Origin: Mycolicibacterium aromaticivorans JS19b1 = JCM 16368
GTDB taxonomy: Bacteria; Actinomycetota; Actinomycetes; Mycobacteriales; Mycobacteriaceae
Direction: 5' to 3'
Length of the DNA: 64,000 nucleotides
NCBI RefSeq assembly: GCF_000559085.1
Contig: NZ_JALN02000001.1
Coordinates: 1,178,001-1,242,000, forward strand
Shown: positions 1 through 64,000 of the stretch, piece after piece
How the letters are laid out: the number at the start of each line of letters is the position of its first letter
How positions within the stretch are numbered: the first letter of the stretch is position 1
The notes under the pieces: generated by a model
Seen by the model: the letters and a program-made list of their open reading frames with translations, nothing else
Database searches by the model: none
Told to the model about the DNA's origin: nothing
Translations under genes and position numbers: made by a program

Positions 1-1001
1 ACCACGTCACCGGCTGCGCAGGCAACACCGGCGACTGTGCGTGGCCCGGTGAGCCTGCGCAGGACGATCGGCACTGTCGGGTGGATGCGCAGGGTTTCCT
101 GGATCACCGCGGCGAGGTAGGGCAGGGTGGCCAACTCAGCCGGTGTGTCGACGGTGGCGAGCTCGTCGAGCACGCGAGTGCGGACACGGTCGTCGCGGTG
201 GATGTGGTGCAGCGCCCACGCCAGCGACGTGGAGCTGGTTTCGTGGCCGGCGGCCAACATCGTCCGCAGCTGGTCGCGCAGCATCTCGTCGGTCAAGCTG
301 TTGCCCTCGTCATCGGTGGCGTCGAGAATCGACGCCAGTACATCGCCCCCGCGCTCACCGCTGCGTCGTCGTTCGTCGATCTGCTCGGACAACAAATCAT
401 CGAGTTGGGTTCGGAAGGCGACCAGCCGGGCCCACGGGCCGTGCCCCGCGATATTGCGGCGCAGCCAAGGCACCAGCATCAGCGCCGCGCCACCGGATCG
501 GAGCAACTGCGTTGTCACTGAGGAGAACTGGCGACGGCGGGCATCATCGGTGACCCCGAACACCACCCGGATCACCACGTCCAGGGTGATCGATTGCGCG
601 GCGCGGCCCACCAACAGCTGATCGCCCGGCCGCAACGCCGCGATCTCCCCCTCCGTGGCCTCGGCGATCAGATCGAGATAGTCACGCATGAGCTCGCCGC
701 GAAACGGTGGCGCCAGGACACTTCGAGCCCGGCGATGCGCCTCCCCGGAGAGCAAGATCAGCGAATTGTTGCCGACGACCGGCTCGATCGGGTTGGGCAA
801 CGGCGCCCTGCACAGTGCCCCCGGCAGGGTGAGAACGTCGCGCGCCCCGTCCATGGTGGTGAAGAACAACACCTCACCCAGTCCGGGAAACAGCACCGTG
901 AACGGTGCGCGGTCGGCGGCGTGGCGCCGGAAGAAACCCTCCGGGTCGATGCCGGCCCACGCCGCGCGCCCGAGTGCGGCCGCTGTCTGCAGCAGACTCA
1001 C
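1..1001 (-). CDS. Cytochrome P450, C-terminus beyond window
   Basis: Haem-thiolate monooxygenase and last visible gene of the minus-strand biosynthetic cluster. Reading from a GTG at 1001 gives 333 residues with no stop before the edge. P450 landmarks are in order: C-helix HxxxR (H89, R93), I-helix AGHETSS (251-257) with the acid-alcohol pair, and K-helix ExxR (E302-R305). The Cys-loop FxxGxxxC would lie outside the window, so the haem ligand cannot be checked. The GTG overlaps the methyltransferase stop by four bases (GTGA), which fixes the start and implies coupling. It probably hydroxylates or otherwise tailors the cluster product; the substrate is unknown. Confidence 0.9.
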   Translation of the reverse strand, partial: MSLLQTAAALGRAAWAGIDPEGFFRRHAADRAPFTVLFPGLGEVLFFTTMDGARDVLTLPGALCRAPLPNPIEPVVGNNSLILLSGEAHRRARSVLAPPFRGELMRDYLDLIAEATEGEIAALRPGDQLLVGRAAQSITLDVVIRVVFGVTDDARRRQFSSVTTQLLRSGGAALMLVPWLRRNIAGHGPWARLVAFRTQLDDLLSEQIDERRRSGERGGDVLASILDATDDEGNSLTDEMLRDQLRTMLAAGHETSSTSLAWALHHIHRDDRVRTRVLDELATVDTPAELATLPYLAAVIQETLRIHPTVPIVLRRLTGPRTVAGVACAAGDV

Positions 1002-1738
1002 GGCAGCCTCGTGCGCCGTGCCAGCACAATGTGATTGCGACCAAGGCGGCTGAACTCGACGGTGATGGCAGGATCGGCGTGGGCGGCCAACGCACGGAAT
1101 GCCGAAGGGCTGTACGCACGCAACGAACTGATCAGACCGTCGTGGGCGAACGGCAGCAGCACGAAGGGCAGCATCGACGCCAGCCGCAGGAGGTGCACGG
1201 GAGCCGACGGCCGATACAGATCGCAGATCAGCAGCGTGTCCGCGACGCGGGTTCCCTCCGCCAGCACGCGCGCGGCCTGAACCGGCGGCAGATGATGAAA
1301 TGACAGGGCGAACAACGCGAGATCGTAGGACCGGTCGGGGGCGTCGATATCGGTGGCGTCGACGCGGCGGACAACCGCTCTCGGATCACTGCCGAGATCG
1401 CCTGCGGCGATGGTGGCCACCGATACCGGATCGACGTCGGTCACCGTGACGCGCGCGTCGGGGCGCAAAGCCAGCACTGCTCGCGACAGCGCCCCGTGAC
1501 CTGCCCCCAACTCCAGGATTCTCGGCTCGATGATGTTCGCGACGAGCGGCAGCGCCCTGGCAGCAAGGTGCTCGTGATCCCGCAGGATCCGGCCCATCCA
1601 GTCCAGAGACCACATCACCTGCCGCTTGACGCGATCGTTGACATCGTCGCGGTCCAGGTATTCCAGCCGGCCGGTCTGCAGACGCCGGTCCAACCAGGAG
1701 GCGTCGAATCCGGCGCGGGGCATGGTCGCGATATCCAC
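998..1738 (-). CDS. Class I SAM-dependent methyltransferase
   Basis: About 246 residues with a Rossmann SAM-binding motif I (ELGAGHG, roughly residues 75-81) and an acidic end of strand beta-2 (TDVDP), typical of small-molecule methyltransferases. A GTG at 1738 is preferred because AGGAGA lies five bases upstream and 15 bases separate it from the previous stop; an ATG at 1723 is the alternative. It overlaps the P450 by four bases. The second methyltransferase in a row in the cluster, it probably acts on an O, N or C position of the same product. The substrate cannot be read from the sequence. Confidence 0.82.
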   Translation of the reverse strand: MDIATMPRAGFDASWLDRRLQTGRLEYLDRDDVNDRVKRQVMWSLDWMGRILRDHEHLAARALPLVANIIEPRILELGAGHGALSRAVLALRPDARVTVTDVDPVSVATIAAGDLGSDPRAVVRRVDATDIDAPDRSYDLALFALSFHHLPPVQAARVLAEGTRVADTLLICDLYRPSAPVHLLRLASMLPFVLLPFAHDGLISSLRAYSPSAFRALAAHADPAITVEFSRLGRNHIVLARRTRLP

Positions 1739-1752
1739 CTGAGTCTCCTCGA

Positions 1753-2859
1753 CTAGCCGGAAAGCGCGTCGTCGACGACGGCCTCCACCACGCACAGCGG
1801 TGAGGCAGTCGGAACCACCCGCGTCATCCGGAACCCTGCGTGCGCCAACAACGTTCGGTACTCCTCGGCGGTACGTTCGCGGGATCCCAGGTTCAGCAGC
1901 ATCTCCAGATCCACCCAGTTTTCCGGCCCGTCACGCCCGTTGTCGCGGACGACCATCTCGACCAGCAGCACAGTGGTCCCCGGGACGGCCGCTGAACGGA
2001 CATTGCGCAGGATGTGCAACGCCTTGTCGTCGGCCCAGTCGTGAATGATGTTCTTCAGCAGATACGCATCGCCGCCGCCAGGCACATGGTCGAAGAACGA
2101 GCCCTCGACGATCTGTACCCGGTCGGCGACACCGTTGGCGCGCAACAACTCCGGCGCACCCGCGACGACCCGGGGCACATCGTAGAGAACGCCTCGCGAC
2201 CGCTGCGCCCTCACCAGGATGGCGGCCAGCATCGCACCCTGTCCCCCGCCGACGTCGACGATCGTGCGGTGTGCGGCGAAATCGTAGCTGGCCACCACGA
2301 CAGCCAGCGTCATCTGGGCGAGGCTGGTCATGGTCTGATCGAAAAGCTTGGCATGCTCGGGTATTTCGATGAGGTAGTCGAAACCTTCCATACCTCTCAG
2401 GGCGGGGACGATCGACTCGCCGGTTCGCACCGAGTCGGTCAGCAGTGTCCAGCGTTCACGCTGCTCTTGCGAGCCTTGGAACATCGCCGCACCTCTCAGC
2501 GAGATCGCCGCGTCCGAGCGAAGGGTGTCGGCAAGGGAATTCAGTGCGTACCGGCCATCGCGGCGGCGCCGGAAGATGCCCCGCCCGATCAGTGCCCGCA
2601 TCAGCCGCCGCAGCGCATCGGGGTCCGCGCGCACCCGCGCGGCAAGCTCGTCGATCGGCAGCGGTCCGTCCGCCAGCGCGTCGGCGACGCCCAGTTGCGC
2701 AGCCGTGGTGATCGCCTGCGCAGGCCAGCCCGACACCACCAACTCCATCATCGCCATCGGTGCGGGCAGCATCCGCTGATGGAGCAACAGCAGGTGATGG
2801 CGCAGCCACTCGACGGCGCGCGCCAGTCCGGCCGGCGGCACCATGACGTTCCTAGGCAT
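1753..2859 (-). CDS. O-methyltransferase, family 2 (plant OMT/CrtF type)
   Basis: 368 residues with the two-part build of methyltransferase family 2. The N-terminal dimerisation/winged-helix half (about 30-115) contains QAITTAAQLGVADAL. The C-terminal SAM fold has DVGGGQG motif I, VLYDVPRVV and the family-typical KNIIHDWADDKALHIL block; its His-Asp region normally carries the general-base histidine. Enzymes of this type methylate hydroxyls of phenolic or polyketide compounds. The start overlaps the MMPL exporter stop by eight bases. Two adjacent, dissimilar methyltransferases suggest a product methylated at two positions. Confidence 0.88.
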   Translation of the reverse strand: MPRNVMVPPAGLARAVEWLRHHLLLLHQRMLPAPMAMMELVVSGWPAQAITTAAQLGVADALADGPLPIDELAARVRADPDALRRLMRALIGRGIFRRRRDGRYALNSLADTLRSDAAISLRGAAMFQGSQEQRERWTLLTDSVRTGESIVPALRGMEGFDYLIEIPEHAKLFDQTMTSLAQMTLAVVVASYDFAAHRTIVDVGGGQGAMLAAILVRAQRSRGVLYDVPRVVAGAPELLRANGVADRVQIVEGSFFDHVPGGGDAYLLKNIIHDWADDKALHILRNVRSAAVPGTTVLLVEMVVRDNGRDGPENWVDLEMLLNLGSRERTAEEYRTLLAHAGFRMTRVVPTASPLCVVEAVVDDALSG

Positions 2860-5086
2860 GCGAGGCCTCCCTGATCCCGAACCGATCGTGTAAGCGCGCC
2901 AGAGGCTTTGGCGCCCACCAGTTGAACCGGCCCATCACGTGCATGAAGGCGGGTACGAGCAGGACACGCACCAGCGTGGCGTCGGCGAGGATCGCCAGCG
3001 TCAGGCCGACGCCAAGCATGCGCAGGAAGGACACCTGAGCCCCCGAGAGCGCCGCGAACGTAATGGCCATGATCAGAGCCGCGGCCGTGATCACCCGCGC
3101 GGTGTGGGCGAGTCCCAGCGCGACGCTCCTGTCGTTGTCGGCGGCGGTCTTGGCGCTCGCCAGCCAGAACTCGCGGATGCGCGACACCAGGAACACCTCG
3201 TAGTCCATCGAGAGGCCGAAGGCGATGCAGAACAACAATACCGGGATGCTGATCGCCAGGGTGCCCGTCGACGTCGTACCCAAAGCATCGAGGTTGCCGT
3301 CCTGGAATATCCACACCAGCGCACCGAACGCGGCGGTCAACGACAAGACGTTGAGAATCAACGCCTTCAGCGGTACCACGACACTGCCGGTCATCAAAAA
3401 CAGGAGCACGAACGTGATTACGGCGATGATCGCCAGAACCACGCCCAACCGCGAGGCGATGGCGCTGGCGGTATCACGGTTGACCTGGGGGGTCCCGCCG
3501 ATCAACACCCGGTGACCGGCCGGGGTGGGAACCGCGTGCAGCTGATCGAGCAGCGTCTCGGATGCCTGGGAGTACAGGGGTGTAGTGCTGGTGACGGTGA
3601 GGAACGCGCTGTTGTTCCTGATCGCGGTCGCCGCCGTCGGCGGACCCACGGATGCGCCGCCGACGAACGTCACGCCGGGCGAGGAGACAGAGGACACGCC
3701 TGATACCCGGGACAGCTCAGCGGCATAACCGTCGAGCTGTGCGGGGGTGACGCCTCCGAGATCCGGTATGACGACGGTCAGATTCTTGGCCAGGTCCGCG
3801 GCGAACTGTGTGCGCAACTGGTCGCCGACCAGCTGCGCCGAACTCGACGTCGGAAGGACACGGTCGTCGGGCACTCCCCATCGGACGCCGAGGAACGGCG
3901 CGCCGAGCAAGGTCAGCAGCGCCACGATGGCCAGACCGATTGGCACCGCCTTGCGCATGGAGAACATCGCCAGCCGATACCAGGGGCCGTCCTCCACCGG
4001 CCGGACAGCCGCGACGGGGCGTCGCAGCCACTTGCGCAGGTCCAGCGAGTCGAGGCGATCACCGAGCAATACGATGGCCGAAGGAGCCACGAAAATCGCT
4101 GCGAGAGAAGCGAATACAACGACGGCCACACCCGCGTAGCCGAAGGACTTCAGGGTGTAGATCGGGAACAGCACCATCGCCGACATCGACAGCGCGACGG
4201 TCATCGCGGAGAACAACACCGTCCGACCGGCGGACGTCATGGTGCGGATCAGGGCGCGGTCACGGCTGGCACCGCCTGCCAGTTCGTCGCGGAACCGGCT
4301 CAGCAGCAGCAGCGTGTAGTCGATCGCCAGCGCCAGCCCAAGGGCGGCAGCGAGATTGAGGGCGAAGATCGATACGTCCGTGACGAAGGTGATCGCATGC
4401 AGCACGGCCATCGCGCCGAAGATCGCTACGGCGCCCACCGCCAGGGGCAGCGACGCCGCGACCAGACCGCCGAACACCCACACCAGCACCAGGAAACTCA
4501 GCGGAATCGCAACGCCTTCCATGACTTTCAGGTCTTTTTCGCTCTGCTGGTTGATCTCCAGCATCATGGTCGATTCGCCGCCGGCCCGCACGGTCACGTC
4601 GTCACGGTTGTGCACCACCGTGCTGATCAGTGCCCCGGCATTCTTCGGCGCGCTGTTGTCACCGCCGGTGATGCCGGCCACGATGACGCCGATCGTGCCG
4701 TCCTTGCTGATCAGCGAGGTCGCTGCCGACGGCGGCGCGGTCCAGGGCGAGGTGACCGTCGCAACCGTCGGCGACTGAGTCAGTGTCCGCACGATGTCGG
4801 TGCCCACTGTGCGCGCAGCCGCTGAATCGACCCCATCGGGTGAACTGACCGTGATCAGCAGCGGCATGTCACCCTGGCCGAAAGTGCTGGCCAACAGAGC
4901 TTTCACCTGTGACGATTGGGCACCGGGATCGGTGAGACCGCCCGCGGAGAGCCGGCCCGCCACCGGAATGCCGAATGCCGCCGCACCGGCGACGACGAGC
5001 AGCGCGAGCGCGATCATCCGTCGGGGAGCACGCATCGCAAGCCGCGCGATCCCGGCTAACACGGCGACAGGGTCCCCGCCAGCCAT
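2852..5086 (-). CDS. MMPL/RND-family membrane exporter
   Basis: About 744 residues. The two-fold RND layout is visible: TM1, a soluble loop of roughly 150 residues, a TM2-6 bundle with LGLALAIDYTLLLLSRFRDE, then TM7, a second loop and TM8-12 with FGLSMDYEVFLVSRIREFW. Those two Asp-Tyr motifs (TM4 and TM10) are the proton-relay signature of MMPL proteins. It lacks the long C-terminal extension of large mycobacterial MmpLs and resembles the short antibiotic-export type. The ATG at 5086 overlaps the ligase by 31 bases; a GTG at 5062 overlaps by seven and is also plausible. It probably exports the cluster product. Confidence 0.88.
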   Translation of the reverse strand: MAGGDPVAVLAGIARLAMRAPRRMIALALLVVAGAAAFGIPVAGRLSAGGLTDPGAQSSQVKALLASTFGQGDMPLLITVSSPDGVDSAAARTVGTDIVRTLTQSPTVATVTSPWTAPPSAATSLISKDGTIGVIVAGITGGDNSAPKNAGALISTVVHNRDDVTVRAGGESTMMLEINQQSEKDLKVMEGVAIPLSFLVLVWVFGGLVAASLPLAVGAVAIFGAMAVLHAITFVTDVSIFALNLAAALGLALAIDYTLLLLSRFRDELAGGASRDRALIRTMTSAGRTVLFSAMTVALSMSAMVLFPIYTLKSFGYAGVAVVVFASLAAIFVAPSAIVLLGDRLDSLDLRKWLRRPVAAVRPVEDGPWYRLAMFSMRKAVPIGLAIVALLTLLGAPFLGVRWGVPDDRVLPTSSSAQLVGDQLRTQFAADLAKNLTVVIPDLGGVTPAQLDGYAAELSRVSGVSSVSSPGVTFVGGASVGPPTAATAIRNNSAFLTVTSTTPLYSQASETLLDQLHAVPTPAGHRVLIGGTPQVNRDTASAIASRLGVVLAIIAVITFVLLFLMTGSVVVPLKALILNVLSLTAAFGALVWIFQDGNLDALGTTSTGTLAISIPVLLFCIAFGLSMDYEVFLVSRIREFWLASAKTAADNDRSVALGLAHTARVITAAALIMAITFAALSGAQVSFLRMLGVGLTLAILADATLVRVLLVPAFMHVMGRFNWWAPKPLARLHDRFGIREASHA

Positions 5087-6666
5087 TGGGTGCGCGCTTC
5101 GATGCGTCGCATCTTCCCGCTCGACGTCCGTGGCAGGGTGCCCGGCGCCAGCAGCTCGACGTGTCCGACGGCGATGCCGGTGTGCTCCAGCACCCGGGCC
5201 GCCACATCGCTCGCCAGATCCTCGGGTGCGTCCGCGGTGGTCTCGACGAGCATCGCCAGGGCCTCGTCCTGCGTGTCGGGCGGTACGTACCCCACCGCGA
5301 CCGCACATCCGGCGCGGACGCCGGCCAGCCCATCAAGGGCGGCCTCGAAATCCTGCGGTGCATGGTTGGCGCCGCGGATGATCACGGTCTCCTTGGTGCG
5401 GCCGCACACGAAAAGCTCACCGTCGTGGACTAATCCGACGTCGCCGCAGTCCAGCCAGCCGTCCGACAGCACCTGCGCGGTGAGGTCGGCACGGCCGAAG
5501 TATCCGGTCATCACGCTGGGTCCACGAACGAAGATGTGCCCAACCTCGCCGTCGGGCAGTCGCCGGGAGTCGTCGTCGCGGATCTCCACCTCGACGCCGG
5601 CCAGGGGACGTCCGGTGCTCACCAGTTCCCGGTCGCCGAGCCGGTGCACGCCGAACATGGTGCCCGCCGGCGTGAACGTGACCGCCAGCGACGCCTCGGC
5701 CAGTCCGTAGACCGGTGTGAACGCCCGCGCGTCGAACCCCCACCGCTCGAACCGCTCACTGAATCGGCGCTGCACGTCGGCGCTGGTCAACTCGGCGCCG
5801 TTCAGACACAGTCGCCACGAGCTCAGGTCGACACCGTCGAGTTCGTCGTCGCGGATCCGCTTGAGGCACAGCCCGAACGCGAAGTTCGGTGCAGCGGTGA
5901 CCGTTCCGCGGTGCCGTGAGATCGCGCGCAACCATGCCGCGGGGACGGCCAGGAACAGCTCGGGCGGCAGCAGTACCAAGGGCCGCGGAAGATAGAACGC
6001 GCTCAGCAGGTTCCCGATCAGTCCCATGTCGTGATAGAGCGGCAGCCAGGTGACACCGACCTGTTCGGGCATGCCCGCCGCCGCGAAGTAGTCCGCGATC
6101 GCGGCGAGGTTGGCCAACAGGTTGCGGTGGCTCAGTGCGACGGGTTTCGGGTCATGGGTGGTGCCGGAGGAGAACTGGATCAGTGCAATGTCGTCGGCGG
6201 ACGCATCGATGTCACGGCGGCTCACCCCGTCGAGTTCGGCTGCCGTTCGGCACTTCGCCCCCACCGCTTCGAGCAGCGGACGAATGCGATCCTCGGTGAG
6301 CACCAGGACCGCGTCGACCGCCTGCAGCATCGCGGCGGTGCGATCGCGGTACTCGTCGAGCTTGCCCAGCCGCACCGGCGGGTACAGCGGTACCGGGATG
6401 GCGCCCGCGTAGAGGGCACCAAAGAAGCAGGCGACGAATTCCGGGCCGGTCGGCAGTACCAGTGCAACCCGCTGACCGGGCTCAACGCCGTTGTCGTGCA
6501 GGCCCGCCGCCACCGAACGCGCCCGCCGGGCGATATCGGCCATCGGCACGTCGGTGTCGACCTCGTTACGGTCGACAAAGATCAAATTCTTGTCGCGCAG
6601 TGCTGCCGCGTCGAGCATCTCGGTGAGAGTCTCGAACTTGGGCCGGACCGCCGGGGTGCTGTTCAC
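5056..6666 (-). CDS. Fatty acyl-AMP ligase (FAAL/FadD type)
   Basis: 536-residue member of the ANL adenylating superfamily. The order SSGTT phosphate loop, YGLAEAS motif, GDVG hinge region and C-terminal PRTSSGKMRR (catalytic Lys) is intact. The YGLAEASLAVTF stretch and the context (ACP directly upstream, no CoA enzyme) favour a FAAL that makes acyl-adenylate and loads an ACP rather than CoA. The phosphate loop is divergent: SSGTTHDPKP instead of the usual SSG(S/T)TGxPKG. The GTG start overlaps the ACP stop by four bases (GTGA). It would supply the fatty acyl starter of the pathway. Confidence 0.88.
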   Translation of the reverse strand: MNSTPAVRPKFETLTEMLDAAALRDKNLIFVDRNEVDTDVPMADIARRARSVAAGLHDNGVEPGQRVALVLPTGPEFVACFFGALYAGAIPVPLYPPVRLGKLDEYRDRTAAMLQAVDAVLVLTEDRIRPLLEAVGAKCRTAAELDGVSRRDIDASADDIALIQFSSGTTHDPKPVALSHRNLLANLAAIADYFAAAGMPEQVGVTWLPLYHDMGLIGNLLSAFYLPRPLVLLPPELFLAVPAAWLRAISRHRGTVTAAPNFAFGLCLKRIRDDELDGVDLSSWRLCLNGAELTSADVQRRFSERFERWGFDARAFTPVYGLAEASLAVTFTPAGTMFGVHRLGDRELVSTGRPLAGVEVEIRDDDSRRLPDGEVGHIFVRGPSVMTGYFGRADLTAQVLSDGWLDCGDVGLVHDGELFVCGRTKETVIIRGANHAPQDFEAALDGLAGVRAGCAVAVGYVPPDTQDEALAMLVETTADAPEDLASDVAARVLEHTGIAVGHVELLAPGTLPRTSSGKMRRIEARTQWLAGTLSPC

Positions 6667-6932
6667 GACCGTTCCTGGATGCGACGCTGCACCAGCCGGG
6701 CCAAGTCGCCGACGGTGCGCAAGTCGTCACTGTCCTCAGCGTCCAGCTCGATGTCGTAGCGGGCTTCGATTCGGAACACCAGCGACAACACCCGGGCCGA
6801 GTCCATGCCCGCGTCCTGGAGTCCCGAGTCAGCGGTAAGGGCTGTGGCGCACTCGGTTTCGGCCTGGATCATGCCGATGATGTCGTCGACTACGGTGTTC
6901 ATCGACGTCGGTTGGCCGTCGGCTGCAGTCAT
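6663..6932 (-). CDS. Acyl carrier protein
   Basis: Small (89-residue) acidic protein with the phosphopantetheine attachment context AGMDSARVLSL, in which the Ser of Asp-Ser is the modified residue, followed by a conserved helix (FRIEARYDIELD) and a last helix (TVGDLARLVQ). The ATG at 6932 overlaps the KAS III-like stop by four bases (ATGA); an internal ATG at 6902 would give 79 residues. It lies between the acyl-AMP ligase and the ketosynthase-like gene, so it is the obvious shuttle carrying the activated acyl chain between them. Confidence 0.9.
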   Translation of the reverse strand: MTAADGQPTSMNTVVDDIIGMIQAETECATALTADSGLQDAGMDSARVLSLVFRIEARYDIELDAEDSDDLRTVGDLARLVQRRIQERS

Positions 6933-7954
6933 GTGCGGCTTCCGCCCCATTGGATGGCGGCGGCGCCTGCGAAGTCCCCGGCGTGCGCGAACCCGGCCAT
7001 CATCACGATGTCGCCGGCACCGATCTGGCCGTCGAGGACTGCCGCCTCCAGGTTCACCGGGATGGCGACGGCGAACAGGTTGCCGCACTCCTGGAATGTG
7101 TCGCGATGCCGATCAGGCGAAATCCCCAGTGCCTCATTCCAGTTCCGCAACAGCAGCCGGTTCGGTTGATTGGTGACCAGCAGGTCGAGATCGACCGGCT
7201 TGACCCCGATCCGGTCGCACACCGCGCGCACCACCTGGGGTACCTGCCGGTTGCCGCGGGCAAGAACCTTGATGATCTTGCCTTCGTTGAACCCGACGTA
7301 GCCCTGACCGGGCCCGGCCTCCCACCAGCGCCGCGCGGGATCGGCGGCCAACGTCATGTCGGTCGCGTTCTCGCCGTAGTAGCGGCATTCGATGTCGAGG
7401 ACCGGTGAACTGTCCGACACGGTGACCAACCCGACCGCCGCGCCGTCGCCGGGCACCGACGCCTGGGCGAGCTTACGCACCTGCTCCTGCTCGAAGATCT
7501 TGCCTGCGGCGTTCTGCGCGACCGCGATCAGCGCGGTCCGCCCGGCACCGCTCGCCAGCAGCTGGCGCGCGAGCTTGAGCATCAACACAAACGCCGCGCA
7601 GCCACCGTTGTGGACGTCGATGATCCACTCGGGATTGATGCCCAGCCGCTTGGCGACTTCGCCGCCGGCGCCGAGGATCGGCAGATCCGGCAGCTGCGAA
7701 TGGGTCAGCAGCACATCGACGTCGTCGAGCACCGCTGGCCCGTGCCGGTCGATCAGTGCACCGACGGCACGCTGGATCATGTCGACGTTGGACTCGTCGT
7801 CGGCGGCATGGTGACGGAAGTTCGGCGGCCGGAACATGGGGTTGTCCCGCATGTCGTCGTCACCGCTTAATTGGGTGTACCACTCTGCGGAAACCCGGTT
7901 TTCGGGCAGATAGGTGGCGACATCGATCAGGCTGACGGTGGGCTGGCTCATCAT
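6929..7954 (-). CDS. KAS III (FabH)-like thiolase-fold enzyme with altered catalytic triad
   Basis: 341 residues with thiolase fold. The nucleophile region is VHNGGCAAFVLML (Cys conserved) and the last catalytic region is ECGNLFAVAIPV (Asn conserved). Where FabH proteins have HQAN, this protein reads NQPN, so the catalytic His appears to be Asn. It may therefore be an acyltransferase or a non-decarboxylative condensing enzyme rather than a classical malonyl-ACP condensing enzyme; this is inference. The ATG at 7954 overlaps the upstream stop (ATGA). It presumably takes an acyl group from, or gives it to, the adjacent ACP. Confidence 0.85.
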   Translation of the reverse strand: MMSQPTVSLIDVATYLPENRVSAEWYTQLSGDDDMRDNPMFRPPNFRHHAADDESNVDMIQRAVGALIDRHGPAVLDDVDVLLTHSQLPDLPILGAGGEVAKRLGINPEWIIDVHNGGCAAFVLMLKLARQLLASGAGRTALIAVAQNAAGKIFEQEQVRKLAQASVPGDGAAVGLVTVSDSSPVLDIECRYYGENATDMTLAADPARRWWEAGPGQGYVGFNEGKIIKVLARGNRQVPQVVRAVCDRIGVKPVDLDLLVTNQPNRLLLRNWNEALGISPDRHRDTFQECGNLFAVAIPVNLEAAVLDGQIGAGDIVMMAGFAHAGDFAGAAAIQWGGSRT

Positions 7955-8634
7955 TCGCGCATCCAATCCGGGGTGATAGGCAAGCCGTTACGGTGGCGGT
8001 ATTCGGCGATCGCCTTGAGATTCTTCAACTCCAGAAGGTGCCCGGCGCCGAACATGTCCCAGAAGTCCCCCACCCAGACCGGCCGCTGCGGCGGGGCGGC
8101 GTCCGGGTACGGGTTCTCGTCGTAGAACGGGTGGTGACAGTTCGTCCACAACACCACCGAACCCGGCTTGTTGAACACCACCTGCGCATCGACCACCCGC
8201 ATCAGGTAGATCATCCACAGGTGCTTGCCCTGATCCCAGGCGCAGTGGTAGTCCACGGTGCGGGCATCCCGGTTGGCCACCGTGCGGGTGTAGATCTCGG
8301 TTTCGGTACCCAGCCGGTCGTAGGCCAGCCAGAGGCCGTCCTCCTCGGTGCGGGTGAATCCCCGCAGACTGTAGGTCCATTCCTCCAGGGACCGGGTGTC
8401 CGCCAGATAGTCGAAGAGTGCGTCGGGCGGGCAGTCGATGTAGTCGTTGACGGTGCAGAACTCGCCGAAGACCTCGTCATGCGGATACACCGCGTGGATC
8501 ATCTCCATCAGCACCGGGGTGGCTTTCTCCCGGGGCGAGGTCTCGATGCGCATCAGCCCCGGGATCGGGTCGGTGCCGCCCCCGATCTGATGATTGTGGT
8601 GTGCGGCGATATCCTCGAGCGCGGGCAGTGTCAT
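7951..8634 (-). CDS. SRPBCC/polyketide cyclase-like protein
   Basis: 227 residues. The central part (about 55-190) reads as a START/SRPBCC helix-grip domain: DYIDCPPDALFDYLADTRSLEEW is the typical beta1-alpha1 segment, followed by alternating strands. No catalytic residues are diagnostic. Members of this superfamily bind hydrophobic ligands and include polyketide aromatases/cyclases. Four-base overlaps with the genes on both sides (ATGA at each end) place it firmly in the operon. It may bind, cyclise or dehydrate the pathway intermediate. It has about 50 extra N-terminal residues before the domain. Confidence 0.72.
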   Translation of the reverse strand: MTLPALEDIAAHHNHQIGGGTDPIPGLMRIETSPREKATPVLMEMIHAVYPHDEVFGEFCTVNDYIDCPPDALFDYLADTRSLEEWTYSLRGFTRTEEDGLWLAYDRLGTETEIYTRTVANRDARTVDYHCAWDQGKHLWMIYLMRVVDAQVVFNKPGSVVLWTNCHHPFYDENPYPDAAPPQRPVWVGDFWDMFGAGHLLELKNLKAIAEYRHRNGLPITPDWMRE

Positions 8635-10325
8635 CGGCGTTCCCTCGAATCTGGCTGGGGCGACCGACCCAGCTGTGTTGTTTCACCCAAAAAGGCTGTG
8701 AAGGGCGGGATTTCGTCCGCCGAGCATTCCACCGACACCACGGACGGGCCGTCGGTGTCGAGCGCTGCTGCGACGGCCACCGCGAGCTCGCCGATATCGG
8801 TGACATCCATCGATGGCAGGGCGGGGAACATGGCCGACAGGCCCGCGCCCAGCCGGCTGGGGCCGAACCGGTTGTAGCTGTATCGGTTGCCGTAGAACAG
8901 CTGTTCGCGGGTGACACACATGGCGTGCGCGTGGTTGTCGAACAACAGGAACGTCACCGGGAGCCGGTAGTTCAGCGCGGTGTGAATCTCCATGCCGTGC
9001 ATGAAGAACGAGCCATCGCCGGCGATGACGACGGTGCGGCGATTCCGGGCGAAAGCCATGCCGATGCCGGCGCCGAAGCTGTAGCCCATGCCGCCCATGC
9101 CGAGGGCGACCAGGAAGCGGCCGTCGCGTCGGGCCGGAAGCCAGTGAATAGCCGCCGCACCGATATTGCCCGCGTCCACGACGATATCGGCATCCTGTGG
9201 CAGCAGCCCATCCACCGCGCGCATCGCGTCGCGGTAGCGAACTCCCGCGCCGGCACGCTCTGGTGGCGTCAGCTCACCGCGGACCCGGCGCGGCGGCGGC
9301 ACCCGACTCTCGGTGCCGGCCAGCGCCGTCGCCAGCTGGGTCAGTGAGCCACGGAGGTCGTGGCTTTCGACGTGCGTACATGGCAGGTAGGGAACCTCGG
9401 CACCGATCGACGCGACCTGGAGGGAACCCAATACCGTCTCCAGACCGCCGCGGGCCATTAGCGGAAGCCGGGTGCCGATGAGCAGGCACAGTGCGCTGTC
9501 GCCCAGTGCCGCAACCACTGTCGGATGACCCATCACCCCGGCGACGCCCAACGACTCGGCCGCGGCGTCCTTCGCGTCGGGCACAGTGGCCACGTTCGCC
9601 CGCAAGACCGCACGAAGCGTCTCCAGTTCGGCCCGGGCGTCGTCGCGGGCGACCTGGTCACCGGCGATGATCGTCACCGGCCCCTCGGTGCTGCGCAGCA
9701 GTTGCATCAGTTCCGTGAGCTCCCCGACCGCCGCTGGCGCGTCAGGATCATCCTGTGCGGGCTCTACCACGGCCTGCTGAATGTCCTTGGGCAACAGCAG
9801 GACCGCCGGCCCGCCGAGGCTGGTCGCTGCCGACACCGCCCGGGGCAGCGCGGTCACGATGTCGTCGGCCGTCACAACCCGTTCGCAGAACACCGATACT
9901 GCCGCGAACAACGCCTCGCCGTGCAGGGCCCCGTTGACGCCGCTGGTGTCCTGGAATGAGCCGAGCCCGTCCGAGGAGGTCGGCGGCTGGCCGATCAAAG
10001 CCAGGACCGGCACCCGGCTGGCGAACGACTCCCCCAGTCCCGGGATCGTGTTGAGGGCACCGCCGCCGGAGGTGGCACACACGACGCCGATACCTGCGCC
10101 GGCCCGGCTGTAGGCATCGGCCATCGCCGCCGCGGAGAACTCGTGTTTGGCCACCACCGCGGTGAGGTCCGAACAGGAGTGGGCGGCATCGTAGAAATCC
10201 TCGATGTTGGCACCGTCCACGCCGAACACATGGCGAACGCCGCGGCGAACGAGGCGCTCGGCGATGTAGTCGACTACTCGCGTGCGCCCATCCCCCGCGC
10301 CGTTGCGTTCAGGGCCGACCGGCAT
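8631..10325 (-). CDS. Thiamine pyrophosphate-dependent enzyme (acetolactate synthase-like)
   Basis: 564 residues with all three TPP-enzyme domains. The N-terminal Pyr domain has FGVDGANIEDF and the activating Glu in KHEFSAAAMADAY. A middle domain spans about 190-330. The C-terminal PP domain carries the cofactor motif GDGSFFMHG ending in FDN. FAD-binding features of true acetolactate synthases are not evident. Such enzymes decarboxylate 2-oxo acids and can transfer the acyl anion to an aldehyde or thioester. As first gene of an operon with acyl-ACP chemistry, it could form an acyloin- or ketone-type carbon-carbon bond; that is inference. Confidence 0.85.
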   Translation of the reverse strand: MPVGPERNGAGDGRTRVVDYIAERLVRRGVRHVFGVDGANIEDFYDAAHSCSDLTAVVAKHEFSAAAMADAYSRAGAGIGVVCATSGGGALNTIPGLGESFASRVPVLALIGQPPTSSDGLGSFQDTSGVNGALHGEALFAAVSVFCERVVTADDIVTALPRAVSAATSLGGPAVLLLPKDIQQAVVEPAQDDPDAPAAVGELTELMQLLRSTEGPVTIIAGDQVARDDARAELETLRAVLRANVATVPDAKDAAAESLGVAGVMGHPTVVAALGDSALCLLIGTRLPLMARGGLETVLGSLQVASIGAEVPYLPCTHVESHDLRGSLTQLATALAGTESRVPPPRRVRGELTPPERAGAGVRYRDAMRAVDGLLPQDADIVVDAGNIGAAAIHWLPARRDGRFLVALGMGGMGYSFGAGIGMAFARNRRTVVIAGDGSFFMHGMEIHTALNYRLPVTFLLFDNHAHAMCVTREQLFYGNRYSYNRFGPSRLGAGLSAMFPALPSMDVTDIGELAVAVAAALDTDGPSVVSVECSADEIPPFTAFLGETTQLGRSPQPDSRERR

Positions 10326-10981
10326 GTCGTTCGAGCGCGATCGCCCCCGGCACGTGTCCAGAAACTGCGCTCGCCATGACCCCCACCTAATGTGTCCAAC
10401 TCGGACGAACCATAGTGCAGGTGCGCTCGTCTGCGCCGAGGTTTGGGGATCTCACAGACACCCATAGGAGCATTTGCCCGCGCTGCCCGTCGGCGACGCT
10501 CGCGCGAAATGTGAACACGGCGGTGCGCGGTACCGCTACACATCGACCGGTCCGGGGTGGGCGGTCAGCGGCGCGGTCGCCACGGCTCCGCGCAGGTAGC
10601 CGCACAGCAATTTGACCCGCTGGCAAATTCCTGTGCATTTCCCGGGTGTTCGGGTCGCCCGTGGGGCGAGGCGCGCCAGGCACCAATCGGGTCAAACCCT
10701 GGTCCGTGCTGCGGACTTGTCGAAGACGACGGGCCAACGGCGCATCCGCGCACGTTATTGACCCTTCCGCAGGAAAGTGACCCCTGCAGTCGTTGTGCGG
10801 CGATAGGCACAGGGCTTGACGCTCAAATGTGGCGTACGTCACACTGATCTTCTTTCTGCGAACACGCGCCCGCCGTCGCTGGTACAACGCACGTACTCGT
10901 ACCGCTGGTAAACGCGCAACAACCAAGCTCGGACTTTGCTGGGGGAACTGGTCGTACCAGCGATTAAGGAGGTGCCTGCCG
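10326..10981. other. Divergent intergenic region between biosynthetic cluster and mce operon
   Basis: 656 bases without a convincing gene on either strand. It must hold promoters for both divergent transcription units. A TTGACG hexamer at 10815-10820 could be a -35 box for the mce operon, but the matching -10 is poor. On the minus strand a 22-codon reading frame (10377 to about 10309) starts behind AGGTGGGGG and overlaps the start of the TPP gene in another frame. The mce-proximal 90 bases contain three copies of an octamer, described separately. Nothing else is recognised. Confidence 0.6.
10877..10962. promoter_or_regulatory. Three copies of CGCTGGTA upstream of mce operon
   Basis: CGCTGGTA occurs at 10877-10884 and 10903-10910, and its reverse complement TACCAGCG at 10955-10962. 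The offsets are 26 and 52 bases. The last copy is part of the inverted repeat CTGGT-CGT-ACCAG (10948-10960), which ends a few bases before the Shine-Dalgarno sequence. This arrangement suggests a repressor or activator binding region, but the cognate regulator is unknown and no regulator gene adjoins it. Confidence 0.4.
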
Positions 10982-11959
10982 TTGACCGCAGGTGTCGATG
11001 ACGCGACTGCGGCCCAAGCAGCGACCGAGACAGAAGCCAGCGAACTTCCGTGCGTCGATATCGACGCGTTCGTGGCAGCCGCCACCTCCGAGCCGCCCGT
11101 CGATCCCCCGGCCCCAGCGGAAGCACCGTTGGGCCGCCAGGTCGCCGACATATTGAGCCGGCCCTTCCGGCGCTTCCTGTCCCGAACCGATTCGTCACTG
11201 CAGACATTGGGCCGGTTCTTCGGCCTCGGCGGGCAAGCCCTCGGCTTCCTCGTCACCGACCTGGTCCGGTTACGCCACCCCTGGCGAGACACCCTCAACC
11301 AAGCCTGGTTCATCATCAGCGTCACGGCGATCCCGGCGCTGTTGGTGTCCATACCGTTCGGCGTGATCGTGGCCGTTCAGGTCGGCAACTTCATCCAGCA
11401 GGTCGGGGCCTCCTCGGTGTCGGGGGCCGCCGGCGGTCTTGGCGTGATCCGGCAGGGCGCACCGATGGTGGCGGCCCTGCTGCTCGGCGGGGCGGCCGGT
11501 TCGGCAGTGGCCACCGATCTCGGCGCCCGCACCATCCGTGAAGAGGTCGACGCGTTGCGGGTGATGGGCGTCGACCCGGTCCAGCGACTGGTCACGCCTC
11601 GCCTCGCCGCGATCGTGTTCGTCGCGCCGGTGCTGTGCGCCTTCATCATCTTCATGGGGCTGGCGGCCGGCTACGCGATCAACGTCGGTTTCCAGTCCGG
11701 CACACCCGGCAGCTACATCGCGTCCTTCGCCTCGTTCGCCAGTGTCAACGACGTCATCGTGGCGATGTTGAAGACCTGGTTGTTCGGTGTGGTCGTGATC
11801 CTGGTGGCCTGCCAGCGCGGTCTGGAAGCCACCGGCGGTGCGCGCGGCGTGGCCGACGCCGTCAACGCGTCAGTGGTCATCGGTGTGGTGGCGGTGTTCG
11901 TCCTCAACCTGATCATCACCCAGGGTGTCTCGATGTCGATGCCCCTGAGGATGGGCTGA
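10982..11959 (+). CDS. YrbE-family permease, first gene of mce operon (YrbEA position)
   Basis: 325 residues; MlaE/YrbE permease of an Mce lipid importer. The core (about 90-320) shows the family hallmarks SIPFGVIVAVQVG, the GAAGSAVATDLGARTIREEVDALRVMG EQ-loop region that contacts the ATPase, and four to five membrane helices. A TTG at 10982 is chosen because AAGGAGGT lies nine to ten bases upstream. The N-terminal extension of about 90 residues, rich in Ala, Pro and Glu, is longer than usual. It would form the inner-membrane channel with the next gene; the ATPase (MceG) is normally encoded elsewhere. Confidence 0.92.
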   Translation: MTAGVDDATAAQAATETEASELPCVDIDAFVAAATSEPPVDPPAPAEAPLGRQVADILSRPFRRFLSRTDSSLQTLGRFFGLGGQALGFLVTDLVRLRHPWRDTLNQAWFIISVTAIPALLVSIPFGVIVAVQVGNFIQQVGASSVSGAAGGLGVIRQGAPMVAALLLGGAAGSAVATDLGARTIREEVDALRVMGVDPVQRLVTPRLAAIVFVAPVLCAFIIFMGLAAGYAINVGFQSGTPGSYIASFASFASVNDVIVAMLKTWLFGVVVILVACQRGLEATGGARGVADAVNASVVIGVVAVFVLNLIITQGVSMSMPLRMG

Positions 11960-12828
11960 TGGCTCGGGTGTCAGCGCCGTCGCGGCACATTCCCAATGCC
12001 CTACGGGCGCCGTTGTGGATCGCCGACCAAGGCGACTCGCTGATCCAGCGACTCGGGCACCAGGTCAGCTTCCTAGCCCAAGTGCTCGGCGCGATCCCGC
12101 ACACGCTCCGGCACTACCGGCATCAGACCGGGGTGCTGCTGGTCGACGTGATGTGGGGCAACGGATCACTGATCGTCGGCGGCGGCACCATCGGTGTGCT
12201 GATCTTCATGGGTACCGCGGTCGGCGGGTCGGTGGGGATCGAGGGCTACAGCGCCCTCGACATGGTCGGGATGGGCCCGCTGACCGGATTCGTGTCCGCG
12301 TACGCCAACACCCGGGAGATGGCACCGATGATCGCCGGGATCGGCTTCGCCGCGCAGGCCGGCTGCCGGATGACCGCCGAGATCGGCGCAATGCGGATCT
12401 CCGAGGAGATCGACGCCCTGGAAGCGCTTGGTATACGGTCGATCCCGTTCGTCGTCACCACCCGGGTGATCGCCGGCATGCTGACCATCATCCCGCTGTA
12501 CGTGGTGACGCTGGCGCTGAGCTATGTGTCCTGCGCGCTGGTGGTCAACGTGATGCACGGCCAGTCGTCAGGCACCTACTACCACTATTTCGACTCCTTC
12601 ATCCAACCCTCCGACGTGGTGTTCTCGGTGCTCAAAGCCGTGATCTTCGTGACGCTGATCATCGCCATCCACGGCTACCAGGGCTACTACGCCGTCGGCG
12701 GTCCCGAAGGTGTCGGCCGCGCGTCCGGACGGGCCATCCGTGCCAGCATCGTCACGGTGGTCGCCGCGGATATGGTTCTGACGCTGCTGTTCTGGGGCAA
12801 CAGTCCCGGGATTCGGATCTCGGGATAG
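11959..12828 (+). CDS. YrbE-family permease (YrbEB position)
   Basis: 289 residues, partner of the preceding permease. It shows GTIGVLIFMGTAVGGSVGIEGYSAL, then the conserved GCRMTAEIGAMRISEEIDALEALG coupling segment and several C-terminal helices (LVVNVMHGQSSGTYYHYF loop). Its ATG overlaps the previous stop by one base (TGATG), so expression is coupled. Two different YrbE subunits followed directly by six Mce proteins is the standard mycobacterial mce layout. A function in import of a lipid or sterol is inferred; which mce number this is cannot be told from the sequence. Confidence 0.92.
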   Translation: MARVSAPSRHIPNALRAPLWIADQGDSLIQRLGHQVSFLAQVLGAIPHTLRHYRHQTGVLLVDVMWGNGSLIVGGGTIGVLIFMGTAVGGSVGIEGYSALDMVGMGPLTGFVSAYANTREMAPMIAGIGFAAQAGCRMTAEIGAMRISEEIDALEALGIRSIPFVVTTRVIAGMLTIIPLYVVTLALSYVSCALVVNVMHGQSSGTYYHYFDSFIQPSDVVFSVLKAVIFVTLIIAIHGYQGYYAVGGPEGVGRASGRAIRASIVTVVAADMVLTLLFWGNSPGIRISG

Positions 12829-12831
12829 GGC

Positions 12832-13884
12832 ATGTTCGCATCTGCCGACCAGGGCGGGCGCAGGCCCACCTCGCGCGCGCTGCGCATCCGCGGCCTCATC
12901 GCCGCGATCGTCTTGCTCGTCGCAGGCACTGTCCTCCATCACCTCGGAACCGGCGGCTACGCCGACACATTCAAACTGACGGTGATGGCCGACAAACTCG
13001 GCGAAGGCCTGACCCCGGGTGCGGAAGTGAAATTCCGCGGCCTGACCATCGGGTCGGTGAAGACGCTGCAGTCGGCCGGCTTCAACAAGCAGAAGATCAC
13101 CCTCGAACTCGAGCCGCGCCAAGCAGCAGCCTTGGCGGCCGACACCACCGCGAACTTCACCTCGTCCAACACCTTTGGTCTGGCCGCCGTCGAGTTGGTC
13201 AGCAGTGGCACCGGCCCGCGGCTGGGTTCTGGCCAGACGCTGACGGTCGATACCAGTGTGCGCTCGGCGTCCATCACCGGGCTGCTGCGCCAGGGTCAGA
13301 AGTTCGGCAGGATCATGGACTCGCCCGACATCGACCACATCATCGCGATCGTGCGCAAGCACGCCGACCTCACCGAGCCGGTCACCCGGTCCTACTTCGA
13401 CCTGATCAAGATGGTCACCGACTCGCAGAAAGTGCCTTTCTCACAATCCCTTTCGGTGCTCGCCTCGGTGGTCAACGGGGTCAGTGACGCCGTCCCGCTG
13501 GTCAGCCTGGCCTATGACCTGCTCAACGGGATGGAATTCCTGGCGCACCCTGACGGCGTGGATCGGATGAACCTGATCATGGACCAGCTGGCGAAGCTGC
13601 TCTTCACCACGGACGGGATCTTTGCCAAGCACATCTCGTGGCTCGTCCCGCTCTTCGGCGGCATCATGAGCGTCTTTGTGCCCTACGCGTACATGTACGG
13701 AAGCATGTCGCCGGCCTACGACCGCATCTCCGGTCTGCTGGACCGCACCAGCACGGCGTTTCCGATCATCAACGGCAAGGTCCGGCTGAATCTCGAACTG
13801 ACCCTGGACACCATGCCCGGGCTGGCCGCCGCCTTGCCGGCCGAGGCTCCCGCCCCAGCGCCCCCGTCAGGCGGTGGCCGGTGA
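12832..13884 (+). CDS. Mce family protein, MceA position
   Basis: 350 residues. One N-terminal membrane anchor (about 20-38) is followed by the MCE/MlaD domain (about 45-125) with the signature GLTPGAEVKFRGLTIGSVKTL, then a helical region with a C-terminal Ala/Pro tail. Mce proteins assemble as a hetero-hexamer forming a periplasmic tunnel for hydrophobic substrates. The start is an ATG three bases after the YrbEB stop. Its last bases overlap the MceB start (GTGA). Confidence 0.92.
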   Translation: MFASADQGGRRPTSRALRIRGLIAAIVLLVAGTVLHHLGTGGYADTFKLTVMADKLGEGLTPGAEVKFRGLTIGSVKTLQSAGFNKQKITLELEPRQAAALAADTTANFTSSNTFGLAAVELVSSGTGPRLGSGQTLTVDTSVRSASITGLLRQGQKFGRIMDSPDIDHIIAIVRKHADLTEPVTRSYFDLIKMVTDSQKVPFSQSLSVLASVVNGVSDAVPLVSLAYDLLNGMEFLAHPDGVDRMNLIMDQLAKLLFTTDGIFAKHISWLVPLFGGIMSVFVPYAYMYGSMSPAYDRISGLLDRTSTAFPIINGKVRLNLELTLDTMPGLAAALPAEAPAPAPPSGGGR

Positions 13885-14891
13885 GAAGCGTTACCAAGTC
13901 GGTGTTCTGGCTGACGGTGTTCACGGCGGTCGCGGTGGTGTGCACCCTGATTGTGCTGACGGCCCTTCGCAGTCCGGTCACCGGAGCGCTGTCCGGGTAC
14001 ACCGCCACGTTCTCCGATGTGTCGGGCCTCTATGTCGGTGACGACGTCCGCATATCCGGGGTTCAGGTCGGCAAGGTGCAAACCATCCGGCTCGACGGGC
14101 GAGTGGCCAAGGTCGATTTCACCGCCCAGGCCGATCATCCGGTCTACACCAACACCGTGGCCGCGGTGCGGTATCAAACCCTGATCGGGCAGCGCTATGT
14201 GGAACTCGTCCAGCCGGCCAAGCCCGGCAACCGGCTGCCGGACGGGGGCACCCTTCCCATCGGGCAGACCATCCCGTCGTTCGACGTGGCCAAGCTGTTC
14301 AACGGATTTCAGCCGATCTTCCAGACCCTCGACCCAGCCCAGTTCAACCTGCTGGGCGAGAACCTGCTGCGGCTCATTCAGGGCGACGAGTCGGGCATCG
14401 GCCCATTCCTCCACGACCTCGACGAAATCTCCTCCCTGGCGGTGGACCGCCAGCTCGTCATCACCACGATGATCCGCAATCTCAGCGCGATCTCCCAGGA
14501 TCTGGGTGGCAAGTCCGGACAGCTGTTCCAGCTGATCTCCCAGCTCAATGTGGTGCTCGCTCAATTCGGCTCCAAGGCAGAGGAATTCCGTCAGTCGCTG
14601 GAAAGCGGGCTGCCGGTCCTGCGGAACACCACCCACGTCATGCAATACTTCGAGCACACCTTCGACGGCACGACCGGCCCGCTCTACGACCTGAGCAGCC
14701 GGATGTGGCCGCAGACCCCGACCATCATCGCCGGCCTCTCACTGGCGCCGTCGTTGATCCAGGGCATGCGGGACTGGCTGGTCGACGAACAGCCGGCGAC
14801 CCCGACGTTCTCCTGCTCGCGCGGCGAGGTCACGCTCCCAGGGATCGGCGAGGTCTCGTTCGCACAGCAGAACCTGGTGGTGTGCAAGTAA
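13881..14891 (+). CDS. Mce family protein, MceB position
   Basis: 336 residues starting at a GTG overlapping the MceA stop by four bases. One TM helix (about 8-28) is followed by an MCE domain with SGLYVGDDVRISGVQVGKVQTI and RYQTLIGQRYVEL, then a long amphipathic helical region and a C-terminal part with two Cys (SCSRGEV, VVCK) that could form a disulfide outside the membrane. A structural subunit of the mce tunnel; no catalytic role is expected. Confidence 0.92.
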   Translation: MRSVTKSVFWLTVFTAVAVVCTLIVLTALRSPVTGALSGYTATFSDVSGLYVGDDVRISGVQVGKVQTIRLDGRVAKVDFTAQADHPVYTNTVAAVRYQTLIGQRYVELVQPAKPGNRLPDGGTLPIGQTIPSFDVAKLFNGFQPIFQTLDPAQFNLLGENLLRLIQGDESGIGPFLHDLDEISSLAVDRQLVITTMIRNLSAISQDLGGKSGQLFQLISQLNVVLAQFGSKAEEFRQSLESGLPVLRNTTHVMQYFEHTFDGTTGPLYDLSSRMWPQTPTIIAGLSLAPSLIQGMRDWLVDEQPATPTFSCSRGEVTLPGIGEVSFAQQNLVVCK

Positions 14892-15931
14892 TGCAGCTCG
14901 ACAAGCACCTCACCACCTTGCGCGCCACGATCGGTGGGCGCCAAGGCGCGCGCGACGAGCGCGCCACCGCCAACCGCAATCGCCGAAACGGGATCATCGG
15001 CGTCGTCGTCATCATCGCCGCGCTCGCCGGCACCGCCATGGCCTACCTGAACCCCGCCGATGAGGCGGGCTTCACCGCGCACATGCCGAACTCCGCGGGG
15101 CTGCGCGCCGGCGACCAGGTGCGGGTGGCCGGCATCGCGGTCGGCAAGGTCACCAGCGTCCGACTCGACGGCGCCTTGGTCGAGATGAAGTTCGACGTCG
15201 AGAACTCGGTCAAGGTCGGCTCGGACTCCACCCTCGACATCAAGCTTCTGACCCCGCTCGGCGGCCACTACGTCGCGCTGGATCCCAAGGGGACAGCTCC
15301 ACTGGGCCGCAATGGAATTCCGCCGCAACGCGTCACCCTGCCGTTCGAGGTCAACGACATCATCCAGGCCGCCACCCCGGTGGTGAAAGAAGTCGACGGC
15401 CAGGTCATCCACGACACCTTCGCCGAAGTCGCCAACGCGGCCAACCGGTACCCCGACGCGGTGCGTAATCTGCTGCAGTCCGCCGACCGGTTGACCGAAT
15501 CGATGAGCAGATCCACCACCGACTTTCATCGCGGCCTCGACTTTGTCAACGACGGGCTGCGGGCCATGACGGCCGGACGCGCCCAGCTCATCACCCTGTT
15601 CGAGCAGTTCGACATCCTCGGCAAGATGTACACCTCCAAGGCGGTCGACATCGTCGAATTCTTCTCTCTGATCAAGGAATTGACCCGCGTTCTCGATCGA
15701 CTCACGATGTGGTACGGCAAAGACGTCATGCCCATCGCCGAAGGAATCGAAGACATCAGTGACACGCTGGCGGCCCACCCGGAACGCTGGGGCATGGCCC
15801 TGGACGGCCTCGGCCAGACACTCAACATCATCGGACCGATGCTCAGCGGCAACGGTGTCACCTTCGACCAGCACAACCGGCTGGTCCCCGGTCAGGACCT
15901 CTGCCTACCCAACATCATGAAGACCTGTTGA
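14891..15931 (+). CDS. Mce family protein, MceC position
   Basis: 346 residues. Basic cytoplasmic N-terminus, TM helix (about 34-52), MCE domain with SAGLRAGDQVRVAGIAVGKVTSV, helical domain, and a C-terminal end with two Cys (LCLPNIMKTC). The ATG shares one base with the MceB stop. It belongs to the same hexamer as its neighbours; the short C-terminus with paired Cys resembles the MceB ending. Confidence 0.92.
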   Translation: MQLDKHLTTLRATIGGRQGARDERATANRNRRNGIIGVVVIIAALAGTAMAYLNPADEAGFTAHMPNSAGLRAGDQVRVAGIAVGKVTSVRLDGALVEMKFDVENSVKVGSDSTLDIKLLTPLGGHYVALDPKGTAPLGRNGIPPQRVTLPFEVNDIIQAATPVVKEVDGQVIHDTFAEVANAANRYPDAVRNLLQSADRLTESMSRSTTDFHRGLDFVNDGLRAMTAGRAQLITLFEQFDILGKMYTSKAVDIVEFFSLIKELTRVLDRLTMWYGKDVMPIAEGIEDISDTLAAHPERWGMALDGLGQTLNIIGPMLSGNGVTFDQHNRLVPGQDLCLPNIMKTC

Positions 15932-15932
15932 C

Positions 15933-17111
15933 ATGGCTCCTGCTGACCTGACGAAGGCATCACGCATCGGCGCGCGGCTGCGGTCACGCCGTGGAATCGC
16001 CATAGCGGTGGTGATCCTCACCGTGCTGGCGGTCGCGGTGGCCGTCAGCATCAAAGTACTGGCCCCGAAGCTCAACCCCACCCGGGCGATGTGCGCCGAA
16101 TTCACCGACGCGGTGGGCCTGTACCCCGGCAACAAGGTCGCGCTGCTGGGTATCGAGATCGGCTCGACGACCGCGATCGTCAACAAACCCGACCATGTCG
16201 AGGTGGACTTCACCGTGCCCGCGGATCTCGTCCTGCCTGCCGATGTCGGCGCGGTCACCTACTCGCAATCCATCGTCACGGATCGGCACGTCGAGCTGAC
16301 CAAGCCCTACACCGGGGGACCCAAGTTCACCGGTCCGGGCTGCATCAAGCTCAAGTCCACCAAGACGCCCATCAGCGTCAGCGAAACGTTCTCCGCCATC
16401 GGCAGTCTCACCGATGCGATCCTGGGATCCCAACCTGGCCAGGATCCGTCCACGGCGCCCGGCGTCCAGGCGATCAACGACAGTCTGAGCGCGGCAAGCA
16501 ATTCCCTGCAGGGCACCGGGCCGGGGATCAACAAGACGATGCGCAACCTGCGCACCATGCTCGCCGACCCGTACAAGGCCGACGCCGACTACCGCCAGCT
16601 GTTCGAGAACAGCGAGATCCTCACCTCCGACTTCCTCAAGAACTGGGACAGCTTCGCCTCGGTGATCCAAACCCTGCCGGTCACCACCCAATTGATGGAA
16701 GGCCTGTCGGACAACTTCGGTGCCGCGATGGCCAATGTGTCCCACCTGCTGCCGACGCTGATCGAGGCGCTCAACCGGTTCGGCCCACGGTTCTACGACA
16801 AGTTCGACAAACGGTTCGGCGGACTGCGTGATCTGTTGAACCGGCACATCCCGGCGATCACCGCGATGATCAACTCCTGGCCGCAGTTCAGCAACTGGCT
16901 CGCCGACATCTACGAGCCGGCGTGGGGCACCCACAACGTGACCTACATCCCGCCGCAGGTGTCGATCGCCCCGACGCAGGCCGGCGCAATCTGCCAAGGA
17001 CTCACGGAGCGCAACATCCCCGGCGCCGCGGCTGCGTGCGCGTCGGGCACCCCGACCGACCCGGTGACGCTCGGCCTGACCAATCTCGTTCTTGGGGCGG
17101 CGCTGCCATGA
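15933..17111 (+). CDS. Mce family protein, MceD position
   Basis: 392 residues, starting two bases after the MceC stop. One TM helix (about 22-45), then an MCE domain with VGLYPGNKVALLGIEIGSTTAI, a helical domain, and a C-terminus with two Cys (ICQGL, AAACASG). The domain sequence GNKVALLGIEIG and GAVTYSQSIVTDRHVEL are recognisable MCE features. Its stop overlaps the lipoprotein MceE start by four bases. Confidence 0.92.
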   Translation: MAPADLTKASRIGARLRSRRGIAIAVVILTVLAVAVAVSIKVLAPKLNPTRAMCAEFTDAVGLYPGNKVALLGIEIGSTTAIVNKPDHVEVDFTVPADLVLPADVGAVTYSQSIVTDRHVELTKPYTGGPKFTGPGCIKLKSTKTPISVSETFSAIGSLTDAILGSQPGQDPSTAPGVQAINDSLSAASNSLQGTGPGINKTMRNLRTMLADPYKADADYRQLFENSEILTSDFLKNWDSFASVIQTLPVTTQLMEGLSDNFGAAMANVSHLLPTLIEALNRFGPRFYDKFDKRFGGLRDLLNRHIPAITAMINSWPQFSNWLADIYEPAWGTHNVTYIPPQVSIAPTQAGAICQGLTERNIPGAAAACASGTPTDPVTLGLTNLVLGAALP

Positions 17112-18154
17112 CCCGATGCTCGCTGCGCGCGTTCAGCGCATTGTTGTTCACCGTCATCATCGGTCTCACCGCGGCTTGTTCACTGGATCCGACCCGGCTG
17201 CCGGTCCCGGGTGCCTACAGCCCGCGGCACTCCTACGACATCAACATCGAGTTCGCCAGTGTGCTCAATCTGCCGGCACGGGCCAAGGTGGACTCCGGCG
17301 GCGTTCAGGTCGGCGTGCTCGACAGCGTCCGACTCCAGGGCACCACGGCGGTCACGACTGTCGAAATCGCCGGTGACACCAAGCTTCCCGTGGCGACGCG
17401 TGCCGAGCTTCGTCAGGCCACCCCCCTCGGCGACATCTACATCGCGCTGCTTCCGCCGGAAGACAGGTCCGGGCCGGTACTGCGCAACGGCGACACCATT
17501 CCGGTGAGCAACACCTCACCGGCCGACAACGTCGAGGATCTCCTGCGCTCGATGTCGAACCTCGTCGCCGGTGGCGCGATCGGCACCCTGCAGACCACCG
17601 TGGTCAACGTCAACAGAGCGTTCCCGCAGGATCCGCACGAGCTGACCCGCATGCAGCACACGGTCGCCGGGGTGCTCAACGACCTGGCCACCAATCAGGA
17701 CACCATCGACCAGATGCTCGACGGCATGGAGAACATCACCTCCGGATTCGCGGCCAACACCCAGGTGTTCAACCGGCTGGTGACTGAAGGCCCGGCGAAA
17801 CTCCAAGGGCTGTCGGCGGTCACGATGGCCATCCTGAACGTCGTCGGCGCCAGCAAGGACGTCGGCAAGCTCGGCGGCGATCTGATCAACCCCATCGCGG
17901 GCGACCTGATGCAGATCCTGTCCTACATCACGCCGATGATCCACACGATGGCCACCGCGGACACCACCATCCCGGTGATCGCCGACAAGTTCGTGGCGCT
18001 GCTGCGCTACAAGCTGCTCGGGTGGTTCCGCGACGGCGGTCCCAAGTACACCATCACCGAACTGCACGCACCCACCGGGCACGAAGGGGTTGATCCCGCC
18101 GACAAGGCGAACCAGGCTGTCGAGGCCATGCAGACGATGGGGTTGGTGCCATGA
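17108..18154 (+). CDS. Mce family lipoprotein, MceE position
   Basis: 348 residues. The signal peptide ends in a lipobox GLTAAC, with Cys24 as the acylated residue; this distinguishes the E subunit (LprK-like) from the other Mce proteins, which keep a TM anchor. The MCE domain includes ARAKVDSGGVQVGVLDSV and QATPLGDIYIAL. The ATG overlaps the MceD stop, and its own stop overlaps MceF, so expression is coupled throughout. Confidence 0.93.
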   Translation: MTRCSLRAFSALLFTVIIGLTAACSLDPTRLPVPGAYSPRHSYDINIEFASVLNLPARAKVDSGGVQVGVLDSVRLQGTTAVTTVEIAGDTKLPVATRAELRQATPLGDIYIALLPPEDRSGPVLRNGDTIPVSNTSPADNVEDLLRSMSNLVAGGAIGTLQTTVVNVNRAFPQDPHELTRMQHTVAGVLNDLATNQDTIDQMLDGMENITSGFAANTQVFNRLVTEGPAKLQGLSAVTMAILNVVGASKDVGKLGGDLINPIAGDLMQILSYITPMIHTMATADTTIPVIADKFVALLRYKLLGWFRDGGPKYTITELHAPTGHEGVDPADKANQAVEAMQTMGLVP

Positions 18155-19116
18155 AGTTCAGTGCGCGCACCACGCTGGTGATCCTGGTGGTGATGACCCT
18201 CGCCGGCGCGGCCTACATGTCGTTCGGCGTGCTGGACATGGGGCCGACCAAACAGGTCACGCGACTGACGTTGCTGCTCAACTCTTCCGGTGGTTTGATG
18301 CCCACCTCGGAAGTGACGATGCGCGGCATCAAGGTCGGCCGGGTGACCGGCATCCAGACCACCGCCACCGGACTTGCCGTCTCGATGGACGTGGACCGTA
18401 AATACCAGGTCCCGGCCGACAGCGCGATCAGCGTGGAGAACCTGTCGGCCGCCGGTGAACAGTACATCGACTTCCGGCCGACGCTGATCGCGCCGCCCTA
18501 CTTCACCGACGGCGCCGTGATCCCGCCAGACCGAGTGGCACCGATCGTGACCGCCAGCGACCTGCTCGCGAGAGCCAATGTTCTGTTCACGGCACTGAAC
18601 CTCGACCAGATCCACGGCATCATCAACGACATGTCCGCGGCGTTCAAGGGCAACGACGAGACGATCGACTCGCTGGCCGTCACTGCCGGGTTGACCGCGA
18701 ACGTGATCCGTGACGACAAGGAACTGTTGACCACGTTGTTCAGCAACGTGTCGACGTTCACCACCAACCTGGGCGACATCCATGCCGGCGAAATCATCAG
18801 CGAGACAGGCAAAATGCTGCCGAAGTCGGTGCCCGCGTTCTTGCAGCTGGTCCACCAGATCGAGATCTTGTCGCACACCGGCATAGGTGTCATCGGCCCG
18901 CAGGACCCGGCGGGGATCCTGGTCGCCAAGTTCGGCGAATGGCTCGACATGCTGGCCGGCCCGCTGGGCACGTTCGCCACCATCCTGCAGCCCGCGATGG
19001 CACCATTACACGACATCAAGATCGACGCCGGGCACTGGCTGGACTTCTGGGAATCGACGTTCAACGACACCGGCGGCGTTCGGGTGCAGCTCAACGTACC
19101 TCAGTGGCATCAATGA
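18151..19116 (+). CDS. Mce family protein, MceF position
   Basis: 321 residues, shorter than many MceF proteins. TM helix (about 7-28) and MCE domain with SGGLMPTSEVTMRGIKVGRVTGI and NLSAAGEQYIDF, followed by a helical region that ends without the extended disordered tail seen in many F subunits. The ATG overlaps the MceE stop by four bases. It completes the six-subunit set, after which the Mce-associated gene starts with another four-base overlap. Confidence 0.92.
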   Translation: MKFSARTTLVILVVMTLAGAAYMSFGVLDMGPTKQVTRLTLLLNSSGGLMPTSEVTMRGIKVGRVTGIQTTATGLAVSMDVDRKYQVPADSAISVENLSAAGEQYIDFRPTLIAPPYFTDGAVIPPDRVAPIVTASDLLARANVLFTALNLDQIHGIINDMSAAFKGNDETIDSLAVTAGLTANVIRDDKELLTTLFSNVSTFTTNLGDIHAGEIISETGKMLPKSVPAFLQLVHQIEILSHTGIGVIGPQDPAGILVAKFGEWLDMLAGPLGTFATILQPAMAPLHDIKIDAGHWLDFWESTFNDTGGVRVQLNVPQWHQ

Positions 19117-19871
19117 CCGACAGCGAGGACAGCTCTGACATGACCGATTCACCTGTCGGCGAGGACGACAAGGTCGACGACGCCGTGAGCGAGACCGCCG
19201 CGGCGGACGAGGTTTCGGCCGGGCCGCGGCGGGGCCGCAGCTTCTGGGTAGCGATCGTCTTGGCGGTGCTGCTCGTCGGAGGCGGCGCGTTCGGCGTCGT
19301 CAAATACCGCGAGGTGAACGGCCAACTCGCCCAGGCACGTCAAGCGCAGGCCGATCGTGAGGCCGCCGCACAGCTGGCCCGCGACTACGCGATGAAGTCG
19401 CTCACTTATAGCTTCGAAGACCCGGACGCGTTCTTCCGATCCGTCGAAGACGGTGTGTCACAACAACTCAAGGACAAGTACGTCAACGCCACCGACTTGC
19501 TCAAAGCGGTGATGCTGCAGGCACAGGTCAGCTCAACCGGCGAAGTGCTGGCGACCGACCCGGTCCTCAGCCCGGACGGGTCCTACGAAGTGGTGGTGTC
19601 GGCCCATCAGACGACCCGCAATCTGCAGAACCCGACGCCGAAGGTGTCGATCATCCTGTTGCGGGTCACCGTGAACAAGGTCGGAAACGGCTGGCAGGTC
19701 ACCGATATCGGCCCGAAGACCGGCACCAAGGCACCCGAGGAGCAGCAGCTTCCGGGTGCTGCGCCCGCTCCCCCGGGCCCACCCGTTCCCGGTGGCGCGC
19801 CTGCTGCTCCCCCCGCTGCCCCGGCCCCGGCTCCCGCCCCCGCGCCGGCCCCACCGGCACCGCGTCCGTGA
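19113..19871 (+). CDS. Mce-associated membrane protein (Mas)
   Basis: 252 residues. Acidic N-terminus (about 1-40), one TM helix (about 45-66), a coiled region rich in Gln and Ala (GQLAQARQAQADREAAAQLA), then a compact extracytoplasmic domain (about 90-205, including DYAMKSLTYSFEDPDAFF). It ends with a low-complexity Ala/Pro tail of about 45 residues. This is the usual build of Mce-associated proteins, which are thought to stabilise or accessorise Mce complexes. Coupled to MceF by ATGA. The inverted repeat begins two bases after its stop. Confidence 0.88.
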   Translation: MTDSEDSSDMTDSPVGEDDKVDDAVSETAAADEVSAGPRRGRSFWVAIVLAVLLVGGGAFGVVKYREVNGQLAQARQAQADREAAAQLARDYAMKSLTYSFEDPDAFFRSVEDGVSQQLKDKYVNATDLLKAVMLQAQVSSTGEVLATDPVLSPDGSYEVVVSAHQTTRNLQNPTPKVSIILLRVTVNKVGNGWQVTDIGPKTGTKAPEEQQLPGAAPAPPGPPVPGGAPAAPPAAPAPAPAPAPAPPAPRP

Positions 19872-20710
19872 GTGTGGGTGTTATGCACGGAATTTGGCTG
19901 AAATCGGTGCATAACACCCACAGTCGGCACACATTCAGGCGCTGGTCGGCGCTGCTGGCGTCGCTGACGATCGCGACAGCCGGTGTGGTGTGTCCTCACG
20001 CAGCCGCTGACACCTCGCTGCCGCCCTGCCCGCAGTCGAACCCCGTGATCACACCGTCGGGCACGTCACCGCAGGTCGATTGCGCCTTGCACTCCGGTGA
20101 TCTCGACTTCGCCGTGAACTACTGGCGGGTGCCCGAATTGCCGAAGCCCGGGGCGGTCAAGGTCACCGTGACGGACCGATCGGGCGCGGTGGTGCAGACG
20201 ATCGACGAACTCCTGGAGCCGTCCACCCCGGGCGGTGTCGGGCTGCAGGACCTCGACGGCGACGGGAGTCAGGAACTGATCATCCCGATCTCGCGGAATC
20301 TGCTCAACGGCGCTAATCCGAATACGCGGTTCGCGGTGTGGCGCGCCCACGAAGACAGTCGGCATTACGAGCGCACCCAGATGGTCGGGCAGGCCGTGTA
20401 TCCCAGCGGGGACGGCTATCTGGTCACCAATGGCGGCGGCCCGGCCAGTCGGGACCTGACCTTCTATCTGCCGACCGGCGCCGGGTACACGCTCGTCGTG
20501 GTGTTGACCATCGAAGTGCTGGAGGCAGATCCGGCCACCAACAAAGCGTTGACCGTCAACTGCCGCGCCCACCAGGAAGACGGCCTGCATGCGGTCGACA
20601 TGAGCATTCGCCAGGCCGAGGACTACTTCTGCAATTCGCCTGCTGCCAAGGCTATTTGGCCCGACGCTCAACGAGTCCAGATCAAGCAATGGGGCGTCTT
20701 CAGGAACTGA
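19868..20710 (+). CDS. Secreted protein of unknown function at end of mce operon
   Basis: 280 residues from a GTG at 19868 that overlaps the Mas stop (GTGA). The true start may be ATG 19883 or GTG 19907, because the first 20 or so codons are encoded by the inverted repeat and precede a clear signal peptide (RRWSALLASLTIATAG, cleavage near AAAD). The mature part has Cys at CPQ, CALH, NCRA and FCNS, allowing two disulfides, and a GLQDLDGDGSQELIIP segment reminiscent of Asp-rich calcium-binding or FG-GAP-like loops. I do not recognise the family. Its position suggests a periplasmic accessory of this mce system. Confidence 0.78.
   Translation: MSVGVMHGIWLKSVHNTHSRHTFRRWSALLASLTIATAGVVCPHAAADTSLPPCPQSNPVITPSGTSPQVDCALHSGDLDFAVNYWRVPELPKPGAVKVTVTDRSGAVVQTIDELLEPSTPGGVGLQDLDGDGSQELIIPISRNLLNGANPNTRFAVWRAHEDSRHYERTQMVGQAVYPSGDGYLVTNGGGPASRDLTFYLPTGAGYTLVVVLTIEVLEADPATNKALTVNCRAHQEDGLHAVDMSIRQAEDYFCNSPAAKAIWPDAQRVQIKQWGVFRN
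19873..19922. repeat. Perfect 16-bp inverted repeat after the Mce-associated gene
   Basis: TGTGGGTGTTATGCAC (19873-19888) and its exact reverse complement GTGCATAACACCCACA (19907-19922) flank an 18-base spacer. It begins one base after the Mas stop and lies over the beginning of the next reading frame. There is no T-tract, so a simple intrinsic terminator is unlikely. It may be an operator, an RNA-stability hairpin that separates the last gene from the mce operon, or a copy of a dispersed palindromic element. Confidence 0.85.
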
Positions 20711-20713
20711 GCG

Positions 20714-21568
20714 CTACCGATTGGTCCACTCCGTGACATCGCGTGCCGCTCGACGATCGGTCGCGGGCAGCGGCTCGGCATCGTCCAACGGGTGTCCGAC
20801 ACGAATCAGGGCTTGCGGATAAGTCGTACCGTCGAACACCTCGCATGCCAGCGCAAGCCGGCTTCGGGTGTCGTTCAACGGCTCGGTCAGCGGGCAGCTT
20901 GCGAAACCCATCGCGGTGGCCGTCAGCGTCACGTGGCTGAGCGCTTCACCGGTTCGCAACCGCATGTCGTCACCATCGCGGCGAGTTCCCAGAACCAATA
21001 ACACTGCGCCATCGGGTGTTTCGTCGGACCTCTCGCCGGTGGCTGTTGGGTAGTGAAGCTCGACGGCGCCGTTGTCCAGTCGAGTCCACCGAGTCGTCGG
21101 GACAACCTGCACATCCACATCCAACCGCCTGGCCCGGATGTACAGCAGTTCGAGCGTGCCGGGCGCTATCGGCCGGGAGCCGTATGGACGGCGGTCTGCG
21201 CGTCGCTGCGGTATCGCCGAGGCCAGCTCGCTCCACCCATCCTGAGGCGGCTGCTCGACCACTTCCAGGATCGCCAGATGACTGTTGTCTGCATGGTCGG
21301 GGAACCGCCGGACAGTCGGGTGCCACCCCGCGGCCGCCATCGCGACGACGCAGTGATCGAGAACCGCCCCGCAGCCGAGGAGGACGTCGCGCCGGTCCGC
21401 CGGGGCGTCACCGGCCCGGCGACTCCAGTCCGCATAAAGGTGCACGGCCTCACCGTCGACCTGCCAGCGCCACGGCTGCAGGTTGCGCAGGGACGGGGCG
21501 CGGGCAGCGATGTCGAGCACTGTCTCCAGCGTCGCCGCGTCGGGCAAGGAACTCACCTGCCGTGTCAC
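20714..21568 (-). CDS. Acg-like nitroreductase family protein
   Basis: 284 residues; FMN/nitroreductase fold of the mycobacterial Acg group. Typical N-terminal APSLRNLQPWRWQV (flavin-proximal), QRRADRRPYGSRPI in the middle, and a C-terminal TATAMGFASCPLTEP and QALIRVGHP. In M. tuberculosis the Acg relatives (Rv2032, Rv3127, Rv3131) belong to the hypoxia/nitric-oxide DosR regulon; no clear DosR box was identified here. A GTG at 21568 lies directly on a GGAG, so GTG 21556 (GGAGG eleven bases upstream) may be the actual start. Convergent with the preceding plus-strand gene. Confidence 0.85.
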   Translation of the reverse strand: MTRQVSSLPDAATLETVLDIAARAPSLRNLQPWRWQVDGEAVHLYADWSRRAGDAPADRRDVLLGCGAVLDHCVVAMAAAGWHPTVRRFPDHADNSHLAILEVVEQPPQDGWSELASAIPQRRADRRPYGSRPIAPGTLELLYIRARRLDVDVQVVPTTRWTRLDNGAVELHYPTATGERSDETPDGAVLLVLGTRRDGDDMRLRTGEALSHVTLTATAMGFASCPLTEPLNDTRSRLALACEVFDGTTYPQALIRVGHPLDDAEPLPATDRRAARDVTEWTNR

Positions 21569-21610
21569 CTCCGTCCGTCGCGTCGTTCCCGATTATCCTC
21601 GGGGCCAACG

Positions 21611-21988
21611 CTAGGGTGCGCACCACTCGCGAACCGCGACGAGCAGATCCCTGGCCTTCGCCAGATCGCTCGCGAGTCGCTCCGGTGTCGCCGGGCGGTA
21701 CGGGTCGCCGTTGTCGATCTGCGACGCCACCATGTTGGACCGGATCCGGAGGTCGATTCCGGGTGGACTGCTCAGATTGTGCAACGGACTCAGCGGCGCC
21801 CGAACCTGAGCGGCGACCCACGGCGGTGTCCCCCTCGGTGCGATCTCGTTGAACACCGCTTCCAGCTGGTCTGCCGCGGGAAGCAGCAGAGCGCAATCAT
21901 TGTCGCCGGCCGCCGCCATGGGCGCATTGATCAGGCTCATCAGCACCGTTGTGGCCAGAAGCGGCACACCGAACATTCCTCGACGCAT
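21611..21988 (-). CDS. Small secreted hypothetical protein
   Basis: 125 residues with a signal peptide (FGVPLLATTVLMSLINAPMAAAG, cleavage about residue 27) and a mature domain of about 98 residues with two Cys (near its start and at the EWCAP end) that could pair. Composition is mostly helical; no domain is recognised, although size and layout resemble small mycobacterial exported and hemophore-related proteins. It lies between the nitroreductase and the MFS gene on the same strand. An ATG 12 bases downstream of the chosen start is also possible. Confidence 0.65.
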   Translation of the reverse strand: MRRGMFGVPLLATTVLMSLINAPMAAAGDNDCALLLPAADQLEAVFNEIAPRGTPPWVAAQVRAPLSPLHNLSSPPGIDLRIRSNMVASQIDNGDPYRPATPERLASDLAKARDLLVAVREWCAP

Positions 21989-22103
21989 CGGCTCTACTTT
22001 GGCATTGCGGCGCCGTTCCCGGGATGACTTTTCGAATCACTGCGCGCGACCGCCGGTGATGTATTGCGGTGTGTGCCGGCGGTCTGGGACTACTGAGGCG
22101 CCG

Positions 22104-23333
22104 CTAGCCGTCTCGTAGCACCAGGGCCGCAAGCGATCCGGCGATGCCCGCCAGTACCAGGATGGTGACGGCGACCGCCGTCCACCCGTGCTCGTCGAAC
22201 GCGACACCACCCAGCCAGCCGATGGCGCTGGAGCCGCCGTAGTAGAAGAGGTTGTAGAGCGATGACGCCTGGGCTTTGCCCCCGGGCGCGGCCAGCCCGG
22301 TCCATCCCGCGGCGGTGGAATGCGCACCGAAGAACCCCGCCGTGGCCACCACCAACCCGATGAGGATCGCGATCACGTTGGCGCTCAACGTGATCGCGAC
22401 TCCTATCATCATGATCACGACCGAGACGAGCAGCACCCGTTTCCGGCCGAAGCGGGCCGCCTCGGCCCCGGCGCGCGACGACGCCCACGTTCCGGCCAGG
22501 TACGCCAGGAACACCAGGCTCACCACCGACGCGGGCAGTCCGAACGGCGCGGCGGTCAACCGGTAGCCGAGGAAGTTGTAGAGCGCCACGAAACCGCCCA
22601 TCAACAGAAAGCCCTGGGCGAACAGGACGAGCTGGCGCGGCGTGCGCAGGTTGACGACGAGCCGGTGCGCGAGACTGCCGTCAGGATTGCCTCCGCGGTG
22701 CGACGCCGGAGCGAAGCCGCGCGGTTCGGGAGCCAGTTTGACGAAGCCCATCGCCGCGATCCCGCAGATCACCGCGACGGTGAAGACGCCGATGCGCCAC
22801 CCGGCGAACTCAGCCACCGGGCTCGACACCAGTCGTCCGAGCAGGCCGCCGATCGTCGTTCCGGCCACGAAGGTGCCGGCCGCGCGGGCGGCGTGCGCGC
22901 GGTCGACTTCCTCGGTCAGGTACGCCACCGCGATGGCCGGCACCCCACCGACCAGCAGTCCCTCGACGAACCGGCCTGCCATCAGCAGCCCGAACGTCGG
23001 CGCGAACGGCACCAGCATCCCGACCAGCGTGGCGCCGGAGACCGAAACCGTGATGGCCTTGACCCTGCCGATGCGGTCGGCCAGCGCCGACCAGGGGATC
23101 ACGCCGATCGCCAAACCGACGGTCGACGCCGAAATGATCAGTGCGGCACGGGCAGCACCGACGGCCAGGTCCGCGGAGATCAAGGGCAGGACCGCCTGCG
23201 GCGAGTACAGCTGCGCGAAGGTGGCCACGCCCGCGCAGAACAGCGCCGCCAGGAGTCGGGCGTAGGCGGATGAGCCGCGGGTGTGCCCGGTCCAAGTACG
23301 GTCCGGGGATTGGTCAATCGTCACTGAGTGCAC
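22104..23333 (-). CDS. MFS transporter (YnfM-like)
   Basis: 409 residues with 12 predicted membrane helices. The MFS loop 2-3 signature appears as WSALADRIGRVKAI, and GRFVEGLLVGGVPAIAVAYLTEEV is typical of the drug/metabolite efflux families related to YnfM. The start is a GTG at 23333 (another GTG nine bases in). A LysR gene lies 91 bases upstream on the same strand and probably controls it. Substrate unknown. Confidence 0.87.
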   Translation of the reverse strand: MHSVTIDQSPDRTWTGHTRGSSAYARLLAALFCAGVATFAQLYSPQAVLPLISADLAVGAARAALIISASTVGLAIGVIPWSALADRIGRVKAITVSVSGATLVGMLVPFAPTFGLLMAGRFVEGLLVGGVPAIAVAYLTEEVDRAHAARAAGTFVAGTTIGGLLGRLVSSPVAEFAGWRIGVFTVAVICGIAAMGFVKLAPEPRGFAPASHRGGNPDGSLAHRLVVNLRTPRQLVLFAQGFLLMGGFVALYNFLGYRLTAAPFGLPASVVSLVFLAYLAGTWASSRAGAEAARFGRKRVLLVSVVIMMIGVAITLSANVIAILIGLVVATAGFFGAHSTAAGWTGLAAPGGKAQASSLYNLFYYGGSSAIGWLGGVAFDEHGWTAVAVTILVLAGIAGSLAALVLRDG

Positions 23334-23424
23334 GGTAGGAAAGCACTACTGATGTGTCCAATACATAGACCAACTTCTATCCATGCAGATTGCGCATGAC
23401 GCCAGGTGAGCGCTCAGCGCGGAC

Positions 23425-24294
23425 TCAACTACCGGCGAGGAAATCCACAAAGCGCCGGCTGGGTGGCGCCAGCGGGCGGCTGCGCGCCCAGGCCAAGCCG
23501 ACCTCGCGTTTGGCCCGGCTGTTCGACAGCGGCACATGGATCACCCTCGCATCAGTGCCGTCCCGGGGCACCGGCACCACCGCCACGCCGAACCCCGCCG
23601 CGACCAAACCTTCCATCGTCGGGATCTCGGAGGCCTCGAACACGATCTGCGGGTCGATCCCGGCCTCGACCCACAGCTCGTCGGTCAACTGCCGCAACCC
23701 GAATGGCTTCTCGAGCGCGACGAACGGCTCACTGGCCGCCGCCGACAGGCTGACCCGGCTGCGCCCCGCGAGCCGGTGGCCCACGGAGACCGCCAAACAC
23801 AGTCGCTCGACGTAGAGGCGGTGCCAAGAGAAGGCCCCTGGGTCGGGCCGCGGTGAGGTGACGGCGACATCGGATCCACCGTCGAGGATACTGCGGGCGA
23901 TCTCGTGCGCGGCGCCCTGAAACAGGTCGAACTGGATCTTCGGCGCGGTTTCCCGAAATCGCCGAAGTTGTTCGGGCACATACCAGTTGGCCAGTGAATG
24001 CAGGAAAGCCAGGCGGACGCGGCCGGTGTCGGGATCCCGCAGCGTCGCAATGCGATCCAGAGCCGCCTGGACTTCGGCGAGGCTGCGGCGGCAGTGTTCG
24101 AGCATGATGCGGCCGTACTCGTTGAGGTGGAGTCGACGCCCGACACGATCGAACAGTGGGACACCCACGTTCTGCTCGAGCCTGCTCAGGGCGCGCGAGA
24201 GGGTGGGTTGACTGACCCCGAGTTCGGCCGCCGCCTCGGTGACATGTTCGGTCTCGGCCAGCACCACGAACCACTGCAATTCCTCGAGATGCAC
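23425..24294 (-). CDS. LysR-family transcriptional regulator
   Basis: 289 residues. N-terminal winged helix-turn-helix (ELQWFVVLAETEHVTEAAAELGVSQPTLSRALSRLEQ), followed by a periplasmic-binding-protein-like effector domain (about 90-285). Same strand as and upstream of the MFS gene, a common arrangement with the transporter as target. The 91-base gap to the transporter is AT-richer than its surroundings (TGTCCAATACATAGACCAACT region) and would be the likely binding site, but no T-N11-A box is decisive. Confidence 0.9.
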   Translation of the reverse strand: MHLEELQWFVVLAETEHVTEAAAELGVSQPTLSRALSRLEQNVGVPLFDRVGRRLHLNEYGRIMLEHCRRSLAEVQAALDRIATLRDPDTGRVRLAFLHSLANWYVPEQLRRFRETAPKIQFDLFQGAAHEIARSILDGGSDVAVTSPRPDPGAFSWHRLYVERLCLAVSVGHRLAGRSRVSLSAAASEPFVALEKPFGLRQLTDELWVEAGIDPQIVFEASEIPTMEGLVAAGFGVAVVPVPRDGTDARVIHVPLSNSRAKREVGLAWARSRPLAPPSRRFVDFLAGS

Positions 24295-24304
24295 GTCAAC
24301 GACC

Positions 24305-24898
24305 CTAGGCCGAGCGGACGCCGCTCAACAGCGCATCCACCAGAGCCCCGTACCGGCCCGCGGCGTCGTCGCTGCCCACCGGGCTACTCATGACCTGCAG
24401 GAGCAGGGTGCCCATCAGTGCGTTGGCGATGGCGTCGGGGTCGACATCGGGGCGCACGGCACCGCTGTCCACCGCCCGGCGGACTCTGTCCACAAGTCCA
24501 CTGCGCTGCGGAACGCTGAGTTGTTCGTACAGCGCTTCGGTATCACCGGAATTCGCGGCCGCGGCGGCGACGAGCGCACGGATGAGCTTGGCGTTGGCGG
24601 GTTCGGCGATGAACTCACCGTGCTCGATCAGCCAGCGCTGGAGGTCCGCGCCGAGATCGCCGGTATCGGGCACGTCGAACGAACCGCCTCGGCCATAAGC
24701 GTCCAGCACCGCCTCGGCGACCAGCGGCGCCTTCGACGTCCACCGCCGGTAGAGCGTCTTCTTGCCGACCTGCGCCCGCGCCGCGACGCCATCCATCGAC
24801 AGCTCGGCATAGCTGGATTCCATCAGCACCTCGCGCGCGGCATCGAGGATCGCCGCGTGCAGCGATGCGTCTCGGGGCCGGCCGGGCGGTTGCGACAT
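24305..24898 (-). CDS. TetR-family transcriptional regulator
   Basis: 197 residues. N-terminal TetR helix-turn-helix (AILDAAREVLMESSYAELSMDGVAARAQVGKKTLYRRW), then an all-helical ligand domain of the TetR C-terminal type. Its start faces the phosphotransferase gene; a 29-base palindrome sits in the 125-base gap. It probably represses the phosphotransferase/AtoE unit and itself. The ligand is unknown; a fatty acid or CoA ester would fit the neighbouring transporter. Confidence 0.9.
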   Translation of the reverse strand: MSQPPGRPRDASLHAAILDAAREVLMESSYAELSMDGVAARAQVGKKTLYRRWTSKAPLVAEAVLDAYGRGGSFDVPDTGDLGADLQRWLIEHGEFIAEPANAKLIRALVAAAAANSGDTEALYEQLSVPQRSGLVDRVRRAVDSGAVRPDVDPDAIANALMGTLLLQVMSSPVGSDDAAGRYGALVDALLSGVRSA

Positions 24899-24959
24899 GT
24901 CGCGAGCTTAACTTCGCCCATTCCCGACGGCCGTCCGCGACGGTGCGGTAAGTTTCCGA

Positions 24960-24988
24960 CTATTACGACACACTTCGTGTCGTAATAG
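24960..24988. promoter_or_regulatory. 12-bp perfect palindrome, probable TetR operator
   Basis: CTATTACGACAC (24960-24971), ACTTC spacer, GTGTCGTAATAG (24977-24988). It lies between the divergent TetR and phosphotransferase genes, 61 bases from the TetR start and 35 from the phosphotransferase ATG. Length, symmetry and AT content fit a TetR dimer-pair site overlapping the promoters. Confidence 0.75.
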
Positions 24989-25023
24989 TTCAGACGAGTC
25001 GCACCCGAGGAGTGCCCGCCGAC

Positions 25024-26100
25024 ATGAGCTCACCCGCATTGTCAGTGCCCGCCGATTTCGCCGAGGTGTCGCCGGGTTGGATGACGGACGCCCTGGCCGC
25101 CCACTACCCGGGCGCCACGGTCAGCGACGTCGCGATCGACCTCCGTGACGACGGCACCAATCGTCGTGCGCGCCTGCGGTTGTCCTACTCCGCGGGTACG
25201 GGACCGACGACCGTGTTCGTCAAGGCTGCCGACCCCGACCACAAAGAGCTGATCCGGATGACCAGCGGCATGTTCCACGAGCCGCGACTGTTCAGCTCGG
25301 GCGTCGAGCTGCCACTGGAGCATCCCGTCGTCTACGCGGCGCTCATCGACGAAGACGCTTACGACTTCTGCCTGGTCATGGAAGACCTCACCGCCCGGGG
25401 TGCGGATCCGCGGGATTCCCTGCGGCCGCTGACGATCGATCAGGCGCGCTCCGGGATGCGCGGGCTCGGACGGCTTCACGGACGGTACTGGGGTGATCGC
25501 GTGCTGCGGGAGCCGGCATTGGGCTGGCTGGAACCGTTCGAGCCGTTCGACGGTCTGCAGTACGCGCCACTGCCGAGCGCGCTGGAGCAGCTCGATGACA
25601 GCACCCCGGCCGAGGTGCTGTCGCTGTCGATCGACCAGCTGGTCGAGGGGGTGTGGAAGCCGTACATCAGGACGTTGACCACCTCACCGCAGACGCTTCT
25701 GCATGGCGATCCGCACATCGGCAACACCTATGTCACGCCCGATGATGAGGTCGGGTTCCTGGACTGGCAGGTCGCCCGTCGCGGCAACTGGTCACTGGAT
25801 GTCGGGTATTTCCTGCAGGGGGCGCTGACCGTCGACGACCGTCGCGAGCACGAGCGGGCGCTGCTGGAGGAGTATCGGGACGCGCTCGGCCTGCCCGCCG
25901 AGGAGCTGCCGTCCTCGGACGAGGTGTGGCTGCGCTACCGGGCGTCGGTCGCACATGGACTGGCGCTGTGGTTGGCGACCGCCAGCAGCGGAGGTGGGCT
26001 CTGGCAGCGCCTCGAAGTCGCCGTCGCCCTGGCCCAGCGCTACGCCAATGCCTATGGCGATCTGGACACTCCGGCGGCAACCGCGGAGATCGCCTCGTAA
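25024..26100 (+). CDS. APH-like phosphotransferase family protein
   Basis: 358 residues of protein-kinase-like fold. The catalytic loop is LLHGDPHIGNTYV (Asp and Asn), followed by the metal-binding GFLDWQVARRG (Asp). An upstream phosphate-loop region is less clear; TVFVKAAD carries the probable ATP-binding Lys and VMEDL the hinge. These APH-type enzymes phosphorylate small molecules, and mycobacterial relatives often sit beside lipid or sterol genes. An ATG at 25024 is chosen, behind GAGGAG eleven bases upstream; a GTG at 25012 lies on the Shine-Dalgarno sequence itself. Confidence 0.82.
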   Translation: MSSPALSVPADFAEVSPGWMTDALAAHYPGATVSDVAIDLRDDGTNRRARLRLSYSAGTGPTTVFVKAADPDHKELIRMTSGMFHEPRLFSSGVELPLEHPVVYAALIDEDAYDFCLVMEDLTARGADPRDSLRPLTIDQARSGMRGLGRLHGRYWGDRVLREPALGWLEPFEPFDGLQYAPLPSALEQLDDSTPAEVLSLSIDQLVEGVWKPYIRTLTTSPQTLLHGDPHIGNTYVTPDDEVGFLDWQVARRGNWSLDVGYFLQGALTVDDRREHERALLEEYRDALGLPAEELPSSDEVWLRYRASVAHGLALWLATASSGGGLWQRLEVAVALAQRYANAYGDLDTPAATAEIAS

Positions 26101-26146
26101 CGTAGTGCGCCAGGCAGTCGAGGATGCCGACAGCGAGGGGGCAACA

Positions 26147-27556
26147 ATGACGACGCAGGCAGACGAGAAGCGCGAACGTCGCGGCATCATGCAATCGCTG
26201 ACCGGGCTGTCGGTCCGGTACGTCGAACGCTTGATGCCCGACCCGTACCTGTTCGCGGTCATCCTCACGATCGTCGTCGCGGCCCTGGTCGGCTTCCTGG
26301 TCAAGGACGCCACCGCCACCGGAATGCTCAAAGCCTGGTACGGCGGCGTGTGGGGATCGCAGAACATCTTCACCTTCGCCTTCCAGATGGTGCTGATCCT
26401 CGTGACCGGCTACACCCTCGCCGAGGCACCAATCCTCAAGCGCGCCATCGTCTACGCCGCGAGCAAGCCGAACAATCAGGTTCAGGCCGCGCTGCTGTGC
26501 TTCGGCGTGAGCGCGGCGCTGCACCTGCTGAACTGGGGCCTCGGTCTGGTCGCCGGCGCACTGGTCGCACGCCAGGTCGCAAAACGACTGCCCGACACCC
26601 ATTTCGGCTATCTGATCGCCGCATCGTTCATGGGCTTCATCGTCTGGACCCAGGGGCTGTCGTCGTCGATCGCGCTGGCCAACACCGACAGCAGCAGCCC
26701 CATCAACGTGATCCACAAGATCACCGGGATGACGGTGCCGTTGAGCGACACCATCTTCCAGCCCTACAGCTGGCTGTCGGTGATCGTCGTATTGGCCGTG
26801 CTCGCGCTCGCGGTGTGGCGGATGGCGCCGGCGCAGACCCTGGCTCCCGACCCGGCGATCTTCGAGGACGAAGAGCAACCGCAGACCGAGACCGGGGGCA
26901 CGAAGACCTTCGCGGAGTGGCTGGAAAACCTCTGGATCCTCAACGTGCTGGTCTTCGCGGCCGGCATGGCCTACTTCTGGATCAGCGGTTTCGCCCTGAA
27001 CATCTCATCGATGATCATGCTGCTCACGATCACCAGCGCGCTGCTGCACAAGACCCCGATCCGGTTCATTCGGGCATTCACCGGCGCCGCCAAGGTATCG
27101 GGTCCGCTGTTACTGCAGTACCCGCTGTACGGCGGGTTGGTCGGCTTGCTGGGTTACCAAGCGGCCAAAGACATCAAGCCGTTGCAGACTCTGCTGGCCG
27201 AGGGCCTCGTCCATGGCGCGAGCGAATACACGCTGCCGTTCCTGACCTTCGTCGGGTCGCTGATCATCAGCCTGTTCGTCCCGTCCGGCGGTGGGCACTG
27301 GGCAGTGCAGGGACCGATCGCCGTCGACTCGGCGGTGGCGGTCGGTCAGCACTCGTCGGCCTACCTGGGCCTGATGTCGATGGCAGTCGCCGTCGGCGAG
27401 GGCGTGGCAAACATGATCCAGCCGTTCTGGCTACTGCCCCTGCTGGCGATCGCGAAGCTGAATGTCCGCCAGGTGATGGGCTTTACAATCGTGGCGTTCC
27501 TGATCGGCTTCGTGGTGCTCGGGACCACCATGCTGATTGCACCCCATGTGATCTGA
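26147..27556 (+). CDS. Short-chain fatty acid transporter (AtoE family)
   Basis: 469 residues with about 11-12 membrane helices. The family pattern is recognisable: ERLMPDPYLFAVILT, LNWGLGLVAGALVAR, and the C-terminal IISLFVPSGGGHWAVQGPI block and MIQPFWLLPLLAI. AtoE-type proteins import acetoacetate or short-chain fatty acids. It starts 46 bases after the phosphotransferase stop and is probably cotranscribed, thus under the same TetR control. Ends four bases from a convergent lipoprotein gene. Confidence 0.9.
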   Translation: MTTQADEKRERRGIMQSLTGLSVRYVERLMPDPYLFAVILTIVVAALVGFLVKDATATGMLKAWYGGVWGSQNIFTFAFQMVLILVTGYTLAEAPILKRAIVYAASKPNNQVQAALLCFGVSAALHLLNWGLGLVAGALVARQVAKRLPDTHFGYLIAASFMGFIVWTQGLSSSIALANTDSSSPINVIHKITGMTVPLSDTIFQPYSWLSVIVVLAVLALAVWRMAPAQTLAPDPAIFEDEEQPQTETGGTKTFAEWLENLWILNVLVFAAGMAYFWISGFALNISSMIMLLTITSALLHKTPIRFIRAFTGAAKVSGPLLLQYPLYGGLVGLLGYQAAKDIKPLQTLLAEGLVHGASEYTLPFLTFVGSLIISLFVPSGGGHWAVQGPIAVDSAVAVGQHSSAYLGLMSMAVAVGEGVANMIQPFWLLPLLAIAKLNVRQVMGFTIVAFLIGFVVLGTTMLIAPHVI

Positions 27557-27560
27557 GCAC

Positions 27561-28076
27561 TCAGGGCAGCGTGACGCGCTCCACCCGGCCCTTGGTGTCC
27601 TTTGTCGTGGTGGTATCACGGCATTCGCCGAACAGTTCGATGTCGCGGTTCGGATTGCTGACGTTCTGCGGCCCGAAGACAGCCACCACATTGGCCTTGC
27701 TCAACGCGGTGCCATGGGTGTGAAATCCCGGATCGGACGTCCAGCCGGAGTTGCGGAGTTGCTGGACCATCTGGGCGATCTCGGTGTCAGACACCGCGAA
27801 CGATGCCGCGGGTGGATACGCGATGCGCATCTGCCCGCGGAAAGGTGGGTCACCCTGGTCGTTGCACGACGCGTGCCAAAACGCCGCTTCGACGACATTG
27901 ATGTTCAGCGTGGTGACGATGTCGTGCGCAGCGTCCATGACCTGAGCCTTGGACTGCTCGGGGGTCAGCGGGTTGGAGACTCGGTCAGCGTCGGATTGCA
28001 TGATTCCACATCCTGATAGTGCGGCGGCAACCATCACGGTCACCGCGAGCGGGATCCTCTTGCGCGGCACGATCAC
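27561..28076 (-). CDS. Lipoprotein, possible partner of the DUF1023 hydrolase
   Basis: 171 residues. The signal peptide ends with lipobox ALSGC (acylated Cys23). The mature domain has two further Cys (HASCND, FGECRD) that could form a disulfide; a mixed alpha/beta domain is suggested. The GTG start at 28076 has GGAG four bases upstream and follows the hydrolase stop by 11 bases, so the two are cotranscribed. By analogy with type VII secretion toxin loci it may be an immunity or chaperone lipoprotein; this is inference only. Confidence 0.8.
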   Translation of the reverse strand: MIVPRKRIPLAVTVMVAAALSGCGIMQSDADRVSNPLTPEQSKAQVMDAAHDIVTTLNINVVEAAFWHASCNDQGDPPFRGQMRIAYPPAASFAVSDTEIAQMVQQLRNSGWTSDPGFHTHGTALSKANVVAVFGPQNVSNPNRDIELFGECRDTTTTKDTKGRVERVTLP

Positions 28077-28087
28077 TGGGCTCCGTC

Positions 28088-29800
28088 CTAGTGGTAGTGG
28101 CCTGATGTCGGGGCACGATACAGCTCGGGATCGGACGGCAGCACGCCGATGTCGGTGAGGATGTTGTCGCTGCGATGCGGCGCGGTCATACCGTCGAGGG
28201 CCAGGGCATCACCGTGGCCGGAGACGATGTCGGCCATGCTGAACAGCGACTCGGTGCCACGTTCGAAGTAATGGCTGTGGTCGTTGATGGTCCAGCCGGG
28301 GACTTCCGCTTTGAAACGGGTCGAGCCGAACCCGTCCATGGCCGGGTCGGCGCCCAGCGCGAGATTCACGCCGGTACCCGGGATGTGCACCTGCGGAATA
28401 CCCCCGAGCTGGGTGACCGGGTCCGTCGAGGCCGAACCGACGAAGACATGCCCACCCGGTCCGAGGTGAAAGTCTCCGGCGCTCTTGGCCATATCGGTTC
28501 CGGGGCAGCCGATGAGGATCACATCGTTGGTGTGCATCCCGTAACCCGCTGCCGCGTCGGCCACCGTCGTCGAGCCGTAAGAGTGCCCCATGACGGTCAT
28601 GTGCGACGGGCCCGGACCGTGAGTGACGTTCAGGCCGTTGACATCTGCGGCGAGCAGCGCACCGCCCTGGTGCGCCAGCGAGGTCTGCGCGACCCGCGGG
28701 TCGGTCAGGCTGTTCGGCGCGTCATAGCCCATCCAGGCGACGACGGACGCCGATCGGCTCGGGTCCGCTTTCACGGCCTCGTTGTACAGGTTGCTGGCAT
28801 CGCTGGCGCTGAGCCAGCCCTCGGTCACGCTGTGACTGGTGCCCGGCACCACCACCGTGGTGTTGGCAGCTTTGTCGGGGTTGCCGATCGCGATTGCCGC
28901 GCGGCCCTGACCGTCGAACTTCGTCGGCTGATACACCTGAAGAAATGTCTTGGCGCCGGTAGCCAGCTGATCGTCTTCGAGTGCCTGTTCCACCTTGACC
29001 GCGTTGGTGTAGCGCGTGACGTCGTCCGGGGTGCAGCCGTAGCGGAACGGGTCGTTGACGACATCCTGCGCGGAGACACCGTGCCGGCTGGCGGCTTCCT
29101 GGATGTTCTCGATGTCGGTGCGCATCGCGGTCTGATTCGCCACGTCACGGGCCTCGACGGGAATCCCGTTGAGATTGCCCATATATGGGGGATTGTCCCG
29201 CAATTCGGCCTGCTGCTGCTCGGGTGTCAGCGAATCCCACCACTTCTTGACGTCCTCGGGCGGGGTCGATTCCGGCGGTGGCGGCGGCGTGGGTTGGGCA
29301 TCGGGTACCGGAAGCCTGCCGTCCGCCATGTTGATCGCCGCAGCCAGTTCGGCGTCAACACCGTTGGCTTCGACCAGGATTGCGTTCAACTGCGCTTGCA
29401 GGTCGGCGATCTTCGCCGCCAGATCCGCGGCCGTCCCCGTGAATCCCGGACCCTTGACCACCGAGTTCGTCGCTGGATCGATGTCCAACCCCTGGCTTCT
29501 CGCGTCGTCTTTGAGCTCGCGGAGTTCGATCTTCACTTTCTCGATGTCTTGTGCGGCCTTCTGCGCGGCCTGGGCTACCGCGAGGGCTTCACGGGCATGA
29601 GCGTCGAGGTCGACCCGCGTCTTGTGTATCGCGTCGCGGGCGGCGTCCGCCGCAACGCCACCCCAGGACTCAAATGCGGGGAGCTGTTCGGACGCCCGCG
29701 CCGCATCGGTCGAGGCTCCGCTGCGCGCGGACGCTGCGTGAAAAACTTCCCGGACGGCCTCTGGGTCCCACCGCTCGATGTCTGCGACGCTAAGCGTCAC
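28088..29800 (-). CDS. DUF1023 alpha/beta hydrolase with WXG-like N-terminus
   Basis: 570 residues. N-terminal helical part (1-155) with a SWGG motif at residues 45-48, like the WxG turn of WXG100 proteins, then a Pro-rich linker (about 165-182). The C-terminal DUF1023 alpha/beta hydrolase (about 290-520) has the nucleophile elbow MGHSYGS (Ser407) and a likely catalytic His in NDHSHYF (508-510). No signal peptide. The build, a secretion-targeting helical head followed by a hydrolase, is that of type VII secretion substrates. The start overlaps the small WXG/EspC-like gene by 11 bases. Confidence 0.85.
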   Translation of the reverse strand: MTLSVADIERWDPEAVREVFHAASARSGASTDAARASEQLPAFESWGGVAADAARDAIHKTRVDLDAHAREALAVAQAAQKAAQDIEKVKIELRELKDDARSQGLDIDPATNSVVKGPGFTGTAADLAAKIADLQAQLNAILVEANGVDAELAAAINMADGRLPVPDAQPTPPPPPESTPPEDVKKWWDSLTPEQQQAELRDNPPYMGNLNGIPVEARDVANQTAMRTDIENIQEAASRHGVSAQDVVNDPFRYGCTPDDVTRYTNAVKVEQALEDDQLATGAKTFLQVYQPTKFDGQGRAAIAIGNPDKAANTTVVVPGTSHSVTEGWLSASDASNLYNEAVKADPSRSASVVAWMGYDAPNSLTDPRVAQTSLAHQGGALLAADVNGLNVTHGPGPSHMTVMGHSYGSTTVADAAAGYGMHTNDVILIGCPGTDMAKSAGDFHLGPGGHVFVGSASTDPVTQLGGIPQVHIPGTGVNLALGADPAMDGFGSTRFKAEVPGWTINDHSHYFERGTESLFSMADIVSGHGDALALDGMTAPHRSDNILTDIGVLPSDPELYRAPTSGHYH

Positions 29801-30116
29801 GCGCCTGACCGTTCGGCCGATACACGTCGGCGAATTCCTCAGCGTCGCGCTGATCCATCGCTGCGAATGTCATGCCACTCACCCGCAGACCTTCGGCATG
29901 CTCGTAGAGGCGCGTGGTGAGGGTCGTCGTCACCGTGGACCAGGCGGCAGCTTTCGCCGCCAGCGCGGACTGAGATTGTCCCACCCAGCTGAACAATGAC
30001 GACTCGATGGTCTGGTCGGCCTGGGTATGGGTGGCGAACACGTTCTGCGAGTGCTGGTCCAACACTCCGCCCGAAGTGACGAGCGACTCCGGATTGACCT
30101 TCAGCGGCTCGGCCAC
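29790..30116 (-). CDS. WXG100/EspC-like small protein (type VII secretion family)
   Basis: 108 residues, helical, with a central SWVG (W44-V45-G46) turn between two predicted helices, the hallmark of the ESX/EspC-type hairpin. N-terminal LKVNPESLVTSGG is typical of EspC-like proteins. GTG at 30116 is supported by GAGGAGG six bases upstream. It probably forms a heterodimer with the N-terminal head of the following hydrolase and guides both to an ESX machine encoded elsewhere. A C-terminal YxxxD/E export motif is not obvious. Confidence 0.8.
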   Translation of the reverse strand: MAEPLKVNPESLVTSGGVLDQHSQNVFATHTQADQTIESSLFSWVGQSQSALAAKAAAWSTVTTTLTTRLYEHAEGLRVSGMTFAAMDQRDAEEFADVYRPNGQARDA

Positions 30117-30441
30117 GGCCCGCCTCCTCGCCCCGCGCAGCAAACTGTTCGAACCGCAAACTTACCACCAAAGAGGCATCCAGCGTGTCCACCCGGCAAT
30201 ATCGCGCACGCCCTCGCTGAGCGCATTCGGATGCCAAGGCGCACAGCGTGACTCCGACTCCGACGGCCGGCCTGGCCAACGGCCGGGCGTCACCGAGTCC
30301 CCACCAGTTGTTAAGGAACGATGACGCTGTCCCGATGATGCGAAAGCTGCACGTCAGCGGCGGTTGCAGCGACTAAAATGGACAGTGCCAATTACTGACA
30401 GAACGTCATAATTGACGCAGACTTGCCGAAGGGTATTGCAC

Positions 30442-31131
30442 ATGTCGGGCCGGCCAGATGAGCGGCGGGGCGAAAGCAGCCGCGGTAGTGGCCCGCGGCC
30501 GCCCGAACCCGGCTCGCTGTCTCGGATCGGGTGGGTCAGGTACTTTTTCGCCGACGACCGTTGGGAGTGGTCGGACGAGGTGGCCCGCATGCATGGCTAC
30601 GAGCCCGGCTCCGTCACTCCGACAACCGAATTGGTGCTCTCCCACAAGCATCCGGAGGATCGCGACGAGCTCCTCGAGTTGCTGCAGCGAATACGCCACA
30701 ACCGTGAGCCGTTCAGCACGCGGCATCGGATCCGCGACACAGAGGGACGAACCCACCATGTGGTCGTCGTGGGCAACCAGATGCGCGACGATGCCGGTGA
30801 GGTGATCGGCAGTGACGGCTTCTACATCGACATGACGGGCGACCTCCGTAGCGCACAGGAGCAGGTGAGCAATGAGGTCGAGGACATCGCCGCCCGCCGG
30901 TCTCCCATCGATCAGGCCAAAGGGATGCTGATGATGGTGTACAGCATCAGCGCCGACGCGGCCTTCGACCTGCTGCGCTGGCGTTCACAAGAGACCAACG
31001 TCAAGTTACGAGACCTCGCCCAACAGGTCGCCACAGATTTTCAAGGTGTAGCGCACGACGGCGCGATGCCGGACCGGTCGGTGTATGACGGACTGCTCAT
31101 GACCGCGCATCTACGGGTCGGCCAGGGCTAA
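30442..31131 (+). CDS. PAS-ANTAR regulator
   Basis: 229 residues. PAS domain (about 25-135), with RYFFADDRWEWSDEVARMHGYEPG and HPEDRDELLELL, followed by an ANTAR RNA-binding domain (about 145-205) containing RSPIDQAKGMLMMVYSISADAAFDLLRWRS. Such proteins bind two-hexaloop RNAs and prevent transcription termination in response to a sensed signal; no partner histidine kinase is adjacent. ATG 30442 follows a GAAGGG at suitable distance. The PAS ligand is unknown. Confidence 0.88.
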   Translation: MSGRPDERRGESSRGSGPRPPEPGSLSRIGWVRYFFADDRWEWSDEVARMHGYEPGSVTPTTELVLSHKHPEDRDELLELLQRIRHNREPFSTRHRIRDTEGRTHHVVVVGNQMRDDAGEVIGSDGFYIDMTGDLRSAQEQVSNEVEDIAARRSPIDQAKGMLMMVYSISADAAFDLLRWRSQETNVKLRDLAQQVATDFQGVAHDGAMPDRSVYDGLLMTAHLRVGQG

Positions 31132-31421
31132 ACCGACACCAGGTCGTAGGGCGGCGCGCCGACGCCACTGATCATGAGTTGTCCGGACGGGACTCGTTCG
31201 ACGAGTTTCACTGCAACGCTGCGATTTCCGATGGTCAGCTGCGCTGGTTTGCCAGCCGTGACGGCATCGGGTGCGCCGTATGCGAGGCCCTGCCAGTGGT
31301 ACTGTCCGTCGATCGGGTTGAGGTGCCCGGCGAGGCGGACCCGGACGGGACAGCGCACGCCGGCGACGTCCAGCTCGGCATCGCCGTCGAAGACACCGCT
31401 GTCGTCGGCCGCGGCCGTCAC
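31128..31421 (-). CDS. DUF4873 domain protein
   Basis: About 97 residues, beta-rich: the DUF4873 pattern GDAELDVAGVRCPVRVRLAGHLNPIDGQYHWQG is visible. In mycobacteria this domain is often fused to, or encoded next to, oxygenases. The GTG at 31421 overlaps the oxygenase stop by four bases (GTGA); a GTG at 31442 would add seven residues and a longer overlap. It probably works with the AurF-like oxygenase as an accessory or binding domain. Biochemical role unknown. Confidence 0.8.
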   Translation of the reverse strand: MTAAADDSGVFDGDAELDVAGVRCPVRVRLAGHLNPIDGQYHWQGLAYGAPDAVTAGKPAQLTIGNRSVAVKLVERVPSGQLMISGVGAPPYDLVSV

Positions 31422-32323
31422 AGGAAGTTGCTCCGCTTCCACATCCGCCGGCTGATCCGGTTCATCAGTCCGATCTCCTCGAGGAATGCGGCCAGCGGCG
31501 CGAATCCCGTTCGCATGGTCTCATGGAAATACGGATTTGCCCGGGCCTGCCGTCGGCCTTCATGCCCGTCGAGCCCGGCGCGGCGGTAGACGGCACGGTT
31601 GGTGAACAGGTAGCGGTAGAACGGGCCGCCGGCGCCGTGGATCGTCGCGAGCAGGAAGCGATTTCGACCCTTCATGTTGGGGACGTCTCGGCGGGCGCCG
31701 TCGCGGGCGAACTGAATGTGGCGCGCTTCCTCGGTGACGTGAATTCGCATGACGCGGCGCACGATCGGCTGGATGTCCGGATCGTCGAGGATCTCCCGCT
31801 GCAGTGCGTCGAAGATCTCCTCCCCCACCAGTGCGGCGATCCACAGCACGGTCTTCTGGAACACCAGCGGCAGCAGGTTGATGGTCATCCGCTGAATCCG
31901 GCTGGGCTGGAACGGTTTACCGTCGACGGCCGCGATGGCGCGGCCGAACATGACCATGTGGCGGGTCTCGTCACCGAGTTCGGTGAGCGAGTAGTGAGTG
32001 GAGGCCGCGGTGACGTCGGCGTGCATGAGGCCGCGCAGCAGTGCCTGATTGAGGATGTTCTCGAACCACACGCCGGCCGAGAGCAGGTTGATGAACTCTT
32101 GCCGGGACAGCTCGATCTGCTGTTCGCGGCTCATCTGCTCCCACATCTGTGTGCCGTAGAGGGAGATCACCCGGGGCGGCAGGAAGTACTTGTCGGGCAC
32201 GACGGGGGTGTCCCAGTCGATGTCGACGACGGGGGCGTAGGACTTGCGGGCCGAGCCCTTGAGCAGGCGGTCGGAGAACTCCTCTCGACTCGGTGGTGGT
32301 GCCGTCCTGGTCGAAGCAGTCAT
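31418..32323 (-). CDS. AurF-like diiron oxygenase
   Basis: 301 residues. Ferritin-like four-helix bundle with two carboxylate-bridged iron motifs: an early Glu helix (WFENILNQALLRG), ELGDETRHMVMF (ExxRH type) and, later, HVTEEARHIQFA (second ExxRH). This matches the p-aminobenzoate N-oxygenase AurF family, whose members oxidise amines or hydroxylate. ATG 32323 is preceded by AGGAGG at six bases. Divergent TetR and a palindrome in the gap suggest substrate-induced control. Confidence 0.9.
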   Translation of the reverse strand: MTASTRTAPPPSREEFSDRLLKGSARKSYAPVVDIDWDTPVVPDKYFLPPRVISLYGTQMWEQMSREQQIELSRQEFINLLSAGVWFENILNQALLRGLMHADVTAASTHYSLTELGDETRHMVMFGRAIAAVDGKPFQPSRIQRMTINLLPLVFQKTVLWIAALVGEEIFDALQREILDDPDIQPIVRRVMRIHVTEEARHIQFARDGARRDVPNMKGRNRFLLATIHGAGGPFYRYLFTNRAVYRRAGLDGHEGRRQARANPYFHETMRTGFAPLAAFLEEIGLMNRISRRMWKRSNFL

Positions 32324-32363
32324 GTCGAGCCTCCTGGATCGCGGTTGGGCCGGTGAAACCGAA

Positions 32364-32388
32364 GATACATTCTGGGTTCGTTTGTATC
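32364..32388. promoter_or_regulatory. GATACA-N13-TGTATC inverted repeat, candidate TetR operator
   Basis: GATACA (32364-32369) and TGTATC (32383-32388) lie in the 97-base gap between the AurF-like gene and the divergent TetR gene. The symmetry is limited to six bases per arm, so support is modest; the location between two divergent starts is the main argument. Confidence 0.45.
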
Positions 32389-32420
32389 AATAGCGTCCGA
32401 GCAGGCCTTACACTGCAGCA

Positions 32421-33053
32421 ATGAAGTACAGCGGCCTGCTCGCCAAAGCGGTGCAGCGATTCGGGTCGCCGACAGTGGAGGGCAACGCCGAGAAGATCCT
32501 GGACGCGGCTCTGAAGCAATTCGAGCTGTTCGGGATTCGCCGGTCCACGGTGGAGGACATCACCAAGCGTTCTGGGCTGGCGCGGGTGACGCTGTACCGG
32601 ACGTTTGCGAACAAGGACGCGATCGTCGAGGCCGTGCTGCTGCGGGAACTCGAGCGGTTCCTCTCCGAGTTGGCCGCTGAGGCCAGCAGTTACGACGGAG
32701 CAGAAGACAAGCTGGTTGAGGGGTTCGTGTTCACGCTGAACACGTTGCGCGGACATGCCCTTCTGCAGCGGCTGCTCGCGACCGAACCGGAAACGGTCCT
32801 GCCGTTCCTGACGACTGAGGGCGACAGCGTCATTCGGACCGCATCATCGTTTCTGGCGCACCAGCTGGCGGTGGCGCTGCCCGATGATCGCCGAACTCAA
32901 CTCGAGTTGCTCGAGGTCGCCGAGGTGACGGTGCGGATCATCGTGTCGTTCGTGCTGACGCCGTCGCAGAACGTCGCGCTGGGTGACGATGATGCGCTGC
33001 GGTCGTTCGCGCGGCGGTATCTGGTGCCCCCGTTGCTGGGGCTGGCGGGTTAG
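32421..33053 (+). CDS. TetR-family transcriptional regulator
   Basis: 210 residues. DNA-binding head (about 20-65): AEKILDAALKQFELFGIRRSTVEDITKRSGLARVTLYRTF; helical ligand domain beyond. Divergent from the AurF-like/DUF4873 pair, probably their repressor. The ATG at 32421 is retained although no strong Shine-Dalgarno sequence is visible. Confidence 0.9.
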   Translation: MKYSGLLAKAVQRFGSPTVEGNAEKILDAALKQFELFGIRRSTVEDITKRSGLARVTLYRTFANKDAIVEAVLLRELERFLSELAAEASSYDGAEDKLVEGFVFTLNTLRGHALLQRLLATEPETVLPFLTTEGDSVIRTASSFLAHQLAVALPDDRRTQLELLEVAEVTVRIIVSFVLTPSQNVALGDDDALRSFARRYLVPPLLGLAG

Positions 33054-33107
33054 TTCTGTGCGGTGGGCCATGGTTTGGGCGCTTGCGCGGTCGGGAAAAA
33101 TAAGTGC

Positions 33108-33341
33108 ATGAAATCACTTCGTCGTCGCGCGACGGTCGCCGCCGTCGCAACCGTGTGCATCGCGGCAGCAGCGCCGTTCGGTGTGGGTGTCAGTGCAGCT
33201 GACCCGTTGAACTGTGTGAACGGGCAGTTTTGGGACCCGATCACGAATACGTGCCAGACGCCGCGCCAAGCCGAGAACTGCCCGCCGGGTCAGTACTGGA
33301 ACGCACTGTCCAACGTCTGCCGGCCGCTGGGACAGCTTTAG
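33108..33341 (+). CDS. Small secreted protein with two cysteine-bounded repeats
   Basis: 77 residues: basic start (MKSLRRRATV), hydrophobic signal (VAAVATVCIAAAAPFGVGVSA, cleavage near AAD), then two similar units CVNGQFWDPITNTCQ and CPPGQYWNALSNVCR, each C-x2-G-Q-(F/Y)-W-x6-C. Each unit could close one disulfide loop. Such small proteins are common in mycobacteria but of unknown role. ATG 33108 is chosen because it gives a clean signal peptide. Followed by about 100 bases with no feature. Confidence 0.8.
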   Translation: MKSLRRRATVAAVATVCIAAAAPFGVGVSAADPLNCVNGQFWDPITNTCQTPRQAENCPPGQYWNALSNVCRPLGQL

Positions 33342-33440
33342 CCTCAGCCGGGTCAACCGGGAAGCGCGCAACGCGGCCGCAGGTCGAATAACCTGTCGCA
33401 CAACGGTTTCAACCCTGAGATCCGGTCTGATCGGCGACAT

Positions 33441-34150
33441 CTACCTTGCGACGTAGACCGTGTTGGTCGAGTGCCCGCCGGTCAGCGGGTTGGGAAACCG
33501 GATGATAGATGCCTCGAACTGGCCGAAGACTTCGGCGAGGACGCCCTCGAACTCCGCGTCGGGTGGATCATCGGACCACAGCGCGAAGACCCCGCCGGGA
33601 TGCAGGTGCCCGACGAGCTTTCGCAATCCCGCCGGCGTGTAGAAACCCGCGTGGCTCGGGTGCAGGACATGTCGCGGCGTGTGGTCAATATCGAGGAGCA
33701 CGGCGTGAAAGCGCCGGCGCGGTGTCTCCGGATCGAAACCGGCCTCGCTGTCGGACATGGCGAAGAAGTCGCCCCGTTGCAGGCGAACCCGCGGATCCGA
33801 CGCCAGTTCGGCGGAGTCGGGGAGCAACCCACGCTGATGCCAGCCGATGACCTCCCCGAGTGCTTCCACCACGACCAGTGAACGAACGCGGGGATCTTCG
33901 ATCGCCGTCTGCGCGGTATAGCCGAGCCCCAATCCCCCGACGACGATATCGAGGTCCGCATTGACCGCCTGGGCCAGGCCGAGGCGCGCGAGCGCCACCT
34001 CAGCCGCAGTGAACAAGCTCGACATCAGGAACTCGTCGCCGAGCTTGACCTCGTACACATCGACGTTCAGGGACGGCTCGGTCCGTCTGCGCAGGCTGTT
34101 ACCCCCATGGGGGTCTCGGACCAGTCGAGTTCCTCGAAACGTGCAGTCAT
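33441..34150 (-). CDS. Spermidine synthase-like methyltransferase-fold protein, apparent N-terminal frameshift
   Basis: The body (about 215 residues) is a spermidine-synthase-like Rossmann protein: DVYEVKLGDEFLMSSLFT, VVGGLGLGYTAQTA (glycine-rich site), VVEALGEVIGWH and LLDIDHTPRHVL. The natural start appears to be ATG 34150, behind GTGGAG, which reads MTARFEELDWSETPMG and then falls out of frame at a GGGGG run (34102-34106, minus strand). One extra G would restore MGGNSLRRRTEPSLNVDVYEV. As written, only a start lacking this N-terminus (up to 34193) is in frame. Either a real frameshift or a base-call error. Confidence 0.75.
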
Positions 34151-34254
34151 GACGCTCCACCGACCCGCCCGTAATGTCGTTCGCCGAGTGCATCTCGGCG
34201 AACGAAGCCTACAGATCTTTAAGACGGCGACGTTTTCTTTGGTCAGCGTTAGCC

Positions 34255-34335
34255 CGACCGGCCAGCAAGGCCCGACCCCCAGTTCGAGCTGCTCGGCGTC
34301 ACCGAAGTGTTGTTGGGTTGACGGGGTAGGTCGGC
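34255..34335. repeat. Downstream flank shared with the decayed copy at 38.6 kb (copy A)
   Basis: This non-coding stretch past the stop of the intact DsbA-like gene resembles 38588-38663, past the end of the pseudogene. Both contain TTCGAGCTGCTCG, then a diverged stretch with AAGTGTT(A/G)TTGGG, GTTGACGGG and a final AGCTG. The similarity shows that the duplication included sequence beyond the gene. Confidence 0.6.
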
Positions 34336-35001
34336 TCAGACGGGGAGCTGCGCCAGCCAGTCCGAATCCTCGTCGACGGGTTGGTCATTGATCACGACGC
34401 GCGGGACTCCCGGGTCAGGGAATCGGTGCAGGGCATCGAGATTGTTGGCCGCGATCACGTGCGCGTCGAAGCCGATCGGCAGGCCGACTCGAATGAGATC
34501 CTGGGCCAACTGAGGCGCGCCGACCCGGTTGGCGATGTCGGCAAGCTGGTCGTTGCTCAGATCGGTGGGGCCACCCTCTTTGGGCTGGGTGTCCTTCGCA
34601 TAGATCGCCTCGATGAAGTGCCACGTAACGTCACTCGATCGCGATTGGTCGGCCACCACGTATGCGGCGTAGATCGCGCGGCTGTCGTATGCGCCACTGG
34701 CGGAGTACTTGTCGAGGAAGTCGACGAACCGGACGTTGACGCGCAGCGTGCCGTCCTCCACCCGCTTGCCGATCTTGTCGCCCTGGGCCCGCATGAATTT
34801 GCCGCTGAACGGGCACAGCGGGTCGACGTAGAGATCGATCTGCCCCAGCGCATCGGGGTCGCCAATCGACAGCGCATCGCCGGCCGGCGCCGCTACCGCC
34901 GCATGCGCGAGGCCGGTTGGTCCGCACATGATGAGTGCGACCAGCACGCCGAGGACCGCCGCGACGGCCTTGCAGGACTGGCTAGTAGATCTTGCGCGCA
35001 T
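34336..35001 (-). CDS. Secreted DsbA-like thioredoxin-fold protein
   Basis: 221 residues. Signal peptide (about 1-35, cleavage at HAA), then a DsbA-type thioredoxin fold with an inserted helical domain. The active-site segment is DPLCPFSGKF: a CxxS, not CxxC, site (Cys63, Ser66). The cis-Pro loop is PGVPRVVIND. CxxS proteins tend to act as isomerases, reductases or glutathione/mycothiol-dependent enzymes rather than strong oxidases. A decayed paralogue lies at 38.7-39.3 kb. Function in cell-envelope protein folding is inferred. Confidence 0.86.
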   Translation of the reverse strand: MRARSTSQSCKAVAAVLGVLVALIMCGPTGLAHAAVAAPAGDALSIGDPDALGQIDLYVDPLCPFSGKFMRAQGDKIGKRVEDGTLRVNVRFVDFLDKYSASGAYDSRAIYAAYVVADQSRSSDVTWHFIEAIYAKDTQPKEGGPTDLSNDQLADIANRVGAPQLAQDLIRVGLPIGFDAHVIAANNLDALHRFPDPGVPRVVINDQPVDEDSDWLAQLPV

Positions 35002-35134
35002 TTGGCCATCATGCCGTGCCGCTCTGTCACCAATCCTCGAAGGTCGTGACCCGAGGACTGGCCGACAGCTACCCGTTGCAGGCTAGCTATTATGCCTGCC
35101 GACATCAGTTGTCGTCGTGTCGAACGGATTCACC

Positions 35135-37060
35135 ATGACTGAACATGTAGAGCAACTGGAGTTCCAGGCCGAGGCCCGCCAGCTGCTGAATTTGATGGTC
35201 CACTCGGTCTACTCCAATAAGGACTCATTCCTGCGAGAGCTGATCTCGAACGCGTCGGACGCTCTGGACAAGCTTCGCCTCGAAGCATTCCGGAACAAGG
35301 ACCTCGACGTCGACACCTCCGACTTGCACATCGAGATCGACATCGACAAGGCCGCGCGGACGCTGACGATCCGCGACAACGGCATCGGGATGACCCGCAA
35401 CGAGGTGGTGGGCCTGATCGGCACCCTGGCGAAGTCCGGGACCGCCGAAGTGCGCCAGCAACTCAAGGATGCCCAGAATGCTGCCGCCTCGGAGGAACTG
35501 ATCGGTCAGTTCGGCATCGGCTTCTACTCGTCGTTCATGGTGGCTGACAAAGTCACGCTGCTGACCCGCAAGGCGGGCGAGAGCTCGGCGACCCGTTGGG
35601 AGTCCCGCGGCGAGGGAACCTACACCGTGGCCGGCGTCGACGACGCGCCGCAGGGCACCGCGGTCACCTTGCACCTCAAGCCGGAGGACACCGAGGACGA
35701 GCTGCACGACTACACCTCGGAATGGAAGATCCGGTCGCTTGTCAAGCAGTACTCCGACTTCATCTCCTGGCCCATCCGGATGCAGGTCGAGCGCCGCAGC
35801 CCGGCCACCGAGGACGGCCGCGAGGAACAGGTCACCATCGAGGCCGAGACAGTCAACTCGATGAAGGCCCTGTGGACGCGCCCCAAAGACGAAGTCTCCC
35901 AAGAGGAATACACCGAGTTCTACAAGCACATCGCGCACGCCTGGGACGACCCGCTGGAAGTCATCCCGATGAAGGCGGAAGGCACCTTCGAGTACCAGGC
36001 GCTGTTGTTCATCCCGTCGCATGCGCCGTTCGATCTGTTCCAGCAGGACGCGCGGGTGGGTGTACAGCTGTACGTCCGGCGGGTGTTCATCATGGCCGAT
36101 TGCGAGGAGTTGCTGCCGCCGTACCTGCGGTTCGTCAAGGGTGTCGTCGACGCGGCGGACATGTCGCTCAACGTTTCTCGCGAGATCCTGCAGCAGGATC
36201 GTCAGATCAAGGCGATCCGCCGACGGCTTACCAAGCGGGTGCTGTCGACGATTGCTGACATGCAGAAAGAGCGACCTGCGGACTACCGCACGTTCTGGGT
36301 GCAGTTCGGCCGGGTCCTCAAAGAGGGCCTGCTGTCCGACGCCGACAACAAGGACATGCTGTTGGCGGTGTCGTCGTTCGCCTCGACGCACAGCGACGAG
36401 GAACCCACCACGCTGGCGCAGTATGTCGAGCGCATGAAGGACGGTCAGGACCAGATCTTCTACGCCGCTGGCGAATCGCGCCAGCAACTGCTGAGTTCAC
36501 CGCATCTCGAGGCGTTCAAGGCCAACGGTTATGAGGTGCTGCTGCTCACCGATCCGGTCGATGAGGTCTGGGTGGACATGGTCCCCGAGTTCGACGGCAA
36601 GCGGCTGCAGTCGGTGGCCAAGGGCGAGGTGGACCTGTCCGCCGAGGAAGAAACCAGCGAGGCCGAGCGTTCCCAGTTGGAGCAGGAGTTCGCCGGTCTG
36701 CTCGAGTGGCTGAAGGAGACGTTGTCCGATCACGTCAAAGAGGTGCGGCTGTCGACCCGTCTGACAGAGTCGCCGGCGTGTCTGATCACCGACAGCTTCG
36801 GCATCACGCCGGCGCTCGCGCGCATGCTGGCGGCCTCTGGGCAGACGGTTCCTTCCGAAAAGCGCATCCTTGAACTCAATCCGGGCCATCCGTTGATCGC
36901 GGGCTTGCGTGACGCGTTTGCTAGCCGTGGGGGCGATCCCGGCCTGACCGAAACAGCAGAGTTGCTCTACGGGACAGCGCTTCTCGCCGAAGGCGGCACG
37001 CTGGATGATCCCGCGAAGTTTGCGGGGCTGCTGGCGGAGCGGCTGGCGCGGACGATCTAG
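35135..37060 (+). CDS. htpG: Hsp90-family chaperone HtpG
   Basis: 641 residues, full family length. GHKL ATPase N-domain: LRELISNASDALDKLR, DNGIGMT, IGQFGIGFYSSFMV; middle domain about 240-500 with RRVFIMADCEELLPPYLRF and SREILQQDR; C-terminal dimerisation domain to residue 641. ATG 35135 (MTEHVEQLEFQAEARQLL) matches the usual start of actinobacterial HtpG better than the GTG 18 bases upstream. ATP-dependent cytosolic chaperone of stress-labile proteins. Convergent with the next gene (stop codons one base apart). Confidence 0.97.
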   Translation: MTEHVEQLEFQAEARQLLNLMVHSVYSNKDSFLRELISNASDALDKLRLEAFRNKDLDVDTSDLHIEIDIDKAARTLTIRDNGIGMTRNEVVGLIGTLAKSGTAEVRQQLKDAQNAAASEELIGQFGIGFYSSFMVADKVTLLTRKAGESSATRWESRGEGTYTVAGVDDAPQGTAVTLHLKPEDTEDELHDYTSEWKIRSLVKQYSDFISWPIRMQVERRSPATEDGREEQVTIEAETVNSMKALWTRPKDEVSQEEYTEFYKHIAHAWDDPLEVIPMKAEGTFEYQALLFIPSHAPFDLFQQDARVGVQLYVRRVFIMADCEELLPPYLRFVKGVVDAADMSLNVSREILQQDRQIKAIRRRLTKRVLSTIADMQKERPADYRTFWVQFGRVLKEGLLSDADNKDMLLAVSSFASTHSDEEPTTLAQYVERMKDGQDQIFYAAGESRQQLLSSPHLEAFKANGYEVLLLTDPVDEVWVDMVPEFDGKRLQSVAKGEVDLSAEEETSEAERSQLEQEFAGLLEWLKETLSDHVKEVRLSTRLTESPACLITDSFGITPALARMLAASGQTVPSEKRILELNPGHPLIAGLRDAFASRGGDPGLTETAELLYGTALLAEGGTLDDPAKFAGLLAERLARTI

Positions 37061-37061
37061 A

Positions 37062-38276
37062 CTACGCCGCCGTGGCAGCTGCGCCGGGCTTCGGAATCTT
37101 ATCCAGTAACGTCGAGAGCCAGCCCAGCGCGCACCCGGCCAGGAGGAGCACCGCCAACATCACGGTTCCTGGAATCACATCGGGGACAAGCAGATTGAAT
37201 CCGAAGATGATCAGCAGACCGTACGTGATGGCGCTGACGATGACGATCCGCCACAGAAATCGTCTGCTCGACCCAGGCGGGAGTGCGCGTGCCCGGCGGG
37301 CTGCCCCGACGAGGTGCACCGAGCCGAATCCCGCGGTGAGCAGGTTGCTGACCCCGATGGCGGCGCCCAGCGCGCCGTCAATCAGGCCGGGAAGGATGCT
37401 GGCGACCATCGCGGCTGACGCCATCACCATCCCGAGAATCGCCAGCGGCCATGATGGCACGAAATCCCGAATGGGTGTGCTGCCCACCAGCATCACCTGC
37501 ATGGCAGTGATGAAGACGAACTCCACACTGGCCCGTGATCCCTCGTACGGCGCGATCCGCATGACGGCCAGGACCACCATGACGGCCATGAACACCATGG
37601 TGACCGCAAGCAACAGCATCAGTTGACTGCGCATGGACATCTTCATGCGGCCCAGTAGAAGATGGGAAGCTGAGTACGGTACGGCTCCCGGCACCGCCGG
37701 TCCGAGTCGCACCGCCAGACCGCCGAGCACGAGTTGACATATCCCGAGCAGGACAAGCTCCGGTACCAGCAGCCAATCAGGCCAGTGGAACACGATCTGT
37801 AGGCCGATCAGCAGACAGAGCACATGCATCAGTACGTAGGGGACGCGAAAGCTAATTGGTACCGCCGAGGCACTTCGACGCAGACGCACCAGGAACATTG
37901 GCAGCCGGATTAGGCCGAGGGCCAACAGCATTGCGGCGAGCACATAGCGCATGGCGCGGTGCAGGGTCCCGGGTGAAACGAAGGCTACCGACCCGAATAG
38001 GACCAGAGCCAAACCGATGACGAACAGCAGCCGGGACTCACCGAAGCTGCCCACCGGCGTCATACCGAGGAATCCGATCATGATGGCGAAGGCGATGACG
38101 AACATCGCGTTGGTCGCGCCGTTGTCGGATCGCAGTGAGCCGTTGAGGATCGGGATCAGCAGCACGCCGTAGATGAGGTTGAAGCAACCGAAGAGGATGA
38201 GGAACAAGGCGTTGACGGGCAGACCGCCGTCGGATTCAAAAGGGGCGTCGGTCCGACTCTGATCAGTGGCGGCCAA
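37062..38276 (-). CDS. Multi-pass membrane protein of unknown function
   Basis: 404 residues with about 11 hydrophobic helices and no soluble domain of note; the N-terminus is acidic (TDQSRTDAPFESDGG). I recognise no transporter signature. The hydrophobic segments are typical of an integral membrane protein and the codon use is like the neighbours, so it is real. The start (ATG 38276) follows an intergenic region without recognised features. Convergent with htpG. Confidence 0.75.
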   Translation of the reverse strand: MAATDQSRTDAPFESDGGLPVNALFLILFGCFNLIYGVLLIPILNGSLRSDNGATNAMFVIAFAIMIGFLGMTPVGSFGESRLLFVIGLALVLFGSVAFVSPGTLHRAMRYVLAAMLLALGLIRLPMFLVRLRRSASAVPISFRVPYVLMHVLCLLIGLQIVFHWPDWLLVPELVLLGICQLVLGGLAVRLGPAVPGAVPYSASHLLLGRMKMSMRSQLMLLLAVTMVFMAVMVVLAVMRIAPYEGSRASVEFVFITAMQVMLVGSTPIRDFVPSWPLAILGMVMASAAMVASILPGLIDGALGAAIGVSNLLTAGFGSVHLVGAARRARALPPGSSRRFLWRIVIVSAITYGLLIIFGFNLLVPDVIPGTVMLAVLLLAGCALGWLSTLLDKIPKPGAAATAA

Positions 38277-38663
38277 TGTGGTCTCCCGGCTTCTGCGGTT
38301 CCTCGTTTGGTGCGAGTGGTAACGCTACCTAGCCTCCATTTAGTCGCCACCGGGCGCGAGAGAATGTGATGGCTGGAATCGCGTGGGGCATACCGCACCG
38401 ATACGGTCGATCGAGGTGTCTGACGATGCGCCCAGGCAACGAGCGATGCCGAGTACGAGTCGTGAATCGCCCTGGTTTCCTGGCTCGCGGGCCGGCCGGG
38501 AGGTCGGCCTATCGCAGGGTTGGACCTTGCGTTTACGCAGGCAGCATTTCAGCCAGCCCCCAGAGCATGAGTCTGATCCTGGTCGTGCCCGACGGCCACC
38601 GCACACCGTTCGAGCTGCTCGAGGTGGCCAAAGTGTTATTGGGGTTGACGGGCCAGGCGAGTC
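38277..38663. other. Gene-poor region with copy B of duplicated flank
   Basis: 387 bases between the membrane protein start and the pseudogene. Its last 75 bases (38588-38663) resemble 34255-34335, the flank of the intact DsbA-like gene. A plus-strand reading frame beginning at 38569 (MSLILVVPDGHRTPFELLEV) looks protein-like for about 30 codons and may be the remnant of another gene in the duplicated segment. Nothing else is recognised. Confidence 0.5.
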
Positions 38664-39350
38664 TCAGGCGGATAGCTGGGTCTGCCAGTTCGAGTCCTCG
38701 TCGACCGGGCCGGTCGTTGATGATGACCAGCGGAACTCCGGGCTTGGGAAATTGGTGCAGGACAACAAGACTGTTGGCCGCGATGAGATGCCAGTCGAAT
38801 CCGATCGGTAGGCCGATCCGGCTGAGATCTTAGGCCAGTTAGGGCCCACCGACCATATTCGCTACGTCGGCAAGCTGGTCATTGCTCAGGGCCGTTGCCC
38901 CGCCTTCCTTGGGCTGAAGCTCTTTCGAATAGATCGCCTCGATGGAGCGCCGCGTGACGTCACTCGATCGCGATTGATCGGCGACCACGTAGGTCGCGTA
39001 GATCGTCGGCTGTCGTCCGTGCCACTGGCGGAGTGCTTGTCGCGAAAGTTCACGAACCGCACTTTGATGCGCCGTGTTCCAGCATCTATGCGTTTGCCGA
39101 TCTCGTCGCCGTAAGACCGCACCATCTTTCCGCTGTACGGGCACAGCGCATCCACGCAGAGATCGATCTGCCCCAGAGCGTCGGGATCGCCTATCGGAAG
39201 CGCATCGCCAGCTGGTGCCGCCACGGCCGCGTGTGCGACCCGCCGGTCGGTCCGAAGATGAATAACACTGCCAGCAGGGCCGGACCGCACCGACAGCTCG
39301 TAGCGCGCGGTTTGTTGATCATATGCGCTCATGGCCCCATCATTCGTTCG
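38664..39350 (-). pseudogene. Decayed duplicate of the DsbA-like gene
   Basis: Reading on the minus strand gives AVAAPAGDALPIGDPDALG and VDALCPYSGKM, then YVVADQSRSSDV, GATALSNDQLADVAN, VPLVIINDRP and PVDEDSNWQTQLSA, clearly related to the gene at 34336-35001. It needs a frame change near 39007 (one base lost relative to the intact copy) and another near 38710 (one base gained), and has in-frame TAA codons at 38839-38841 and 38830-38832. The signal peptide region is degenerate. It encodes no functional protein as it stands. Confidence 0.85.
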
Positions 39351-39385
39351 GCCGGGGCCGCCGTGGGTCGGGCTCAGATCCACAT

Positions 39386-39423
39386 GAAAATGGCCCTCAG
39401 AGAGGTCTCTGAGGGCCATTTTC
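39386..39423. terminator. Strong hairpin terminator downstream of tRNA
   Basis: GAAAATGGCCCTCAGAGA (39386-39403) and its perfect complement (39406-39423) form an 18-bp stem over a two-base centre (loop effectively AGGT). Read on the minus strand, it begins two bases after the tRNA 3' end and finishes in TTTTC, so it terminates the tRNA transcript. A-rich and T-rich ends on both strands make it potentially bidirectional. Confidence 0.9.
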
Positions 39424-39425
39424 GC

Positions 39426-39502
39426 TGGTAGCGGGGACAGGATTCGAACCTGCGACCTCTGGGTTATGAGCCCAGCGAGCTACCGAGCTGCTCCACCCCG
39501 CG
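39426..39502 (-). tRNA. Initiator tRNA-fMet (CAU)
   Basis: 77 nt on the minus strand with CCA encoded. It has anticodon CAT in CTCATAA, three consecutive G-C pairs at the anticodon-stem base (TGGGCTCATAACCCA), TTCGAATCC in the T-loop, and an unpaired C1-T72 at the acceptor end. The last and the three G-C pairs are the marks of an initiator tRNA. Followed by the terminator at 39386-39423. Confidence 0.97.
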
Positions 39503-39675
39503 TCGGTGAACGCAACGTTACCCAACGTCGACAGTGCTTCCAAATCGGGTGCTCAGAGGCACATTCGTTGCCCTCGGAACGATGTCGGGGAACGCTGAGC
39601 CCGTCGTCACGAGTTCGTCACACGCCCCCCGTATTCACTTGCGTCTCAGACCAGAACTCGACACCCTCGTTGGAG

Positions 39676-40305
39676 ATGAAACGAAAACACGCCCGCTGCG
39701 TCGCCGCGGCCGCGATGGTCGCCGCGGTCGCCCTCGGTACGACAGCCTGTGACCACGAATCCGGCCTGGACACAAGCAAACCCGCCGCGTCGGTGCCCGC
39801 TTTGCCGGGTGTCACCACGACCACGAGCACCAAGCCCAAGGCCGCCGCGGTCGACTACACCCGCCTGCTGCTGCAGGCCGGCGACATCTCCGCCACCGGC
39901 GACGCCTACGTCGACCAGCCGCCGACCCCCAACCCCGACAGCCGCCCCGGCGCCGAGGTGCTGTTCGTCAACGAGGAGCAGACCAAGGCCGTCAGCATCC
40001 TGCTCGTCGCGCTCGACAACCCCGCCTCGGGACCGTCGGCCCTCGCCGAGGCCCAGGCCAGCCTGCAGAAGGCCGTCACCCCCGGCCCGCCGCAGCCCTC
40101 GATCGTCGGCACCGGTGGCACCGTGGTCGCCGGGAACTCCCCCGACGGCAAGAAGTCGGTGAGCGTCCTGCTCTTCACTGAGGGCTCCACCCTGGCCCGC
40201 ATCGAGTTCGACGGCCTGCCCGGCCAGCCCGCCGCGGCCGACTTCGTCACCAACGTCGGCCAGAAGCAGGCCATCGCCCTGCGCGTCGGTCTGCCCACGC
40301 CCTAA
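39676..40305 (+). CDS. Putative lipoprotein of unknown function
   Basis: 209 residues. Basic N-terminus, hydrophobic core and lipobox ALGTTAC (acylated Cys25), then a Thr/Ser/Lys/Pro linker (about 40-57) and a globular domain (about 60-205) with few Cys. No family is recognised. ATG 39676 gives a clean lipoprotein signal; upstream in-frame starts would only lengthen a non-signal tail. Its stop overlaps the convergent RNase Z gene by a few bases. Confidence 0.78.
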
Positions 40306-41213
40306 CGGCGCGCAGGCACCGGCACGCGCATCAGATCCTCCGCCACCACCAGTTCGCCGGAGAACACCGCGCCGGCCTCCTCGGCGTACCGCGCAGCGGC
40401 GTCGACGTAGCGCTGTGAGAAGTGCGTCAGCACCAGTGTGCGCGCCCCACACTCCGATGCCACCGAGGCCGCCTGCCGCGCCGTCAGGTGCCCGTACCGG
40501 TGCGCCAGATCCTCGTCCTCAGTCAGGAACGTCGCCTCGATCACCAACATGTCGGCGCCGTCGGCCAACGCGTACACCCCGTCGCAGAGGCGGGTGTCCA
40601 TCACGAACGCGAACCGCTGCCCTGGTCGCGACTCACTGACGTCGGCGACATCGACCACCCGGTCCCCCACCCGCAGCGTTCCGGCGCGTTCCAACTCACC
40701 CACCGACGGCCCGCTGATCCCGAAGCGGGACAACAACTCCGGGATGAACCGCCGACCGTCCGGCTCGACCAGCCGGTAGCCGAACACGTCGGTCGAATGC
40801 TCCAGCGCAGCAGCTTCGAGCACGCCGAACGGGCCCATCGCAACAACTCCGTCGGCCGACACCGGCTGCTCGCGCACCTCCACACGGTCGTAGAACACCG
40901 AGGCATGCCGCAACCGGTCGAAGTATTCGCGGCCCGATGCCGGAAAGTGCGCAACCAGAGGGTGATCCACCTGATCGAGTGACGCCCTCTGGATGATGCC
41001 GGGCACACCAAGACAGTGGTCGCCGTGGAAATGCGTGAGGCACAACCGGTTCACCGCACTGACGGGCACACCGGCCAGCATCATCTGGCGCTGGGTGCCC
41101 TCGCCGGGATCGAAGAGGATGCCCTCGTCGTCCCAGCGCAGCAGGTAACCGTTGTGGTTGCGGTAGCGCGTCGGCACCTGACTGGCGGTGCCGAGCGCTA
41201 CCAACTCACGCAT
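40302..41213 (-). CDS. rnz: Ribonuclease Z, metallo-beta-lactamase fold
   Basis: 303 residues. The metal-binding HxHxDH motif is in [15 protein letters not shown]; further ligands are an Asp ([10 protein letters not shown]), a His ([11 protein letters not shown]) and the late His of [29 protein letters not shown] at the N-terminus matches the usual RNase Z start. It removes 3' trailers of tRNA precursors. A family relative without tRNA activity cannot be excluded, but the length and motif order fit tRNase Z. Confidence 0.9.
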
Positions 41214-41225
41214 ACCGCACCGTCG

Positions 41226-44225
41226 CTACTTGGCCGCCTCGTACTTCTTCATCGCATCGTCGAGGCGTTGCAACGCATCACCGTAATCGGCGAAGTTGCC
41301 GTTCTTTTGGGCTTCCTGCACCGCGCCCAGCGCCGTCTCGACGTCGTTCAGCGCCGCGGACTTGGACGGTGACAAGGTCGTCGGGACACCCGGCGTTGCC
41401 GGTACCCCCGCCACCGGCGTCGGCACCTCAGGCGCGCTGCCCGGCGCCGGTGCTGGAGCAGCAGGCGGGCGGGAGCCCGGTGGCTGACCGCCCGGTGGAC
41501 TGGCCGGGGCCGGACCTGTCGCTGTCGCGCCCGCGCCGGCACCGAAGATCCCGTCCAGCGCGGTACTGACCGTCGGGCCGTAGCCGACCTTGTCGTTGTA
41601 CATCATCGCCACCCGGATCAAGCGCGGATACGACGACGCGGCATCACTGGTGCCCGGCGAGGCATACACCGGCGACACGTAGATCAGGCCGCCCTGCCCG
41701 ACCGGCAGGGTCAGCAGATTGCCCCACCGTATTCGGTTCTGATTGTCGCGGCCGATCACGCCGAGGTCCTGGCTGACCGCCGTATCGGTACTGATCGCGT
41801 TGAACGCCAGCTTTGGACCGTTGACCTGACCCGGAATGGTCAGCACCGTGATGCGGCCGTACGTGTCGGGGTCGGAACTGGCGCTGATGTAGGCGGCCAG
41901 GAAGTCCCGCCGGAACCGGTTCATCGCGCTGGTCAACTGGAACGATGCCGTATCGGTATTGCGAGCAAGGTCTTTGGCGACGATGTAGTACGGCGGCTGG
42001 TAGCTGCTGGCGGTCGGGTTGGGGTCCAGCGGCACGTCCCAGAAATCCGAGGTGGAGAAGAACGTCACCGGGTCGTCGACGTGGTACTTGGCCAGCAGCA
42101 TGCGCTGAACCTTGAACAGGTCCTCCGGATAGCGAAGGTGCGCAGCCAGATCCGGTGATATGTCGCTCTTCGGTTTCACCGTGCCCGGGAAAACCGCCAT
42201 CCACGCCTTCAGCACCGGGTCGCTCTCGTCCTGGGCGTAAAGCGTCACGGTGCCGTCGTAGGCGTCGACGGTGGCCTTGACCGAGTTGCGGATGTAGGAC
42301 ACCTGCTTGTCCGGGGCCAACCGGTTGACGGCCACCTCGTTGGAGTCGGCGGTGGCCGACGACAGGGAGGTCAACTCCGAGTACGGGTAGTTGTCCAAGG
42401 TGGTGTAGCCGTCGATGACCCACACCATCCTCTTGTTGACGATAGCCGGGTAGACCGTGCTGTCGGTGGTCAGCCACGGCGCCACCGCTTCCACCCGCTG
42501 CGCGGGGTCGCGGTTGAACAGGATCTTGCTGTTGTTGCCAATCACGTTGGAGAACAGGAAGTTCCGCTCGGCGAACTTGGCGGCGAACACGCTGCGCGCC
42601 AGCCAGTTGCCGATCGGCACACCGCCGGCGCCGGTGTAGGTGTAGTTCTTGGTCTCGGTGTTCGTCTCGTAGTCGTACTCGCGGTCGGCGCCGTTCTTGC
42701 CGACGATCGCGTAGTCGGCGGAGGTATTGGAGATGACCGGACCGAAGTACACCCGCGGCTGATCCAGCGGGGCCGGGCCGGGCGAGACGACGTTGCCGTT
42801 GGCCCCGACCACGCTGGCGAGGAACTCCGGATAACCGCCATTCTGGTTGGGGTCGTTGGCGATTCCGCGCACGGTGTTGGCCGGCGAGGCGATGAACCCA
42901 TTGCCGTGGGTGTAGACGGTGTGCCGGTTGATCCAGTCCCGCTGGTTGTCCTGCAACCGGTCCGGATTGAGTTCCCGGGCGGCCACGACATAGTCGCGCA
43001 GCTGTCCATCAGGACCCTGATAGCGGTCGATCGAGAGCTGGTCGGGGAAGTAGTAGAAGTTCTTGCCCTGCTGGAACTGGGTGAACGCCGGGCTGATGAT
43101 CGTGGGATCCAGCACCCGGATGTTGGAGGTGGTCGCCCGGTCGGAGGCCACCTGCTGCGCGGTGGTCGGCGCGGTGCCGCTGTAATCCCGGTACGTCACA
43201 TGGTCGCTGGTCAGCCCATACGCCTGCCGGGTCGCGGCGATGCTGCGACTGATGTATTCGCTTTCCTTCTGCGCGGCATTGGGTTTGACGCTGATCTGCT
43301 CGACGACCAGCGGCCAGCCCGCCCCGACGATCAGCGAGCTCAGCAGCAACAGCACCAAGCCGATCGCGGGGATTCGCAGATCGCGCAGCACAAGGGCGGA
43401 GAACACCGCGGCCGCGCAAATCAGCGCGATGGCCAGCAGGATCAGCTTGGCGGGCAGCACGGCGTTGATGTCGGTGTAACCGGCGCCGGTGAACGGCTTA
43501 CCGCCGCGGGTGTGGCTGAGCAGTTCGTAGCGGTCCAACCAGTAGGCGAAAGCCTTGAGCAACACCAGCGTCCCGATCAGGGCCACCAGCTGGATGCGGG
43601 CGGGGCGGCTCAGGACGCCGCTGCGGCCGGCCAACCGGATCCCGCCGAAGATGTAGTGACCGATCAGGTTGGCCAGGAACGCCAGGAACAGCGCGACGAA
43701 CAGGTAAGACAGCACCAGCCGGTAGAACGGCAGATCGAACGCATAGAACCCGAGGTCCTTGCCGAACTGCGGGTCGGTGATTCCGAAGTCACCGCCGTGC
43801 AGGAACAACTGCACCCGGGCCCAATAGCTCTGCGCCACCGCCCCGGACAGCACACCGATGACAACGGGAATCCCGAAGCCGAACAGCCGAAGCCGGGCCA
43901 TCACCGCGGTCCGGTAGCGCGCCACCGGATCGTTCGGCCCGACCGTCGGCACGAACACCGGCCGGGTGCGGTAGGCCAACGCCAATCCGGCGAATACGAT
44001 CGCGCCCACCGCCAGGGCGACCACCAGGAACACCACGACGCGGGTGACCAGCACAGTGGTGAACACCGAGCGGTAGCCCAGCTCGCCGAACCACAACCAG
44101 TCCACATAGGTGTCGACCAATCGTGGACCCACCAGCAACAGCACGACGACCGTGAGCGCAATACCGATCAGAATCCGGCTGCGCCGAGTCAGCTTCGGCA
44201 TCCTGGCGCCGGGCCGCATACTCAC
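41226..44225 (-). CDS. UPF0182 family membrane protein
   Basis: 999 residues, with the family layout: about seven N-terminal membrane helices (to residue 290), a large external domain (about 300-880) and a low-complexity Pro/Ala/Gly tail followed by a short C-terminal helix. Signature parts include [21 protein letters not shown] and [18 protein letters not shown]. In M. tuberculosis the orthologue by position is Rv3193c. Function unknown; a structural or transport role at the membrane is only a guess. Directly precedes the PDZ/Lon-like protease gene in the same direction. Confidence 0.93.
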
Positions 44226-44328
44226 CTGTCAGGCTCCTGAGTCTTGTCGGGCGGCCGCGCCGCGCCGAGGCAGCAGTACGGCCACAACTCTACGCATCGC
44301 AAGAACGATGCGGTCCTGGAGCAATGAG

Positions 44329-45351
44329 CTAGCAGCTGGGCGGACGCCCACCGGAGGTCAACGTGTGCAGCGAATCGACCGCGCTGCTCAACGTGTCGAC
44401 CTTCACCAATTCCATCCCGTCGTCATGCATGGACTTGGCCTCATCGCAGTTCTCGGCGGGCACCAGGAACACGCTCGCGCCGGCTTCCTGAGCAGCCAGC
44501 ATCTTGTGGGTGATGCCGCCGATCGGGCCCACCTTGCCGTCTGCGCTGATCGTTCCGGTGCCGGCGATGAACTTCGATCCGTTCAGGTCGCCGGTGGTCA
44601 GCTTGTCGATGACGGCGAGGCTGAACATCAATCCGGCGGACGGGCCGCCGATGTTGGCCAGGTTGAAATCGATCTTGAACGGCGCCCACGGCGCGTCGAG
44701 CACCGCCACCCCGAGATAGCCGTAGTCGCGATCTTGGTTGTGGCCCAAGGTGATTCGCGCGACGCCCGGCGGCCCGTTCTTGCGGCGGTAGTCGATCGCG
44801 ATTTCCTGGCCGGGCTTGGTGGCCTTCAGCAGCGCGGTGAACTCGGCGATGTTCGCTACCGGCTTACCGTCGACGCTGTCGATCGCGTCGCCGTCCTGCA
44901 GCTTGCCTGCCGACGGCCCTGGATCGTTGACCTTCTCCACCCGCACCGCCGAGGGGTATTTCAGGTATCCCAGCGCCGCGTACTCCGCGCTGTCCTCGGA
45001 CCGCTTGAAGTCGGCGTCCTGGTCCTTCTCGACGTCTTCGCGCGACTTGTCCGGCGGGAACACCAGGTCCCGCGGAACCAGCTGCTCGCGACCCGACACC
45101 CACAAGGTCAGCGCCTGCCCCAGTGTCAGGCCGTCGCGCTGGGCGACGGTGGTCATGTTCAGGTGCCCCGAGGTGGGATGGGTTTCGGTGCCGTCGATGG
45201 CCACCACCTGCTTGCCGTCGACTTCACCGAGCGTGTTGAACGTCGGGCCCGGGCCCAGCGACACATAGGGCACCGTCACGACCGCCAGCAGCACGCCGAA
45301 GACGACGATCGGCACGAGCGCCGTCAGCAGCGTCAGAATCCGCCTGTTCAC
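44329..45351 (-). CDS. PDZ-containing secreted Lon-like serine protease (YlbL-type)
   Basis: 340 residues. N-terminal membrane anchor (about 5-24), a PDZ domain (about 105-185, VEKVNDPGPSAGKLQDGD) and a C-terminal Lon S16-type domain with catalytic Ser in IGGPSAGLMFSL and Lys in GGITHKMLAAQ. GTG 45351 (MNRRILTLLTALVP) is the start expected from the family; more upstream starts would add a non-homologous tail. Position corresponds to Rv3194c. It cleaves membrane or secreted substrates; natural targets are not deducible. Confidence 0.9.
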   Translation of the reverse strand: MNRRILTLLTALVPIVVFGVLLAVVTVPYVSLGPGPTFNTLGEVDGKQVVAIDGTETHPTSGHLNMTTVAQRDGLTLGQALTLWVSGREQLVPRDLVFPPDKSREDVEKDQDADFKRSEDSAEYAALGYLKYPSAVRVEKVNDPGPSAGKLQDGDAIDSVDGKPVANIAEFTALLKATKPGQEIAIDYRRKNGPPGVARITLGHNQDRDYGYLGVAVLDAPWAPFKIDFNLANIGGPSAGLMFSLAVIDKLTTGDLNGSKFIAGTGTISADGKVGPIGGITHKMLAAQEAGASVFLVPAENCDEAKSMHDDGMELVKVDTLSSAVDSLHTLTSGGRPPSC

Positions 45352-45447
45352 GCCGCCAAGAGTAGACGGAGCCCCTGGCCGCCCCGGTTCACTGACAGCG
45401 TGATCGCCGGTTACGCGCCCGCGACCCAGCATGAGTACGGTTGAGAC

Positions 45448-46818
45448 ATGCCTGACCTGCCCTTCGGCTTCTCCGCGGGAGACGACCCCGACGGCGACAA
45501 GCCGAAAAAGGATCCGAACCCCGGCCCCGGTGACCCGTTCGGCTTCGCCGGCGGCGACTTCAACATGGCCGACCTCGGTCAGATCTTCACCAAGCTCGGC
45601 CAGATGTTCAGCGGCGCCGGCAACCCAATGGCGGGCGGTTCGGGACCGGTCAACTACGACGTGGCCCGCCAGCTCGCGTCGAGTTCGATCGGCTTCGTCG
45701 CGCCCATCCCGTCAGCCACCAGCACCGCCGTCGCCGACGCCGTGCACCTGGCCGACACCTGGCTGGACGGGGCGACCGCGCTGCCCGCCGGCGCGACCAA
45801 AGCCGTCGCGTGGACCCCCAACGACTGGGTCGACGGCACACTGGACCGCTGGAAGCGACTGTGCGACCCGATGGCCGAGCAGATCTCGTCGGTATGGGCG
45901 CAGTCCTTGCCTGAGGAAGCCAAGGCGATGGCCGGTCCCCTGATGGCGATGATGACCCAGATGGGCGGAATGGCTTTCGGTTCGCAGCTGGGTCAGGCGC
46001 TCGGGAAGCTGTCGCGCGAGGTGTTGACGTCCACCGACATCGGACTGCCGCTGGGACCGACCGGCGTCGCCGCCCTGCTGCCGGAGGCCATCGAGACGCT
46101 GTCCGAGGGCCTCGAGCAGCCGCGCAGCGAGATCATGACGTTCCTGGCCGCCCGCGAGGCGGCTCATCATCGGCTGTTCAGCCATGTCCCGTGGCTCTCC
46201 AGTCAGCTGCTCAACGCCGTCGAGGCCTACGCCAAGGGCATGAAGATCGACATGAGCGGCCTCGAGGAGTTGGCGCAGGGCATCAACCCGGCCGCACTGA
46301 CCGACCCGGCCGCCATGGAACAGCTGCTCAGCCAGGGCATGTTCGAACCGAAGGCCACCCCGGAGCAGACCGCGGCGCTCGAGCGGCTGGAGACCATGCT
46401 GGCTCTGATCGAGGGCTGGGTGCAGACCGTGGTCACCGCTGCGCTCGGTGAGCGCATTCCCGGCACCGCCGCGCTCTCGGAGATGCTGCGACGCCGCCGG
46501 GCCACCGCCGGACCTGCAGAACAGACCTTCGCGACGCTGGTCGGACTGGAACTGCGGCCTCGCAAGATGCGGGAGGCCGCGGCGCTGTGGGAGCGGCTCA
46601 CCGACGCCGTCGGCATCGACGCGCGCGACGCCGTCTGGCAGCACCCGGATCTGCTGCCCAGCTCCGCCGACCTCGACGAGCCGGCCGGCTTCATCGACCG
46701 GATCATCGGCGGCGACACCAGCGGCGTGGACATCGACGCCGCGATCGAGGAATTCCAGAAGGCAACGGAGTCCGAAGAGGACGACAAGAAGCCCGGCGAC
46801 GGGCCTGTGGATAGCTGA
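45448..46818 (+). CDS. Zinc-dependent metalloprotease-like protein (DUF2342, Rv3195 type)
   Basis: 456 residues. Asp/Pro/Gly-rich N-terminal 60 residues, then helical DUF2342 domain. The histidine-containing segment MTFLAAREAAHHRLFSHVPWL contains the pair of His thought to coordinate metal, though no canonical HExxH is present. Databases label this family both as zinc-dependent metalloprotease and F420-associated; neither activity follows from sequence alone. The next gene begins 36 bases later. Confidence 0.85.
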   Translation: MPDLPFGFSAGDDPDGDKPKKDPNPGPGDPFGFAGGDFNMADLGQIFTKLGQMFSGAGNPMAGGSGPVNYDVARQLASSSIGFVAPIPSATSTAVADAVHLADTWLDGATALPAGATKAVAWTPNDWVDGTLDRWKRLCDPMAEQISSVWAQSLPEEAKAMAGPLMAMMTQMGGMAFGSQLGQALGKLSREVLTSTDIGLPLGPTGVAALLPEAIETLSEGLEQPRSEIMTFLAAREAAHHRLFSHVPWLSSQLLNAVEAYAKGMKIDMSGLEELAQGINPAALTDPAAMEQLLSQGMFEPKATPEQTAALERLETMLALIEGWVQTVVTAALGERIPGTAALSEMLRRRRATAGPAEQTFATLVGLELRPRKMREAAALWERLTDAVGIDARDAVWQHPDLLPSSADLDEPAGFIDRIIGGDTSGVDIDAAIEEFQKATESEEDDKKPGDGPVDS

Positions 46819-46853
46819 GCCGCGCGGCACCCTCGTGGTGTCAGAGTCGGCAG

Positions 46854-47684
46854 GTGCTCTATGCGCTCGACCCCGCGATGCCGGTGCTGTTGCGACCCGA
46901 CGACGCGGTGCAGGTCGGTTGGGATCCCCGACGCGCCGTGCTGGTTCGCCCGCCTGATGGTGTGACGCCGGCCGCGCTGGCCAGCCTGCTGCGCGGCATG
47001 CAGGTTCCGCTCGGCAAATCCGAACTGCGGCGACTGGCCGCCACGCACGGACTCGCCGACACCCTCGACCAACTGTTGGACGCGCTGGAAACCAGCGGCG
47101 TCGTCCGCGGCCGGGCCCGCCCCACCGCTGCGCGCGCACTGTCGATCCGGGTGCACGGCAGCGGCCCCCTCGCCGATCTGCTGGTCGAGGCACTGCGCTG
47201 TTCCGGGGCGCGGATCGCGCAGACCAGCCACACTGGCGCCGCGCTGTCGACGGCCCGCGCCGACATGGTCGTGCTGACCGATTACCTGGTGGCCGATCCC
47301 CGGCTGGTGCGTGACCTGCACACCGTCGGGGTCCCACACCTGCCGGTACGGGTACGCGACGGCGCCGGGCTGGTCGGCCCGCTGGTGATCCCCGGGGTGA
47401 CGAGCTGTCTGGCGTGCGCCGACCTGCATCGCACCGACCGGGACGGCGCCTGGCCCGCGGTAGCCGCTCAGCTACGGGACGTGATCGGCACCGCCGACCG
47501 TCCGACCGTTCTAGCAACCGCCGCAGTCGCGCTCGGCCAGTTGCAGCGCATCATCACAGCGGTGCGCGGACAAGAAGCCGCCGGCGCTCCCCCGACGACA
47601 CTGAACACCACCCTGCAGGTCGATGTGAGTAATAACACGATCACGGCTCGCCGCTGGTCACGGCATCCACGCTGCGAATGCTGA
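46854..47684 (+). CDS. Cyclodehydratase/ThiF-like protein (Rv3196 type)
   Basis: 276 residues. A degenerate nucleotide-binding region (about 95-175: VHGSGPLADLLVEALRCSGARI, DMVVLTDYLV) is followed by GVTSCLACADLHRTDRD and a C-terminal CEC; these two Cys pairs resemble the zinc site of E1-like proteins. Related to the cyclodehydratase partner domains of thiazole/oxazole-forming RiPP systems, but no YcaO or precursor peptide gene is adjacent. GTG 46854 is the only suitable start. Confidence 0.78.
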   Translation: MLYALDPAMPVLLRPDDAVQVGWDPRRAVLVRPPDGVTPAALASLLRGMQVPLGKSELRRLAATHGLADTLDQLLDALETSGVVRGRARPTAARALSIRVHGSGPLADLLVEALRCSGARIAQTSHTGAALSTARADMVVLTDYLVADPRLVRDLHTVGVPHLPVRVRDGAGLVGPLVIPGVTSCLACADLHRTDRDGAWPAVAAQLRDVIGTADRPTVLATAAVALGQLQRIITAVRGQEAAGAPPTTLNTTLQVDVSNNTITARRWSRHPRCEC

Positions 47685-47727
47685 CATCCATGGTTGCCAG
47701 GAGACCGCCGTCAGGGATGATGGTCTG

Positions 47728-49053
47728 GTGGCAGACATCAAGCGAGGCCGCGCGGCCCGCAACGTCAAGCTGGCGACCATCCCGGTCGGCTTTGCCGGCA
47801 GGGCGGCGCTGGGCTTGGGCAAACGACTGACCGGTAAGTCGAAAGACGAGGTCCAGGCCGAGCTATTGGAAAAGGCTGCCAACCAGTTGTTCACCGTGCT
47901 CGGTGAACTCAAGGGCGGAGCCATGAAGGTCGGCCAGGCGCTGTCGGTGATGGAAGCCGCCATCCCGCCGGAGTTCGGCGAGCCCTACCGCGAGGCCCTG
48001 ACCAAGCTCCAGAAGGACGCTCCGCCACTGCCGGCGGCGAAGGTGCATCGCGTGCTCGACGGCCAGCTCGGCACCAAGTGGCGTGAGCGCTTCCAGTCTT
48101 TCGATGACACCCCGGTCGCGTCGGCCAGCATCGGCCAGGTGCACAAGGGGGTGTGGTCGGACGGTCGCGAGGTGGCGGTCAAGATCCAGTACCCGGGCGC
48201 CGACGAGGCACTGCGCGCCGACCTGAAGACCATGCAACGCCTGGTCAGTGTGTTCAAACAGCTCGCGCCGGGCGCCGATGTGGAGGGCGTGGTCGACGAG
48301 CTCATCGAACGCACCGAGATGGAGCTGGACTACCGGCTCGAGGCCGATAACCAGCGCGCATTCGCGAAGGCCTACCAAGGCCATCCGCATTTCGTTGTGC
48401 CGCACGTGGTCGCCAGCTCGCCGAAGGTGATGATCTCCGAGTGGATCGACGGCACCCCGATGGCGCAGATCATCCGGGATGGCACGCCCGACGAGCGCGA
48501 CCTCTGTGGCACAAGGCTTATCGAGCTGACCTTCGACGCACCGGCACGGCTCGGCATGATCCACGGCGACGCGCATCCCGGAAACTTCATGATGCTGCCT
48601 GACGGCCGGATGGGCGTCATCGACTTCGGTGCGGTCGGCCCGCTGCCGGATGGACTGCCCGTCGAGATCGGTCAGATCATCTGTCTGGCCCGCGACAAGA
48701 AGTACGACGAACTGCTGCCCGCGATGGAACGCGTCGGCTTCATCCAAAAGGGTGAGCAGGTGTCGGTGCGCGAAATCGACGACATGCTGCGCCAGTACGT
48801 CGAGCCCATCGAGGTCGACGTCTTCCACTACACCCGCCGGTGGCTGCAGAGGATGGCAGCGGCGAATATGAATGTCTCAGCGGAGCAGATCAGGACCGCC
48901 CGGGCGATGGACCTGCCTGCCAAACTGGCGATCCCACTGCGGGTGATCGCGTCGACCGTGGCGATCTCGTGTCAGCTCGACGCCCATGTTCCGACTCGTG
49001 AGCTGGCGGCAAAGTTCGTGCCAGGATTCGTCGAGCCCGAGCCGGCGCACTAG
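47728..49053 (+). CDS. ABC1 (UbiB/AarF-type) atypical kinase
   Basis: 441 residues. N-terminal KxGQ motif region (GGAMKVGQALS), the Ala-rich nucleotide loop VASASIGQVHKG, VAVKIQYPG (invariant Lys), ExD motif (ELDYRLEADNQ), catalytic GMIHGDAHPGNFM and metal-binding VIDFGAVG. The family regulates quinone biosynthesis or lipid homeostasis in other organisms. Corresponds to Rv3197, a gene next to whiB7 in mycobacteria. GTG 47728 is chosen from the MADIKRG start typical of orthologues. Confidence 0.92.
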   Translation: MADIKRGRAARNVKLATIPVGFAGRAALGLGKRLTGKSKDEVQAELLEKAANQLFTVLGELKGGAMKVGQALSVMEAAIPPEFGEPYREALTKLQKDAPPLPAAKVHRVLDGQLGTKWRERFQSFDDTPVASASIGQVHKGVWSDGREVAVKIQYPGADEALRADLKTMQRLVSVFKQLAPGADVEGVVDELIERTEMELDYRLEADNQRAFAKAYQGHPHFVVPHVVASSPKVMISEWIDGTPMAQIIRDGTPDERDLCGTRLIELTFDAPARLGMIHGDAHPGNFMMLPDGRMGVIDFGAVGPLPDGLPVEIGQIICLARDKKYDELLPAMERVGFIQKGEQVSVREIDDMLRQYVEPIEVDVFHYTRRWLQRMAAANMNVSAEQIRTARAMDLPAKLAIPLRVIASTVAISCQLDAHVPTRELAAKFVPGFVEPEPAH

Positions 49054-49073
49054 CCGGCTCGGACCCGACCCCG

Positions 49074-49343
49074 TTAGGCCGCGATCACGTCCTTGCGCGG
49101 ACGCCCCCGTGGCCGCTTGCGCTCCACGATGCTGCCGCGTTCGATGATCTCGCCGCCCCAAACTCCCCACGGCTCACCGCGGTCCAACGCGGCGGCGAGG
49201 CATTGCCGCCGGATCGGACAGTCCCCGCAGAGCACCTTCGCTCTCTCCAGCTCCATGGGACTCTCGGCGAACCACAAGTCGGGATTCCCGTCGTGGCACG
49301 GCAACACCGGCAGCTTCTCCTCGCGGACTGTCGATGTCGACAT
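49074..49343 (-). CDS. whiB7: Redox-sensitive transcription factor WhiB7
   Basis: 89 residues. Four Fe-S cysteines (C16 in PCHDG; C39, C42 and C48 in CGDCPIRRQC), the GVWGG turn, and a C-terminal AT-hook RGRPRK that binds AT-rich DNA next to the -35 box. It activates intrinsic multidrug resistance genes with SigA and is autoactivated. A promoter with AT tract, a translated leader ORF and a terminator-type hairpin all lie upstream (49421-49774). The start follows AGGTGAGAGAGAC. Confidence 0.97.
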   Translation of the reverse strand: MSTSTVREEKLPVLPCHDGNPDLWFAESPMELERAKVLCGDCPIRRQCLAAALDRGEPWGVWGGEIIERGSIVERKRPRGRPRKDVIAA

Positions 49344-49420
49344 GTCTCTCTCACCTGCTTCCTGGTCGAAAGGCTTTATCTCTTAGGGGATCCGGGCCAG
49401 GAATCGGGCGGAAACACAAA

Positions 49421-49453
49421 GGCCACGGATCCTTTGACTTCGGGTCCGTGGCC
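49421..49453 (-). terminator. Attenuator hairpin in whiB7 leader
   Basis: On the minus strand GGCCACGGACCC pairs with GGATCCGTGGCC around a nine-base loop (one G-U pair), followed by TTTGTGTTT: an intrinsic terminator between the leader ORF and whiB7. The 5' arm can instead pair with GTCCGTGG in the last codons of the leader ORF (49494-49501), giving an alternative, antiterminator structure. Confidence 0.8.
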
Positions 49454-49476
49454 AGTGGCTGTGTCTGGGAGCTTTC

Positions 49477-49674
49477 CTAGATGAAGCTCCTGTCCACGGA
49501 CGCGATCGTCGGGGCGGCGTTGACGCGACGCTTACGCTGCGCCGAAATAGCGGCGGCCGCGTCGGCGGCATGGGCAGCGAAAGCCTGATGCGTGGGAGTC
49601 GCCATGACGGCACGGAAGGACCACGCACGACGCGCAACTGCAGCTACGCCAACATTCGCAGTGCTGCTGATCAT
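49477..49674 (-). CDS. Leader ORF upstream of whiB7
   Basis: 65 codons from an ATG at 49674 behind AAGGAGG eight to ten bases upstream, ending in TAG just before the attenuator. The peptide has Ala-rich and basic stretches (SAQRKRRVNAAPTIASVDRSF) and looks like a translated leader rather than an enzyme. The distal codons overlap the sequence that can pair with the terminator arm, so ribosome stalling or slow translation could decide between structures. Leader-ORF control of whiB7 is known in mycobacteria; this particular folding is read from the bases here. An internal ATG gives a shorter alternative. Confidence 0.7.
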   Translation of the reverse strand: MISSTANVGVAAVARRAWSFRAVMATPTHQAFAAHAADAAAAISAQRKRRVNAAPTIASVDRSFI

Positions 49675-49736
49675 CGTCGGTCCCTCCTTTCCTCACGCCG
49701 CCCTGTAGCTATCGATCGGCACAGGATTCGTTTCAG

Positions 49737-49766
49737 AGGCTAACCCCTAACACCGTTTCGCTACAA
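49737..49766 (-). promoter_or_regulatory. whiB7 promoter
   Basis: Minus-strand -35 TTGTAG (49761-49766), 18-base spacer, -10 TAGCCT (49737-49742). An A4T tract (49770-49774) lies just upstream of the -35 box, where the AT-hook of WhiB7 is expected to bind for autoactivation. The transcript would have a leader of roughly 390 bases. Confidence 0.65.
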
Positions 49767-49881
49767 GCGATTTTCTGACCTGCGGTTTGACCCTCGTCGA
49801 CCTCCCGGGAAGGCAACCGGCGAAGCCACCGGGGCCGACCCGCTCAGCAGCCGCAACGCCGGTCCTGAGAAACTAATTCCC

Positions 49882-50376
49882 ATGGCACAGATAACCCTGC
49901 GTGGAAACCCGATCAACACCGTTGGAGACCTGCCCGCCGTCGGCGCCCAGGCCCCCGCATTCACTTTGACCGGCACTGACCTCGGCGACCTGGCCAGCAG
50001 CCAGTTCGATGGAAAAGCCTTGGTGCTCAACATCTTTCCCTCGATCGACACCCCGGTGTGCGCCACCAGCGTGCGGACGTTCAACGAGCGCGCGGCAGCC
50101 ACCGGCGCACCGGTGGTCAACATCTCCAAGGATCTGCCGTTCGCACTGAAGCGATTCTGCGGGGCCGAAGGCATCGAGAACGCCGTGGCCGCGTCAGCGT
50201 TCCGCAGCAGCTTCGGTGAAGACTTCGGCATCACCATCACCGACGGACCGATGGCGGGCCTGCTGGGCCGCGCGGTCGTGGTGGTCGGCGCCGACGGCAA
50301 GGTGGCCTACACCGAGCTGGTCCCCGAGATCGGTCAAGAACCCGACTACGACGCCGCAGTCGCCGCGCTTAGTTGA
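49882..50376 (+). CDS. tpx: Thiol peroxidase Tpx
   Basis: 164 residues, full family length. Peroxidatic Cys in FPSIDTPVCATSVRTFNE (Thr and Cys arranged TPxC), resolving Cys in LKRFCGAEG, and conserved LVPEIGQEPDYDAA end. Atypical 2-Cys peroxiredoxin that reduces hydroperoxides with thioredoxin. Compared with the M. tuberculosis order, this gene is inserted between whiB7 and uvrD2. Confidence 0.97.
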   Translation: MAQITLRGNPINTVGDLPAVGAQAPAFTLTGTDLGDLASSQFDGKALVLNIFPSIDTPVCATSVRTFNERAAATGAPVVNISKDLPFALKRFCGAEGIENAVAASAFRSSFGEDFGITITDGPMAGLLGRAVVVVGADGKVAYTELVPEIGQEPDYDAAVAALS

Positions 50377-50436
50377 TGCGCGGTCCCCGCGACGGCGCCG
50401 CCGTCGCGGTCTGAACGCCTCTTTCCTTCACACGTC

Positions 50437-50477
50437 ACTCCGCGATACCGCAGCTCAACGCCGCGGTATCGCGGAGT
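50437..50477. terminator. 15-bp inverted repeat downstream of tpx
   Basis: ACTCCGCGATACCGC (50437-50451) and its exact complement (50463-50477) around an 11-base loop. No T-run follows, so it would be a poor intrinsic terminator by the classical rule; mycobacterial hairpins without U-tracts can still terminate, or it may be a protein binding site. It lies 61 bases past the tpx stop and about 130 before the next gene. Confidence 0.55.
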
Positions 50478-50605
50478 AATGCTGTCTGCACAGTCTCCGG
50501 GCCCAAGCTCACGCCCTAATTACAACGACGGAAAGGCGTAGCGGCGTACCCTCAGGCACATAGCACATGAATACTGCTAAAACCCGAACAGAAGGGTGCC
50601 TGAAG

Positions 50606-51046
50606 ATGAACAAAAAGCAAATCATTGCTACGAGCTGTGCGGTGTCGTGGGCCGCAGTGATCCCGATGAGCAGTGCCTTCACAGCATCCGCGACCCCCGA
50701 CTGGATGCCGTCCGACGGCGAATCAGGCGCAGTGACCGGCGCCGGCGGTGCACCGTCCCTCGGCGTCGGCGGTACGTCCAGCTACACCGGGGGATCCACA
50801 TCCTCCGGCTTCTGCGGTGACCCATCGACGTACACCGGCACCTCCACGTCCGCGATCTGCTCGGGCGCATCGGTCGGAGTCGGCGGACCGTCCAGCTACA
50901 CCGGCGGCTCCACGGCCAACAACCCACAAAGCACAGCCAGCCTGGGGGTCGGCGGAGTCAACAGCTACACCGGCCAGGGCACATCCGGCGACACCCTCAA
51001 TGGCACCAACACCACCACGCGGACTGTCAATTACGGCCCGGGATAA
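50606..51046 (+). CDS. Secreted SYTGGST-repeat protein, copy 1
   Basis: 146 residues: signal peptide (KKQIIATSCAVSWAAVIPMSSAFTASA) then a Gly/Ser/Thr-rich mature part with units GVGGTSSYTGGST, DPSTYTGTST, GVGGPSSYTGGST and GVGGVNSYTGQGT, ending NGTNTTTRTVNYGPG. Two Cys (GFCGD, ICSG) lie between repeats. ATG 50606 follows GAAGGG, unlike the earlier ATG 50567. I recognise no domain. The tandem paralogue follows at 51132. It may be a surface-exposed structural protein. Confidence 0.75.
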   Translation: MNKKQIIATSCAVSWAAVIPMSSAFTASATPDWMPSDGESGAVTGAGGAPSLGVGGTSSYTGGSTSSGFCGDPSTYTGTSTSAICSGASVGVGGPSSYTGGSTANNPQSTASLGVGGVNSYTGQGTSGDTLNGTNTTTRTVNYGPG

Positions 51047-51131
51047 CGGAATCCGGCCTGGCCGGCAGTCACACATTTGATTTCACTATGAGTCTCGTGA
51101 CCCGGGCGGGTTCCACCGCCATTCTTGAGGC

Positions 51132-51572
51132 ATGGAACTCGTAGCTCGAAATGACCTCAAGCACAGTCTGATTCGCCGCCATCGACGCCACCGGATGTTC
51201 GGTTGCGCAACCCTCTTCGCGGCTGTCGCGCTGAGCGGCTCCCCTGTCGCCGCGGCGGAGGACGCGACCGGTGGTGAATCGGGCGCGATCGCCGGCGCCG
51301 GGTTCGGACCCAGCGCCGGTGTCGGCGGCCCGTCGAGCTACACCGGCGGTTCGACGTCGAACAACCTGTGCCACCAGCACTGCACCGGTGCCAGCGTCGG
51401 AGTGGGCGGCCCGTCGAGCTATACCGGCGGTGCCACCGTCAATCACCCGGGAGGTATGGCGAGCCAAGGGGTCGGAGACGTCAGCAGCTACACCGGCCAC
51501 GGCACCGCTGGAGCCCCGAACAACGGCACGAACGCCACCACCAGGACCGGCAACTACGGGCCGGGCCACTGA
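51132..51572 (+). CDS. Secreted SYTGGST-repeat protein, copy 2
   Basis: 146 residues: basic start (SLIRRHRRHRMFGCATLFAAVALSGSPVAAAE), cleavage near AAAE, then units GVGGPSSYTGGST, GVGGPSSYTGGAT and GVGDVSSYTGHGT, two Cys in NLCHQHC, and the same NGTNATTRTGNYGPG ending as copy 1. It is plainly a tandem duplicate with diverged spacing. The ATG at 51132 has poor Shine-Dalgarno spacing; the internal ATG at MFGCATLF is possible. Ends two bases from the convergent uvrD2. Confidence 0.74.
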   Translation: MELVARNDLKHSLIRRHRRHRMFGCATLFAAVALSGSPVAAAEDATGGESGAIAGAGFGPSAGVGGPSSYTGGSTSNNLCHQHCTGASVGVGGPSSYTGGATVNHPGGMASQGVGDVSSYTGHGTAGAPNNGTNATTRTGNYGPGH

Positions 51573-51573
51573 C

Positions 51574-53700
51574 CTACTGGCGGGCGCGCACCAGCTCGAG
51601 CACGTCGGGCCCGAACTGCTCGAGCTTGCGCGCCCCGATGCCGGGAATCGCCACCAGCGCCGCATCGTCGGCGGGCAGGCACTCGGCGATCGCGATCAGC
51701 GTGTTGTCGGTGAAGACAACGTAGGCAGGCACTTTCAGCTCTTTCGCGGTCCGAAGCCGCCAATCTTTGAGCTGGCTCAAGAGTTCGTCGTCGACGTCGA
51801 CCGAACAGGTTTCGCAGCGGCGCAACATGATTGACGGTGCCGTGCTCAGTACGGCGTTGCAGACCCGGCAGCGCGGTGTCGCGCTCTTCGGCCTGCGTGG
51901 CCGGTTCGGTGTCGGCTCGGCCTGAGTCTGTGGTGCGATGCCGTTGAGGAATCGGGACGGACGCCGGCCCTGCCTGCCACCCGGGGTTCGGGCGAGTGCC
52001 CAACTGAGCTCCAAATACATTCGGGCGCGGGTGATTCCGACATACAGCAGGCGGCGCTCCTCTTCGACCGCCTCACTGTCGGGTCCGTGCGCCAGCGCGT
52101 GCGAGATCGGCAGCGTGCCGTCGGCGAGTCCGACCAGGAACACCGCGTCCCATTCCAGGCCCTTGGCGGCGTGCAGCGAGGCCAGCGTCACGCCCTGCAC
52201 CACCGGTGGGTGCCGGGCGTCGGCCCGCACCCTCAGTTCGGCCACCAACGCGGGCAGGTCCAACTGCGGACGGGCGGCCACCTCGTCGTCGACCAGGTCG
52301 GCCAGCGCGGTGAGCGCCTCCCAGCGCTCTCTGGCCTTGGTACCCGCCGGTGGTTCGTCGGTCAGGCCCAGCGGCTCGAGGATCTGGCGCACGATCTCCG
52401 ATAGCGGGCCTTCGGTTTGGCGCTCCGCCGCGCGCTGCAGCGCCAGCAGCGACTGCCGGATCTCCTGGCGGCTGAAGAACCCTTCACCGCCGCGCACCTG
52501 GAACGGGATACCGGCCTCGGTGAGCGCCTCCTCGTAGGCCTCGGATTGCGCGTTGATGCGATACAGCACCGCGATTTCGGCTGCGGGCGTTCCGGATTCG
52601 ACCAGACGCTTGATCGACCGCGCGACCGACGCCGCCTCGGCGACCTCGTCGGGATGTTCGTGGAACGTCGGTGACGGGCCGGGTTCGCGCTGACCGATCA
52701 GGTGCAGCTTGCTGCCCGCCACTCGGCCGCGCGCCGCAGCGATCACCCGATTGGCCAGCGACACCACCTGCGGGGTGGAGCGATAGTCCCGCTCGAGGCG
52801 GACCACCGTCGCGTCGGGGAACTGGCGGGAGAAATCGAGCAGGTAGCGCGGCGAGGCGCCGGTGAACGAGTAGATGGTCTGGTTGGCGTCGCCGACGACG
52901 GTCAAGTCGTCGCGGTTGCCCAGCCACGCGTCGAGCACCCGCTGCTGCAGCGGGGTGACGTCCTGATACTCGTCGACGACGAAGCAGCGGTAGCGGTCCC
53001 GGAACTCGGCGGCCACCGCGGCGTCGTTCTCGATCGCGCCGGCGGTGTGCAGCAGCAGGTCGTCGAAATCCAGCAGCGCGATGCCGTCGCGGTTGGCTTT
53101 GAGCTTCTCGTAGCCGGCGTAGACCCCTGCGACCTTCGCAGCGTCCAGCGGGATGTCGCGCTGAATTTTGGCCACCGCGGCGGCGTAGCCCTCCGGGCTG
53201 ATCAATGAGGCCTTGGCCCATTCGATTTCGCCGGCCAGGTCCCGCACGTCGTCGGTACTGACCTGCAAGCGGGCTCGGCTCGCGGCTTGGGCGACGACGG
53301 AGAACTTGGTGTCCAGCAGCTGCCAGCCCGTGTCACCGACCACCCGCGGCCAGAAGTACCGCAGCTGACGCAGCGCGGCCGCGTGGAAGGTCAGTGCCTG
53401 CACCGATCCGACCGGAGCGCCCATGTTCTGCGCGTCCATGGCGCGCAGCCGGGAGCGCATCTCCCCCGCGGCGCGCGAGGTGAACGTCACCGCCAGTACC
53501 TGGCCGGCGGCGACGTGACCGTTGGCGACCAGGTGCGCGATGCGGTGGGTGATCGTGCGGGTCTTACCGGTGCCGGCACCGGCCAGCACACACAACGGCC
53601 CCCGGGCGGCCAGCACGGCCTCGCGCTGTTCGTCGTCGAGGCCCCTCAGATGGTCGACGGTCACCGGCATGCGCTCCATCTTGGCAGGGGGTGGGGACAT
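51574..53700 (-). CDS. uvrD2: DNA helicase UvrD2 with HRDC domain
   Basis: 708 residues. Superfamily 1A motor: [13 protein letters not shown] (Walker A), [14 protein letters not shown] (Walker B), [15 protein letters not shown] and the late [14 protein letters not shown] motif; then a tetracysteine zinc-type module (CRVCNAV, CETC) and a C-terminal HRDC domain ([20 protein letters not shown]). This is the layout of mycobacterial UvrD2 (Rv3198c). A 3'-5' helicase important for viability in M. tuberculosis. ATG 53700 is used; an ATG at 53670 would remove ten residues. Confidence 0.95.
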
Positions 53701-53733
53701 TGCACGTTTGGCGCTGAGGATAGGTTCGAGCCC

Positions 53734-53985
53734 ATGAGTGGCAACGATCCCCAGCTCACCATGTACTCCACCGTGTGGTGCGGCTACTGCAAGCGCCTGA
53801 AGACCGCGCTGAAATCGGCGGGCATCGCGTTCACCGAAGTCGACATCGAGCACGACCCGGACGCCGCCAAGTTCGTGATGTCGGTCAACAACGGCAACCA
53901 GACCGTCCCGACCGTGAAGTTCTCCGACGGTTCGGCGCTGACCAACCCCAGCCTCAAAGACGTGCAGGCCAAGCTGGCGTCGTAA
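53734..53985 (+). CDS. mrx1: Mycoredoxin (glutaredoxin-like)
   Basis: 83 residues of thioredoxin fold. Active site [11 protein letters not shown] (CxxC), then the cis-Pro NQTVPTV and a GSALTNPSL end. By position it equals Rv3198A, which uses mycothiol to reduce mixed disulfides. It is the divergent neighbour of uvrD2, 33 bases away. Full length for the family. Confidence 0.94.
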
Positions 53986-53990
53986 TCGCC

Positions 53991-54905
53991 TTAGCCGGCC
54001 GCCCAGGATTCGATGATCTCGCGGGCGATCGAGATCGAGCCGGGCAGCAGCAGTTTCGAGGACGAGTCACTGCTCCAGTCGCCGTGCTCCAGCGCTTCCC
54101 GCACCTCGGCTCGGGTGAACCAGGCCGCCTCGGCGATCTCGCCGTCGTGAAAGACGAACTCCTGCTCGGGATCGCCGATGGCGTGGAACCCCACCATCAG
54201 TGACCGCGGGAACGGCCACGGCTGACTGCCCAGGTACTCGACGTCGCGCACGGACAGGCCGATCTCCTCGTTGACCTCGCGCACCACGCAACTCTCGAAC
54301 GACTCCCCCGCCTCGACGAACCCGGCGAGCAACGAGAACAGCCGCTGCGGCCAGACGGTCTGGCGGGCCAGCACCGCCCGGTCATGACCGTCGTGGATCA
54401 ACACGATGATCGCCGGGTCGATGCGGGGGAATTCCTCGTGGCCGGTGAGCGGATTCAGCCGCGACCATCCCGCTTTGACCGCTTTGGTCGGTGACCCGTC
54501 GACCGCGCTGTACCGGGCGTGCTCGTGCCAGTTCAGCAGGGCCAGCGCGGACGCCAGCAGCTGCGCGCTGACGTCGTCGATCTGCTGACCGCCACGGCGC
54601 AGATCCGACACCTCGCCCTCGGCGTGCTCGGGGGCCTCCAGGGCGGCGCGCACCGCCCACACGTGCCGGCCGTCCTCCAGGCGGCCCAGAAACACTGCAT
54701 CCTGCGGCGGCGCATCGGCGTGCTTCACGGCCGGCGTCAGCGACACCCGGCCGTCGGCGACCATCACCTGGTTGCGGTGGTCGACGCGCAGCAGCGCGGC
54801 GTCGGCCCAGCCGGCGATGGCGGCATCGACGTCGGTACGCAGATGGTCGGCGCGGTCGGCGCCAACCCGGGAGAGCAGCGGAATATTACGCAGTCGGAAA
54901 GCCAC
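53991..54905 (-). CDS. nudC: NADH pyrophosphatase NudC
   Basis: 304 residues. Nudix box [23 protein letters not shown] and the NudC-specific [14 protein letters not shown] that follows it. The N-terminal half contains the usual extra domain, but the zinc-finger Cys expected before the Nudix domain are absent ([23 protein letters not shown]), as in other mycobacteria. It hydrolyses NADH or NAD and can decap NAD-RNA in other bacteria. Corresponds to Rv3199c. Confidence 0.94.
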
Positions 54906-54909
54906 GTGG

Positions 54910-55986
54910 TCAGTCTTCTCCAGTGGCGCGGACGTAGAGCAGCCGGTCGGTGGTTTCCAGGGCGTCGACGTCCGGGTCGTCCACGCGTAGCAGCTTCCCG
55001 TCGCGCACCACGCCGAGCACGATGTCGGGCAGGTGGCGCGGTGAGCCGCCGACCTCCTTGTGCTCGACCTCGCGCTCGGCGATCGCGAACCCGGCGTCCG
55101 GGGTCAGCAGGTCCTCGATCATCTCCACGACGCTGGGCGTGGTGGTCGCGATGCCGAGCAACCGGCCGGCCGTCTCCGAGGACACCACCACCGAGTCGGC
55201 GCCGGACTGGCGCAGCAGATGCTGATTCTCGGCTTCCCGCACCGCGGCGATGATCTTGGCTTTCGGGGCCAGCTCGCGTGCGGTCAGGGTGACCAGCACC
55301 GCGGTCGGATCGCTGTTGGTGGCCACGATGATCGAATTGGCGTGCTGGGCGCCGGCCAGCCGCAGCACATCGGACTTGTTGGCGTCGCCGCGCACGGTGA
55401 CCAGTCCGGCGGCGTTGGCCCGGTCCAGCGACGTCTGGTCGGTGTCGACGACGACGATGTCGGCGGGTGCCACACCGTCTCCGATCATCGCGGCCACCGC
55501 CGTCCTGCCCTTCGTCCCGTAGCCGATGACGACGGTGTGGTTGCGCACGCTGTTCCTCCAACGCTGGATCTTGAGAGCCTGCCGCGACGCCGTGGTCAGG
55601 GTTTCGACGGTGGTACCGACCAACACGATCAGGAATGCCACCCGAAGCGGGGTGATGACCAAGACATTCACCAGACGCGCGGTCTCGGTGAACGGGGTGA
55701 TGTCGCCATAGCCGGTTGTCGACAGCGACACCGTGGCGTAATACAGACAGTCCAGGAAGGTCAACGGCCCGTCGCGGACATCGCGGTAGCCGTCCCGGTC
55801 GAGGTAGACGATGAAGACGGCCAGGAACAACGCGGTCAGAGCGTAGACCAACCGACGGGCGATGCGGCGGCCCGGACTGACGAACTTCTCCGGGATGTGC
55901 AGGTAGTCGACGAGTGCACTGTCGGGCTTGGCTGCCAGGTTCTCGTCGATCGCCTCGAGCCTGCGCCGCAACCTACCCTTGGCCAC
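54910..55986 (-). CDS. Potassium channel with RCK domain
   Basis: 358 residues. Two-TM pore domain with selectivity filter SLSTTGYGDITPF, followed by an RCK/TrkA-N Rossmann region (HTVVIGYGTKGRTAV, VDTDQTSLDRA) and a C-terminal ligand-binding RCK-C domain. This is the Rv3200c-type channel, gated by ligands such as nucleotides or ions. Next gene on the strand is nudC, four bases away, so they are likely cotranscribed. Confidence 0.93.
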   Translation of the reverse strand: MAKGRLRRRLEAIDENLAAKPDSALVDYLHIPEKFVSPGRRIARRLVYALTALFLAVFIVYLDRDGYRDVRDGPLTFLDCLYYATVSLSTTGYGDITPFTETARLVNVLVITPLRVAFLIVLVGTTVETLTTASRQALKIQRWRNSVRNHTVVIGYGTKGRTAVAAMIGDGVAPADIVVVDTDQTSLDRANAAGLVTVRGDANKSDVLRLAGAQHANSIIVATNSDPTAVLVTLTARELAPKAKIIAAVREAENQHLLRQSGADSVVVSSETAGRLLGIATTTPSVVEMIEDLLTPDAGFAIAEREVEHKEVGGSPRHLPDIVLGVVRDGKLLRVDDPDVDALETTDRLLYVRATGED

Positions 55987-56049
55987 GCGACTCCGTCGTC
56001 AAGCCCAACCCTCTCGTCGTGAGCGCCACCACTCCAGCATTATGTACCC

Positions 56050-56460
56050 ATGCCGACGACGACTACCGAACTCGAACCCCAACGCAGCACGTCCCAGCTG
56101 CCTGCCTACCGCGCCGCGCTGATGCTCATCGGCATCGGCGTCGGGCATTTCGTGGCGCCCAAGCCCTTCGATGAGATCGTGCCCGCCGAACTCCCGGGCG
56201 ACGCCCGGTTCTACACCTACGCCTCCGGGGTGGCCGAAGTCGGCATCGGGACCATGCTCCTGGTGCCGCGCACTCGTCGCGTTGCCGCGCTGTTCGCGAT
56301 CGCGTTGTATCTCGCGGTGTTCCCGGCCAACGTCAACATGGTTCGGTTGTGGCGGGACAAGCCGTTGCCGATGAAGCTGGTGGCACTTGCCCGGTTGCCG
56401 TTGCAGGTGCCGATGATCACCCAGGCTTTAGCCATCAGGCGCAACGCTCCGCGCTACTAG
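56050..56460 (+). CDS. DoxX-like small membrane protein
   Basis: 136 residues with four hydrophobic helices; GIGVGHFVAPKPFDEIVP and ASGVAEVGIGTMLLVPRTRR are DoxX-family features. Such proteins are linked to redox or thiosulfate-related membrane complexes in other bacteria; the role here is unknown. Its last 26 bases overlap the 3' end of adnB on the opposite strand. Confidence 0.82.
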   Translation: MPTTTTELEPQRSTSQLPAYRAALMLIGIGVGHFVAPKPFDEIVPAELPGDARFYTYASGVAEVGIGTMLLVPRTRRVAALFAIALYLAVFPANVNMVRLWRDKPLPMKLVALARLPLQVPMITQALAIRRNAPRY

Positions 56461-59400
56461 CTTCGGCGAGCAAGGCCACCAATTCTTCTGGGCCGGCTAG
56501 GTTTTCCGGCATCACGGTGACCCCTGCACGCACGTAGTGGAACGCCGCCCGGACCTCCGAGTCCGGGCAGTTCTTGATCGCCGCCCACGCCAGGCGGTAG
56601 ACCGCGAGCTGAACGGCCGCGTGCTTCTTGGCGTCATCGTCGGCCGGGGGCTCGCCGGTCTTCCAGTCGACGACGGTCATTCCGCCATCGGCATCGGCGA
56701 ACACCGCGTCGATGCGTCCGCGCACCACCGTGTTGCCGATCGCCATCTCGAACGGCACCTCGACGTCGACCGGAGTGCGGGCCGCCCACTGCGATTTCGT
56801 GAATGCGTCCTGCAGAACAGCCAGCTCCGCAGTCTCGATGGCCACGCCGTCGACCGCTCCGGGCAGGTCGTCGAGGTCGAAGAGCCGCTCAGCACCGTAG
56901 AAGCGCTGCACCCATTCGTGGAACGCGGTGCCCAGGATCGCGTGCGGATCCGGGCGCGACGGCAGCCTGCGCGTCAGCCGGCGCAGCGCCGCGGGATCAC
57001 GGTCGAGTTCGACAAGTGCGCTGACCGACAGTTGACCGGGCAACTGCACCGGCGGCGGCGCGGCGATCCGGGCCCGCTCAGCCAGCAGGGCGTCGACATC
57101 GGCAGCCCAGTTCTCCGGGTCCTCGCCGCTGTCCGGGATCGCGCCGGCCAGCGCCGACCGGACCAGCTCGGCGCCCTGTTCGATGTCGGCGCGGGTGCGG
57201 CCGAGTGGGTCGGCGGGCCAGACCGCTTCACGGACGCTGTCGCGCAACGGGTTTCGTTCGCCGTCAGCAGGCTCTGGAGCCCACTGTTCGACCACGCCGC
57301 ACGGTTGTCCCACCGCGCCGGCGGCGTCGACGATGTCCTTGATCTCGCGCAGGAAATCCGACGGCCCGCGCGGTGTGCTCTCTGTGGAACCCCAGTGGTG
57401 CCCGGACAGCAGCAGGGTGTCCTCGGCTCGGGTGATCGCGACGTAGAGCAGTCGGCGTTCCTCATCGAGGCGGCGCTGCTCGAGCTGCTTCTTGTGCGCC
57501 ATGATGCTGTCGGACAATGCTTTTCGGTCGTTGACGTGCTCAGTGTCCAGCACCGGCACACCATGCATGCCGGCGGCGGCTCGATCACCGCGCAGCAGCG
57601 GCGGCAGGTCGGCCGGATCGGAAAGCCAGGTCCGCTTGGATGCGGTGGACGGAAACACCCGCGCGGACAGGTGCGGGACCGCCACCACCTGCCATTCGAG
57701 TCCCTTCGCGGCGTGCACGGTCAGCACCTGCACGCGCCCGGTGGCCACGTTGACCTCGGCGGGCGCCAGACCGTTCTCGACGACCGCGGCCGCATCGAGG
57801 TAGGCCAGCAGCCCGCTGACGCATGCCCCGGGCCGGGTCGCATAGTCGGCGACCACGTCGGCGAACCGGTCGAGGTGCTCGGCGCCGGCCCAGCCCGCGG
57901 CGACGGGGCGGGCTGCTCTCACCTCAACGTCGACCCCGAGGACGCGCCGCACCTCGCCGACGAGTTCGGTGACCGGGTGGCCCAATAGTGTTCGCAGTCG
58001 GGCCAATTCACCGGCGAGATCGGTGATACGACGGTGCCCTTCAGGCGAGTACGCCCTAGCCGGGCCCGGGTCGGCCAGCGCGTCGGCCAGGCTCGCGGTC
58101 TCGGCATCGGGCGCGGCGGAGGCGATGATCTCCTCAGCGGTGACGGCCGCCTGCCGAGCTCCGTCGATCGCCATGGCGCGCCGCCACAGCGCGGCGAGAT
58201 CGGCGGCGCCGAGCTGCCAGCGTGGCCCCGTCAGCACCCGCATCGCCGCCGCGCCGGCGGCCGGATCGGCGACCAGCCGCACCATCGCCGCCACATCGGC
58301 GACCTCCGGGATCGACAGCAGGCCGGCCAGACCGACGACTTCGACGGGCACGCCGCGAGCGCTGAGCGCCTCGGCGATCGGGCCGGCATCCGCGTTGCGC
58401 CGCACCAGCACCGCGGCGGTCGGCGGCTCACTGCCGTCTGCCGCCGCCTCGGCATAGCGCGCCGCGATGTGGTCGGCGACCCACTCGCGCTCGGTGGCCA
58501 CATCGGTGAGCAGCGCGCAGCGCACCGTACCGGCCTCGGCGCCGGGGCGGGCCCGCAACGCGCGCACTGCGACCGAGCGGCGGCGGGCTTCGGCGGAAAT
58601 CTCGTTGGCGATGTGCAGAGTGGTCGGCGGGTTGCGCCAACTGGTCCGCAGTTCGAGCGTGGGCGCCGGGGAGCCGTCGGCTTGCGGAAAGTCGGTGGTG
58701 AATCGCGGCAGGTTGGTCGCCGATGCGCCGCGCCAGCCGTAGATCGACTGGATGGGATCGCCGACCGCGGTCAAAGCCAGGCCTTCGTCGGCACCGGCCC
58801 CGAACAGTGACGACAGCGCGATTCGCTGGGCATGGCCGGTGTCCTGGTATTCGTCGAGCAGCACAACGCGGTAGCGGCCGCGAAGCTGCTCCCCGACCTG
58901 TGGGCAGCTGGCGGCCAACCGCGCCGCGGCCGACATCTGTGCGCCGAAGTCCATCACCTTGTCGGCACGCATCCGTGCGTGCAGCGCGTCGATCAGCGGC
59001 ACCAGGGCGGTGCGTTCGGTCTGGGTGGCCAGCATGCTCAGCAGGAACTGGCTCGGGCCGCGATCGCGTTGATAACGCCCGGCGGGCAGGTGATGCACCA
59101 GCCGGTCGAGTTCGAGGTGGGTGTCCAGCAGCTGGTCGGTGTCGACCAGGTGCTCGGCCAGTTCGCCGGACAGCTTGAGCACCATCGCGGTGACACCGGC
59201 CGGGTCCTTCGTGGTGTCCAACGGCCCGGGGTAGCTGCTGACCACCTCGAAAGCCAGTTGCCACAACTCGGTTTCGCTGAGCAGCCGGGCGTCGGGTTCC
59301 ACCGGAAGCAGCGGTCCGTACTCGCGCAGCAATGCACCGGCGAAGGCGTGGTAAGTGCTCACCGTCGGCGCTCCCTGCGGCGCGGCGCCACCGAGGTGAC

Positions 59401-59668
59401 CCGCCAGGCGGGCCAGCCGGGACCGCACCCGGCGCAGCAGCTGCCCGGCGGCCTTGCGGGTGAAGGTCAGGCCGAGCACCTGACCGGGATCGGCGAATCC
59501 GTTGGCCACCAGCCACACCACCCGTGCGGCCATGGTCTCGGTCTTACCCGCACCCGCGCCGGCGATGACGACGAGCGGCCCTGGCGGGGCAGCGATGACC
59601 GCGGCCTGCTCGTCGGTCGGGGTCGGAAGACCAAGGGCCTCAGCAAGTTCGAACGGGCTGAAGGTCAT
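56435..59668 (-). CDS. adnB: AdnB, helicase-nuclease subunit
   Basis: 1077 residues. UvrD-like motor with intact Walker A (AGAGAGKTETM), LLDEYQDTGHA (Walker B) and VHAAKGLEW, so an active ATPase; a RecB-type nuclease at the C-terminus (GGMTVVDWKTGEP, with Asp and Lys of the active site). Together with AdnA it resects DNA double-strand breaks; AdnAB takes the place of RecBCD in mycobacteria. ATG 59668 overlaps the AdnA stop by four bases. Equals Rv3201c. Confidence 0.95.
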   Translation of the reverse strand: MTFSPFELAEALGLPTPTDEQAAVIAAPPGPLVVIAGAGAGKTETMAARVVWLVANGFADPGQVLGLTFTRKAAGQLLRRVRSRLARLAGHLGGAAPQGAPTVSTYHAFAGALLREYGPLLPVEPDARLLSETELWQLAFEVVSSYPGPLDTTKDPAGVTAMVLKLSGELAEHLVDTDQLLDTHLELDRLVHHLPAGRYQRDRGPSQFLLSMLATQTERTALVPLIDALHARMRADKVMDFGAQMSAAARLAASCPQVGEQLRGRYRVVLLDEYQDTGHAQRIALSSLFGAGADEGLALTAVGDPIQSIYGWRGASATNLPRFTTDFPQADGSPAPTLELRTSWRNPPTTLHIANEISAEARRRSVAVRALRARPGAEAGTVRCALLTDVATEREWVADHIAARYAEAAADGSEPPTAAVLVRRNADAGPIAEALSARGVPVEVVGLAGLLSIPEVADVAAMVRLVADPAAGAAAMRVLTGPRWQLGAADLAALWRRAMAIDGARQAAVTAEEIIASAAPDAETASLADALADPGPARAYSPEGHRRITDLAGELARLRTLLGHPVTELVGEVRRVLGVDVEVRAARPVAAGWAGAEHLDRFADVVADYATRPGACVSGLLAYLDAAAVVENGLAPAEVNVATGRVQVLTVHAAKGLEWQVVAVPHLSARVFPSTASKRTWLSDPADLPPLLRGDRAAAGMHGVPVLDTEHVNDRKALSDSIMAHKKQLEQRRLDEERRLLYVAITRAEDTLLLSGHHWGSTESTPRGPSDFLREIKDIVDAAGAVGQPCGVVEQWAPEPADGERNPLRDSVREAVWPADPLGRTRADIEQGAELVRSALAGAIPDSGEDPENWAADVDALLAERARIAAPPPVQLPGQLSVSALVELDRDPAALRRLTRRLPSRPDPHAILGTAFHEWVQRFYGAERLFDLDDLPGAVDGVAIETAELAVLQDAFTKSQWAARTPVDVEVPFEMAIGNTVVRGRIDAVFADADGGMTVVDWKTGEPPADDDAKKHAAVQLAVYRLAWAAIKNCPDSEVRAAFHYVRAGVTVMPENLAGPEELVALLAEASSAERCA

Positions 59669-62600
59669 GGCGACTCCGTTCGCGGTGCGGCGTGCGCAGG
59701 GCAGGACGGGCGCATGGGGCAGTGTGCGCAGCCGTCGTTCACCCGGGCGACGAACTGCGGGCCAGCGGTCGCGGCCGCCGCCTGTTGCACGGCCTGGTGC
59801 CACTGCGCTGTGCTGTCCGCGCTGAGTGCGGACTGTTCGCGTTCGGTGGCGCCTGATGCGTTCGGTTTGGCGACGTAGACCAGCCGGCCGCCGCCGGGAC
59901 GGTCTCCGTCGGCCAGGGCCCCTTCAGCGATGGCGAGCTGGTACAGCCCGAGTTGGGCGTGGCGCTGCGCGTCGTCCTTGGTGACGGGGCTCTTTCCGGT
60001 CTTGACGTCGACGATCACCAGCCGGCCCTCCGCGTCGCGCTCGAGCCGGTCGACCCGGCCGCGCACCCGCACCCCCGGCTGACCTTCGCCCGGCTCGGCG
60101 ATCACACCGTCGACCTCGACCTCGGTACCGATCTCGGTCAGCTCGTGGCGGGTCGATGAACGCCACGCCGCGAACGCCTCGAGCATGGCGCGGTGCCGAT
60201 CCAGTTCGTTGTCGGCGTACCACGTCGAGTCGAATGGTATTGTGCTCCAGAGCTTTTCCAGCTCAGCCGCCAACTGTTCCGCGCTGGTCGCCGAGTCCGC
60301 GATCAGAGCGTGCACCACCGACCCCAAGGTCGACCGCAGGTCGCGGCGTTCGGTCCCGCCGTGCCGTTCGGCCAGCCAGCGCAGCGGGCAGTCGGTGAGC
60401 GTCTGCAAGGTCGAGGGGCTCAGGGTGACGGTGTGCTGATCGCCGCTCCACAGCGGTTCCACGGTGCTGACCGAGGTCATACCGTACCACTGTGCCGGGT
60501 CCGCACCGGCCACACCGTCTGCGGCCAGCCGTGCCAATTGCTGTGCAGCGGTGGAACGTTCACCGTCGGTGACGGTACCCGCCGGCGCGCACACCACCGC
60601 CCGCAGCCGGCCGACGACGGCCGACGGCGCCAGCACCGGCGGGGCGACGACCGGCTGGGCGGACCGCACGTCATCCGCGCGTGCGTACGCCTCGAGCTCG
60701 GCGACGAACGGCGACGGGAGCGCCGCATCGTCACCGGCATCACTGTCGACGGCGGTGATCAGCAGCCCGCGCCGGGCGCGTCCCATCGCGGCGATGAGCA
60801 GCCTGCGTTCCTCGGCCAGCAGCGGCGCCCGCGCCGACACATCATCTCCCAAGCCGTCGAGCACGTCGAGCAGCCGCTGCGTGCCCAGCACGCCACCGCG
60901 GGGAGTGGTGTTGGGCCACAGGCCGTCCTGCACTCCGGCGATCACGACCAGGTCCCAGTCGCGGTCGAGCGCCGCGTGCGGGCTCAGCACCGCAACGGTC
61001 TCCGACACCGTCCGCCCGTCGACGCTGACCGGTGGGAGTTGCAGGCCCGCAACATGATCCACGAACCCGCGCAGCGACGCCCCGGTGGTACGGCTGACGT
61101 AGTCGTCGGCGATGTCGAACAACGCGGTGACCGCGTGCAGGTTCCGGTCGGCCAGCGCGCCTTCGGTTCCGCCACGCTCGGCCGCGGCCAACCAGCGGCG
61201 CTGCAGCCCGCTGCGCTCCCACGCCTGCCACAGGGTATAGCGCGGGTCGCGGTGCCCGCGATGTCCGCGGGCCGCCGCCGTCAGCACCGCACGCACCCGG
61301 TCCAGCGGGCGCGCCAGTGTTGCCGGCAGATCTACCGGACCGGTGGTGAGCGCCGCGACCAGCCGCTCGCCGAATTCGCCGGAACCGCCGCGGCGCAGCG
61401 CCCGGCGCAGCTGGCGCTGAGTCACCGGGTCCACCCGGCCGATCGGGCCGGTCAGTAACGACACCGCCTGCTCGCCGGTCAGACCGTCGGCGGTCGCCGC
61501 CAGCACACCCAGCAGGGCTTGTGCCGCAGGCTGTTCGGCGACGGGACCGGCCAGCTGAGCCGCGTCGACCGGAACACCGGCACCGGCCAGCGCGCGCGGC
61601 AACGCCGCGGCCGCCGACGGCGACCGGACGATGACGGCGAGCTGCGACCACGGGACACGGTCGACGAGATGCGCGCGGCGCAGCGTGTCGGCGATCAGTG
61701 CCGCCTCGGCGTGCGCGGAACCGGCGATGCGCACGCTCACCGATCCGTCGTCACCGGCATTGGCGTCCAGCACGCGCCACGCGCTGTTGCCCGGCAGCCC
61801 GGCGGCGATCCCGCTGATCGCGCGCGCCACCGCGGGCGAGCACCGGTGCGAACGGCCCAGTTCGACCACCGGTGTATCGGCCTCCGTCAGCACAGCCGGG
61901 TCGGCGCCGCGGAAGCCGAAGACCGCCTGATTCGGGTCCCCGGCAAGCAGAGCCAGATCTGTGCCGGCCGCCAACACCCGAACCAGCCGTGCGGCCTGCG
62001 GGTCGAGGTGCTGGGCATCGTCGATGAGCAGCAACCGGATTCGGGAGCGTTCGGCCGCCAGCAGTTCAGGGTCGAATGCCAGCGCCTCCAGCGCCGCACC
62101 GACCAGTTCAGCCGCGCCGAGCGCAGGCACAGTGGCCTGCGGTGCGGCGGTGCCGACCGCCGCGCGCAGCAGCATCACCTGTTCGTACTGCTGGGCGAAG
62201 CGCCCCGCGGCCGCCCACTCGGGCCGCCCCGACAGCCGGCCGATGCGCTGCAGGTGCTGCGGATCCACTCCCCGCTCGGCACAGCGCGCCAACAGATCCC
62301 GGAGCTCGTTGGCGAACCCGCCGGTGGTCAGCGCGGGGCGAAGGACCTGCGGCCACCGCGACGCCGACGCGTCGCCGTCCTCCAGATCACCGGCCAGCAA
62401 CTCGCGGATGATGCCGTCCTGCTCGGCCCCGGTGACCAGCCGCGGCGGCGGGTCGCCGGCGCGGGCGGCGGCCTGCCGCAGAACTCCGAACGCGTAACTG
62501 TGCACCGACCGGACCATCGGCTCCCGCACCACCGCGCGGCACGGCTCAGCCGAGCGTGCCGCGAGCAGTCGGGCCGTCAGCGCGCTGCGGGTGGCGCCCG

Positions 62601-62793
62601 CCAACCGGCCCGAACCCGTCAGCAGCAGAACGGATTCCGGGTCGGTCCCCGCGGCGATGTGTGCCGCGGCCGCCGCCACCAGCAGGCTGGTCTTGCCGGT
62701 GCCCGGGCCGCCGACGATACGCACCGTGCCACGCAACCCCGGGCGCAGCACATCGGCAGGTTCGCTCGCCCGGGCCAGCAGTGCGGTGGTCAT
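59665..62793 (-). CDS. adnA: AdnA, helicase-nuclease subunit
   Basis: 1042 residues. Motor module with Walker A GGPGTGKTSLL and a Walker B-like LLIDDAQHLDPQ; C-terminal RecB nuclease domain LVIVDVKTGKSP with an Fe-S cluster outline: a Cys in LTDCPLRWLAE and the trio CAHCPMRPSC. AdnB provides most of the motor power in this heterodimer, and AdnA cuts the other strand. ATG 62793 starts MTTALLARASEPADVL. Equals Rv3202c. Confidence 0.95.
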   Translation of the reverse strand: MTTALLARASEPADVLRPGLRGTVRIVGGPGTGKTSLLVAAAAAHIAAGTDPESVLLLTGSGRLAGATRSALTARLLAARSAEPCRAVVREPMVRSVHSYAFGVLRQAAARAGDPPPRLVTGAEQDGIIRELLAGDLEDGDASASRWPQVLRPALTTGGFANELRDLLARCAERGVDPQHLQRIGRLSGRPEWAAAGRFAQQYEQVMLLRAAVGTAAPQATVPALGAAELVGAALEALAFDPELLAAERSRIRLLLIDDAQHLDPQAARLVRVLAAGTDLALLAGDPNQAVFGFRGADPAVLTEADTPVVELGRSHRCSPAVARAISGIAAGLPGNSAWRVLDANAGDDGSVSVRIAGSAHAEAALIADTLRRAHLVDRVPWSQLAVIVRSPSAAAALPRALAGAGVPVDAAQLAGPVAEQPAAQALLGVLAATADGLTGEQAVSLLTGPIGRVDPVTQRQLRRALRRGGSGEFGERLVAALTTGPVDLPATLARPLDRVRAVLTAAARGHRGHRDPRYTLWQAWERSGLQRRWLAAAERGGTEGALADRNLHAVTALFDIADDYVSRTTGASLRGFVDHVAGLQLPPVSVDGRTVSETVAVLSPHAALDRDWDLVVIAGVQDGLWPNTTPRGGVLGTQRLLDVLDGLGDDVSARAPLLAEERRLLIAAMGRARRGLLITAVDSDAGDDAALPSPFVAELEAYARADDVRSAQPVVAPPVLAPSAVVGRLRAVVCAPAGTVTDGERSTAAQQLARLAADGVAGADPAQWYGMTSVSTVEPLWSGDQHTVTLSPSTLQTLTDCPLRWLAERHGGTERRDLRSTLGSVVHALIADSATSAEQLAAELEKLWSTIPFDSTWYADNELDRHRAMLEAFAAWRSSTRHELTEIGTEVEVDGVIAEPGEGQPGVRVRGRVDRLERDAEGRLVIVDVKTGKSPVTKDDAQRHAQLGLYQLAIAEGALADGDRPGGGRLVYVAKPNASGATEREQSALSADSTAQWHQAVQQAAAATAGPQFVARVNDGCAHCPMRPSCPAHAAPRTESP

Positions 62794-62841
62794 GTCAGCG
62801 ATACCACCACGGCCCACCGACAAGAATGAGTAAGTGGCAGC

Positions 62842-63636
62842 ATGACACCCGTGACCCACGATCTTCACGTCCACCGCTTCGGGCCGCCCGGACCGATCCG
62901 GATCCTGGCCATCCACGGTCTGACCGGCCACGGCCGCCGCTGGCGAGCGCTTTCGGAGAACCACCTGCCGGAGTTCGCCATGGCTGCACCCGATCTGATC
63001 GGGCACGGCCGGTCGTCGTGGTCGGCCCCGTGGACCATCGACGCCAATGTCGCGGCGCTGGCGACCCTGCTGGAGAACGACGCCGACGGGCCGGTGCTCG
63101 TGGTGGGCCACTCCTTCGGCGGCGCGATCGCCCTGAACCTCGCGGCGAGGTACCCGGACCTGGTGTCCGGACTGGTGCTACTGGATCCCGCGATCGGACT
63201 GGACGGACAGTGGATGCGCGAGATCGCCGACTCGATGCTGTCCTCCCCCGACTACCCCGACCGCGACGAGGCCCGCACCGAGAAGTTCAGCGGATCATGG
63301 GCCGACGTGGACCCGGCCGACCTCGACGAGGATCTCGACGAGCACCTGATCGAACTGCCGAATGGCCGCTTCGGCTGGCGGATCTGTGTGCCCGCGATGA
63401 TGTCGTATTGGAGTGAGCTCGCCCGCGATATCGTGCTGCCGCGCACCGGGACCCCGACGACGCTGGTACGCGCGCAGTGGACGGATCCGCCATACGTCAG
63501 TCCGGAATTGCTCGACGGCCTCGCAGGTCGGCTCGGCGACGATTTCACCGTGGTCGACTTCGCGTGCCAGCACATGGTGCCGCACGCCAAACCGGAGGAG
63601 ACCGCGAAGGTCATCCGGGATCTGCTGGAGCCGTAG
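62842..63636 (+). CDS. lipV: Alpha/beta hydrolase LipV
   Basis: 264 residues. ILAIHGLTGHGRRW (oxyanion-hole HG), nucleophile elbow VVGHSFGGAIALN (GxSxG), and a late His in CQHMVPHAKPEE. Corresponds to Rv3203. An esterase or lipase acting on small esters is likely; exact substrate is unknown. It is the divergent neighbour of adnA, 48 bases away. Confidence 0.9.
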   Translation: MTPVTHDLHVHRFGPPGPIRILAIHGLTGHGRRWRALSENHLPEFAMAAPDLIGHGRSSWSAPWTIDANVAALATLLENDADGPVLVVGHSFGGAIALNLAARYPDLVSGLVLLDPAIGLDGQWMREIADSMLSSPDYPDRDEARTEKFSGSWADVDPADLDEDLDEHLIELPNGRFGWRICVPAMMSYWSELARDIVLPRTGTPTTLVRAQWTDPPYVSPELLDGLAGRLGDDFTVVDFACQHMVPHAKPEETAKVIRDLLEP

Positions 63637-63638
63637 CG

Positions 63639-63935
63639 ATGGCCCCGATCACCGACGCCCAAGTCGAGCGGGTGCGCGAGCTGGTCGCGTCCATCCCGGC
63701 AGGCCGGGTCGCGACCTACGGTGACATCGCCTCGGCGGCACAGCTTTCCAGCCCGCGCATCGTCGGCTGGATCATGCGCACCGATTCCTCTGACCTGGCG
63801 TGGCATCGGGTGATCACCGCGTCCGGGCGTCCGGCCGCTCATCTGTCGACCCGTCAACTCGAATTGCTGCGCGCCGAAGGTGTAGTGGCCCACGACGGCC
63901 GAGTGGATCTGGTGACCACGCGCCACCGGTTCTAG
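63639..63935 (+). CDS. Alkyltransferase-like protein (MGMT family, no active Cys)
   Basis: 98 residues, the length of the C-terminal DNA-binding fold of O6-methylguanine-DNA methyltransferase. The motif normally PCHRV is AWHRV here, so the acceptor Cys is replaced by Trp: a true alkyltransferase-like (ATL) protein that marks damaged bases for nucleotide excision repair rather than repairing them. The start follows lipV by two bases. Equals Rv3204. Confidence 0.9.
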   Translation: MAPITDAQVERVRELVASIPAGRVATYGDIASAAQLSSPRIVGWIMRTDSSDLAWHRVITASGRPAAHLSTRQLELLRAEGVVAHDGRVDLVTTRHRF

Positions 63936-64000
63936 AGAACCAGCCGGATCAACGCGGCGGTACGGGCCAAGCCGGGGAACGCGGCCGCCGTCGAGCGTGG
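63932..64000 (-). CDS. C-terminal end of a gene entering from the right edge
   Basis: An open frame on the minus strand reads RSTAAAFPGLARTAALIRLVL and stops at a TAG (63932-63934), overlapping the ATL stop by four bases. Only 22 codons are visible. By order it would be the equivalent of Rv3205c, but the fragment is too short to confirm. Confidence 0.45.
   Translation of the reverse strand, partial: PRSTAAAFPGLARTAALIRLVL

Follow-up and report, generated by a model that had tools for sequence, protein, structure and literature searches.

A predicted carbazole-type alkaloid operon with a fatty acyl ligase and acyl carrier protein in Mycolicibacterium aromaticivorans

Described Systems and the Gene Set of the Operon

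Carbazole alkaloids are natural antioxidants known from Streptomyces. In scytonemin biosynthesis, the ThDP enzyme ScyA and the cyclase ScyC act on indole-3-pyruvate, and in Mycobacterium tuberculosis the acyl-AMP ligase FadD10, a FAAL without the insertion, stands beside the free-standing ACP Rv0100 and the pair feeds an NRPS. The core of bacterial carbazole biosynthesis, as described for carquinostatin and neocarazostatin, comprises CqsB3, CqsB2, and CqsB1, and formation of indole-3-pyruvate, ThDP-dependent coupling, condensation, and ring closure have been demonstrated with the Streptomyces enzymes in vitro or in vivo (PMC7466098). Lipocarbazoles, obtained from Tsukamurella pseudospumae Acta 1857 according to the title of reference 7 in PMC7466098, have a 1-alkyl-2-methyl carbazole frame, as stated in a portion of PMC11350554.

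The window (the whole stretch of DNA analyzed, 64,000 nucleotides) begins with nine open reading frames, confirmed from the sequence, all on the minus strand. Their Pfam, NCBIfam, and PDB assignments agree with those of the first-pass annotation. The features are as follows.

8631..10325, minus strand: ThDP-dependent enzyme, CqsB3/NzsH-like, 564 aa (Pfam TPP_enzyme N/M/C)
7951..8634, minus strand: SRPBCC protein, CqsB2/NzsI-like putative carbazole synthase, 227 aa (PDB match CqsB2)
6929..7954, minus strand: KAS III-like condensing enzyme at the CqsB1/NzsJ position, 341 aa from ATG 7954 (Pfam ACP_syn_III and ACP_syn_III_C, FabH alignment)
6663..6932, minus strand: acyl carrier protein, 89 aa (Pfam PP-binding, E 5e-9; Asp-Ser motif in the translation)
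5056..6666, minus strand: FAAL-like fatty acyl ligase, 536 aa (Pfam AMP-binding; PDB 3pbk)
2852..5086, minus strand: MMPL-family transporter from ATG 5086, with GTG 5062 as alternative start (Pfam MMPL, E 4e-75)
1753..2859, minus strand: O-methyltransferase with dimerization domain, 368 aa (Pfam Methyltransf_2, E 6e-47, and Dimerisation)
998..1738, minus strand: second SAM methyltransferase, about 246 aa from GTG 1738 (Pfam Methyltransf_25/12/11)
1..1001, minus strand: cytochrome P450, the part inside the window (Pfam p450, E 3e-27; whole gene L007:17697-19001)
10326..10981, no strand: intergenic region from which the operon and a gene for an MlaE permease diverge

In the sequence, neighboring genes share four bases at the ThDP/SRPBCC (8631-8634), SRPBCC/KAS (7951-7954), KAS/ACP (6929-6932), ACP/ligase (6663-6666), and methyltransferase/P450 (998-1001) junctions. 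The ligase and MMPL genes overlap by 7 to 31 bases depending on the start, the MMPL and O-methyltransferase genes overlap by 8, and, with GTG 1738 as the start of the second, 14 bases separate the two methyltransferase genes. The reading frames and junction sequences bear out the original description of nine one-strand genes joined mostly by four-base overlaps, and neither PKS nor NRPS domains appeared in a Pfam scan of the nine proteins, as had been claimed. The count of nine genes also stands, but the window edge cuts the P450 gene; the whole protein has 434 residues, and its gene ends at contig position 1177697, 303 bases left of the window. A tenth gene, encoding a class I/II aminotransferase (L007:16409-17620, plus strand), lies left of the window and is convergent with the P450 gene.

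The operon resembles the Streptomyces cqs/nzs clusters in having CqsB2, ThDP, and KAS III-like homologues side by side together with an ACP and an aminotransferase (PMC7466098); the free-standing ACP, a feature of carbazole clusters, is present here with a Pfam PP-binding domain and an Asp-Ser motif. It differs from them in a KAS with Asn for the catalytic His and in carrying a FAAL-like ligase, an MMPL protein, and two methyltransferases instead. Scanned against Pfam, the nine proteins showed no second KAS III of the CqsB5/NzsF type, no prenyltransferase, and no IPP isomerase, so that the operon would not belong to the prenylated, 3-hydroxybutyryl-derived cqs/nzs subtype. It shares with the chlCz cluster of S. 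tubbatahanensis, which makes chlorinated carbazomycin, an aminotransferase, a ThDP enzyme, one KAS III, an ACP, and an SRPBCC carbazole synthase (the portion of Table 5 in PMC10100901), as well as O-methylation and, as proposed in the same part of that source, an acyl unit lacking a β-hydroxy group. For chlCz, however, that unit is proposed to be acetyl, and the portion of Table 5 contains no acyl ligase and no MMPL protein (PMC10100901).

The CqsB2 Homologue and the Proposed Pathway

The sole PDB match of the SRPBCC protein, the key protein of the operon, was the carbazole synthase CqsB2 (6ipv/6ipw; E 7e-48), a homology that had been overlooked. Four of the five CqsB2 catalytic residues (Tyr144, Tyr172, His206, and Glu209) are identical, and the fifth, Glu105, is replaced by Asp, which points to carbazole synthase activity; this catalytic pattern is kept in 63 of 63 homologues. 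The Glu105 to Asp exchange also occurs in two Nostoc loci, in which the KAS has Cys-His-Asn. The protein's likeness to ScyC is weak (23 bits against a model cut-off of 400), and a scytonemin-type pathway was rejected on this score.

As the SRPBCC protein is a CqsB2 homologue, tryptophan, pyruvate, and a fatty acid would most likely combine into a tricyclic indole alkaloid. We consider it probable, from comparison of the predicted proteins, that the genes form a carbazole-type alkaloid operon with a fatty acyl ligase and an ACP dedicated to loading the side chain. Tryptophan would be converted to indole-3-pyruvate by an aminotransferase, probably the convergent neighbor, and the ThDP enzyme would couple indole-3-pyruvate with pyruvate. 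The FAAL-like ligase is proposed here to load a fatty acid onto the ACP, after which the KAS III-like enzyme would join the acyl-ACP to the keto acid in a condensation that releases CO2. The CqsB2 homologue would then close and aromatize ring A, yielding a 1-alkyl-2-methyl carbazole that bears one or two oxygens; tailoring by the two methyltransferases and the P450 and export by the MMPL protein are likewise our proposals. With Asn in the KAS at the place of the usual catalytic His, the carbazole product is one that we infer. In addition to the CqsB2 match, a carbazole is suggested by the combination of ThDP enzyme, KAS, SRPBCC protein, and ACP, which is by analogy the carbazole core set (PMC7466098; portion of Table 5 in PMC10100901). 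The conserved core order, the HisC-like aminotransferase, the TrpB-like neighbors, the T. pseudospumae core, and the ligase-ACP-KAS runs described below are consistent with it as well.

In the sequence of events given in the first-pass annotation, the acyl group passes from the ligase by way of the ACP to the KAS III-like enzyme, the ThDP enzyme forms a C-C bond, and two methylations, a P450 oxidation, and MMPL export complete the route. As a proposal this is compatible with the evidence, but it lacked the carbazole synthase homologue. The logic of the enzyme set is already known because its core is that of the carquinostatin/neocarazostatin (PMC7466098) and chlorinated carbazomycin (in part of PMC10100901) clusters. 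This goes halfway to the refutation foreseen in the first-pass annotation, the same gene set having a characterized product: the core has such a product class assigned, but in clusters of other bacteria that lack the ligase and the MMPL protein. An unknown lipid pathway with no characterized relative was rejected on the strength of the CqsB2 match.

Much the same core is present in a lipocarbazole-producing species. The genome of T. pseudospumae JCM 13375 has one CqsB2 homologue, situated in a ThDP-CqsB2-KAS core of the window's clade, and a TrpB-like gene lies about 4.4 kb from this core; such a gene was found near the core in five of six loci of the Tsukamurella-like genus g30. The sequenced strain differs from the lipocarbazole producer, and the ligase, ACP, MMPL, and P450 proteins had no match in the 20-kb stretch around the core; both points count against the carbazole assignment. 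No lipocarbazole cluster assignment was given in the papers found.

Partner Enzymes and Alternative Readings

The best PDB match of the ThDP enzyme was BbmA (E 8e-46), for which a literature search combining the name with acyloin returned nothing. The ThDP Glu is conserved in 58 of 60 homologues (the other two having gaps), and the Asp of the GDG motif and the Asn in all 60. The KAS has the T[HN]QPN / GN[LMV]F signature common to enzymes at the CqsB1 position, with the His being Asn, and the resulting Cys-Asn-Asn in place of Cys-His-Asn recurs in 60 of 60 fetched homologues. Identity to the Streptomyces enzyme at the CqsB1 position is 26-28%, and the KAS tree, whose root is unsure, did not join the enzymes of the window's clade to those of Streptomyces but placed the sequences in three separate groups. 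The missing catalytic His and these separate groups led us to reject a plain CqsB1 orthologue.

These features, together with an identity of only 33-35% between the ThDP enzyme and its counterpart in Streptomyces carbazole-type loci, count against a carbazole. The Cys-Asn-Asn motif and the low ThDP identity would suit the same chemistry acting on another aromatic 2-oxo acid, phenylpyruvate or 4-hydroxyphenylpyruvate, which would give an alkylated aromatic or quinone lipid, the exchange of His for Asn throughout the KAS clade reflecting a different substrate. The aminotransferase beside the window fits this reading too: its best scores were with models for alanine and for tyrosine/nicotianamine aminotransferases and stayed below the cut-off each time, and it is not of the CqsB7 type (29% identity over 173 aa to that of the S. 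eurythermus carbazole-type locus), again to the detriment of the carbazole. Retention of the CqsB2 catalytic residues, the TrpB-like neighbor in the Tsukamurella-like loci, and the isolation of lipocarbazoles from a species with this clade's core nevertheless make another 2-oxo acid an unlikely substrate. In support of the carbazole, a HisC-like aminotransferase with 44% identity over 323 aa to that of the S. eurythermus locus is present in the cluster region of 46 of 61 loci.

In line with the original proposal, the product could be an acyloin or ketone lipid without an aromatic ring and the SRPBCC protein no more than a lipid binder, but this is very unlikely. The FAAL-like ligase, ACP, and MMPL protein are typical of lipid pathways, and KAS and ThDP chemistry could suffice for such a product, but it leaves without a role a cyclase homologue whose catalytic residues are kept in all 63 homologues, and the core occurs also without ligase, ACP, or MMPL protein.

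The proposed loading of the side chain depends on the nature of the ligase. Its nearest relatives are, on sequence comparison, FAALs: the top PDB match was the fatty acyl-adenylate ligase 3pbk (E 3e-85), and the best NCBIfam model was the fatty acyl-AMP ligase PRK09192 (430.6 bits, below its cut-off of 600). The loop after the YGLAE motif, at the site of the FAAL-specific insertion, is up to 19 residues shorter than in 3pbk, which counts against the assignment; more of the insertion is retained in four longer sister proteins (585-598 aa) aligned and in P0197. This shortening is one argument that the carbazole core is correctly identified but that the ligase acts as an acyl-CoA ligase or has some other task, the KAS taking acyl-CoA or acyl-AcpM from primary metabolism. 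Most fetched core loci have no such ligase or ACP, and four genomes (G051, G058, G148, and G139) contain the ACP-ligase pair with no core adjoining. We nonetheless regard a separate role for the ligase as highly improbable, given the four-base ACP/ligase overlap and the uninterrupted ligase-ACP-KAS run in 20 of the 24 genomes having the ligase. The other loci read that have the ligase also have an ACP next to it, and in G109, G087, and G063 ligase, ACP, core, and HisC-like aminotransferase form one run. The FadD10/Rv0100 system, by contrast, has no carbazole core.

Distribution and the SigL-linked Cassette

Sixty-one loci were compared (the window and 60 picked by hand from hit lists), with gene calls from a simple ORF caller and hence approximate ends. 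The SRPBCC gene was present in 61 and the KAS and ThDP genes in 60 each, in the same order; L045 has no KAS next to the SRPBCC gene, and the locus edge cuts the ThDP gene in L034. Across the genus, the SRPBCC gene was matched in 132 of 198 sampled genomes, the ligase in 24, and the full set in 12, including that of the window and one (G098) without the second methyltransferase. Beyond these, a contig end breaks the set in G155, and G171 has it without MMPL to P450. Mycolicibacterium litorale F4 is an environmental carrier of the full cluster. The conserved unit is the three-gene core, and conservation of the whole nine-gene set as a unit was rejected, whereas the possibility that the genes are not conserved together was ruled out for both the core and the ligase form. 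All 13 loci with a window-type ligase, the window's included, have a convergent aminotransferase next to the cluster; L021, L024, and L026 contribute only part of the gene inside the fetched stretch, and L023 has it in the absence of MMPL to P450.

If correct, the carbazole assignment would add mycobacteria to the producers of carbazoles and point to genes that may make the lipocarbazoles. No paper among the literature matches listed describes a carbazole side chain supplied through a fatty acyl ligase and ACP. PMC7466098 refers to the machinery for “mono-oxygenated” carbazoles as unidentified, and the genes described here would perhaps be candidates for it.

The SigL/RslA pair is a redox-sensing switch known from M. 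tuberculosis, and it would gain a concrete biosynthetic target. Of the 40 loci fetched from the genus, 26 have the core next to a SigL-like sigma gene, and 24 of these 26 have a SigL-type promoter; M. sphagni (L120) is an environmental carrier of this common form. The pattern was taken to follow the published consensus; a search judged by title and abstract gave no paper on the SigL promoter. The window copy has no SigL-like neighbor and no SigL-type promoter within 400 bases ahead of the ThDP gene, and the sigL site of its genome is empty. The pattern was absent within 400 bases in all eight window-type loci and in L103 and L160, the latter two scanned over 400 bases while the background rate applies to 250. 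SigL control of the window operon was rejected on the absence of the pattern.

It is an evenly balanced proposition that carbazole alkaloids form a metabolite class widespread in mycobacteria but so far undescribed, in which SigL/RslA would control an adjacent antioxidant carbazole cassette in many relatives, lost in M. tuberculosis and a ruin in M. leprae. The window operon would then be a second form, independent of SigL and refitted with genes of its own for fatty acid loading, methylation, and export by an MMPL protein; its carbazole would be lipid-like and perhaps located in the envelope. Absence of the cassette from M. tuberculosis is suggested by the consecutive numbers of sigL (Rv0735), rslA (Rv0736), and the next gene, Rv0737. 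The SigL-linked cassette of other mycobacteria and Nocardia has the same core as the window, with identities in the fetched genus loci of 51-69% (ThDP), 72-82% (SRPBCC), and 61-72% (KAS). It differs in having a HisC-like aminotransferase, sigma/anti-sigma and MarR neighbors, and the SigL-type promoter, and in lacking a ligase and an ACP like those of the window. The cassette sits between sigL-rslA and marR, whereas the window cluster sits elsewhere.

Gene content of the window operon and its carbazole synthase homologue

The window operon comprises, in order, genes for a ThDP enzyme, an SRPBCC protein and a KAS III-like enzyme (together, the core), an ACP, a FAAL-like ligase, an MMPL transporter, an O-methyltransferase, a second methyltransferase and a P450, the last extending 303 bases past the window edge. 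Inspection of the sequence bore out the four-base overlaps claimed in the first-pass annotation. The operon and its flanking features are as follows.

From 10325 leftwards, minus strand: window operon, nine genes (Pfam scan, ORFs)
L007:16409-17620 (fetched stretch around the operon), plus strand: class I/II aminotransferase, a neighbouring gene convergent with the P450 gene
Window 10982 onwards, equal to L008:12982 onwards, plus strand: divergent operon, first gene an MlaE-type permease

The second gene family of the MlaE-permease operon is present in the window and, among the 8 further ligase-form loci (core, ACP and ligase) that were fetched first, in 6, L029 and L030 being the exceptions; this operon could import fatty acid for the ligase.

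The SRPBCC protein matched no Pfam family at an E-value of 0.001, and its sole match among all PDB sequences (up to E 1) was CqsB2 (6ipv/6ipw; E 7e-48), described as the carbazole synthase of carquinostatin with roles assigned to Tyr144, Tyr172, Glu105, His206 and Glu209 (PMC7466098). Alignment with CqsB2 revealed that Tyr144, Tyr172, His206 and Glu209 are retained and that Glu105 is replaced by Asp, and the identical five-residue set was present in all 63 SRPBCC homologues from 61 loci. Two CqsB2-like genes less than 20 kb apart were seen in L034 and L035 (genomes G060 and G185), one in the usual core and the other adjoining an O-methyltransferase-like gene.

As outlined in PMC7466098, the aminotransferase CqsB7 is the first enzyme of the carquinostatin pathway, the ThDP enzyme CqsB3 acts on indole-3-pyruvate and pyruvate, the KAS III-like CqsB1 performs a decarboxylative condensation with acyl-ACP, CqsB6 being the ACP of the pathway, and CqsB2 makes ring A. 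A window counterpart exists for each of these proteins, inside the operon or adjoining it. A carbazomycin-type cluster is likewise reported to contain an aminotransferase, ThDP enzyme, KAS III, ACP and SRPBCC protein (PMC10100901). The core enzyme steps have been demonstrated by others in Streptomyces; for the window operon, we infer the substrates, product and chain length, together with the roles of the ligase, ACP, MMPL protein, methyltransferases and P450.

KAS types and a possible product link

The strongest point against plainly equating the window pathway with the Streptomyces carbazole pathway is the existence of two KAS types. Among 88 KAS rows, the catalytic triad was Cys-Asn-Asn (CNN) in 70, Cys-His-Asn (CHN) in 17 and Gly-Asn-Asn in 1; 5 of the CHN rows represent an additional, FabH-like KAS gene in a Streptomyces cluster. 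CHN is found in the KAS preceding CqsB2 in Streptomyces and in its counterpart in cyanobacteria and Syntrophus; CNN is found in the KAS of the window, other Mycobacteriales, Streptacidiphilus and several MAGs from other phyla, including 60/60 KAS of the fetched loci. The signature T[HN]QPN / GN[LMV]F is common to both types. A KAS tree contained three groups (the window's clade, CqsB1-position enzymes and FabH-like enzymes), but its branches are long and its root is for drawing only, so that a sister relation of the first two is not demonstrated. The single Gly-Asn-Asn row (L124:10567, M. bohemicum), in which Gly replaces the catalytic Cys, may reflect either loss of activity in this copy or an error in the sequence. 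The KAS of L138, a record titled Acidobacteriaceae, groups with Tsukamurella, and this contig is possibly mis-binned.

Lipocarbazoles come from the species T. pseudospumae, according to the title of reference 7 in PMC7466098, and share a 1-alkyl-2-methyl carbazole frame with carazostatin and carbazoquinocins (PMC11350554). T. pseudospumae JCM 13375 has one CqsB2 homologue genome-wide, which sits in a ThDP-SRPBCC-KAS core with a TrpB-like gene ∼4.4 kb beyond. The machinery for mono-oxygenated carbazoles is described in PMC7466098 as still to be identified; the core clade of the window is a candidate for it. Among the literature matches listed, judged on titles and abstract openings, no mycobacterial or FAAL-loaded carbazole was found.

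Distribution of the core and of its ligase-bearing forms

Matches to the SRPBCC protein (E ≤ 0.001) were obtained in 132/198 sampled genomes of the genus, a count that takes in weak or decayed ones (e.g. G167, E 5.5e-4; G164, G075, G115 and G089), and family-wide in 154/401 genomes from 16/31 genera, the window's genome being included in both. Sixty regions of 20 kb, 40 of them within the genus and 20 outside it, were hand-picked from the match lists, mostly from complete genomes; in this non-random sample plus the window (61 loci), a ThDP gene was matched in 60, a KAS gene in 60 and a HisC-like aminotransferase gene in 46. Among the best 80 of 497 relatives in a named-genome scan, ranked by likeness to Streptomyces CqsB2, the core occurred in Streptomyces, Nostoc, Scytonema, Syntrophus, Streptacidiphilus, Nocardia, Gordonia, Antrihabitans, Segniliparus, Tsukamurella and many mycobacteria.

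The ligase was matched (E ≤ 1e-150) in 24/198 genomes of the genus, and 12 of these, window included, carry the window's cluster form. This form lacks the second methyltransferase in G098, has its MMPL match split in two pieces in G009, and in G175 starts at a contig end that falls inside SRPBCC. An alternative form (ThDP-SRPBCC-KAS-ACP-ligase-aminotransferase-FMO-MMPL, P450 divergent) occurs in 5/24: whole in G109 and G087, truncated by contig ends in G145 and G162, and with no MMPL seen in G063. G171 retains ThDP-SRPBCC-KAS-ACP-ligase and an aminotransferase, G182 has KAS-ACP-ligase ∼15 kb away from ThDP-SRPBCC, and the cluster of G155 is interrupted by a contig end. In G051, G058, G148 and G139, ACP-ligase was found with the core unmatched within the fetched stretch. 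A related ACP-ligase pair, with MMPL one gene away and no core matched in the stretch, was seen in L175, L176, L179 and L180, and may be a donor module or belong to another lipid pathway.

The SigL-linked form and its empty and ruined sites

In G136 and G004, the ligase form coexists with the common form, a SigL-linked cassette usually arranged as secY-adk-map-[ECF sigma]-[zinc-finger anti-sigma]-ThDP-SRPBCC-KAS-aminotransferase-MarR, with the MarR gene missing or neighbours differing in some loci (e.g. L033, L048). Judged on gene order, by comparison with that of M. tuberculosis, its site is the sigL-rslA locus. A SigL-like sigma gene is present in 26/40 fetched genus loci. The pattern TGAAC-N15-19-CG(T/A), presumed here to be of the SigL type, lay within 250 bases upstream of the ThDP gene in 24/26 and of the sigma gene in 22/26 of these, versus 48/691 other genes in the 40 loci (Fisher p 6e-24 and 2e-20, respectively, the loci being related and the samples non-independent). 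In the named loci, it was found within 400 bases in 37/37 with a sigma gene matched versus 10/23 without, using 60/78 ThDP rows; rows below 300 bits, on the opposite strand or with fewer than 150 bases upstream were excluded, which removes Streptomyces, cyanobacteria and T. pseudospumae. The pattern was found in 0/8 window-type loci, and in neither L103 (M. litorale F4) nor L160 (Mycolicibacterium sp. CH28; record names). We infer SigL control of the common form. Upon oxidation, RslA is reported to give up zinc and its affinity for SigL falls (PMC2877774), and Rv0737, a MarR protein, is reported to bind the sigL-rslA promoter, as does its counterpart in M. smegmatis (PMC13002591).

The window's genome reads secY-adk-map-sigL-rslA-marR, with the rslA and marR matches 19 bases apart and no cassette at this site; the copy in the window is the sole CqsB2 homologue of this genome. 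Decayed remnants of a sigma-linked cassette were observed at L187:7414-10701, where pieces of the sigma, ThDP, SRPBCC, KAS and aminotransferase genes come after secY-adk-map, with no rslA or marR match retained. In this genome, possibly that of M. leprae, the SRPBCC match contains one TGA and three TAG codons.
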